Source: an uncultured Actinomyces sp. (lineage in GTDB: Bacteria; Actinomycetota; Actinomycetes; Actinomycetales; Actinomycetaceae). From it: a DNA stretch of 31,093 nucleotides. Below the pieces are notes generated by a model. That model ran no database searches, was not told where the DNA came from, and saw nothing but the letters and a program-made list of their open reading frames with translations. Each line of letters opens with the position of its first letter. The stretch's first letter is position 1. The DNA is taken from contig CAJZDJ010000008.1 in the NCBI GenBank assembly GCA_915063485.1, positions 1 through 31,093 of the forward strand, written 5' to 3'. The position numbers were made by a program, and so were the translations under genes. Positions 1-31,093 of this stretch are shown in pieces.

Positions 1-1083
1 TTGCAGCTCAGGCTCACGCACCAGCACCGGGCTTAGACCTGAGGCAGGCGTAATCGTGTCACGGCTGTGGGTGTGGCCGCTACCGGTGGTTTCCAGGCGC
101 AAAGGCGCACCCGTATCCAAGCTGATCTCCTTACCTGTACCGATTAGGCCCTCACGGTTAGGAGCCGGACGGTAGAAGCTAAGCACACCTACAAAAGCCC
201 CGGCAGCGGTGTTAAAACGCGAACGCAGCGCGCTCCAGTCACGGCTGGAGGGTACCAGTGCCATCTTGGCGGCCACCAGCGGTAAACGCAGCGGGTTAAG
301 TAGCCAGGCACCTCGGCGGGTGGCCGGCAGCTGGGAGGTTAGGTGGTATTTGCGAGCCAACCAAACATGGGCGCGGGCGCTCTTAAACTCTGCCTTGTGA
401 CGGGCCTTAGTCTTGGGGTTACGTACCCGGTAAGCAATGCGCATACCTGAGAAGTTCTCAGTTTCAATGCCGTGCTCACGCAGGTACAGGGCTAGCTCAT
501 TGTCTTCTGAACCCCAGGGAGCGTTAACGTCAAAGCCACGCGAGATCAGCGTTGAGCGGCGGGCCGCAAAGGAGCAACCCATGAGGATCGGGATAGCCCG
601 GTCAGCATTAACTGGAGTGTAGGTTTCAGTTTCTGTATCCGGGTGGATAGTCTCGTAAGCCTTGCCTAGGGCCCAGAAGTTTTTGAAGGTGTCTTCTAGG
701 AAGTAGATGCCGGATCCGGAAACTACTTGCCGCTCAGCTAGAGATTCAATGCCTTGGCTGACCCAGTTGTTGGAAAGCATGTCGTCGGCGTCGCAAAACA
801 GTAGCTTTTCACTGTTTGCATAGCGGATACCCACGTTGCGGGCGTAGCAGACGTTACGCTCCTGGTCAGAGATGAAGTAACGCAGGTTGACCTGGCGGAA
901 AGCAAAGCGAGGGTAGTAGTCCTCAAGTAGCTCGCGTGTCTCGTCAGTGGAGCCGTTGTCGATTACCAGAATCTCAAAGGCGCCCTCATAGTCTTGACGC
1001 AGCAGCGAATCCAGCTGGATAGCCAAAGCTGGGGCGCTGTTTAGGGTCGGGATGATAACCGAGGCTTGCGGTTTGGGGGTCAT
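1..1083 (-). CDS. Family 2 glycosyltransferase, 3' end outside the window
   Basis: The reverse strand from an ATG at 1083 is open for 361 codons to the window edge with no stop, so the C-terminus is missing. The start has an AGG ribosome site six bases upstream. The protein begins with a GT-A/GT2 nucleotide-sugar fold: ASVIIPTLNS near residues 7-16, IDNGSTDETR at 41-50, ARNVGIRYA at 81-89 and the metal-binding DADD at 98-101. A later GSEDNELALYLREHG segment matches the GT2 acceptor/base region. It should transfer a sugar to a growing lipid-linked glycan at the cytoplasmic face of the membrane. It lies 61 bases downstream of the PAP2-like gene on the same strand. The sugar cannot be predicted. 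Family assignment is firm; specificity is unknown. Confidence 0.85.
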   Translation of the reverse strand, partial: MTPKPQASVIIPTLNSAPALAIQLDSLLRQDYEGAFEILVIDNGSTDETRELLEDYYPRFAFRQVNLRYFISDQERNVCYARNVGIRYANSEKLLFCDADDMLSNNWVSQGIESLAERQVVSGSGIYFLEDTFKNFWALGKAYETIHPDTETETYTPVNADRAIPILMGCSFAARRSTLISRGFDVNAPWGSEDNELALYLREHGIETENFSGMRIAYRVRNPKTKARHKAEFKSARAHVWLARKYHLTSQLPATRRGAWLLNPLRLPLVAAKMALVPSSRDWSALRSRFNTAAGAFVGVLSFYRPAPNREGLIGTGKEISLDTGAPLRLETTGSGHTHSRDTITPASGLSPVLVREPELQ

Positions 1084-1144
1084 GGCGTACCTGAGAATCG
1101 GGGGCTAGGGCATGAGCACCTAGGTACTAGTCACTGTCTGGGAA

Positions 1145-1948
1145 CTAATCGATAGTTTCCTGGGAGTTTCCTGTGCTCACTTGCGATAATAGTGCAATAA
1201 AAGCGCCGGTGCATAGACTAAAGGCACAAAATGCCAACCCAAATTTATTGTTTGTTTGCAAAGCTTGGTCCACATGTAGCAAAACCCAAGCAATTACAAA
1301 GGTAATCAGGGTTAGCCTCACATATGGCTGTGATAATTTCTTGTATTGCACTTGTTGTAAAGGCAGCAATAAATAAGCCCAAAATAGTGCCAAAGCTGTG
1401 GAAGCAAACACGTCAGTCCACAAGTGTGCGGAGCTGACCAGCACCGCAGTGGTGCCCAAAATAAAGGCGCTCAGTGCCCCCACAAAAGCGATTCGCTTGA
1501 AAATACGCGGCAGTTTAGTGGCGCTAAGTGCGGCCATAAGCGGCACGGTAGCCACCAAAATCATGCCAGCGTGACCTGAGGGCATGGTGTTGTAATGGGG
1601 GAAATAGCCGGTGCCATTGATGCCTCCCTGAGGCAGGTAAGGCAGACGAGTTTTAAGCACCTGGATAGTGCCTAGCAGGCCGGCCGCAAAAGCCAACAGC
1701 TGCACTGGCAACAACCAGCGCCTGGCAGCCAAAGCCACCACCACGGCCAGGGCCAAGCTGGCCCCGGCCACCGGGGCCGTGCCCAGCTTGGTAAACACCT
1801 GCACATAGGGCTGAAGGGGACCCATAAACGTATGCAGGCCCAAACCAGCCAGGTAGGCACCCTGTTGGGTAGCCTCAAAAAGGTTGCGGTAAGCCCAGGT
1901 GGCCAGGAAGGTAAGTAGTGCGAGGGAAGCGGGGAGGAAACGTTTCAA
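1145..1948 (-). CDS. PAP2-family membrane protein (polyprenyl/lipid phosphatase-like)
   Basis: This 267-residue protein has several hydrophobic segments and a PAP2 core: PSGH at residues 123-126 and an HxxxD pair at H175/D179 (SAHLWTDV). PAP2 enzymes dephosphorylate lipid phosphates such as undecaprenyl pyrophosphate outside the membrane, which would recycle the carrier used by this locus. The usual first motif (K, then RP) is degenerate: K99 is followed by TRLPYLP. The arginine normally about six residues before the last histidine is also absent, so activity is uncertain. The start appears to be TTG, with AAAGAAG upstream; no ATG is available near it. It begins 17 bases after the sugar transferase stop. 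The C-terminal third is visibly more AT-rich than its neighbours. Confidence 0.72.
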   Translation of the reverse strand: MKRFLPASLALLTFLATWAYRNLFEATQQGAYLAGLGLHTFMGPLQPYVQVFTKLGTAPVAGASLALAVVVALAARRWLLPVQLLAFAAGLLGTIQVLKTRLPYLPQGGINGTGYFPHYNTMPSGHAGMILVATVPLMAALSATKLPRIFKRIAFVGALSAFILGTTAVLVSSAHLWTDVFASTALALFWAYLLLPLQQVQYKKLSQPYVRLTLITFVIAWVLLHVDQALQTNNKFGLAFCAFSLCTGAFIALLSQVSTGNSQETID

Positions 1949-1965
1949 ATGGTTAATTACTTCTT

Positions 1966-3378
1966 TTAATAGGCCCCGCGTGAAGAAAGCACCGCCTGCA
2001 CCGTTTTGGTCAGGATCGATAGGTCTTGTAACGGAGACCAGTTATCAATGTAGTACAGGTCCAGGCGAATGGTTTCATCCCAGGACAGGTCTGAACGCCC
2101 TGAAATCTGCCATAGGCCGGTAATACCCGGGCGCACTCGTAGACGGCGCATCTCATCGGGGGTGTATTTAGCTACCTCACGCGGCAGGGGCGGGCGTGGG
2201 CCAATCAGGCTCATGTCACCCTGGATCACGTTAAACAGCTGGGGGAGCTCATCGATAGAGAAGCGACGAATAAAGCCACCCACCGGGGTGATACGCGGGT
2301 CTTTCTTGAGCTTAAACATGACCTCATTGGTCTTGTTGCCGCCCTGAAGCTGAGCCAGGCGCGCCTCGGCGTCAACCACCATAGAGCGGAACTTGATCAT
2401 CTTAAAGGTCTTACCATCGCGCCCTACGCGCTCTTGGAGGAAGAACACCGGGCCACGGTCGGTAAGGTACACCGCCAGGGCGGTAATAATCATGACCGGG
2501 CTGACCATAATCAGCGCTAGGGAAGCCATGACAATATCGAAAATCCGCTTAGAGTGCGATAGTGCGCCGGCAGAGTTGGGATCTTCTACGTAGACCAGCG
2601 GCATACCACCTACTGGGCGGGTACGGATACGGTCAGCGGCGACGTCGACCAAAGAAGGCACCACAGCCAGCTGAGTGCGGTGACCCTCAAAACGCCACAC
2701 ATAGCGGCGGAAATCAACCGAGTCAGGTACCGAGCCGGGGGCGAAAAGTACCAGCTCAGCCTGGGTGGATTCAGCCAGCTTAAGCAGGTTATCGCTGATA
2801 GAACGGTGGTCACCCTTATAGGTTTCGAGTGCCTCATCAGGGTCAAAAACCAGGTAAGGTTCCAGGCCCAGCCAAGCTGAACGCTTAAGCATCCGGGATA
2901 ACTGCTCAGCCTGCTTGGGGCGGCCCACAATAATCACACGCGAAATACCGTAGCCACGTCGGTGCAGCCAGTGCAGGATGCGGCGGCCAAACAGACGCCC
3001 CAAGGTGATTAGCGGCATCGCAATGATGAACAGCAGCAGGAAGTAAGAGCGTGAGAACTCAGTAGTGGTCATGTATAGCACCAGCGAGAAAAAGCCGATG
3101 TTAAACAGGCCAGCGTTAAGGGCGCGGCGGATACTGATGGTGCCCGAGCCGAACTCGCGTACCGCATAGCCCCCAAAGCAAGCAATTACCACCAACCAGG
3201 CGGCTGAAGCCAGCGGCTTCCAGTGCATAAGTGCCCGGGTTAGGGCCGAGACGTCATTAGAGAACAGACCCGACTGCTCGCGTAAATGCCACGCAATGGT
3301 GAACGACACCCAGATAGCGAGGAAATCAATCACGATAGCGCCTAGGCGCACTAGGTGATTGAAGGTACGTTTACTCAT
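1966..3378 (-). CDS. Initiating polyprenyl-phosphate sugar-1-phosphate transferase (WcaJ/WbaP type)
   Basis: This enzyme would start polysaccharide assembly by moving a sugar-1-phosphate from a UDP-sugar onto undecaprenyl phosphate. The N-terminal third has four or five membrane segments. A Rossmann-like middle part (VIIVGRPKQAEQL) follows, and then the PF02397 catalytic domain: KRIFDIVMASLALI, the QERVGRDGKTFKMIKFRSM block, a DELPQLFNVIQGDMSLIGPR block, and VRPGITGLWQISGRSDLSW. About 470 residues is the normal size for the polytopic subgroup. I chose ATG at 3378; an in-frame TTG at 3384 lies seven bases after an AGG and could be the true start, adding two residues. It follows the GT4 gene by about 35 bases. 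Family is certain; glucose, galactose or an amino sugar cannot be told apart. Confidence 0.93.
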   Translation of the reverse strand: MSKRTFNHLVRLGAIVIDFLAIWVSFTIAWHLREQSGLFSNDVSALTRALMHWKPLASAAWLVVIACFGGYAVREFGSGTISIRRALNAGLFNIGFFSLVLYMTTTEFSRSYFLLLFIIAMPLITLGRLFGRRILHWLHRRGYGISRVIIVGRPKQAEQLSRMLKRSAWLGLEPYLVFDPDEALETYKGDHRSISDNLLKLAESTQAELVLFAPGSVPDSVDFRRYVWRFEGHRTQLAVVPSLVDVAADRIRTRPVGGMPLVYVEDPNSAGALSHSKRIFDIVMASLALIMVSPVMIITALAVYLTDRGPVFFLQERVGRDGKTFKMIKFRSMVVDAEARLAQLQGGNKTNEVMFKLKKDPRITPVGGFIRRFSIDELPQLFNVIQGDMSLIGPRPPLPREVAKYTPDEMRRLRVRPGITGLWQISGRSDLSWDETIRLDLYYIDNWSPLQDLSILTKTVQAVLSSRGAY

Positions 3379-3413
3379 CTTCAAGACGAAACCTACTTGG
3401 GGCAGTTGGGAAC

Positions 3414-4520
3414 TTAAGACAGTGCTTCGACCTGCTGGTGCAGGGCTTGGATGAAACGGTCCAGGGAGAACTTGTCGCCGTGGGCGCGGATTGCGGGGTG
3501 ATCCCAGGTGATTTGCTCGTTCTTTTCCACGATGGCTGCAATATCAGCGCTGGTGGGCTTAGAAAAGAATAGACCAGTTTGGCCTTCTACAACAGTGTCG
3601 AGGTAGCCACCTGCGCGCAGGGCCAGTACCGGTTTACCAAAGCTGTAAGCCTCCAGTGGGGTGAGCCCAAAATCTTCAAAGGAAGGTGCAATCAGGGCCT
3701 GGCAGTTGGCGTATAGCCAGCGCATTTGGCCGTCACTTAAGCCCTGGAACATGCGCACATTATCTGGGCACATAGCCGCCAGACGTTCAGCCTCAGGGCC
3801 CTTACCCACAATTGCTAGCTTGCGCTGGGGCATGTCAGCAAAAGCCGCTATGGCGCGATCAACATTCTTGTAGGGCATCAGACGCGAGACCACCAGATAG
3901 AACTGGCCAGCCCAGCTGGAAATCTCGTCCACAGCTTCCTGGCTGGCACTGGCGTCAATCCCGCCGGGCGGGAACAGTAGGTCAGCCTCAATGCCGTAGA
4001 CGCGCTCAATGCGCTCTTTAACAATAGAGGAGTTAGCCAGGTAGCGGGTGGCGCTGTGAGCGGCGCGCTTATCCCAACGCAGCAGCGGCGCATACACCGC
4101 GTTTAGCCCCAGTACCTTGGGTGAAAAGCGTGAGGACTGGCCCAGGTACTGCTCGCGCAGGTACAGGAAACGGGCCGGGGAGTGGCAGTAAACCAGCTTG
4201 GCGCCAGTGGTTTTAACCCCGTGGGCAAAACCGGTGGAAGACACCAGGGTTACACCGGCATTGATCTTAATTTTCGACGTCGCCGGGGCCAGTAGTGGCA
4301 GGGCGATGCGGTGATCGTGACGGAAGGCCCCTACCCGGTTTAGGCCGGTGACGCGAATATCGGCGTCCTTGAACTCAGGGAAGGTGCCTTCTGGGTCATA
4401 CAGGGTGGTGAAAATCGGGGCCTGGGGAAAAGCCTGGTGCATGGCTAAGGCCACTCGTTCCGCACCGCCACGCTGAGTTAGGTAATCGTGGGCGATGGCA
4501 ACGCTAAAGTGCTCACTCAT
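3414..4520 (-). CDS. GT4 glycosyltransferase (WbaZ-like)
   Basis: This GT-B enzyme has about 368 residues. The N-terminal half has AHDYLTQRGGAERVALAMH, typical of retaining GT4 enzymes, and a CHSPARFLYLREQYL segment like that of WbaZ-type mannosyltransferases. The C-terminal half carries LVVSRLMPYKNVDRAI, GKGPEAERL and the ExxxxxxxE nucleotide-sugar motif FEDFGLTPLEAYSFGKPVLA. It probably adds a hexose from a nucleotide sugar to the lipid-linked chain. ATG at 4520 has GAGAG about eight bases upstream and is preferred to the TTG directly before it. It is separated from the upstream GT2 by about 75 AT-richer bases, so it may be transcribed with that operon but is not coupled to it. Donor sugar is unproven. 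Confidence 0.88.
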   Translation of the reverse strand: MSEHFSVAIAHDYLTQRGGAERVALAMHQAFPQAPIFTTLYDPEGTFPEFKDADIRVTGLNRVGAFRHDHRIALPLLAPATSKIKINAGVTLVSSTGFAHGVKTTGAKLVYCHSPARFLYLREQYLGQSSRFSPKVLGLNAVYAPLLRWDKRAAHSATRYLANSSIVKERIERVYGIEADLLFPPGGIDASASQEAVDEISSWAGQFYLVVSRLMPYKNVDRAIAAFADMPQRKLAIVGKGPEAERLAAMCPDNVRMFQGLSDGQMRWLYANCQALIAPSFEDFGLTPLEAYSFGKPVLALRAGGYLDTVVEGQTGLFFSKPTSADIAAIVEKNEQITWDHPAIRAHGDKFSLDRFIQALHQQVEALS

Positions 4521-4595
4521 CAAAGTCTCTCTTCTGCCTATGGCAAGAATGTAAGGGAAATGGGGCGAGAAAGTAGTTTTATGAAATTTTGTACC

Positions 4596-5528
4596 TTAGA
4601 AGCGGGCGCTGACCTGCTCACTGTGGCAGTAGCCGCTAAGGGAGGCGGCTTCGACGTTCAACGCTACTAATTTAGTAGCAAATGGTCCGGGCAATACGCC
4701 AATAGCGCTATCTGTGAAATTGGCTAGCTGCTCGGTGCTCTCCTCGTTAGTGCGGCTAGCTACCGCCCCAACTAGTTTGCCCCACCAGCCGCCGCCGCTT
4801 GTTACCGGGGCGATAGCGCCGGGGTGTAGCTGGTCGAAAGTGCGTCGTGCTGCGCCTGAATGGTAGGCGCGCATGGCTCGCTTGACGGTGTCTGTGGCCG
4901 CGCCGTGGTGCAGGGTTTCCAGCTCAGGAGCCAAAATTACCGGGATGCCGGCCTCATGTAGGCGGTAGCCGTAGTCCACATCTTCCCAGCCGTAGTGCTG
5001 GTAGGCGGTGTCATAGGGGCCGATTTTTTCCCAGGTTTCGCGGGTAATAGAGCAGTTTGCTGCCCAGTGACGCCAGGGCGGGATAGCACCCCGGTAGGAG
5101 GCGGCCAGGGCTGCGCGGGTGCGGGTAGCGCCGTATACGCGGGTGTACTTTGAGGGCGGCAGGATGTCTATGGTTAGCCCGACGACGCCGCAGGGCTGGC
5201 CTTGGTGGCGCGCCCAGTGCCCAGCGACAAAGTCTGTACCGGGCTCAAGATCGTCGTCGCAGCGCACCAAAACCTGGCCTTTAGCGGCGCTAAAACCAGC
5301 ATTTAGAGCGGCTACGCGGCCTTGATTTTGCTCCAGCACCACGGCCCGTACGGGCGCCTTGCTGGCGAAGGAGTCGATGATCTCTAGGCTGTTATCAAGC
5401 AGCCCGTCGATTACCACTACCGCCTCAAAGTCGGTGTCGCTTTGCTGGCTTAAGGCGTTAAGCAGCGTAGGTAGCTTGGTGGCTCCCCGATAGGAGGGGA
5501 TGATGATGGAAGTGCGCGGTTGGTTCAT
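4596..5528 (-). CDS. Family 2 glycosyltransferase
   Basis: This is a 310-residue GT-A protein. It shows TSIIIPSYRGATKLPTLLNA at the N-terminus, NQGRVAALNAGFSAAKG near residues 68-84, the metal-site DDD at 91-93 and a GWEDVDYGYRLHEAG acceptor/base segment at about 180-194. It has no convincing membrane segment, so it should act in the cytoplasm on a lipid-linked acceptor. Its ATG overlaps the stop of the membrane ligase-like gene by four bases (ATGA), indicating translational coupling. It is the last gene of the coupled run that starts at neuA. Sugar specificity is unknown; rhamnosyl- or galactosyltransferase are the common possibilities for this type. Confidence 0.87.
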   Translation of the reverse strand: MNQPRTSIIIPSYRGATKLPTLLNALSQQSDTDFEAVVVIDGLLDNSLEIIDSFASKAPVRAVVLEQNQGRVAALNAGFSAAKGQVLVRCDDDLEPGTDFVAGHWARHQGQPCGVVGLTIDILPPSKYTRVYGATRTRAALAASYRGAIPPWRHWAANCSITRETWEKIGPYDTAYQHYGWEDVDYGYRLHEAGIPVILAPELETLHHGAATDTVKRAMRAYHSGAARRTFDQLHPGAIAPVTSGGGWWGKLVGAVASRTNEESTEQLANFTDSAIGVLPGPFATKLVALNVEAASLSGYCHSEQVSARF

Positions 5529-6811
5529 GCCTTGCTGGCCTCTTCTTCCAACTTGTCGTATTTGGCCATGACATTTTCGTGCCCAGCCAGGTAGTTAACC
5601 AGCTTGTTTTGGCTGGCGCGCAGATCCTCTTCAACCGGAGCTTCAAGTTTGGTTAGCTGCTCTTCGTCAGCGCCGGGGGCGTGGGCCCACCAGGTGCAGG
5701 CAGCCAGGGCCAAACAAGCGGGGTAAGACAGGAACACGTTGCCCAGGTTGGCCGCACACACCAAAATTGCGATCGGGGCGGCTTCAAGGTAACGGTTAGG
5801 TAGGGTGGATAGCGGGTGGCTGACCTTGACGATGGTGAGTACTACTAGCGTCAGCATCAGGTAGAACATGATCCAGCCGCCTTCAGCGCGTAGCAGTAGG
5901 TAACTGGAGTGGAAGAAGAACTCGTTTACACCCAACTTGACGGTAAGGGTGCCGGGGCCGTGACCAACGAAGGGGTTTTCGGCCACCAGCTTTTCTTCCA
6001 GCGGTACGATCAGTGAACGCAGGTGGTCAGAACCAGCACGGTCAGAGAATGAACCCTCGTTCTTGACGTCGTTGGCGTAACCAATCACCGCTTTGTATAC
6101 GCCAAACAGTAGCGTGGCTTTAAGCCAAACATTAAAGTTTTTAGGGATGAACACCCAAGCCAAAGCCAGGCCCAGACCCAGCCAGGTGGTACGTGAGAAG
6201 GTTAGGAAAATACCCAGCATGGAGATAGCCAGCACAATGAAGTACTTGCGGTTACGCTGGGCAATACCGGCGTAAACCAATCCCAGTGCCAGTAGGTGCA
6301 AACCGGCGGTGTTGGGGTCACCAAACATACCGATCATACGGCCGGGGTAGGTTGATTGAGGCAGGGTGATAATGCCGTAAGCGGTGGCGATAACCTGCGA
6401 AACTCCAATAGAACCCACCAGGGCCCGCATGTTTAGACGCCCCGAGGTGGAGGCGGCAATTACCAGCGCCCAAGCCACGATGTGGCCCATGCGGGTAAAA
6501 GGTAACTGGTCGTTGTAAACACCTGCGATTGCCATCCAAGCGGGGATGGCAAACAGTAACATGCGGTAGCCGAAAGCCGGTTGCCAGCCCACCTTGGGTT
6601 TACGCCCAAAGGCCATGATGGACAACAGTATGGCGCTGATGTCAGCTACCGGTACGCCAGGGGCGAAGCCCTCCAGACGCAAACACAGCGGGATGAACAG
6701 GATCATTTCCAGCAAGGACGGGGATTTACGCAGCAGCGCCTGCAGCGAAGAATCATCCTTGCGGAAAAACACATCCCAGTCGATAGCGCCGGGCTTAACC
6801 GCGCGGCTCAT
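5525..6811 (-). CDS. O-antigen ligase/polymerase-like membrane protein
   Basis: This 428-residue protein has roughly ten hydrophobic segments. The first stretch (EMILFIPLCLRLEGFAPG) and the middle part (GMFGDPNTAGLHLLALGLVYAG, then TFSRTTWLGLGLALAWVF) match the Wzy_C/O-antigen ligase superfamily PF04932. A soluble loop with VGHGPGTLTVKLGVNEFFFHSSYLLLRAEGG holds the conserved glycine/histidine region of that family. It probably polymerises repeat units, or ligates the finished polysaccharide to its acceptor, outside the membrane. The C-terminus after about residue 380 is a charged, probably helical cytoplasmic tail. It overlaps its neighbours on both sides by four bases. Ligase and polymerase cannot be separated by sequence alone. 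Confidence 0.82.
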   Translation of the reverse strand: MSRAVKPGAIDWDVFFRKDDSSLQALLRKSPSLLEMILFIPLCLRLEGFAPGVPVADISAILLSIMAFGRKPKVGWQPAFGYRMLLFAIPAWMAIAGVYNDQLPFTRMGHIVAWALVIAASTSGRLNMRALVGSIGVSQVIATAYGIITLPQSTYPGRMIGMFGDPNTAGLHLLALGLVYAGIAQRNRKYFIVLAISMLGIFLTFSRTTWLGLGLALAWVFIPKNFNVWLKATLLFGVYKAVIGYANDVKNEGSFSDRAGSDHLRSLIVPLEEKLVAENPFVGHGPGTLTVKLGVNEFFFHSSYLLLRAEGGWIMFYLMLTLVVLTIVKVSHPLSTLPNRYLEAAPIAILVCAANLGNVFLSYPACLALAACTWWAHAPGADEEQLTKLEAPVEEDLRASQNKLVNYLAGHENVMAKYDKLEEEASKA

Positions 6812-7848
6812 TTAACCTCCTGGGGTAGCACGTCGGTAAGGAAAGCGGCGATGCGCTTAGTGGCCGCCTCAGGGGAGAATTTGCGCTGCCAGCGCTGCCA
6901 TTCTTTCTCAGCCTGCTTGACCCGTTTGGTGGGGGTGGTGTCCACTAGGGCGGCGACGGCGTCGGCTAGCTCCTGGGCCTTACCGGGGGCCACCTGGTAG
7001 GGGTAGTCCCGGCCAGCAACCTCAGGTAGAGCGCCGGCGATAGAAGTCACGAAGGGCACCTTGGCGCTCATAGCTTCAGCGACCATAAGCCCAAAGGACT
7101 CGGGGCAAATAGAGGGGAAAACCGCCACATCAACCAGGTTGAAGAAGTCTTCACGCTTAGTCCAGCCTAGCTGCTTGGTGAAGCTGGCGATAGGGGCCAG
7201 GGCGGCACTTACCCGCTCGCGCTCGGCGGCGTCGACAAAATGCGGCTCACCGGCAACCACCAGCTCAAAAGCATTCCCGCGAGTGGCGTTTAGCTGTGCC
7301 ATAGCCTCAGCTAAAACCTCAATGCCCTTATCGGGGCTGGGGCGGCCCAAGAAACCCACCGTGATAGGGGCCTTAAGGTCACCTTTAGGCTCGGTTTTAA
7401 CCTCCTCGCACCAGTTGTAAACAATCTGGGAGGTGGGGAAGTGCTTAGCCATGGAGGCGCTGGGCACTGCTAAAGCTAAGGCGCCGTGCGCGGCCATCCT
7501 GCCAGAAACCACATGCTTAAAGCTGGGGGCCTGGTGTAGGTGCACAATGCGCTGGGGGTGACCCATGGTGGCCAGGGCGGGTACATGCCCGTGGCACCAC
7601 AGCACCCCTTGACGCTGGCTGGCATCCCAGGCGCGCAGGTTACGCATATAGGCTTTGCGACCCTGGCCCTTGATAGCCACAGTGGCAAAACCGGCTTTAG
7701 CGGCAGCCGCCCCTACGCCGTCGGTAAGGGCAGGGGCCACCACGGTGACATCATGGCCAAGCTGACGCAGCACCTTAGCGGTGCGTAGCAGCATGACCTC
7801 GCCGCCACCAATTTCGCCGTTATTAGCCGCTAGGGTAAAGCGAGTCAC
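6808..7848 (-). CDS. GT4 glycosyltransferase
   Basis: This GT-B protein has about 346 residues. The start is taken as GTG at 7848, since it overlaps the preceding stop by four bases (GTGA) and has AGGGG eight bases upstream. A longer frame from GTG at 7887 would add 13 residues that do not belong to the fold. The protein begins TRFTLAANNGEIGGGEVMLL, the glycine-rich loop of GT4 enzymes, and later has VGFLGRPSPDKGIEVLAEAM and the ExxxxxxxE motif in CPESFGLMVAEAMSAKVPFV. It should add one sugar during repeat-unit assembly in the cytoplasm. Donor and acceptor are unknown. It sits inside the coupled neuA-to-GT2 run. Confidence 0.87.
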   Translation of the reverse strand: MTRFTLAANNGEIGGGEVMLLRTAKVLRQLGHDVTVVAPALTDGVGAAAAKAGFATVAIKGQGRKAYMRNLRAWDASQRQGVLWCHGHVPALATMGHPQRIVHLHQAPSFKHVVSGRMAAHGALALAVPSASMAKHFPTSQIVYNWCEEVKTEPKGDLKAPITVGFLGRPSPDKGIEVLAEAMAQLNATRGNAFELVVAGEPHFVDAAERERVSAALAPIASFTKQLGWTKREDFFNLVDVAVFPSICPESFGLMVAEAMSAKVPFVTSIAGALPEVAGRDYPYQVAPGKAQELADAVAALVDTTPTKRVKQAEKEWQRWQRKFSPEAATKRIAAFLTDVLPQEVK

Positions 7849-8930
7849 TTGAAACACCCCTGATAGACCTTGACGATGGAGTGACACATGTCGGACACGC
7901 TAGGCCAGTAGGGGTTAAGCTGCGGGCGTTGGGCCAGCTCTAGGCCCTGGCTGGCTAGCGCCTGGGCGATAGCAGCGACGTCATAAGCATCCACTAGACA
8001 CTGGCTAGGCAGAATCTCGGGGTTACCGCCAACCGGCGTGGCCACCACACCCATGCCGCTAACCACCGCATCTAGCAGCGAGTAAGAGCAGTTCTCCCAC
8101 ACCGACAGCTGGGCAAGTACATCGTGGCTAGAGAGCGCCTGGGAGGCGTCAACAAAGCCGGGGAAGTCAACGCAGTCAGTTAGCCCCAGCGACTCAACCG
8201 CGCCGCGCAGGGCTGCCTCCTCCTCGCCGGTGCCGGCAATAGTCAGCGTGGCCTGGGGGTAATCGCGCTTAAGCAGCGAGAACCCCTTAAGCAGCTCCAA
8301 AATGCGCTTTTCTGGCGCCAGGCGGGCCAGGGACAAAATCCGCAGGCCCTCCTTGCGCTGGCTGGGCGCGGTGGGGGCGTCGACGCCGTTGTGCAGCACG
8401 TCGATCACCCGGCGCGGGTGCCACTTGGCTTCCATGGCGTCAGCGGTGGCCACCGAGCAGGCCATAAGCGCATCGAAACGCTCACAACGCACCTGGTGGG
8501 CGCGGCTCATCAAAGCCGATTTGAAGCTACTGCCGTGGTAGACACTGTCATCGTAAGCGATGCCATGCTCAGTTGACACCAGCTTGGTGGGGCAGGTTAA
8601 CGGCACCGCCAAGGCGCCCACAATGTCTGCATAGGCTAGGTGCGTGTGCACAATGGCCGGGCGTAGCTTGGCTACCGCGTGGCGCAGTACCCGCACTGAA
8701 GCGGCCAACCCATAATTGGGCCCGAAGCTTTCAGCCAGCACTGGCACACCTAGCTGGGTTAATTCCTCAGCTAGCGCTCCTGGTGGGCACAGCACCACCA
8801 TGCGGGTACGGGGCAGGCCGGTGCGGGCGACGTCGAGAACATGACGTGCCACCCCACCGATCTCAGCAACCGGAACTACCCATAGCGCGATTGGTGCGTT
8901 ACCCGCTACGCCTTTATAAGCCACTGTCAC
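7845..8930 (-). CDS. GT4 glycosyltransferase
   Basis: This is a 361-residue GT-B protein. The N-terminal part has VAEIGGVARHVLDVAR, the donor-side glycine-rich loop, and VHTHLAYADIVGALA; the C-terminal part has LSLARLAPEKRILELLKGF and TIAGTGEEEAALRGAVESL. The usual ExxxxxxxE motif appears as ENCSYSLLD, with aspartate in the second place, a conservative but real change. The GTG start overlaps the NeuB-fusion stop (GTGA) and follows GGAG by eight bases. It should extend the lipid-linked glycan. Its position directly after the NeuB fusion gives no firm clue to its donor; it could be the enzyme that receives the nonulosonate, but most GT4 enzymes use nucleotide-diphosphate sugars. Confidence 0.86.
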   Translation of the reverse strand: MTVAYKGVAGNAPIALWVVPVAEIGGVARHVLDVARTGLPRTRMVVLCPPGALAEELTQLGVPVLAESFGPNYGLAASVRVLRHAVAKLRPAIVHTHLAYADIVGALAVPLTCPTKLVSTEHGIAYDDSVYHGSSFKSALMSRAHQVRCERFDALMACSVATADAMEAKWHPRRVIDVLHNGVDAPTAPSQRKEGLRILSLARLAPEKRILELLKGFSLLKRDYPQATLTIAGTGEEEAALRGAVESLGLTDCVDFPGFVDASQALSSHDVLAQLSVWENCSYSLLDAVVSGMGVVATPVGGNPEILPSQCLVDAYDVAAIAQALASQGLELAQRPQLNPYWPSVSDMCHSIVKVYQGCFK

Positions 8931-11185
8931 AGGTACTTCTCCAGGCGGTCTAGGGCGGTCCAGAAGCCCTCACCATTGTTAACGTGACCCATCCAGATTT
9001 CTGGAATGAAGGACACGCCGGGGGCCAGGCGGTCAAGCTGCTCAGCCAGCTCAGGCCAGTTAACGTCACCCTCGTCGATCTGTACGCCCTCACCGTCAAC
9101 GCCCTTACCATCAACAATATGCAGGTGGGCAGCTAGCGGGGCGAGGATCTCGGTGTATTCACGCAGCGGGCGGTGCTCGTGGTTAGCTGACAGCATCGAG
9201 TGGGAGATGTCGTAGGTGATCTGTAGGCCGCTACGCTGGGCAAAGTCACGCAGCGCCTCAGGGCTCATAAACAGGTTGTGGTACTGCTGACCACCCAGTA
9301 GCCACGGGTAAGGCGGCAGAGTCTGGGGGGCTAGGCGCACACCGGAGTAGTCCACATGCTTTAAACCCTCAATGATGCGGTCATACATGGCCGGGATACG
9401 CTCAGGGTCAACCGGACCTTCCTTGGTGAAACCACCCAGGGTGGCGATAAAGACCGGGTCCTGTTCCTGAGTGAAGTAGGGGCGCAACGACTTGGTGATG
9501 TCGATAGTGCGCTGTAGCTCGCGGATAGAGCGCTCCCACACGGCGTCGTCGGGGGAGGCCAGATCCAAAATAAAGTCACCGCTGAACAGGTCAGGCAGGT
9601 GGCAGGTGTAACCCATGGGTAGCGGGTTATCCTTGTAGGCCGCGAACACCTCGTCCACGTCCATGTCCAGGTCCTTGTAGGAGTAGTGGAACTCCAGGAA
9701 GTCCGGCTTGGCGCCGGCATCCAAAATGGCCTGGAAGTCGTGGTAGCGCACCGGCACACCCCACGGACGACGGAAGTGGTAGTCGCGCGGGCGGGCGGGG
9801 TTGTCGGAGATGTCGCCCTCGTAGAAGAAGTCGCCGGCAGCTACGTTGCGGCGAGCAATGCGGCCCACCAGCTTGTCTAGCGAGTTGGGCTGCAGGCCAC
9901 GGCCGGGGCTCTTAACGTCGACGGCGTCGGCGGTGATGCGCTCACCGGACTTGATGTCACGGGCGGCCACCAAAGACTTAGCCAGGTTGGCGCGGTTCAT
10001 GAACTCACCGGGGGCCACCACGCGGGCCTCGGCGGTGCCCAGGGCGGCTTCCACGTCACGGATTTGACGCACCATGGCGGCAAACTCGTCAGGCAGCAGC
10101 GAAACCTTGTGGTCGTTACCTTCAAGGTTGCGGTCAATGGTGAAGTGCTTTTCGATTACTGAAGCGCCCAGGGCCACAGCAGCCATGGGGATGTGGTAGC
10201 CGCGCTCGTGACCGGAGTAGCCCACCGGGCAGTCACCGATCTCAGCTAGACGCTGCATGTAGCGCAGGTTTAGGTCCTTGAAAGGGGCCGGGTAGGTGGA
10301 CTGTACCTGGAGTAGGGCGTAGGGGGCGCCGTAGCGACGCAACAGGGCCACCGACTCCTTGATCTCATCCTCGGTGCTCATACCGGTGGAGACGATCATG
10401 GGCAGGTTTTCTTTAGCGGCGGCGGTTAGCAGCGCGTGGTTGGTTAGGTCAGCGGAGGCAATCTTTAGGCCGTCGACGCCGTACTCTAGCAGTACCTCTA
10501 GGGAGGGTAGGTCCCAGGGGGTGCACATAATGTCAATGCCCTTGTCGCGGCAGTGATCGAAGACCTCGATCATCTTGGGGGCCGACAGGGAGAAGCGGGT
10601 GAGCAGGTCCAGGGTGTACTGGGCGCCCAGGTCCTCGCCGGCAGTGATCTTGCCCGAAGCACCACGGTAGAGGGCGTCCATGTCACGCAGCTGGAACTTA
10701 ACGCAGTCAGCCTTAGCTTCCACAGCTAGGTCTACCAGCTGCTTGGCTAGGTCAACATTGCCCTGGTGGTTGTTACCAATTTCAGCGATTACGAAGGTGG
10801 GCTGGTCTTTACCAACGCGGTGGCTACCAACGGTGAAGGAGTCGTTGCTGGGGGAGGCGATGGCCACCATGCGGCCACGGGTATCTAGCACCGGCACTAG
10901 GCTGACGCCGTCGCGGAACTTCCAGTCCAGCTCGTCAACCAAGGTGCCCTCGGTGACGGTGCGCGGGGAACGGTTAGCTACCTTAATGGCGCTGGTCTCC
11001 ATGTTGGAGTTGCCGGCGGTAAGCCAGCGACGCACGTCGCCGTCGGTAAGTGAACCCTGTAGTACGCCATGCTCATCTACCAGGAAGATAGTGCGGGCCT
11101 TGTTGGCGTTGATTTTAGCTAGGGCGCTGAGCAAAGAGTCATCAGCGAAAGCTACATAAGGGGTAATGGAACGCTCGATGCTCAT
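8927..11185 (-). CDS. neuB: CBS-NeuB-SAF-sugar isomerase fusion (nonulosonic acid synthase)
   Basis: This is a 752-residue multidomain protein. Residues about 1-115 are a CBS pair (RTIFLVDEHGVLQGSLTDGD). About 125-380 is the NeuB TIM barrel, with FVIAEIGNNHQGN, CVKFQL, MIVSTGMS, YSGHERG and GASVIEKHFTID. About 398-460 is the SAF/antifreeze-like domain (ANLAKSLVAARDIKSGERIT). About 473-752 is a second TIM barrel of the xylose isomerase-like/AP endonuclease 2 family, with likely metal ligands in FLEFHYS, YDISHS, HIVDGKG and PEIWMGH. NeuB condenses phosphoenolpyruvate with an N-acylated hexose (ManNAc or a 2,4-diamino-6-deoxyhexose) to give a nonulosonic acid. Standard NeuB is about 340-350 residues, so both ends are additions. 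The ATG overlaps the neuA stop by four bases. The exact sugar (Neu5Ac, legionaminic or other) is not decided by sequence. Confidence 0.9.
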   Translation of the reverse strand: MSIERSITPYVAFADDSLLSALAKINANKARTIFLVDEHGVLQGSLTDGDVRRWLTAGNSNMETSAIKVANRSPRTVTEGTLVDELDWKFRDGVSLVPVLDTRGRMVAIASPSNDSFTVGSHRVGKDQPTFVIAEIGNNHQGNVDLAKQLVDLAVEAKADCVKFQLRDMDALYRGASGKITAGEDLGAQYTLDLLTRFSLSAPKMIEVFDHCRDKGIDIMCTPWDLPSLEVLLEYGVDGLKIASADLTNHALLTAAAKENLPMIVSTGMSTEDEIKESVALLRRYGAPYALLQVQSTYPAPFKDLNLRYMQRLAEIGDCPVGYSGHERGYHIPMAAVALGASVIEKHFTIDRNLEGNDHKVSLLPDEFAAMVRQIRDVEAALGTAEARVVAPGEFMNRANLAKSLVAARDIKSGERITADAVDVKSPGRGLQPNSLDKLVGRIARRNVAAGDFFYEGDISDNPARPRDYHFRRPWGVPVRYHDFQAILDAGAKPDFLEFHYSYKDLDMDVDEVFAAYKDNPLPMGYTCHLPDLFSGDFILDLASPDDAVWERSIRELQRTIDITKSLRPYFTQEQDPVFIATLGGFTKEGPVDPERIPAMYDRIIEGLKHVDYSGVRLAPQTLPPYPWLLGGQQYHNLFMSPEALRDFAQRSGLQITYDISHSMLSANHEHRPLREYTEILAPLAAHLHIVDGKGVDGEGVQIDEGDVNWPELAEQLDRLAPGVSFIPEIWMGHVNNGEGFWTALDRLEKYL

Positions 11186-11886
11186 GCTAGACCTTCCTGC
11201 TGACGCATTTCGATAAGGGTTTTGCCGGCTAGGGCTAGGTCAAGGGGACCGTCAATGTCGATGCCCTCAACCTCATCCATGACGAATAGACCAATGTTGC
11301 CGCCGATACGGTTATTGCGTTCGCGGTAAACCCACGGCTTGGTTACATAAAGAGAGCCAGTCTCGCGGTAGCGGAACTGGTCGGGGGTTAGCTCCTGACG
11401 ACGCGGGCGGTGGTCCACATCAAAGTCGGCGGTGGGGCCGTGACCGTCGCGGGCAGTCCACCACAGGAAGGGGGTCTGCGGTACGGTGCCAACCAGTGAA
11501 TCAACACCGGTTTCACGGGCCTGGGCGATAGCACGGTCAATGGTGCCAGGGCGACGCACCGGGCTGGTGGCCTGCAGGAGCATCACGAACTCAGGCTCAT
11601 AGCCTTCTTTGTCACGCAGATAGTCCATGGCGTGCACAATCACCGGCTCGGTGGCAGTGGTGTCCTGGGCTAACTCGGCAGGGCGTTCAATCACCTCGGC
11701 GCCGGCTGCGCGCGCTACGCTCGCGATTTCTTCATCTTCAGTGGAAACCACTACGCGGACGTCTTTGGCTTCCAGGGCCTGCTCGATGGTCCACACCACC
11801 AGGGGTTTGCCACCTACATCACGCAGGTTCTTACGCGGGATTCCTTTAGAGCCGCCGCGCACGGGAATAACACACAGGGTGCTCAT
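11182..11886 (-). CDS. neuA: CMP-nonulosonate (acylneuraminate) cytidylyltransferase
   Basis: This 234-residue enzyme activates a sialic acid or related nonulosonate with CTP to give the CMP-sugar donor. The N-terminus holds the signature CVIPVRGGSKGIPRKNL and GKPLVVWTIEQAL; VMLLQATSPVRRPGTIDRAI and the C-terminal VEGIDIDGPLDLALA metal region match the CTP_transf_3 family. Length is normal for the single-domain form. ATG at 11884-11886 has an AGGA further upstream than ideal. A candidate promoter lies at 11959-11988. It is the first gene of the coupled run and directly precedes the synthase that makes its substrate, which supports the pathway assignment. Neu5Ac and legionaminic acid synthetases cannot be told apart here. 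Confidence 0.9.
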   Translation of the reverse strand: MSTLCVIPVRGGSKGIPRKNLRDVGGKPLVVWTIEQALEAKDVRVVVSTEDEEIASVARAAGAEVIERPAELAQDTTATEPVIVHAMDYLRDKEGYEPEFVMLLQATSPVRRPGTIDRAIAQARETGVDSLVGTVPQTPFLWWTARDGHGPTADFDVDHRPRRQELTPDQFRYRETGSLYVTKPWVYRERNNRIGGNIGLFVMDEVEGIDIDGPLDLALAGKTLIEMRQQEGLA

Positions 11887-11958
11887 ATGACTGAATAGTC
11901 CTATTCAATGTGTAATAACGGGAACGTAGCCACGCAAAAAGCATGACATTTGTTAATA

Positions 11959-11988
11959 ATTGTAGCTTGGAGCACGCCAGCCAGTCAC
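11959..11988 (-). promoter_or_regulatory. Possible promoter of the neuA operon
   Basis: Reading the minus strand, GTGACT (complement of 11983-11988) is followed after 18 bases by TACAAT (complement of 11959-11964), a fair sigma-70-type -35/-10 pair in the AT-rich gap before neuA. The -35 lies inside a 7-bp inverted repeat (AGCCAGT at 11979-11985, ACTGGCT at 12010-12016) that could be an operator or chance. Nothing else supports it. Confidence 0.3.
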
Positions 11989-12015
11989 CGGGCGTGCGGG
12001 GATTCACGTACTGGC

Positions 12016-13050
12016 TTAAGCAGCCAGAATCTGGGCGATTGCCGTGGCCGGTTCAAGGGCTGGCGTCTGGGGGGCAACCGTAGGGATGTCAGACCAACGC
12101 GACAGGCCGTAGCGGGTATGGAAAGAGTGCACCCAGCTGGGGGCGTTAGGTGCATACACCCAGGCAGGAATGCCGCGCGCGGCCGCCTCCAAGGTTCCGG
12201 TGGAGAACACCGAAACTACCGGACGGTTAGTTTCAAATAGTGGGCTAGTGCCCGGATCAAATTCAATTCCACGCCTACGCCAATAGGCGTGAATTAAACG
12301 TGAAGCTTTATCTTTTTCAGAAGGGTGCGGCCGGTAAATCGCACCAGTGTCACGGCAAAAACGCTCACTTACCTGAGCCATATAGCTGCGCCCAATCTCG
12401 GCCCCATGCAGCTGGCCTAAAAACAGTGGCCGCGCCGTAGCGGAAACCTTAATACGCGGCTGCAAAGCGGCGTTAAACAGCAGCTGGCTGCCCACCACCT
12501 GCCAGGTGACGTCAGTGCGCGAACTAGCCCAAAATTCGCCGTCGGCCTGGGACCACACCAAAGCCCGCGCCCCCGCAGCTAGCGGCGCCATAAACGGGGT
12601 AAGCAGGCCGTGCTGCTCAACTAAAAACTCAATGTCGCGCGCGCGAGCCCAAGCGTAAACCTCGGTGCTAACCCCCAAATAGTGCCCGGGGGCCAGCACT
12701 TTCTCCACCTTAGCTAGCAGCTGTGAATCAGCGGCCTGCGTCCAATCCACCAGCTGCCACTCGCCGCCCTCATAGCGCTCAGACAAGGCACGCGGAAAAG
12801 CAATCGCCACCTCATCCAGCATCAGTGCCGGACGCTCATAAGCATCCAGGTGAGAGGGAGAAGCCGCCTCCAACACCGCCAGGGCACGCGGCTGACCGCG
12901 CAAAGCCACCACAATATCCACTGGCGCCGGCGTCGAAACCCGCTGGCGCACAGCAGTTTTTAGCTGCCGCACCCGGTTGCGGCTAGCCAACCAAGCCTGC
13001 CAAGCCTCCAAATCAGTGGCGAAAACTAGGCCATCTTCAGGAATAATCAT
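12016..13050 (-). CDS. GT-B-like glycosyltransferase, candidate nonulosonate transferase
   Basis: I do not recognise this 344-residue protein with confidence. It has a GT-B look: LVEQHGLLTPFMAPLAAGA near residues 143-161, FLGQLHGAEIGRSYM at 210-224, an IYRPHPSEKD segment at 238-247 and VVSVFSTGTLEAAARGIP at 278-295. An HP motif followed by a serine/threonine-rich turn is also seen in bacterial sialyl- and polysialyltransferases (GT38, GT52, GT80) and in other capsule GT-B enzymes. It lies 129 bases upstream of neuA, so transfer of the CMP-activated acid is a reasonable guess but only that. The ATG overlaps the CgeB-like stop by four bases. The first 120 residues match nothing I know. Confidence 0.6.
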   Translation of the reverse strand: MIIPEDGLVFATDLEAWQAWLASRNRVRQLKTAVRQRVSTPAPVDIVVALRGQPRALAVLEAASPSHLDAYERPALMLDEVAIAFPRALSERYEGGEWQLVDWTQAADSQLLAKVEKVLAPGHYLGVSTEVYAWARARDIEFLVEQHGLLTPFMAPLAAGARALVWSQADGEFWASSRTDVTWQVVGSQLLFNAALQPRIKVSATARPLFLGQLHGAEIGRSYMAQVSERFCRDTGAIYRPHPSEKDKASRLIHAYWRRRGIEFDPGTSPLFETNRPVVSVFSTGTLEAAARGIPAWVYAPNAPSWVHSFHTRYGLSRWSDIPTVAPQTPALEPATAIAQILAA

Positions 13051-14060
13051 TGCCAGCGCGCCTCCAAAGCCTGCACGCGGTGAGCAAAAGTATGCTCAGC
13101 CAAAGTACGTTTACGGCCCGCCTGGGCAATGGCTTGCGCCCACTGCGGCTCAGCCCCGGCGCGTTCAGCCAGCTCCACCAGCTCCTGGGTGGAGTTGAAA
13201 ACCAGCAGCTCACTGCCCGGATCGTAGAGGCTATCGACGTCGGCGCGATCAACAATCTGTAAACCACCCACGCCGCAAGCCTCAAACGTGCGCATAGTGA
13301 AACCATCCTGATCCCCATGCAGGTTCAGCGAGGCACGCGCCCCAGCCATCACCCCATAGGCATGCGAACGGTCCAAGTCACGTCCGCTAGGGATCGCCGG
13401 GCGGTGCCAAGACCAGGTGCGGGCCCGATCCCACCAGTGCTTAGACCAAGCGCGCCCATAAGCCTTAACATCCACGCCCGCCTGGTATAAAGCCCGTAGC
13501 ATCGGCTCACGCTGGCCGTAGCGGGCCCCCACAAAAACGACGGCGTCGCTAGCTACCGGGGTAAAAGACAAGCTGGAATCAAAAGCCAGTGGCAAATAGA
13601 ACGCATCCAAACCGCGCTCAGCCATAGCGGCGGCGTCGATCGCAGAATACGTGGCCATCGGACCACGCATCTGCAAACCCGCTTCATCCACATTCATGCG
13701 GCGCAGCTCATCGTAGAACCAAGTAATGCGCTTGGCCCCAACTTCCTCAATAGACTGCCAGTAATCAGCCTGCAAAATGTCGCCCTTAATGGTGACCACC
13801 ACGTCAGGGTGAGACGAACGCACCAACTGCGCACAGTGGGCAGTAACCTGCTGGGCATGCAAACGCGAACCGGGCAAACCATGCGGGTCGCGCCGGTCAG
13901 CCAATTCAATTTTGAGCTTATGCTCCACGCGGTGAGCCGCGTTGTCTAAACGGTCATAGCAGTAGGGCAACACGGTGTAACCGCGCTGCTTAAAAGCCTG
14001 CGCTATGCCCTGCCAGTAGCCGTGGAACACAGGGCTAACCAATAAAAGTTTTTTACTCAT
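13047..14060 (-). CDS. CgeB-like glycosyltransferase (Glyco_trans_1_2 domain)
   Basis: This 337-residue protein starts KKLLLVSPVFHGYWQGIAQAF, a Rossmann-type GT-B N-lobe. It ends with the PF13524-type region: HGDQDGFTMRTFEACGVGGLQIVDR, SLYDPGSELLVFNSTQELVE and AIAQAGRKRTLAEHTFAHRV. Such CgeB-like proteins occur in spore-coat, capsule and O-antigen clusters and presumably transfer a sugar, though few have been assayed. The ATG at 14060 has only a weak ribosome site. It overlaps the next gene by four bases, and an 82-base gap separates it from the upstream GT2. In that gap I see only an ACTAGCT direct repeat and no clear terminator. Confidence 0.75.
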   Translation of the reverse strand: MSKKLLLVSPVFHGYWQGIAQAFKQRGYTVLPYCYDRLDNAAHRVEHKLKIELADRRDPHGLPGSRLHAQQVTAHCAQLVRSSHPDVVVTIKGDILQADYWQSIEEVGAKRITWFYDELRRMNVDEAGLQMRGPMATYSAIDAAAMAERGLDAFYLPLAFDSSLSFTPVASDAVVFVGARYGQREPMLRALYQAGVDVKAYGRAWSKHWWDRARTWSWHRPAIPSGRDLDRSHAYGVMAGARASLNLHGDQDGFTMRTFEACGVGGLQIVDRADVDSLYDPGSELLVFNSTQELVELAERAGAEPQWAQAIAQAGRKRTLAEHTFAHRVQALEARWQ

Positions 14061-14142
14061 GCTTGGGACCGATCGGCATGCGTTGGGTAATTGATTTGGG
14101 TACTAGCTAAGTTACTAGCTTGTAAGAGAGTCTGGGGCGATT

Positions 14143-15042
14143 TTAGGCTGGCAAAAACGCCAATTCGGTAGCTAGACGCTCGCGGGCAGCCACATCTACG
14201 CCGCGCATTTGACGGGTCAGGTTCCAAGCAAAATTGATATACGAGGCAGTTTTTAGGGTGGCTCGCAGACGCTTTACACCGCTAGGGCCATGCCACTTGT
14301 CGGCGTAAATGAAACGCGAGTCAACCAACCACTGTCGGCGCTTATCGGAAGCTGAGGAACCACCGCCAGCATGCACCAAGGTGGGCTGGCTAAGCACTAC
14401 CGAAGGTAACCCTAGCTGACGCAGGCGCAACTGCAGGTCAACTTCTTCACTGTTCATGTGGAAGCGCGAGTCAAAACCGCCCACTGCCGCAAAGGCCTGA
14501 CGCGGCAGCAGCATAGCTGCGCCCACCACCCAATCGGCCACTTCAGTGTGGGTATTGTCGGCCAGAGTGTCGTGTCCTACCAGCTCATGCAGCACCGGTA
14601 GGTGACGCAGCCGGGCCAGGGGAGTGAGCCATTCAATACCCTGGTGCAGGGCATTGGGGAAGTGTCGGCCATTCCAGTGTGTGGCGCCTACCTCATTAAT
14701 TACGGCAGGGGTCACGATGGCTGGCATCCAGGGCATAGCTGCGCGGTAATAGTTACCCAGGAAGTTAGGCTCCAGCTCCACGTCGGAGTTAAGGATTAGA
14801 ACATAAGTGCCGGTGGCGGCGGCAATGCCGGTGCTTACGGCGCTACCGAAACCGCCATTTGTCTGACGACGAATTACTTTAACCCCGGCCGCATCCGGGA
14901 AAGGCTCAGGGGAGCAATCGTCACTAACGATTACCTCGAAATCAGGGGCGTCTACTTGTGCTTTTAGCTGCTCTAGCAAGGGAAGGGTGGCAGCTGGGTC
15001 CCCATAGAAGGGGATTACCACACTGAGCGCGCAAGAGGGCAT
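14143..15042 (-). CDS. Family 2 glycosyltransferase (rhamnosyltransferase-like)
   Basis: This 299-residue GT-A protein shows LSVVIPFYGDPAATLPLLEQ at the start, QTNGGFGSAVSTGIAAATG at about 60-78, the metal-site NSD at 85-87, and GGFDSRFHMNSEEVDLQLRL at about 188-207, followed by HAGGGSS. The pattern resembles WbbL-type rhamnosyltransferases that cap the first amino sugar on undecaprenyl pyrophosphate, but donor identity is not proven. ATG at 15042 has AGGA seven bases upstream. It is the first minus-strand gene after the divergent intergenic region at 15043-15190, so it is probably the promoter-proximal gene of the locus. Confidence 0.86.
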   Translation of the reverse strand: MPSCALSVVIPFYGDPAATLPLLEQLKAQVDAPDFEVIVSDDCSPEPFPDAAGVKVIRRQTNGGFGSAVSTGIAAATGTYVLILNSDVELEPNFLGNYYRAAMPWMPAIVTPAVINEVGATHWNGRHFPNALHQGIEWLTPLARLRHLPVLHELVGHDTLADNTHTEVADWVVGAAMLLPRQAFAAVGGFDSRFHMNSEEVDLQLRLRQLGLPSVVLSQPTLVHAGGGSSASDKRRQWLVDSRFIYADKWHGPSGVKRLRATLKTASYINFAWNLTRQMRGVDVAARERLATELAFLPA

Positions 15043-15190
15043 GGCTGGGTCCTTTTACTCGTTGGTTACCCCAGTCTAGCTTGTAAGCCTGTGGGATATA
15101 TATGATGGTTGACAGGTAAACGAAATATACGGTGTGCAGTGTGTCGCTGTGAGCTGCATTAATAAAGCGCTGTTTAGGAGCTAAAAGATT
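15043..15190. promoter_or_regulatory. Divergent intergenic region between the two polysaccharide arms
   Basis: This 148-base gap separates a minus-strand GT2 from a plus-strand GT11 and must hold promoters in both directions. It contains an AT-rich core with TATATATGAT near 15097-15106 and a TTGACA at 15109-15114. On the plus strand TATGAT (15101-15106) is a good -10 but no well-spaced -35 is visible; TTGACA lacks a good -10 at 16-18 bases. An AGGAG ten bases before ATG 15191 is a clear ribosome site. The exact promoters cannot be fixed by eye. Confidence 0.5.
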
Positions 15191-16039
15191 ATGACATTTA
15201 AAGCTAAGGCTTTGTCTTTGGTGCGACGCGGCAAGCGTGAAGTCATATTAACTGCCATTGGTTTTAATGGCGGCAATAACCTGTTCAAGTGGCAGTTGGC
15301 ATATTCACGCACTTTAGATAAGGGCCTAATTTCTAAGGTGCTTTATTTCCCTAACCAGGATGCCTGGCTGGAGATGTTCCCGGGGTTGCGTAAGCTGTCA
15401 ATCACCTCAGACCAGATACGCTTCACTGACCGGCGTGCCACCTATATGGGGGCAGCTCAGGGGGTGGACTACACTCCGCAAGAGCGCGCCCGCTTTATTA
15501 AAGACGTGCTGCTAACATCTGACGGTTTTAAGCAGAGTCTAGAGCGCGCTCAGGCTTTTGTGTGCGCTGATGACTTAGTTATTAATGTGCGTCGCGGCGA
15601 CTATTACAACAGCCGTTTTGAACCAGAATTTGGTATCAACATTGTCGAATATGTGCGCCAGGCACTAGCTAAACAATTAGCTTTAGGGCCGGTGGGGCGC
15701 GTAGTGCTAGTTAGTGACAATGTGCCCTGGTGTGTTGACAACCTCACCCACCTAGCCCCGCAGCTAGAGTTTGTGGTTAATGAGAACCGCCGCGACATGT
15801 TTGATGACCTGGCGGTACTGGCCTGCGCTAAGCGGCTGATTCTAGCTAACTCCACTTTCTCCTACTGGGGTGCCTTCATTGCTGAGGTTTTGGGAGCGCA
15901 GCTAGAAAACATTGTGGCCCCCGCCTTCCATCAGGGGGACGTGCCCACCGCCAGTGAGCTGTGGCGTGACCCGCGCTGGAACTTTATTCACGAAATTGAC
16001 GGCGGCTGGCAAAACTATCCGGGTCGACTAGAATCCTGA
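15191..16039 (+). CDS. GT11 alpha-1,2-fucosyltransferase-like protein
   Basis: This 282-residue protein carries the GT11 landmarks: an N-terminal GFNGGNNLFKWQLAYSR loop in place of the usual GGLGNQMFQ; INVRRGDYY at about 131-139, corresponding to the H-x-R-R-G-D-Y GDP-fucose-binding motif; and DDLAVLACAKRLILANSTF then SYWGAF at about 205-229, the conserved NSTFSWW region. GT11 enzymes transfer fucose from GDP-fucose to the 2-OH of galactose. No GDP-fucose synthesis gene is in the window, so the donor would come from elsewhere or be another deoxy sugar. ATG at 15191 follows AGGAG by ten bases. The stop is two bases before the mfd start, so the two are almost certainly cotranscribed. Confidence 0.78.
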   Translation: MTFKAKALSLVRRGKREVILTAIGFNGGNNLFKWQLAYSRTLDKGLISKVLYFPNQDAWLEMFPGLRKLSITSDQIRFTDRRATYMGAAQGVDYTPQERARFIKDVLLTSDGFKQSLERAQAFVCADDLVINVRRGDYYNSRFEPEFGINIVEYVRQALAKQLALGPVGRVVLVSDNVPWCVDNLTHLAPQLEFVVNENRRDMFDDLAVLACAKRLILANSTFSYWGAFIAEVLGAQLENIVAPAFHQGDVPTASELWRDPRWNFIHEIDGGWQNYPGRLES

Positions 16040-16041
16040 GC

Positions 16042-19000
16042 GTGCGTCTGAAGGCCCTGCTCGATGTTTTAGCTCAAAATTCTGCGGTTTCACAGGTCAT
16101 TGACCTGGCCAGTTCACGTGTACGTACCGACTACACGGCGGCGGTTGTGCCCGGGGTGCGCCCGGCCCTACTGGCTGCAATGGCCCTGGGTAAGGCGGGT
16201 TTAGACGCCGTCAGGCCGGAGGTGAACCACCCGTTGCTGGTGGTGTGTGCAACCACTCGTGAAGCTGAAGAAATGGTGGCGGCGCTACGCTGCTATCTGC
16301 CCGATGAGGCAGTAGAGATGCTGCCCGCTTGGGAAACCCTGCCCCATGAGCGCCTGTCGCCCAGGGCTGACACTGTGGCCGCGCGTCTGGCTGTGCTACG
16401 CCGCCTAGCCCACAGTGAAGAGGGCGCTATCGGCGTGCTGGTGGTGCCGGTGCGGGCGCTGCTGGCGCCGGTAATCGCGGGGCTTGGTGAAATTGAGCCG
16501 CTCACTTTAGCTACCGGGGCGCAGCTACCCCTGGAGGCAGCCACCGAGCGCCTAGTGAAAATGGCTTACACCCGCGTGGATATGGTGGAAAATCGCGGCG
16601 AGTTTGCCGTGCGCGGCGGTATTTTGGATGTTTTCCCGCCCACCTGCCCGCGCCCGGTGCGTGTGGACTATTTCGGGGATGAGATTGATGAAATCTCCTC
16701 CTTCGCGGTTTCAGACCAGCGCTCAATTGAGGTTTTAAAAGCCCCGGTGGTGGTTACCGCCTGCCGTGAGTTGCTGCTTAACGACGTCGTCCGCGAGCGC
16801 GCCGCCGCCCTGGTCACTAAGATCCCGGGTGCGGCAGATTTGCTGGAAAAACTAGCTGAGGGCATTTACGTTGAGGGCATGGAGTCCCTGGCGCCGGTGC
16901 TGGTGGACAAGATGGTGCCGCTGCTGGAGTTGACTGGCCAGCGCCTGACTGTGATTAGCGAGCCTGAGCGGGTGCGCCGTCGCGCTGAGGATTTAGCGGC
17001 CACCACCCAGGAGTTTTTGGCGGCGGCCTGGACTAGCGCAGCTTCGGGTGGGCAGGTGCCGGTGGATTTGTCGGCGGCGGCTTTTGCGCATTTGGCTGAT
17101 GTGCGCCAGTTAAGCTTGGCTAAGGGGCTGGGGTGGTGGTCGTTTAACGCTTTTGCTTCCACCCCGGATATGCCTAGTTTGCCTATTACTGAAGTGCCCG
17201 GCTATGGCGGTGGCTTTGAGGCGGCTGCCCGCCAGGTGGGGCAGCAGGCTAAGGCTGGTTGGCGGGTAGTTATTAGCGCTGAGGGTCCGGGCCCGGCGCG
17301 CCGTTTGGCTGAGGTTTTGGGTGAGGGAGATATTCCTGCCCGCATTGTGGCTGATTTGGATGAGGTTGCGGATCTGGGCGCTAGCGATGGTAGCGGCGAC
17401 GGCGTGGTGCGGATTTTGCCTGCCTCGGCTTATCAGTCTTTCCTGATTCCTTCCCAAAAATTTGCTTTTATTGGCCAGTCGCAAATCACGGGGCGGGCTA
17501 GTGCTTCGCCACGCGCCCCTAAAGCGGTGCCGGCGCGGCGCTCGAAGCGTAGCGTTGACCCTTTGTCGCTGCATCCAGGTGATTTGGTGGTGCACTCACA
17601 CCATGGGGTGGGGCGTTTTGTGGAGCTCACGCGCCGGCCTGTGCCCGGAAACCGTAACTCTAGCCGCGAATATTTGGTGATTGAGTATGCGCCTTCTAAG
17701 CGTGGTCAGCCTGCTGACCGGCTCATGGTGCCCACTGACTCGCTTGATGCGGTTAGTAAATATGTGGGTGGCGACGCCCCGGCGCTGAGCAAGATGGGCG
17801 GCGCCGACTGGCAAAAAACTAAGGCTAAAGCCCGCAAGGCGGTGCGTGAAATCGCCGGGGAGCTGGTGCGCCTGTATGCGGCCCGCCAGGCCGCTAAGGG
17901 CCACGCTTTTAGCCCTGACACCCCTTGGCAGGCGGAGCTAGAGCAGTCTTTTGCCTACACTGAAACCCCTGATCAGCTGGTCACCATTGATGAGGTTAAG
18001 GCTGATATGGAAAAGAGCGCCCCTATGGATCGCCTGATCTGTGGGGATGTGGGTTACGGCAAAACTGAGATTGCGGTGCGGGCTGCCTTTAAAGCTGTCC
18101 AAGACGGCAAGCAGGTGGCGGTGCTGGTGCCCACCACGCTGCTGGTGTCGCAGCACGCAGAAACTTTCACGGAGCGTTTTGCCGGCTTCCCCGTGACCGT
18201 GGCGCAGCTGTCGCGTTTCCAAAGCGCTAAAGAAAGCCAGCAGGTGCTGCGTGACCTTGAAGCGGGCCGTATCGACGTCGTCGTAGGCACCCACCGTCTA
18301 CTGACCGGCTCAGTCAAATTTAAGGACCTGGGGCTGGTAATTATCGATGAGGAGCAGCGCTTTGGGGTGGAGCATAAAGAAGCCCTCAAAGCTATGCGCA
18401 CAGATGTAGATGTGCTGTCCATGTCCGCCACCCCCATCCCGCGCACGCTGGAAATGGCGGTTAGCGGGCTGCGGGAAATGTCCACCCTGGCCACCCCGCC
18501 GGAGGACCGCCACCCGATTTTGACCTATGTAGGCCCCTATGAGACCAAGCAGGTGGGCGCCGCCATCAGGCGTGAGCTGCTGCGTGAAGGGCAGGTGTTC
18601 TATGTGCACAACAAGGTTGAAGACATTGACTCGGTGGCTGCGCGCCTAACTGAACTGGTGCCTGAAGCTAATATCGCCACCGCCCACGGGCAGATGAGTG
18701 AGCACCGCCTAGAGAAGGTAATTGACGCCTTCTGGAAGCGTGAAATTGATGTGCTGGTGTGCACCACCATTGTGGAAACCGGCCTGGACGTGTCTAACGC
18801 CAACACTTTGATTGTGGATCGCGCCGACCGTATGGGGCTAAGCCAGTTGCACCAGCTGCGTGGCCGGGTGGGGCGTGGGCGTGAGCGGGCCTACGCCTAC
18901 TTCCTATACCCGGGCGACAAGCCCCTTACTGAAACCGCCCACCAGCGTCTGCGCACCATTGCTAACAACACTGATTTGGGTGCGGGTATGCAGGTGGCCA

Positions 19001-19659
19001 TGAAAGACCTGGAGATTCGCGGCGCTGGTAATCTGCTGGGCGGGGAACAGTCTGGGCATATCGCCGGGGTGGGGTTTGACCTGTATCTGCGCATGGTGGG
19101 TGATGCGGTGGAAGCCTACAAGCGCGGCGTGGGCCTGGGTGAAGATGAGGAGGCAGCTGAGCCTGACTTGAAGGTGGAGCTGCCCATTGACGCCAATATT
19201 CCCGAGGAGTACCTGCCCCATGAGCGGTTGCGTTTGGAGGCTTACGCAAAGATGGCGGCGGCTAAGTCTGATAGCGACGTCGACGACGTCCTAGCGGAGC
19301 TAGCTGACCGTTACGGCCCGGTGCCTGAGCCCACCCAGAACCTGGCGCAGCTGGCCCGCTTGCGCGTATATGCAGCCAGCTTGGGGGTGTACGAGATTGT
19401 GGCGCAGGGTAAATCTATCCGTTTCGCGCCGGTGGCCCTGCCTGAGTCGGGGGCGATGCGCGTCAAACGCCTCTATCCGGGCACAATCATTAAGCCAGCC
19501 ACCCGCACCCTGGTGGTGCCCGCCCCGGGCACGCGCGGTTTACGGCGCGAAACTTTAAGCGCCAGAGAGCTGCTGCGCTGGGCGCAGGTGTTCTTGCATG
19601 CGGTTGTGGCCGGCGAGGCCGAATACGAAACCGAAGCCACCAAATACCGCAGCCGCTAA
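16042..19659 (+). CDS. mfd: Transcription-repair coupling factor Mfd
   Basis: Mfd is a 1205-residue translocase that removes RNA polymerase stalled at DNA damage and recruits UvrA. The N-terminal third holds the UvrB-like region (LPAWETLPHERLSPRADTVA). A CarD-like polymerase-interaction domain starts near residue 508 (LHPGDLVVHSHHGVGRFVEL). The helicase core has Walker A GDVGYGKTE near 668, DEEQ near 769, SATPIPRTLEMA near 795 and HQLRGRVGRGRERAYAYFL near 936. The C-terminal TRCF domain begins near 1045. All motifs are intact and length is normal. GTG at 16042 is taken as the start; it has no strong ribosome site and probably depends on coupling to the fucosyltransferase-like gene ending two bases earlier. 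Its placement inside a polysaccharide locus is notable. Confidence 0.97.
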   Translation: MRLKALLDVLAQNSAVSQVIDLASSRVRTDYTAAVVPGVRPALLAAMALGKAGLDAVRPEVNHPLLVVCATTREAEEMVAALRCYLPDEAVEMLPAWETLPHERLSPRADTVAARLAVLRRLAHSEEGAIGVLVVPVRALLAPVIAGLGEIEPLTLATGAQLPLEAATERLVKMAYTRVDMVENRGEFAVRGGILDVFPPTCPRPVRVDYFGDEIDEISSFAVSDQRSIEVLKAPVVVTACRELLLNDVVRERAAALVTKIPGAADLLEKLAEGIYVEGMESLAPVLVDKMVPLLELTGQRLTVISEPERVRRRAEDLAATTQEFLAAAWTSAASGGQVPVDLSAAAFAHLADVRQLSLAKGLGWWSFNAFASTPDMPSLPITEVPGYGGGFEAAARQVGQQAKAGWRVVISAEGPGPARRLAEVLGEGDIPARIVADLDEVADLGASDGSGDGVVRILPASAYQSFLIPSQKFAFIGQSQITGRASASPRAPKAVPARRSKRSVDPLSLHPGDLVVHSHHGVGRFVELTRRPVPGNRNSSREYLVIEYAPSKRGQPADRLMVPTDSLDAVSKYVGGDAPALSKMGGADWQKTKAKARKAVREIAGELVRLYAARQAAKGHAFSPDTPWQAELEQSFAYTETPDQLVTIDEVKADMEKSAPMDRLICGDVGYGKTEIAVRAAFKAVQDGKQVAVLVPTTLLVSQHAETFTERFAGFPVTVAQLSRFQSAKESQQVLRDLEAGRIDVVVGTHRLLTGSVKFKDLGLVIIDEEQRFGVEHKEALKAMRTDVDVLSMSATPIPRTLEMAVSGLREMSTLATPPEDRHPILTYVGPYETKQVGAAIRRELLREGQVFYVHNKVEDIDSVAARLTELVPEANIATAHGQMSEHRLEKVIDAFWKREIDVLVCTTIVETGLDVSNANTLIVDRADRMGLSQLHQLRGRVGRGRERAYAYFLYPGDKPLTETAHQRLRTIANNTDLGAGMQVAMKDLEIRGAGNLLGGEQSGHIAGVGFDLYLRMVGDAVEAYKRGVGLGEDEEAAEPDLKVELPIDANIPEEYLPHERLRLEAYAKMAAAKSDSDVDDVLAELADRYGPVPEPTQNLAQLARLRVYAASLGVYEIVAQGKSIRFAPVALPESGAMRVKRLYPGTIIKPATRTLVVPAPGTRGLRRETLSARELLRWAQVFLHAVVAGEAEYETEATKYRSR

Positions 19660-19698
19660 GCGTGGCACGCTCGCGGCTCCCTGGCTACAGTTAGCGCT

Positions 19699-19714
19699 CT
19701 GCCCGCCCGGGCAG
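19699..19714 (+). other. Short GC-rich hairpin after mfd
   Basis: CTGCCC-GCCC-GGGCAG can fold with a six-base stem 40 bases after the mfd stop. No T-tract follows, so a rho-independent terminator is not supported. The rest of the 137-base gap shows no promoter I trust. Confidence 0.3.
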
Positions 19715-19796
19715 CTGACCCGCCCGCACTGCGCGGTTGCAAAACGGCCGCACTCTTGCGTGTACACCCAGGAAGTTTGCAGGTAAATTACAGGTT

Positions 19797-20759
19797 ATGG
19801 ATGTTGCGGTAATTCTGCCTGGCGGACGTGGCTGGGGCCCGGTTTTAAAACTCGCTGAAATCGCTGCCGACCACCTTGGCGGCCGGCTAATCAAAATCCC
19901 GGCCGAATCCCTGCCCGCTGGGCGGTTAGGCAAACTAGCCACCCTGCTACCGCCACCACGCCCGCGCGGAGAGCAAAAGCTGCTGGTTATCGCCTCTATC
20001 GGTGATCACCTCAACGCGGTTTTGCGCTCTGGGGTGCGCCGCCACTACAGCTATGTGGCCGGCTGGGTGATTGACAGCTTCTGGGAGTCACGCATCCCCC
20101 GCGTGGCCCGCTCACGTGGCTGGTACGACCACCTCTACGTCACAGACCAGCAGGATCTAGACATGTGGGCGGCGGCAGTGCCCTGCCCAGTCGGGGTGTT
20201 GCCCTGGGGTGCCGACGTCGCCGGAGCTCAGGTGAGCTGGGCTGATAAGCAGGTGGAATTGCAGCGTGTGGGCCGTCAGCCCCAAGCGTGGGATGACGAC
20301 GCCGCCGTAGCTGGCGCCGCCGCCAACGCTGGGGTTAGCTTTGCTGGGCGCCCCCCATTTGGTGACACCGATGAAGCCAACCAGGCTTTTGTGGAAACCG
20401 CCTACCGCCAAGCCAAAGCGGTACTAGCTTTCGGTACCCGCACTGCCCGCGCCAAATACAACCACCCCACCAAAGATTACGTAACTGCGCGCTGGACTGA
20501 CTCGCTAGCCTACGGCTGCCTAGTAGCCGGCCAGGTTCCCGACACCCCCACCGCCCGCGAAATCCTGCCATCTTTCGCATTAGTGCAGCTCAGCGACACT
20601 GATGTGGCGCAGGGCCTAGAGCAGCTCAAAGCCGCCCTAACCCAGTATGACGAAGAAAAGTTCACCGCTATCCGCACCTGGGCGCGTGAACATCTAGATT
20701 GGCGCTCGCGGCTAGACCAGATTGCTGCTGACGCCGCGCTTAAGGGCGCTGGAAGCTAG
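19797..20759 (+). CDS. GT-B-like glycosyltransferase, poorly characterised
   Basis: This 320-residue protein starts MDVAVILPGGRGWGPVLKLA. I chose ATG at 19797 rather than an in-frame TTG at 19737, since the fold begins at the ATG and the TTG has no ribosome site. It has a Rossmann-like N-lobe, a YDHLYVTDQQDLDMWAAAV segment, a VGVLPWGADV turn and a C-lobe with TARWTDSLAYGCLVAGQVP that resembles the donor-binding end of CgeB/Glyco_trans_1_2 proteins. No catalytic motif is clear. It lies between mfd and a GT4 gene, which supports a polysaccharide role. I would call it a probable glycosyltransferase; substrate unknown. Confidence 0.55.
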   Translation: MDVAVILPGGRGWGPVLKLAEIAADHLGGRLIKIPAESLPAGRLGKLATLLPPPRPRGEQKLLVIASIGDHLNAVLRSGVRRHYSYVAGWVIDSFWESRIPRVARSRGWYDHLYVTDQQDLDMWAAAVPCPVGVLPWGADVAGAQVSWADKQVELQRVGRQPQAWDDDAAVAGAAANAGVSFAGRPPFGDTDEANQAFVETAYRQAKAVLAFGTRTARAKYNHPTKDYVTARWTDSLAYGCLVAGQVPDTPTAREILPSFALVQLSDTDVAQGLEQLKAALTQYDEEKFTAIRTWAREHLDWRSRLDQIAADAALKGAGS

Positions 20760-20776
20760 GCCCCATCCCATGCCTT

Positions 20777-20836
20777 CCCATAATGGCTTTCTCAAGCCGA
20801 ATAAAGGCATTGTCCCCATAATGGCTTCCCCAAGCC
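20777..20836 (+). repeat. Imperfect 22-bp direct repeat pair
   Basis: CCCATAATGGCTTTCTCAAG plus CC at 20777-20798 recurs at 20815-20836 with two T-to-C changes (20 of 22 identical). The start-to-start distance is 38 bases. The pair fills the gap before the GT4 gene and could be a protein-binding site or a small duplication. Confidence 0.6.
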
Positions 20837-20844
20837 CCACCTTT

Positions 20845-20866
20845 AAATAGCCGCAGTTGGCTATTT
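20845..20866 (+). promoter_or_regulatory. 8-bp hairpin just ahead of a ribosome site
   Basis: AAATAGCC-GCAGTT-GGCTATTT forms a perfect eight-base stem with a six-base loop. It ends four bases before GGAG (20871-20874), the ribosome site of the GT4 gene at 20882. It could be a weak terminator of the preceding gene, an RNA-stability element or a translation control; no T-tract supports termination. Confidence 0.45.
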
Positions 20867-20881
20867 GTCTGGAGCTAAAAA

Positions 20882-22027
20882 ATGAATCTCAGCAAAGTTG
20901 TTTTATTTACCTCTGACCTGGGCGGTCTAGGGGGTACTACCTCTGCGTTAAACGAGATGGCGCGCGGTTTTAGCGAGCGCGGCCTTTCGGTTAGCTATAT
21001 GACTTTAGGGCGTGAGGTGGGCCAGCTGCCCGTGCCCGGCGAGGTGTTTCGGGTGTTTCCAGGGCAGGCTTACACCACCGATAACCCGCTGGTGAAGCGT
21101 TTCCCAGGGCCAGGTGGCGTAAAGCTAAAAGCCCTGAGCCTATACACGCCGGCGTGGCGTAAATACTGTTTAAAGCGTTTAGATCGCCACCTGGCTAAGA
21201 TCGGCCCGGATACTGCCATAATCGCATTAAAGTACAACACCCAAAAATGCTTAACTGAGGCTATTGGCCGGGGTGTGTGGGCAGCCAATGGCAGTAAGCG
21301 GCCCCTGCTGGTTTACCAAAACCACGCCTCAATGCAGTGGATGCGTCATTTCCCCGACTACCCGCAGGTGGCCGCGCCGGCAGATGTGTTCACCTGTTTA
21401 GCTGAACCTTACACTCGCGAAACTGCCCAGATCCTGGGGCGCCAGGTGGTGACAATGCCTAACTCGATTAGGTCTTTCGAACTGCCTACGGCGCCAAAAA
21501 CCAATAAAATCGTGGTTTTGTCCAGGCTGGATGAGGCTAAACACCTAGATCGTTTAATTCAGGCTTTTGCGCAGGTACGGGGGCAGGTAAAGGAGAGCTG
21601 GCAGCTAGTTATTTACGGCGACGGCCAGGCGCGCGAAAGTCTTGAAGCGCTGGTTGCTGATCTGCACCTGAGTGATTGCGTGAGCCTACCTGGCAGTTGC
21701 TATGACTTAACTAAAGCTTTTAGCGGTGCAAGCCTATCAGCGCTAGTTTCTGATAATGAAGGTCAGGGTTTGAATGTGGTGGAGGCGGCCATGGCTGGGG
21801 TGCCCTCAGTAGTTACCCCCTGTTCGCCTGGAGCGGTTGAGTTGGCTGAGCATGGTGGTTACTTAGCTGACGGGTTTGCGGTAGACGATATTGCGCGGGC
21901 TTTGTGCCAAGCTATGTGCGACGACGAACGTGAGGCAGTGGGGCGGCGGGCGCAGGTCTATGCGCAGCGTTTTAGTACCACTGCGGTAACCGATAACTGG
22001 CTTGAACTATTCGCGAGGTTAACCTAA
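20882..22027 (+). CDS. GT4 glycosyltransferase
   Basis: This is a 381-residue GT-B protein. The N-lobe has VVLFTSDLGGLGGTTSALNE with the glycine-rich donor loop. The C-lobe has KIVVLSRLDEAKHLDRLIQA, WQLVIYGDGQARESLEALV and the ExxxxxxxE motif in DNEGQGLNVVEAAMAGVPSV. ATG at 20882 follows GGAG by seven bases, and a hairpin and direct repeats lie just upstream, so it may have its own control. It probably adds a hexose to a surface glycan or teichoic-like polymer. The next gene, eno, begins 96 bases later with its own promoter-like sequence, so this is likely the last gene of the mfd-side polysaccharide arm. Confidence 0.87.
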   Translation: MNLSKVVLFTSDLGGLGGTTSALNEMARGFSERGLSVSYMTLGREVGQLPVPGEVFRVFPGQAYTTDNPLVKRFPGPGGVKLKALSLYTPAWRKYCLKRLDRHLAKIGPDTAIIALKYNTQKCLTEAIGRGVWAANGSKRPLLVYQNHASMQWMRHFPDYPQVAAPADVFTCLAEPYTRETAQILGRQVVTMPNSIRSFELPTAPKTNKIVVLSRLDEAKHLDRLIQAFAQVRGQVKESWQLVIYGDGQARESLEALVADLHLSDCVSLPGSCYDLTKAFSGASLSALVSDNEGQGLNVVEAAMAGVPSVVTPCSPGAVELAEHGGYLADGFAVDDIARALCQAMCDDEREAVGRRAQVYAQRFSTTAVTDNWLELFARLT

Positions 22028-22065
22028 AGGTCATTTTGCAGGGCTAATACCCTCGCGCAGGTAGC

Positions 22066-22095
22066 TTAGGCAAGCTAGACTTGGTCACGTAATAT
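22066..22095 (+). promoter_or_regulatory. Possible eno promoter
   Basis: TTAGGC (22066-22071), 18 bases, then TAATAT (22090-22095) is a reasonable sigma-70-type pair 28 bases before the enolase start. An AGGAG at 22113-22117 sits six bases before the GTG and is a strong ribosome site. A second -10 candidate, TAGACT at 22076-22081, lacks a good -35. Confidence 0.4.
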
Positions 22096-22114
22096 TCCTG
22101 TTTCGATTACTTAG

Positions 22115-23410
<1,296 letters not shown>

Positions 23411-23442
23411 TAGCAGGTCCTGAGCTAAACCAGCTCTGACTT

Positions 23443-23478
23443 AAGCGGGCGGGGTGCATTTAAGCATCCCGCCCGCTT
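23443..23478 (+). terminator. Rho-independent terminator of eno
   Basis: AAGCGGGCGGGGTGC, loop ATTTAA, GCATCCCGCCCGCTT form a 15-base stem with one G-T wobble, ending in a short T-run (CTTTG). A weaker GAGCT/AGCTC hairpin lies at 23422-23436. Together they separate eno from the next operon. Confidence 0.88.
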
Positions 23479-23508
23479 TGTATCTAGCCCTCAGGTAGTA
23501 TCAAAGGT

Positions 23509-24138
23509 GTGAAGCCCCGTCGCCCTACCCAAGCTGACCCACGTCGTCGTCGCCAGAGGCGAACGTCAAACGCTACCGGCAGCGAGGCAGCCCCCCGCAC
23601 CCACCCTGAAGGCCTGCCCAGGGTCCGTTTACAAACGCCCCGCACTGGCGAAATCCCGCAGGTACCCCAGCAGCGCGACGACGGGCGCACCCCAGTCTCG
23701 CTGCGGATGCTATTAGTGATAGTGGCCCTGCTAGTGCCTACATTCTTTATTGCTGAAAGCGTGCACACCTACTTTATGCAGCATCAGCGCTATCAGGAAG
23801 TTAGCTCCCAACTGCGCGCTACCAAGCAAGAAAATGCCCAGCTGGAGGCCAAACTGCAGGCCTGGCGAGACAACAACTATCTAAAAAGCCAGGCACGCGG
23901 GCGCCTTGGCTACGTAATGCCAGGGGAGACCACCTACATTGTGGTGGGCGCCGATTCAGTTAGCGAAACCACCGCCACCAGCTCCACCCCCCAAAATGGC
24001 CAGCCCTGGTATGACCGTCTGCGCCAGAGCACTCGTGAAGCCGGTAAAGTCCCCAAAGCTGCCAAACGTGAACCCTCCCAACGCGGCTGGCTAGATCCAA
24101 CCACTAGTCCCACGCCTACCGTAACCACCACCCCATAA
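23509..24138 (+). CDS. FtsB/DivIC-like septum formation initiator
   Basis: This 209-residue single-pass membrane protein of the divisome links FtsQ/DivIB and FtsL and helps activate septal wall synthesis. Residues 1-63 are a basic, proline- and arginine-rich cytoplasmic tail. A membrane segment follows at about 65-88 (LRMLLVIVALLVPTFFIAES). A coiled coil comes next (YQEVSSQLRATKQENAQLEA), then the DivIC-type NNYLKSQARGRLGYVMPGET. The last 50 residues are a Thr/Pro-rich tail. The GTG start at 23509 has only a poor ribosome site; downstream starts inside the basic tail are possible. The position between eno and DUF501 is the usual one for actinobacterial divIC/ftsB. Confidence 0.87.
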   Translation: MKPRRPTQADPRRRRQRRTSNATGSEAAPRTHPEGLPRVRLQTPRTGEIPQVPQQRDDGRTPVSLRMLLVIVALLVPTFFIAESVHTYFMQHQRYQEVSSQLRATKQENAQLEAKLQAWRDNNYLKSQARGRLGYVMPGETTYIVVGADSVSETTATSSTPQNGQPWYDRLRQSTREAGKVPKAAKREPSQRGWLDPTTSPTPTVTTTP

Positions 24139-24150
24139 AAGCGAGAGCAA

Positions 24151-24660
24151 ATGAGTTCACAAGTTACTCAGGCCGATATTGAAGCCCTAGGCCAACAGCT
24201 GGGGCGTGTTCCGCGCGGGGTGGTAGCTATTGCCGCGCGCTGCGTGTGTGGTCGCCCGGCGGTGGTGCAAACCGCTCCGCGTCTAGACGATGGCTCTCCC
24301 TTCCCCACCACCTTCTATCTGACCCTGCCAGGGGCGGTATATGGCTGCTCAGCCCTGGAAGCCACCCACTACATGGATGAGCTAAACCAGCGTCTAGCTG
24401 AAGATGAGCAACTGGCCGCCGCCTACGCCCAGGCCCATCAGGCCTACCTGGCAGAGCGCGAAAAGCTTGGTCACGTGGACGAAATTGCCGGTATTTCCGC
24501 AGGTGGTATGCCCACCCGCGTTAAATGCCTACACGCCCTAGTGGGCCACTCACTAGCCGCCGGTGCGGGGGTAAACCCCATCGGCGACATTGCCATTGAA
24601 ACCATGCGTGAACGCGGCCTGTGGGATAAGCAGGTTTGCAACTGTAAGGACGGTAAATAA
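24151..24660 (+). CDS. DUF501 family protein
   Basis: This 169-residue protein contains the DUF501 (PF04417) core: GRVPRGVVAIAARCVCGRPA near residues 17-36, PFPTTFYLTLPGAVYGCSAL near 49-68, and RVKCLHALVGHSLAAGAGVN near 129-148, with paired cysteine/histidine residues that might bind a metal. The function is unknown in any species I recall. It lies 12 bases after the FtsB-like gene and overlaps ppx by one base (TAATG), the standard actinobacterial arrangement. A link to division or phosphate metabolism rests only on that context. Confidence 0.88.
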   Translation: MSSQVTQADIEALGQQLGRVPRGVVAIAARCVCGRPAVVQTAPRLDDGSPFPTTFYLTLPGAVYGCSALEATHYMDELNQRLAEDEQLAAAYAQAHQAYLAEREKLGHVDEIAGISAGGMPTRVKCLHALVGHSLAAGAGVNPIGDIAIETMRERGLWDKQVCNCKDGK

Positions 24661-25607
24661 TGCGCCTGGCTGCTATTGACTGCGGTACCAACACTATCCG
24701 TTTGCTGATCGGCGACTATGAGCTTACCGATCAGGGAATTATCATCAACGAGCTGGAGCGCTCAGGTGAGATTGTGCGCCTAGGTGTGGGGGTAGACCGC
24801 ACTGGGCGCCTAGACGAGGAAGCTATTGAGCGCACCTTGGACTTCACCCGTGCCTGCGCTGAGCGTTTTGAGCATTACGGGGTGCAACAGGCCCGGTTTG
24901 TGGCCACCTCCGCCTCACGTGACGCCGCCAACCGTGACGTTTTCGTCAATGGTGTTTGGGCAATTTTGGGTTTTGAACCTGAAGTAATCAGCGGTGAAGA
25001 AGAAGCTGCCCTGGCCTTCCTGGGCTCTAAGGTGGGCAGCAATGTGGATATGACCCACCCGCGCCTGGTAGTGGATTTGGGTGGCGGTTCCACCGAGTTC
25101 AGCCTGGGCACCCAATACCCTGACGCCTATATCTCCACCAACATGGGTTCGGGCCGCGTCACCGAGCGTTTCCTAAGTGAAGGCGTCACCCCTGCCTCTG
25201 AAGCAGCCGCCCGTGAGTTTGTGCGGTCCATGCTGGATACGGCTGCCGAGCAGGTAGATTTCAGTGCTGCCCACTCCCTGGTGGGACTGGCTGGCACTAT
25301 CACTGCGGTTACCGCCCACGCCCTGGGGCTGGAATATTTCGACAGCCAAAAAATCGGTGGGGCACAGGTGCCCGTAGAGGACATGCGCCGCTCCTGCGAC
25401 GCCATCATCCACGCCACCCCCGAGCAGCTAGCCCAGTGGGAATTCATTGCCCCCGGACGCCGCAGCGTAATTGCCGCCGGTGCCCTGATCTGCGATGAAA
25501 TGGTGGCTCGCGTGGCGGCTGACACCGCTAACACCGATCACCCGGTGCGCCACATTAACGTGTCCTTGCACGACATCCTCGATGGTATCGCCCTATCGCA
25601 GCTATGA
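24660..25607 (+). CDS. ppx: Exopolyphosphatase / guanosine pentaphosphatase family (Ppx/GppA)
   Basis: This 315-residue member of the ASKHA fold hydrolyses polyphosphate or pppGpp. Motifs: AAIDCGTNTIRLLIGDY (phosphate 1) at the start, SASRDAANRD, the catalytic-glutamate region ISGEEEAALAF at 110-120, VVDLGGGSTEFSLG (phosphate 2) at 137-150, and VGLAGTITAVTAHALGLEYF near 205. It is the short single-module actinobacterial type without the C-terminal HD-like domain of E. coli Ppx. The ATG overlaps the DUF501 stop by one base, and its own stop overlaps the aroD start by four. In mycobacteria the short Ppx1 prefers polyphosphate; that may hold here. Confidence 0.93.
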   Translation: MRLAAIDCGTNTIRLLIGDYELTDQGIIINELERSGEIVRLGVGVDRTGRLDEEAIERTLDFTRACAERFEHYGVQQARFVATSASRDAANRDVFVNGVWAILGFEPEVISGEEEAALAFLGSKVGSNVDMTHPRLVVDLGGGSTEFSLGTQYPDAYISTNMGSGRVTERFLSEGVTPASEAAAREFVRSMLDTAAEQVDFSAAHSLVGLAGTITAVTAHALGLEYFDSQKIGGAQVPVEDMRRSCDAIIHATPEQLAQWEFIAPGRRSVIAAGALICDEMVARVAADTANTDHPVRHINVSLHDILDGIALSQL

Positions 25608-26365
25608 ACCAGTCTTTTGCTGCCCTGCTGCTGGCGGCGCGTAGGCAACATCAACTGGTGATTGCTACGGCGCTAACTGATGGCGAGCCTAGCGGCCAGG
25701 CCCACCAGGCTCGTCTGGCCCAGCAGCAGGGGGCAGGGGCCCTGGAGCTGCGCGCAGACCTGCTAGCTGATCCCGCCCAGGTGCGCGCAGCGCTGACGGC
25801 AGTGCGGGCAGCCTCCAGCTTGCCGCTGCTGCTGACCTACCGCTCAGCTACTGAGGGCGGTAAAGGTGCTGGTCACGGCCAGGGGTATGAGGATTATTTG
25901 GCTAGTTTGCTACAGTTGCGCCCGCCCGTGGCTGCGCTAGATATAGAGATGGCTTGCCCTGCCAGTAAGGCGCTGGTAGCTGAGGCTAAAGCGGGTGGCT
26001 ACGACGTCGTCGGCTCCTGCCACGACTTTACGGCCACCCCCAGCGCGGCCCAGATAACCCAAAAACTGGCGCAAATTACTGCCGCCGGCGTGGATATCAC
26101 CAAAGTGGCTTACATGCCACGCACTGCCCAGGACGTGGCCGCGCTACGACATGCCGCCCATGACTTTGCCGGCGCCTACCCCCACCAGCCCCTAATTGCT
26201 ATTTCAATGGGCCAGCTGGGCGCCCCAAGCCGCACTGACCTGGCCAATTGTCTGACCTTTGCGACAATCGCCGACGGCGCTGCTAGCGCCCCAGGACAAG
26301 CAACTATCGCCCACATGAAAGCCTGGCTAGAAAACACTGCGGGGACAAGTACTATAGAACTATGA
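25604..26365 (+). CDS. aroD: Type I 3-dehydroquinate dehydratase
   Basis: AroD dehydrates 3-dehydroquinate to 3-dehydroshikimate by a Schiff-base mechanism in aromatic amino-acid synthesis. The 253-residue protein keeps the active-site set: E48 and R50 in ALELRADL, H140 in SCHDF, the Schiff-base lysine K167 in DITKVAYMP, R210 in LGAPSR, and S228/Q232 in ASAPGQ. The start overlaps ppx by four bases (ATGA) and the stop overlaps the nucleotidyltransferase. Many actinobacteria use the unrelated type II enzyme (AroQ), so the type I form is a lineage marker. No other shikimate gene is in the window, so its operon partners are unrelated to it. Confidence 0.93.
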   Translation: MNQSFAALLLAARRQHQLVIATALTDGEPSGQAHQARLAQQQGAGALELRADLLADPAQVRAALTAVRAASSLPLLLTYRSATEGGKGAGHGQGYEDYLASLLQLRPPVAALDIEMACPASKALVAEAKAGGYDVVGSCHDFTATPSAAQITQKLAQITAAGVDITKVAYMPRTAQDVAALRHAAHDFAGAYPHQPLIAISMGQLGAPSRTDLANCLTFATIADGAASAPGQATIAHMKAWLENTAGTSTIEL

Positions 26366-27240
26366 GCCAGCCCCTCGACTCCTCCTCTCGGGCCGCTGGA
26401 ATCCCCATCGGAATTCGCGCGCATTTAGCCCACGCCGCCTTGCAGGTCCTAGCGCAAGACGCAGGCGTGGATATTTTGCATATCAAAGGCCCGGCAGTTC
26501 ACCCCAGTATTGGCCGCGCCCTAACCCACAGCACCGATGCCGATGTGCTGGTGCGCCCAGAGCAAGTAAAGCTATACGTCAAAGCCCTGCTAGATCACGG
26601 CTGGCGTCACAACACCTCATTTGAAACCGGCTCCGCCTTCGAGCACGCGGCCACCTTCTTCCACCCCACCTGGGGATATGTAGATCTGCACCGGCGTTAC
26701 CCGGGAATTACCGCGCCCAAAGCTTTTAACAACCTCTGGGCGCGGCGCATCCACCAAATGCTTGGCGGGGTTCGCTGCGCTACTCCCGCACTAATCGATC
26801 AGCGCCTAATTTTGCTGCTGCACGTAGCGCGCAACTCCTCGGGGACGTCAGACCCCGACTATGCCCTAGTGTGGGCAACCCTAGACGAATGCGCCCAAGC
26901 AGACCTGCGCCGTCGAGCCCGGGAGCTAGGGGCCCAAGTGGGGCTAGCCGCCGCGCTAGGAGAACTAGACCAATACCGCCAAGACCCCACCCACGACCTG
27001 TGGATGATGTTCTCCACCGGCGAGGGCGGGCGCCTAGACGAGTGGAAAGCCCGCTTCAAAGCAGCTAACGGCCCGCTAGCTAAAGCCCGCATTGTGGGCC
27101 GGGCACTGCTAGTTAACACCGATCACCTAACCATGCGGCTAGGCCACGAACCCACCCCGGCTGAAGTGCGCCAAGAATATGTGGAGCGCTACCGGGCGGC
27201 TTTGCGTGAAGGAATGGACAAAGTTAAGGGGAAACTGTGA
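26362..27240 (+). CDS. PF14907-type uncharacterised nucleotidyltransferase
   Basis: This 292-residue protein has the hallmarks of the NTP_transf_5 (PF14907) family: HIKGPAVHPSIGRA near residues 40-53, the DAD metal pair at 59-61 in STDADVLV, and a WGYVDLHRRYPGI segment with D108. A helical C-terminal part follows. Family members have a polymerase beta-like nucleotidyltransferase fold; they occur in polysaccharide clusters and in some peptide-modification clusters, but the modified target is not known to me. It overlaps aroD by four bases and the PqqD-like gene by four bases (GTGA), so it is made together with the PqqD-like protein and the phosphatase. Confidence 0.8.
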   Translation: MSQPLDSSSRAAGIPIGIRAHLAHAALQVLAQDAGVDILHIKGPAVHPSIGRALTHSTDADVLVRPEQVKLYVKALLDHGWRHNTSFETGSAFEHAATFFHPTWGYVDLHRRYPGITAPKAFNNLWARRIHQMLGGVRCATPALIDQRLILLLHVARNSSGTSDPDYALVWATLDECAQADLRRRARELGAQVGLAAALGELDQYRQDPTHDLWMMFSTGEGGRLDEWKARFKAANGPLAKARIVGRALLVNTDHLTMRLGHEPTPAEVRQEYVERYRAALREGMDKVKGKL

Positions 27241-27524
27241 CCTACCTGCACCCCTCACGCCTGGGTTACTATGACGACCCCACTGAGCAGGCCATTTACT
27301 TGGCGCCACTACCCGACGGTGAAATCTCCAGGCTAGAAGGCCCCGCCCGCGCTATTTGGATTGGCGCTGATGGGGCTGAGAATGTGGCTGAAGTAGCCCG
27401 GCGGGTTGCCCCCTATTTCAATGTTACGGCTGACCAGATTGAGGCAGACGTAAGCGAATTTGTTAGTCAGCTAATTGCCGGCGCACTTCTGGAGGAAGTC
27501 ATGGACCTAAAGGATGCCCGATGA
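27237..27524 (+). CDS. PqqD-like protein
   Basis: This 95-residue protein fits the PqqD family (PF05402): a short beta region, then SRLEGPARAIWIGADG, VAEVARRVAPYFNVTADQIE and VSEFVSQLIAGALLEEV, the winged-helix pattern that binds leader peptides in PQQ and RiPP pathways. No radical SAM enzyme or precursor peptide lies nearby. Stand-alone PqqD-like proteins next to PF14907 nucleotidyltransferases are seen in polysaccharide clusters, where their job is unknown. Start GTG overlaps the upstream stop; its own stop overlaps the phosphatase ATG (ATGA). Confidence 0.78.
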   Translation: MTYLHPSRLGYYDDPTEQAIYLAPLPDGEISRLEGPARAIWIGADGAENVAEVARRVAPYFNVTADQIEADVSEFVSQLIAGALLEEVMDLKDAR

Positions 27525-28090
27525 GCGGCAGTTACGGGGCTTCACCCCGGTTGCTGTTTGTGTGCACCGCCAACATTTGCCGTAGCGCCTATGCTGAGGT
27601 GCGCGCCCGCCAAATGCTGGGCTTGGATGCTGGCTGGGCCTTTTTTAGTGCCGGCGTGCCGGGCACGGTTGGCCGCGAAATGGACCCGCCCATGGTGGCC
27701 CAGGCGGTGGCGCGTGGCGTGGCCCTGGAAGACTGCCTGGCTATGCGTTCACGCCAAATGCGTGAAGGGATTTTGCGCCGCTCGCGCCTAGTGGTGACCA
27801 TGGCTAACTCGCACCGTGTGGCTTTGCTTGACGATTTTCCCGCCTACGCTGAGCGCTACTGGACTTTAGGGCAGCTAGCCGACGCCGCCACCTTGCTCCA
27901 GCGTGATGACGCCTGGCTGAGCTATGACACTGACCAGCTAGTGCAGGCGCTACATGCAGTGCGCGGCCCGGCCGGGGGCGGACGCGACGTAGCTGACCCG
28001 TATCGGCGTGGAGATGCGGCTATGGCTGCGGCGGCCGATACCATTGATGCGTACTTGCGCACTATTCTGCCGCTACTATCGCGCGGCTAG
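27521..28090 (+). CDS. Low-molecular-weight protein tyrosine phosphatase (Wzb/CpsB role)
   Basis: This 189-residue phosphatase carries the CX5R signature C15-TANIC-R21 (LLFVCTANICRSAYAE) and the general-acid D159-P160-Y161. LVVTMANSHRVALLDD in the middle also fits the family. Such enzymes remove phosphate from the tyrosine cluster of the cognate BY-kinase, which cycles capsule or exopolysaccharide assembly; that kinase is encoded at 29093. The last 21 codons and part of the stop are repeated exactly at 28932-28994. The TAG stop lies in a 12-bp palindrome (28083-28094), followed by a T6 run at 28102-28107 that might act as a weak terminator. It overlaps the PqqD-like gene by four bases. Confidence 0.9.
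   Translation: MSGSYGASPRLLFVCTANICRSAYAEVRARQMLGLDAGWAFFSAGVPGTVGREMDPPMVAQAVARGVALEDCLAMRSRQMREGILRRSRLVVTMANSHRVALLDDFPAYAERYWTLGQLADAATLLQRDDAWLSYDTDQLVQALHAVRGPAGGGRDVADPYRRGDAAMAAAADTIDAYLRTILPLLSRG
28027..28089 (+). repeat. 63-bp perfect direct repeat, copy 1
   Basis: Bases 28027-28089, the coding end of the phosphatase through the first two bases of its stop, are identical to 28932-28994. The copies are 905 bases apart, in the same orientation, and flank the stand-alone Wzz gene. Sequence on both sides of each copy differs. Confidence 0.95.
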
Positions 28091-28166
28091 CCGCCAATAA
28101 ATTTTTTATACCTTCCCCGTCCGCTCCCTGAATCCGCTAAAACATTTAGAAAAAGGGAAAATTAGC

Positions 28167-28799
28167 GTGACAACTTCAAATTCTGCTAGGAAACTTCTTA
28201 GATGCGTGGGTTTGATAATCCTCTGCGGGCTCTTGGGGTTAGCTGGCGGGCTTGGTTATGTCAGTGTTCAACCAAAGCTCTACACCGCTACTTCCCAGGC
28301 GATGGTGGTAGTTTCCGGTACCGATGCTTTTAGCCAGAACTCTATTTCTAGTCAGAAAGCTAGCGCGTATGCAGTCCTAGCTGGTTCACAGAACGTGGCT
28401 AACCGCGTGGCTAAGACCCTCAAGACCTCCAGCATGGAGGGCACTCTTAGCGGTAGTGCTGACGCCGCTCCCGGTCTGTTCACTCTGACCGCCACTGCTT
28501 CCACCCCGGAGCGTGCTCGTGATATCGCTAATGCTGGTATCAAGGCCGTGTCTGATGAGGCTAACGCGATTGCTACTCAGGGTGAGTCAAGTCAGGGTGG
28601 TTCAAGCGAGGCTGCTGATAACAGCGAGGTTCGCGTAACCCAAACCCTTAAGGCGCTTACCCCAAGCGAGCCCAGCTTCCCTACCTCAAATGATTTTCTC
28701 ATTAAAGGTTCTCTGGGGACTCTGGGCGGTCTAATAGCTGGTGGCCTGTTGCTGGCTGGCTACCTGCGGATAGCTAGTCCGGTAAAAGATAAAGCCTGA
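28167..28799 (+). CDS. Stand-alone Wzz-like polysaccharide copolymerase
   Basis: This 210-residue membrane protein has one segment at about 12-34 (CVGLIILCGLLGLAGGLGYV), an outside Wzz/chain-length domain, and a second segment at about 181-203 (GTLGGLIAGGLLLAGYLRIA), with a very short cytoplasmic end and no kinase domain. It is a paralogue of the N-terminal 220 residues of the next gene: residues 39-135 differ at only seven positions. Codons 1-38 and the part after 135 are much less alike. It may compete with or modulate the full kinase by mixed oligomers. GTG at 28167 follows AAGGGA by eight bases. It has its own second membrane segment, so it is not just a broken kinase gene. Confidence 0.8.
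   Translation: MTTSNSARKLLRCVGLIILCGLLGLAGGLGYVSVQPKLYTATSQAMVVVSGTDAFSQNSISSQKASAYAVLAGSQNVANRVAKTLKTSSMEGTLSGSADAAPGLFTLTATASTPERARDIANAGIKAVSDEANAIATQGESSQGGSSEAADNSEVRVTQTLKALTPSEPSFPTSNDFLIKGSLGTLGGLIAGGLLLAGYLRIASPVKDKA
28281..28571 (+). repeat. 291-bp near-identical Wzz block, copy 1
   Basis: Codons 39-135 of the stand-alone Wzz gene align without gaps to 29207-29497 in the kinase gene. I count about 17 base differences by eye. Sequence before and after this block is far more diverged. Confidence 0.88.
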
Positions 28800-28869
28800 C
28801 CTGTCTAGGAATTTGGTCGCGTTCAGCTAGTAGTGGCTGTGAATTAGAGCGACTAGTAGTAATGCTGGC

Positions 28870-28995
28870 ATGGATAAAGCATTGTTGGGCATGGCTAACG
28901 GCGTGGGGCTTGGATCAGGTGCGATAATAAGTGCGGCGGCCGATACCATTGATGCGTACTTGCGCACTATTCTGCCGCTACTATCGCGCGGCTAA
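28870..28995 (+). pseudogene. Duplicated phosphatase tail in a 41-codon chimeric frame
   Basis: An ATG at 28870 opens a 41-codon frame. Its first 20 codons (MDKALLGMANGVGLGSGAII) match nothing here, and its last 21 codons repeat the phosphatase C-terminus, from SAAADTIDAY (alanine in the serine position of the parent) to the final glycine, then TAA. It lacks the catalytic loop and cannot be a phosphatase. No good ribosome site precedes it. I read it as a duplication remnant. Confidence 0.6.
28932..28994 (+). repeat. 63-bp perfect direct repeat, copy 2
   Basis: Identical to 28027-28089. Here the frame ends in TAA where the phosphatase ends in TAG; identity stops exactly at the third stop-codon base. 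It lies 98 bases before the kinase start. Confidence 0.95.
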
Positions 28996-29092
28996 AGGCC
29001 TAGTTGATACCGTACTAACATATAGATTTTTCAGGTTCCCCACCTGATCCCTGGCATCGCCAGGCCGCTCGGAAGAAGGGCAATAACCCACT

Positions 29093-31009
29093 GTGACAAT
29101 CCAAGACTTTATTAGGATGACCCGGGTCAACCTGGGTTTCTTAATCCTATGCGTGCTATTGGGTCTAGCCGGTGGTTTCGGCTATGCCAGCGCCCAGCCA
29201 TGGACCTACACCGCTACTTCCCAGGCGATGGTGGTAGTTCCCGGTACTGACGCTTTTAGCCAGAACTCTATTTCTGGTCAGAAAGCTAGCGTGTATGCGG
29301 TCCTAGCTGGTTCGCAGAACGTGGCTAACCGCGTGGCTAAGACCCTCAAGACCCCTAGTATGGAGGGTACTCTTACCGGTAGTGCTGACGCCGTTCCCGG
29401 TCTGTTCACTCTTACCGCTACTGCCTCCACCCCGGAGCGTGCTCGTGATATCGCTAATGCCGGTATCAAGGCCGTGTCTGATGAGGCTAACGCGATTACC
29501 ACGCTTAACGCGCCTACTGCACGGCCCACCACCCAGACCACCACTAACCCTGATGGTACCCAGGTAACCACCACCACCCAGAGTGTGGATGGCACCACCA
29601 GTGTAACCACCAGCGACAACAGCTACCGCGATACCCGCGTAACCCAGACCCTGCAGGCAGTTGCCCCCGGTGCCCCTAGCTCCCCTGACTTCTACAAGCT
29701 CAGCGGCATGGGTGCCCTAGCTGGCCTGGTAATCGGCTACCTGGTGGTATTCATGCGCCGCCTTATGGACAACCGTGTACGCCACAACTCCGATGTTGAG
29801 GAGCTGCTGGGTTCTTCCGTACTTGCGGTTGTACCTAAGTCCACTGAACTGAACGCCAAGGGCCGTCAGAACGTAGACGGTCTGGGTCAGGCTGCTGAGG
29901 CCCTGCGTCACCTACGTACCAACCTGCGCTTCGTGGATGTTGACAACCCGCCGCGCGCAATTGTTATGACCAGTGCTAACCCTGGTGAAGGTAAGTCCAC
30001 CATGTCTGCCGTGTTGGCACAGATGCTGGCTTCTTCCGGCCAGCGCACCGTGCTAATTGACACCGACTTGCGTAAGCCCGTGGTGCACAAGATCTTCGGC
30101 CTAGATGGTTCTGTGGGTCTAACCCAGATCCTGGCCGGTGACATGCAGCTGTCTGATGTTGCCCAGAAGATTGAAGGCCAGCCCAACCTGCGTGTTGTGC
30201 CCGCCGGACGTATCCCTCCCAACCCCTCAGAGCTTTTGGGCTCCCAGCGTATGAAGGCCTTGATGGACTACCTCAAGGACGACGCCATGGTGATCATGGA
30301 CGCCCCGCCGCTACTGCCGGTTACTGACGCCGGTCTGCTTGCGGCTCTGGCCGACGGCGCCATCTTGGTCATGGAGGTGGGTGGCACCTACAAGGAGCAG
30401 GCCCGCCTGTGTGGCAAGATCTTCAAGCAGGTTGACGGCCGTCTGCTGGGTGTAGTGCTCAACCGTGCTTCACGTCGTAACCTCGGTAGCGTTTACTACG
30501 GTTACGGTTACGGTGGCTACGGCCAGAACTACTACTACTACGAGGAAGACGAGAAGCGTAAGCTGCTTGGCTTCATCCCGCTGCCCGGTCACCGCAAGCG
30601 CAAGCGCGAAAACCAGATCGTCTCCATCCAGGAGGAAGAGGTCCACCCTCTGCCTAAGGACAAGCAGAGTCGCCGCGCTGCCCGCCGCGCTGCCCGCACC
30701 GAGGCCCCGGCTCAGGTACCCGCTCAGCTACCTGCCGCCACCATGACGGCCGCTCCCGAGCCTGCCCCGCGCGTTAGCACGGTGGTTAACCCTGAGCCGG
30801 TAAGCGTACCTTCTGTGCAGGACTCTGCTGACGACACCGCCACCACTGAGGCTGTTGCCAGCCCGGTAAGCACCGGTATGCCGCTGCCTACTGCCTCCAT
30901 CAGCCAGCCGGTGGGTGAGGAAACTGCCGTGCAGACCTCTGCTGCCTTCGGTGCCCCGCAGGCTAGCGTGCCCACGCGCCGCTCGCTGCGTGAGCGTCGC
31001 AATGGCTGA
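29093..31009 (+). CDS. Wzz-tyrosine kinase fusion (Wzc/CpsD-type BY-kinase)
   Basis: This 638-residue protein should set polysaccharide chain length and drive export through cycles of tyrosine phosphorylation. Membrane segments lie at about 14-33 and 204-222, with the outer Wzz domain between. That domain has a Thr-rich insertion (about 138-176) absent from the paralogue. The cytoplasmic kinase has the oligomerisation motif ExxRxxR at 269-275, Walker A ANPGEGKST at 295-303, Walker A' LIDTDLRKP at 321-329 and Walker B VIMDAPP at 400-406. A cluster of nine tyrosines lies at 468-483 (YYGYGYGGYGQNYYYY). Unusually, this is followed by about 155 residues with basic patches and a Pro/Ala/Val/Thr-rich tail. 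GTG at 29093 is the apparent start. Confidence 0.93.
   Translation: MTIQDFIRMTRVNLGFLILCVLLGLAGGFGYASAQPWTYTATSQAMVVVPGTDAFSQNSISGQKASVYAVLAGSQNVANRVAKTLKTPSMEGTLTGSADAVPGLFTLTATASTPERARDIANAGIKAVSDEANAITTLNAPTARPTTQTTTNPDGTQVTTTTQSVDGTTSVTTSDNSYRDTRVTQTLQAVAPGAPSSPDFYKLSGMGALAGLVIGYLVVFMRRLMDNRVRHNSDVEELLGSSVLAVVPKSTELNAKGRQNVDGLGQAAEALRHLRTNLRFVDVDNPPRAIVMTSANPGEGKSTMSAVLAQMLASSGQRTVLIDTDLRKPVVHKIFGLDGSVGLTQILAGDMQLSDVAQKIEGQPNLRVVPAGRIPPNPSELLGSQRMKALMDYLKDDAMVIMDAPPLLPVTDAGLLAALADGAILVMEVGGTYKEQARLCGKIFKQVDGRLLGVVLNRASRRNLGSVYYGYGYGGYGQNYYYYEEDEKRKLLGFIPLPGHRKRKRENQIVSIQEEEVHPLPKDKQSRRAARRAARTEAPAQVPAQLPAATMTAAPEPAPRVSTVVNPEPVSVPSVQDSADDTATTEAVASPVSTGMPLPTASISQPVGEETAVQTSAAFGAPQASVPTRRSLRERRNG
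29207..29497 (+). repeat. 291-bp near-identical Wzz block, copy 2
   Basis: Codons 39-135 of the kinase gene, in register with 28281-28571. Both blocks start at codon 39, so recombination between them would keep the reading frame. Confidence 0.88.
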
Positions 31010-31038
31010 TAGCTAATACAACAAAGGCCCCGGCTGCA

Positions 31039-31093
31039 TGAACTGCTCCCCTTTAGTTGGACTGAGAAATCAGACACCGACTAATGGGGAGTG
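31039..31093 (+). mobile_element. Possible left end of an IS3-type element, cut by the window edge
   Basis: TGAACTGCTCCCCTTTAGTTG starting at 31039 resembles the TG-initiated terminal repeats of IS3-family (IS150-group) elements, recalled from memory and not checked. The same bases form a strong hairpin: CTCCCCTTTAGTTGG (31046-31060) pairs with CCGACTAATGGGGAG (31077-31091) with one mismatch and one wobble, and inside it CTGA-GAAA-TCAG (31062-31073) closes a GNRA-type loop. Just before it, AAAGGCCCCGGCTGC (31023-31037) looks like a terminator arm with no partner. A plain terminator or RNA element is the alternative. Confidence 0.35.

Follow-up and report, generated by a model that had tools for sequence, protein, structure and literature searches.

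Organization of the locus

The window, by which we mean the entire stretch of 31,093 nucleotides (31 kb) analyzed here from an uncultured Actinomyces sp., contains on its plus strand a series of genes in the order nucleotidyltransferase-like, PqqD-like, low-molecular-weight tyrosine phosphatase, WzzS and fused Wzz-tyrosine kinase. WzzS is a name coined in this analysis for the stand-alone Wzz gene. The phosphatase (27521–28090; 189 aa, stop codon TAA) was recognized by the PF01451 profile with an E-value of 2e-14, and the 3' end of its frame, together with the first two bases of the stop, constitutes copy A1 of an exact 63-base repeat (28027–28089). It is followed by 76 intergenic bases (28091–28166), by WzzS (28167–28799), a kinase-less polysaccharide co-polymerase paralogue of the Wzz type with 210 residues, by a spacer of 132 bases (28800–28931), by the second repeat copy, A2 (28932–28994), and by a 97-base leader (28996–29092) that precedes the kinase (29093–31009, 638 aa). 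Copy A2 is apparently a non-coding duplicate of the phosphatase end; an open frame of 41 aa that runs across it in the phosphatase frame (28870–28995) has no ribosome-binding site obvious by eye and is probably due to chance. The two copies are identical in 63/63 bases at a spacing of 905, in agreement with the preliminary description of this DNA, which had reported perfect 63-bp repeats flanking the stand-alone Wzz gene. As there is no other same-strand repeated 20-mer in the window, leaving out those with a copy starting in 28000–29500, a repeat of this length is far beyond chance.

The kinase scored 153.6 bits against TIGR01007 (cut-off 108.05) and shows the Walker A' and B signatures, among them the motifs VLIDTDLR and MVIMDAPP, and a tail with nine tyrosines at residues 468–483. 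A GxxxxGKST-type pattern was not matched, although GEGKST is present. With these features it belongs to the fused BY-kinases of the PCP-2a class, whose membrane and kinase parts reside in one protein, as outlined in PMC12220298. As in the PCP-2a systems of Wzc, Ptk and BceF with their low-molecular-weight phosphatases, the kinase combines a weak Wzz domain with Walker A'/B motifs and a tyrosine-rich tail, and a phosphatase gene lies upstream; the contrast is that the fused kinase is preceded here by another copy of its Wzz half, lacking a kinase. Note that the databases also hold clusters of the same kinase without its N-terminus (P0242–P0245), one of which, P0244, has 30 members that start after the second helix. 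These short proteins may be gene calls at contig edges or a truly split form.

WzzS itself reached 24.8 bits against the PF02706 profile, just below the cut-off of 25.5, and had no NCBIfam match; many near-identical proteins bear a precomputed PF02706 assignment. Its predicted fold is that of a co-polymerase, with a first transmembrane helix, a periplasmic alpha/beta domain and a second transmembrane helix, and the structure model, at a mean pLDDT of 63.9 and hence of modest confidence, resembles KpsE, Wzc and Wzz. After the second helix the chain continues for no more than about 10 residues and consequently has no counterpart to the DNRVRHNSDVEELLGSSVLAVVP stretch of the kinase. The linker at 28572–28660 varies in length between strains through short Ser/Gln/Gly stretches, giving proteins of 209–215 aa.

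Comparison of WzzS with the kinase

Aligning the region with itself indicates that a larger tandem duplication, about 0.9 kb in length and overlooked in the preliminary description, begins on its left with the 63-mer and comprises the phosphatase 3' end, the intergenic region and the Wzz domain of the kinase. Phosphatase end, leader and Wzz half occur twice in the same order, the signature of a tandem duplication, with the right-hand copy lying inside the kinase gene. Judged from these alignments, WzzS reproduces the N-terminal part of the neighboring kinase and leaves out the kinase domain. Positions 28207–28506 match 29133–29432 over 300 bases with 87% identity at an offset of 926. The two leaders, 76 and 97 bases long, have diverged but are identical at 40 of 62 locally aligned bases, a score equalled by none of 2000 shuffles in local and by 3 of 2000 in global alignment. 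The C-terminal DNA of WzzS matches that of the kinase poorly, yet better than 500 of 500 shuffles.

The 132-base spacer resembled neither phosphatase nor kinase convincingly, nor any other part of the window, as expected for a decayed junction, and we presume that it marks the old point of duplication. Alignments of the spacer as a decayed piece of phosphatase or kinase were discarded, as their scores lay within the shuffle range. Softer scoring against the phosphatase gave 14.0, which is 2.3 standard deviations above the shuffle mean of 10.4 (maximum 15.5), and 8 of the 15 bases just before A2 also match in a 78-base repeat pair; both are hints only.

A copy of a target's 3' end within an insert is also what would be left by a mobile cassette that integrates into the 3' terminus of the phosphatase gene and rebuilds it, as integrative elements do at the ends of tRNA genes. 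Besides WzzS, however, no frame of at least 80 aa is open in the unit, the only other one noted being the 41-aa frame, so that the encoded recombinase typical of integrative elements was not seen there. Moreover, the cargo of this supposed cassette copies the adjacent gene, and the leader in between is homologous as well. We regard such an insertion as very improbable.

Two islands of high identity

Along the unit, the likeness of the two copies is markedly uneven. In the one DNA copy of the locus on which it was measured, representing a single strain and the only source for A2, the 63-mer is identical throughout, the leader at 40/62 bases, codons 1–40 at 63% of nucleotides, and codons 41–135 (28287–28571 in WzzS, 29213–29497 in the kinase) at 94%. 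The copies thus diverge strongly in the intergenic DNA, the first membrane helix and the C-terminus, and two islands are nearly alike. In the periplasmic core, 17 of 285 bases differ between the paralogues and 89 of 95 residues (94%) are identical, against 21 of 40 (52%) in the N-terminal part. Where both copies specify the same amino acid, their codons also differ less often in the core (10 of 89) than in codons 1–40 (10 of 21; Fisher p = 0.0005).

Among 13 kinases of other lineages, the four same-species entries P0241–P0244 being left out, the core is 38–49% identical and codons 1–40 are 42–65% identical, with the higher value in the N-terminus in 12 of 13 cases. The core is therefore not unusually conserved between species, and selection on the protein alone hardly explains the likeness of the paralogues within it, which leaves recombination between the copies, or gene conversion, as the best cause. 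Within the putatively converted tracts paralogues are more alike than orthologues, synonymous sites included, as in concerted evolution. Copy A2 seems to be non-coding, or lies in the doubtful 41-aa frame, and yet it has not a single change relative to A1. Taking the rate at same-residue codons of the core crudely per base, the chance of 63 straight matches is about 0.0005; set against all core bases (0/63 versus 17/285 differences) the excess is borderline, with p = 0.05. From these patterns we infer that the two islands are most likely kept alike by recombination between the copies, although DNA exchanged with other strains could leave the same picture as such conversion.

Another way to keep A2 intact would be direct selection, if the repeat were a working element in front of each Wzz gene, such as a promoter, a leader signal or the end of the 41-aa peptide. 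The A copies end 77 bases before the start of WzzS and 98 bases before that of the kinase, the 41-codon open frame takes in A2, and the predicted fold of the A2 leader is matched by 3 of 200 shuffles (z = -2.3). On the other hand, the fold of the A1 leader is ordinary (z = -0.5), as is that of the repeat alone (z = 0.8), no sigma-70-like promoter was found in 27900–29200, and the search of the repeat for a promoter or a special RNA fold produced nothing convincing. Selection would furthermore have to preserve every one of the 63 bases, even at synonymous positions, next to a leader that has drifted. A working element of this kind is in our judgement unlikely.

Arrangement in related genomes and excision of WzzS

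The preliminary description had proposed a comparison of related genomes for forms with and without the gene, and the form without it was found in relatives. Of 213 genomes of the family, the four with the best kinase matches, including an Actinomyces sp. MAG (L001) and A. vulturis (L002), have the phosphatase directly followed by the kinase, with no WzzS in between and with gaps of 75 (L001), 77 (L002), 62 (L083) and 85 bases (L084). Two alternative gaps in other reading frames, 207 bases for L002 and 7 for L083, were dropped because the tails are not those of a phosphatase. Searching the same 213 genomes with WzzS yielded matches in 48, and the single match in each of these four relatives was the kinase itself. 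In the 13 locus records compared, two pairs of which represent the same place, any match to WzzS overlapped the kinase (13/13). Wzz-like frames of 216–245 aa, at 27–31% identity, occur in further members of the family. Within the 213 genomes, identity to the kinase peaked at 62%, with 70% reached along part of the protein. A scan of genome contigs with the kinase as query found no match, and with a kinase alignment it gave 79 loci (from the best 80 of 185 relatives) of at most 62% identity, so that no locus of the source species is among them. Viral contigs contained no match to WzzS or to a 35-base segment of the repeat.

The nucleotidyltransferase-like (PF14907) and PqqD-like genes upstream of the phosphatase (26362–27524) are also present in L001, L002 and L083, as a conserved company; note that the stretch available for L084 starts too near the phosphatase to reveal these neighbors.

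When the flanks of the repeat were joined in silico, 905 bases were lost and the phosphatase remained unchanged at 189 aa with its TAA stop, as had been claimed. The 98 bases previously given as the resulting distance to the kinase hold if one counts to the start base, while 97 bases lie between the stop and the GTG codon. Since the phosphatase is directly before the kinase in the four relatives, this excised form equals the unduplicated one. Deletion can also be envisaged between the two Wzz cores, whose longest exact run is 39 bases. Here 926 bases would be removed, and at all four joints tried in silico the kinase frame stayed open, yielding an in-frame chimeric kinase of 638 aa. According to the available part of PMC3519483, direct repeats in the chromosome of M. 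smegmatis undergo perfect deletions about 1000-fold over background and do not need RecA, a figure that belongs to the repeats of the construct used there. Because direct repeats are deleted so precisely in that actinobacterium, WzzS can probably drop out via the 63-mers (905 bases) or via the cores (926 bases), and we infer that such loss would proceed at some rate.

Clean excision is thus possible by architecture and its product is the arrangement seen in the relatives. The further proposal of a phase-variable switch was not supported. In that proposal recombination at the 63-mers would remove WzzS often enough for cells of two chain lengths to coexist in one population, and the WzzS-bearing form would be regained by exchange with cells that carry it. 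Perfect repeats, preserved frames, a product equal to the unduplicated arrangement and the precedent from M. smegmatis speak for this scheme. Against it, the unit has no recombinase that we could see, generic recombination between repeats leads to deletion in one direction only, and intact WzzS is common in the databases, so that we consider a switch improbable. In Salmonella, opvAB offers a precedent for phase-variable O-antigen chain length, but in the available part of PMC3350482 that switch is described as controlled by Dam methylation and OxyR, without repeat recombination. We read the 63-mer as a scar of the duplication that is kept sharp by recombination, rather than as a switch.

Diversity of WzzS proteins

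Intact stand-alone WzzS is common, with 120 relatives listed of 316 matches in a protein search, data that reveal carriers alone. The 120 are those most similar to the query, all with 209–215 aa, and one allele occurs in 579 contigs, the longest of 2.1 Mb. Among the 111 of the 120 that start with MTTS, there are 3 variable sites in codons 1–40 and 23 in codons 41–135, which form 53 different core types. Compared with the kinase of the window, the 120 proteins differ at 18–20 of 39 N-terminal residues and at 1–10 of 95 core residues, with just one core difference in two of them. For the source species two kinase N-termini were available, that of the window and P0241. Of the 136 pairings among variable sites, 75 have all four combinations of the two most frequent residues. 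As far as can be read from these alignments, the pattern is consistent with cores being exchanged with that of the kinase and from strain to strain.

The 63/63 and 94% islands by themselves appear young, and the near invariance of the first 40 residues of WzzS, with 3 variable sites in 111 proteins, is also expected of a recently spread segment. The whole unit might accordingly be a recent duplication or import in which leader, first helix and C-terminus were replaced by diverged DNA. Independent replacements to the left and to the right of the core would be needed, with hardly a change to either island, and we rate this reading slightly below even the switch and the selected element.

Proposed origin and function

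We favor with reasonable confidence an old duplication whose islands are homogenized by recombination, with WzzS acting as a kinase-free ring subunit and its loss as a by-product. In this sequence of events, a tandem duplication of about 0.9 kb would have taken in the 3' end of the phosphatase gene, the leader after it and the Wzz portion of the fused tyrosine kinase. Phosphatase and kinase would have remained whole, the extra copy would have become WzzS, a two-helix co-polymerase without a kinase, and the spare phosphatase end would have been left as A2 ahead of the kinase. Divergence would since have affected the greater part of the duplicate, while gene conversion or unequal exchange, whether inside the cell or involving DNA from other strains, would have re-made the 63-mer and the periplasmic core alike. 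The same repeats would make an occasional clean loss of WzzS likely, with no dedicated switch.

WzzS may be a kinase-free co-polymerase subunit that mixes with the kinase. It would join it in the membrane ring and thereby dilute phosphorylation from neighbor to neighbor, with a shifted polymer chain length as the outcome. More tentatively, in such mixed rings conversion might both keep the contact surfaces matched and generate new core alleles, resulting in a fast-evolving, repeat-tuned control of length that is reset by loss via either repeat pair.

The locus is a variant of a known co-polymerase architecture, the new element being the kinase-less copy of the Wzz half before the fused kinase. 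It shares a separate membrane Wzz protein beside a tyrosine kinase with the PCP-2b modulators, such as CapA of S. aureus. CapA, however, is described in PMC3795738 as requiring a C-terminal juxtamembrane segment, its last 30–50 residues, to activate its kinase. WzzS does not have such a segment, and the neighboring kinase already has a Wzz half of its own. In contrast to the kinase-free PCP-1 regulators WzzB, FepE and WzzE, WzzS is shorter than the listed Wzz chains and would be descended from a kinase. Literature searches on Wzz/kinase duplication, gene conversion of co-polymerase paralogues and Wzz or capsular kinases in Actinomyces returned nothing on this locus in the available parts of the matches listed. 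How the kinase state of a co-polymerase signals the end of polymerization was called unclear in a 2025 review (PMC12220298, in its available part). A kinase-less sister subunit that is matched in the core and unmatched in membrane segments and tail would readily test whether the kinase dose of the ring sets chain length, and the locus illustrates how a separate modulator may originate from a fused kinase.

Elsewhere in the window, at 1145–11185 on the minus strand, lies a surface-polysaccharide cluster with PAP2, a sugar transferase, glycosyltransferases and NeuB joined to a TIM-barrel domain; a match to Wzy_C within it is weak and below the cut-off. This cluster is a likely customer of the kinase.
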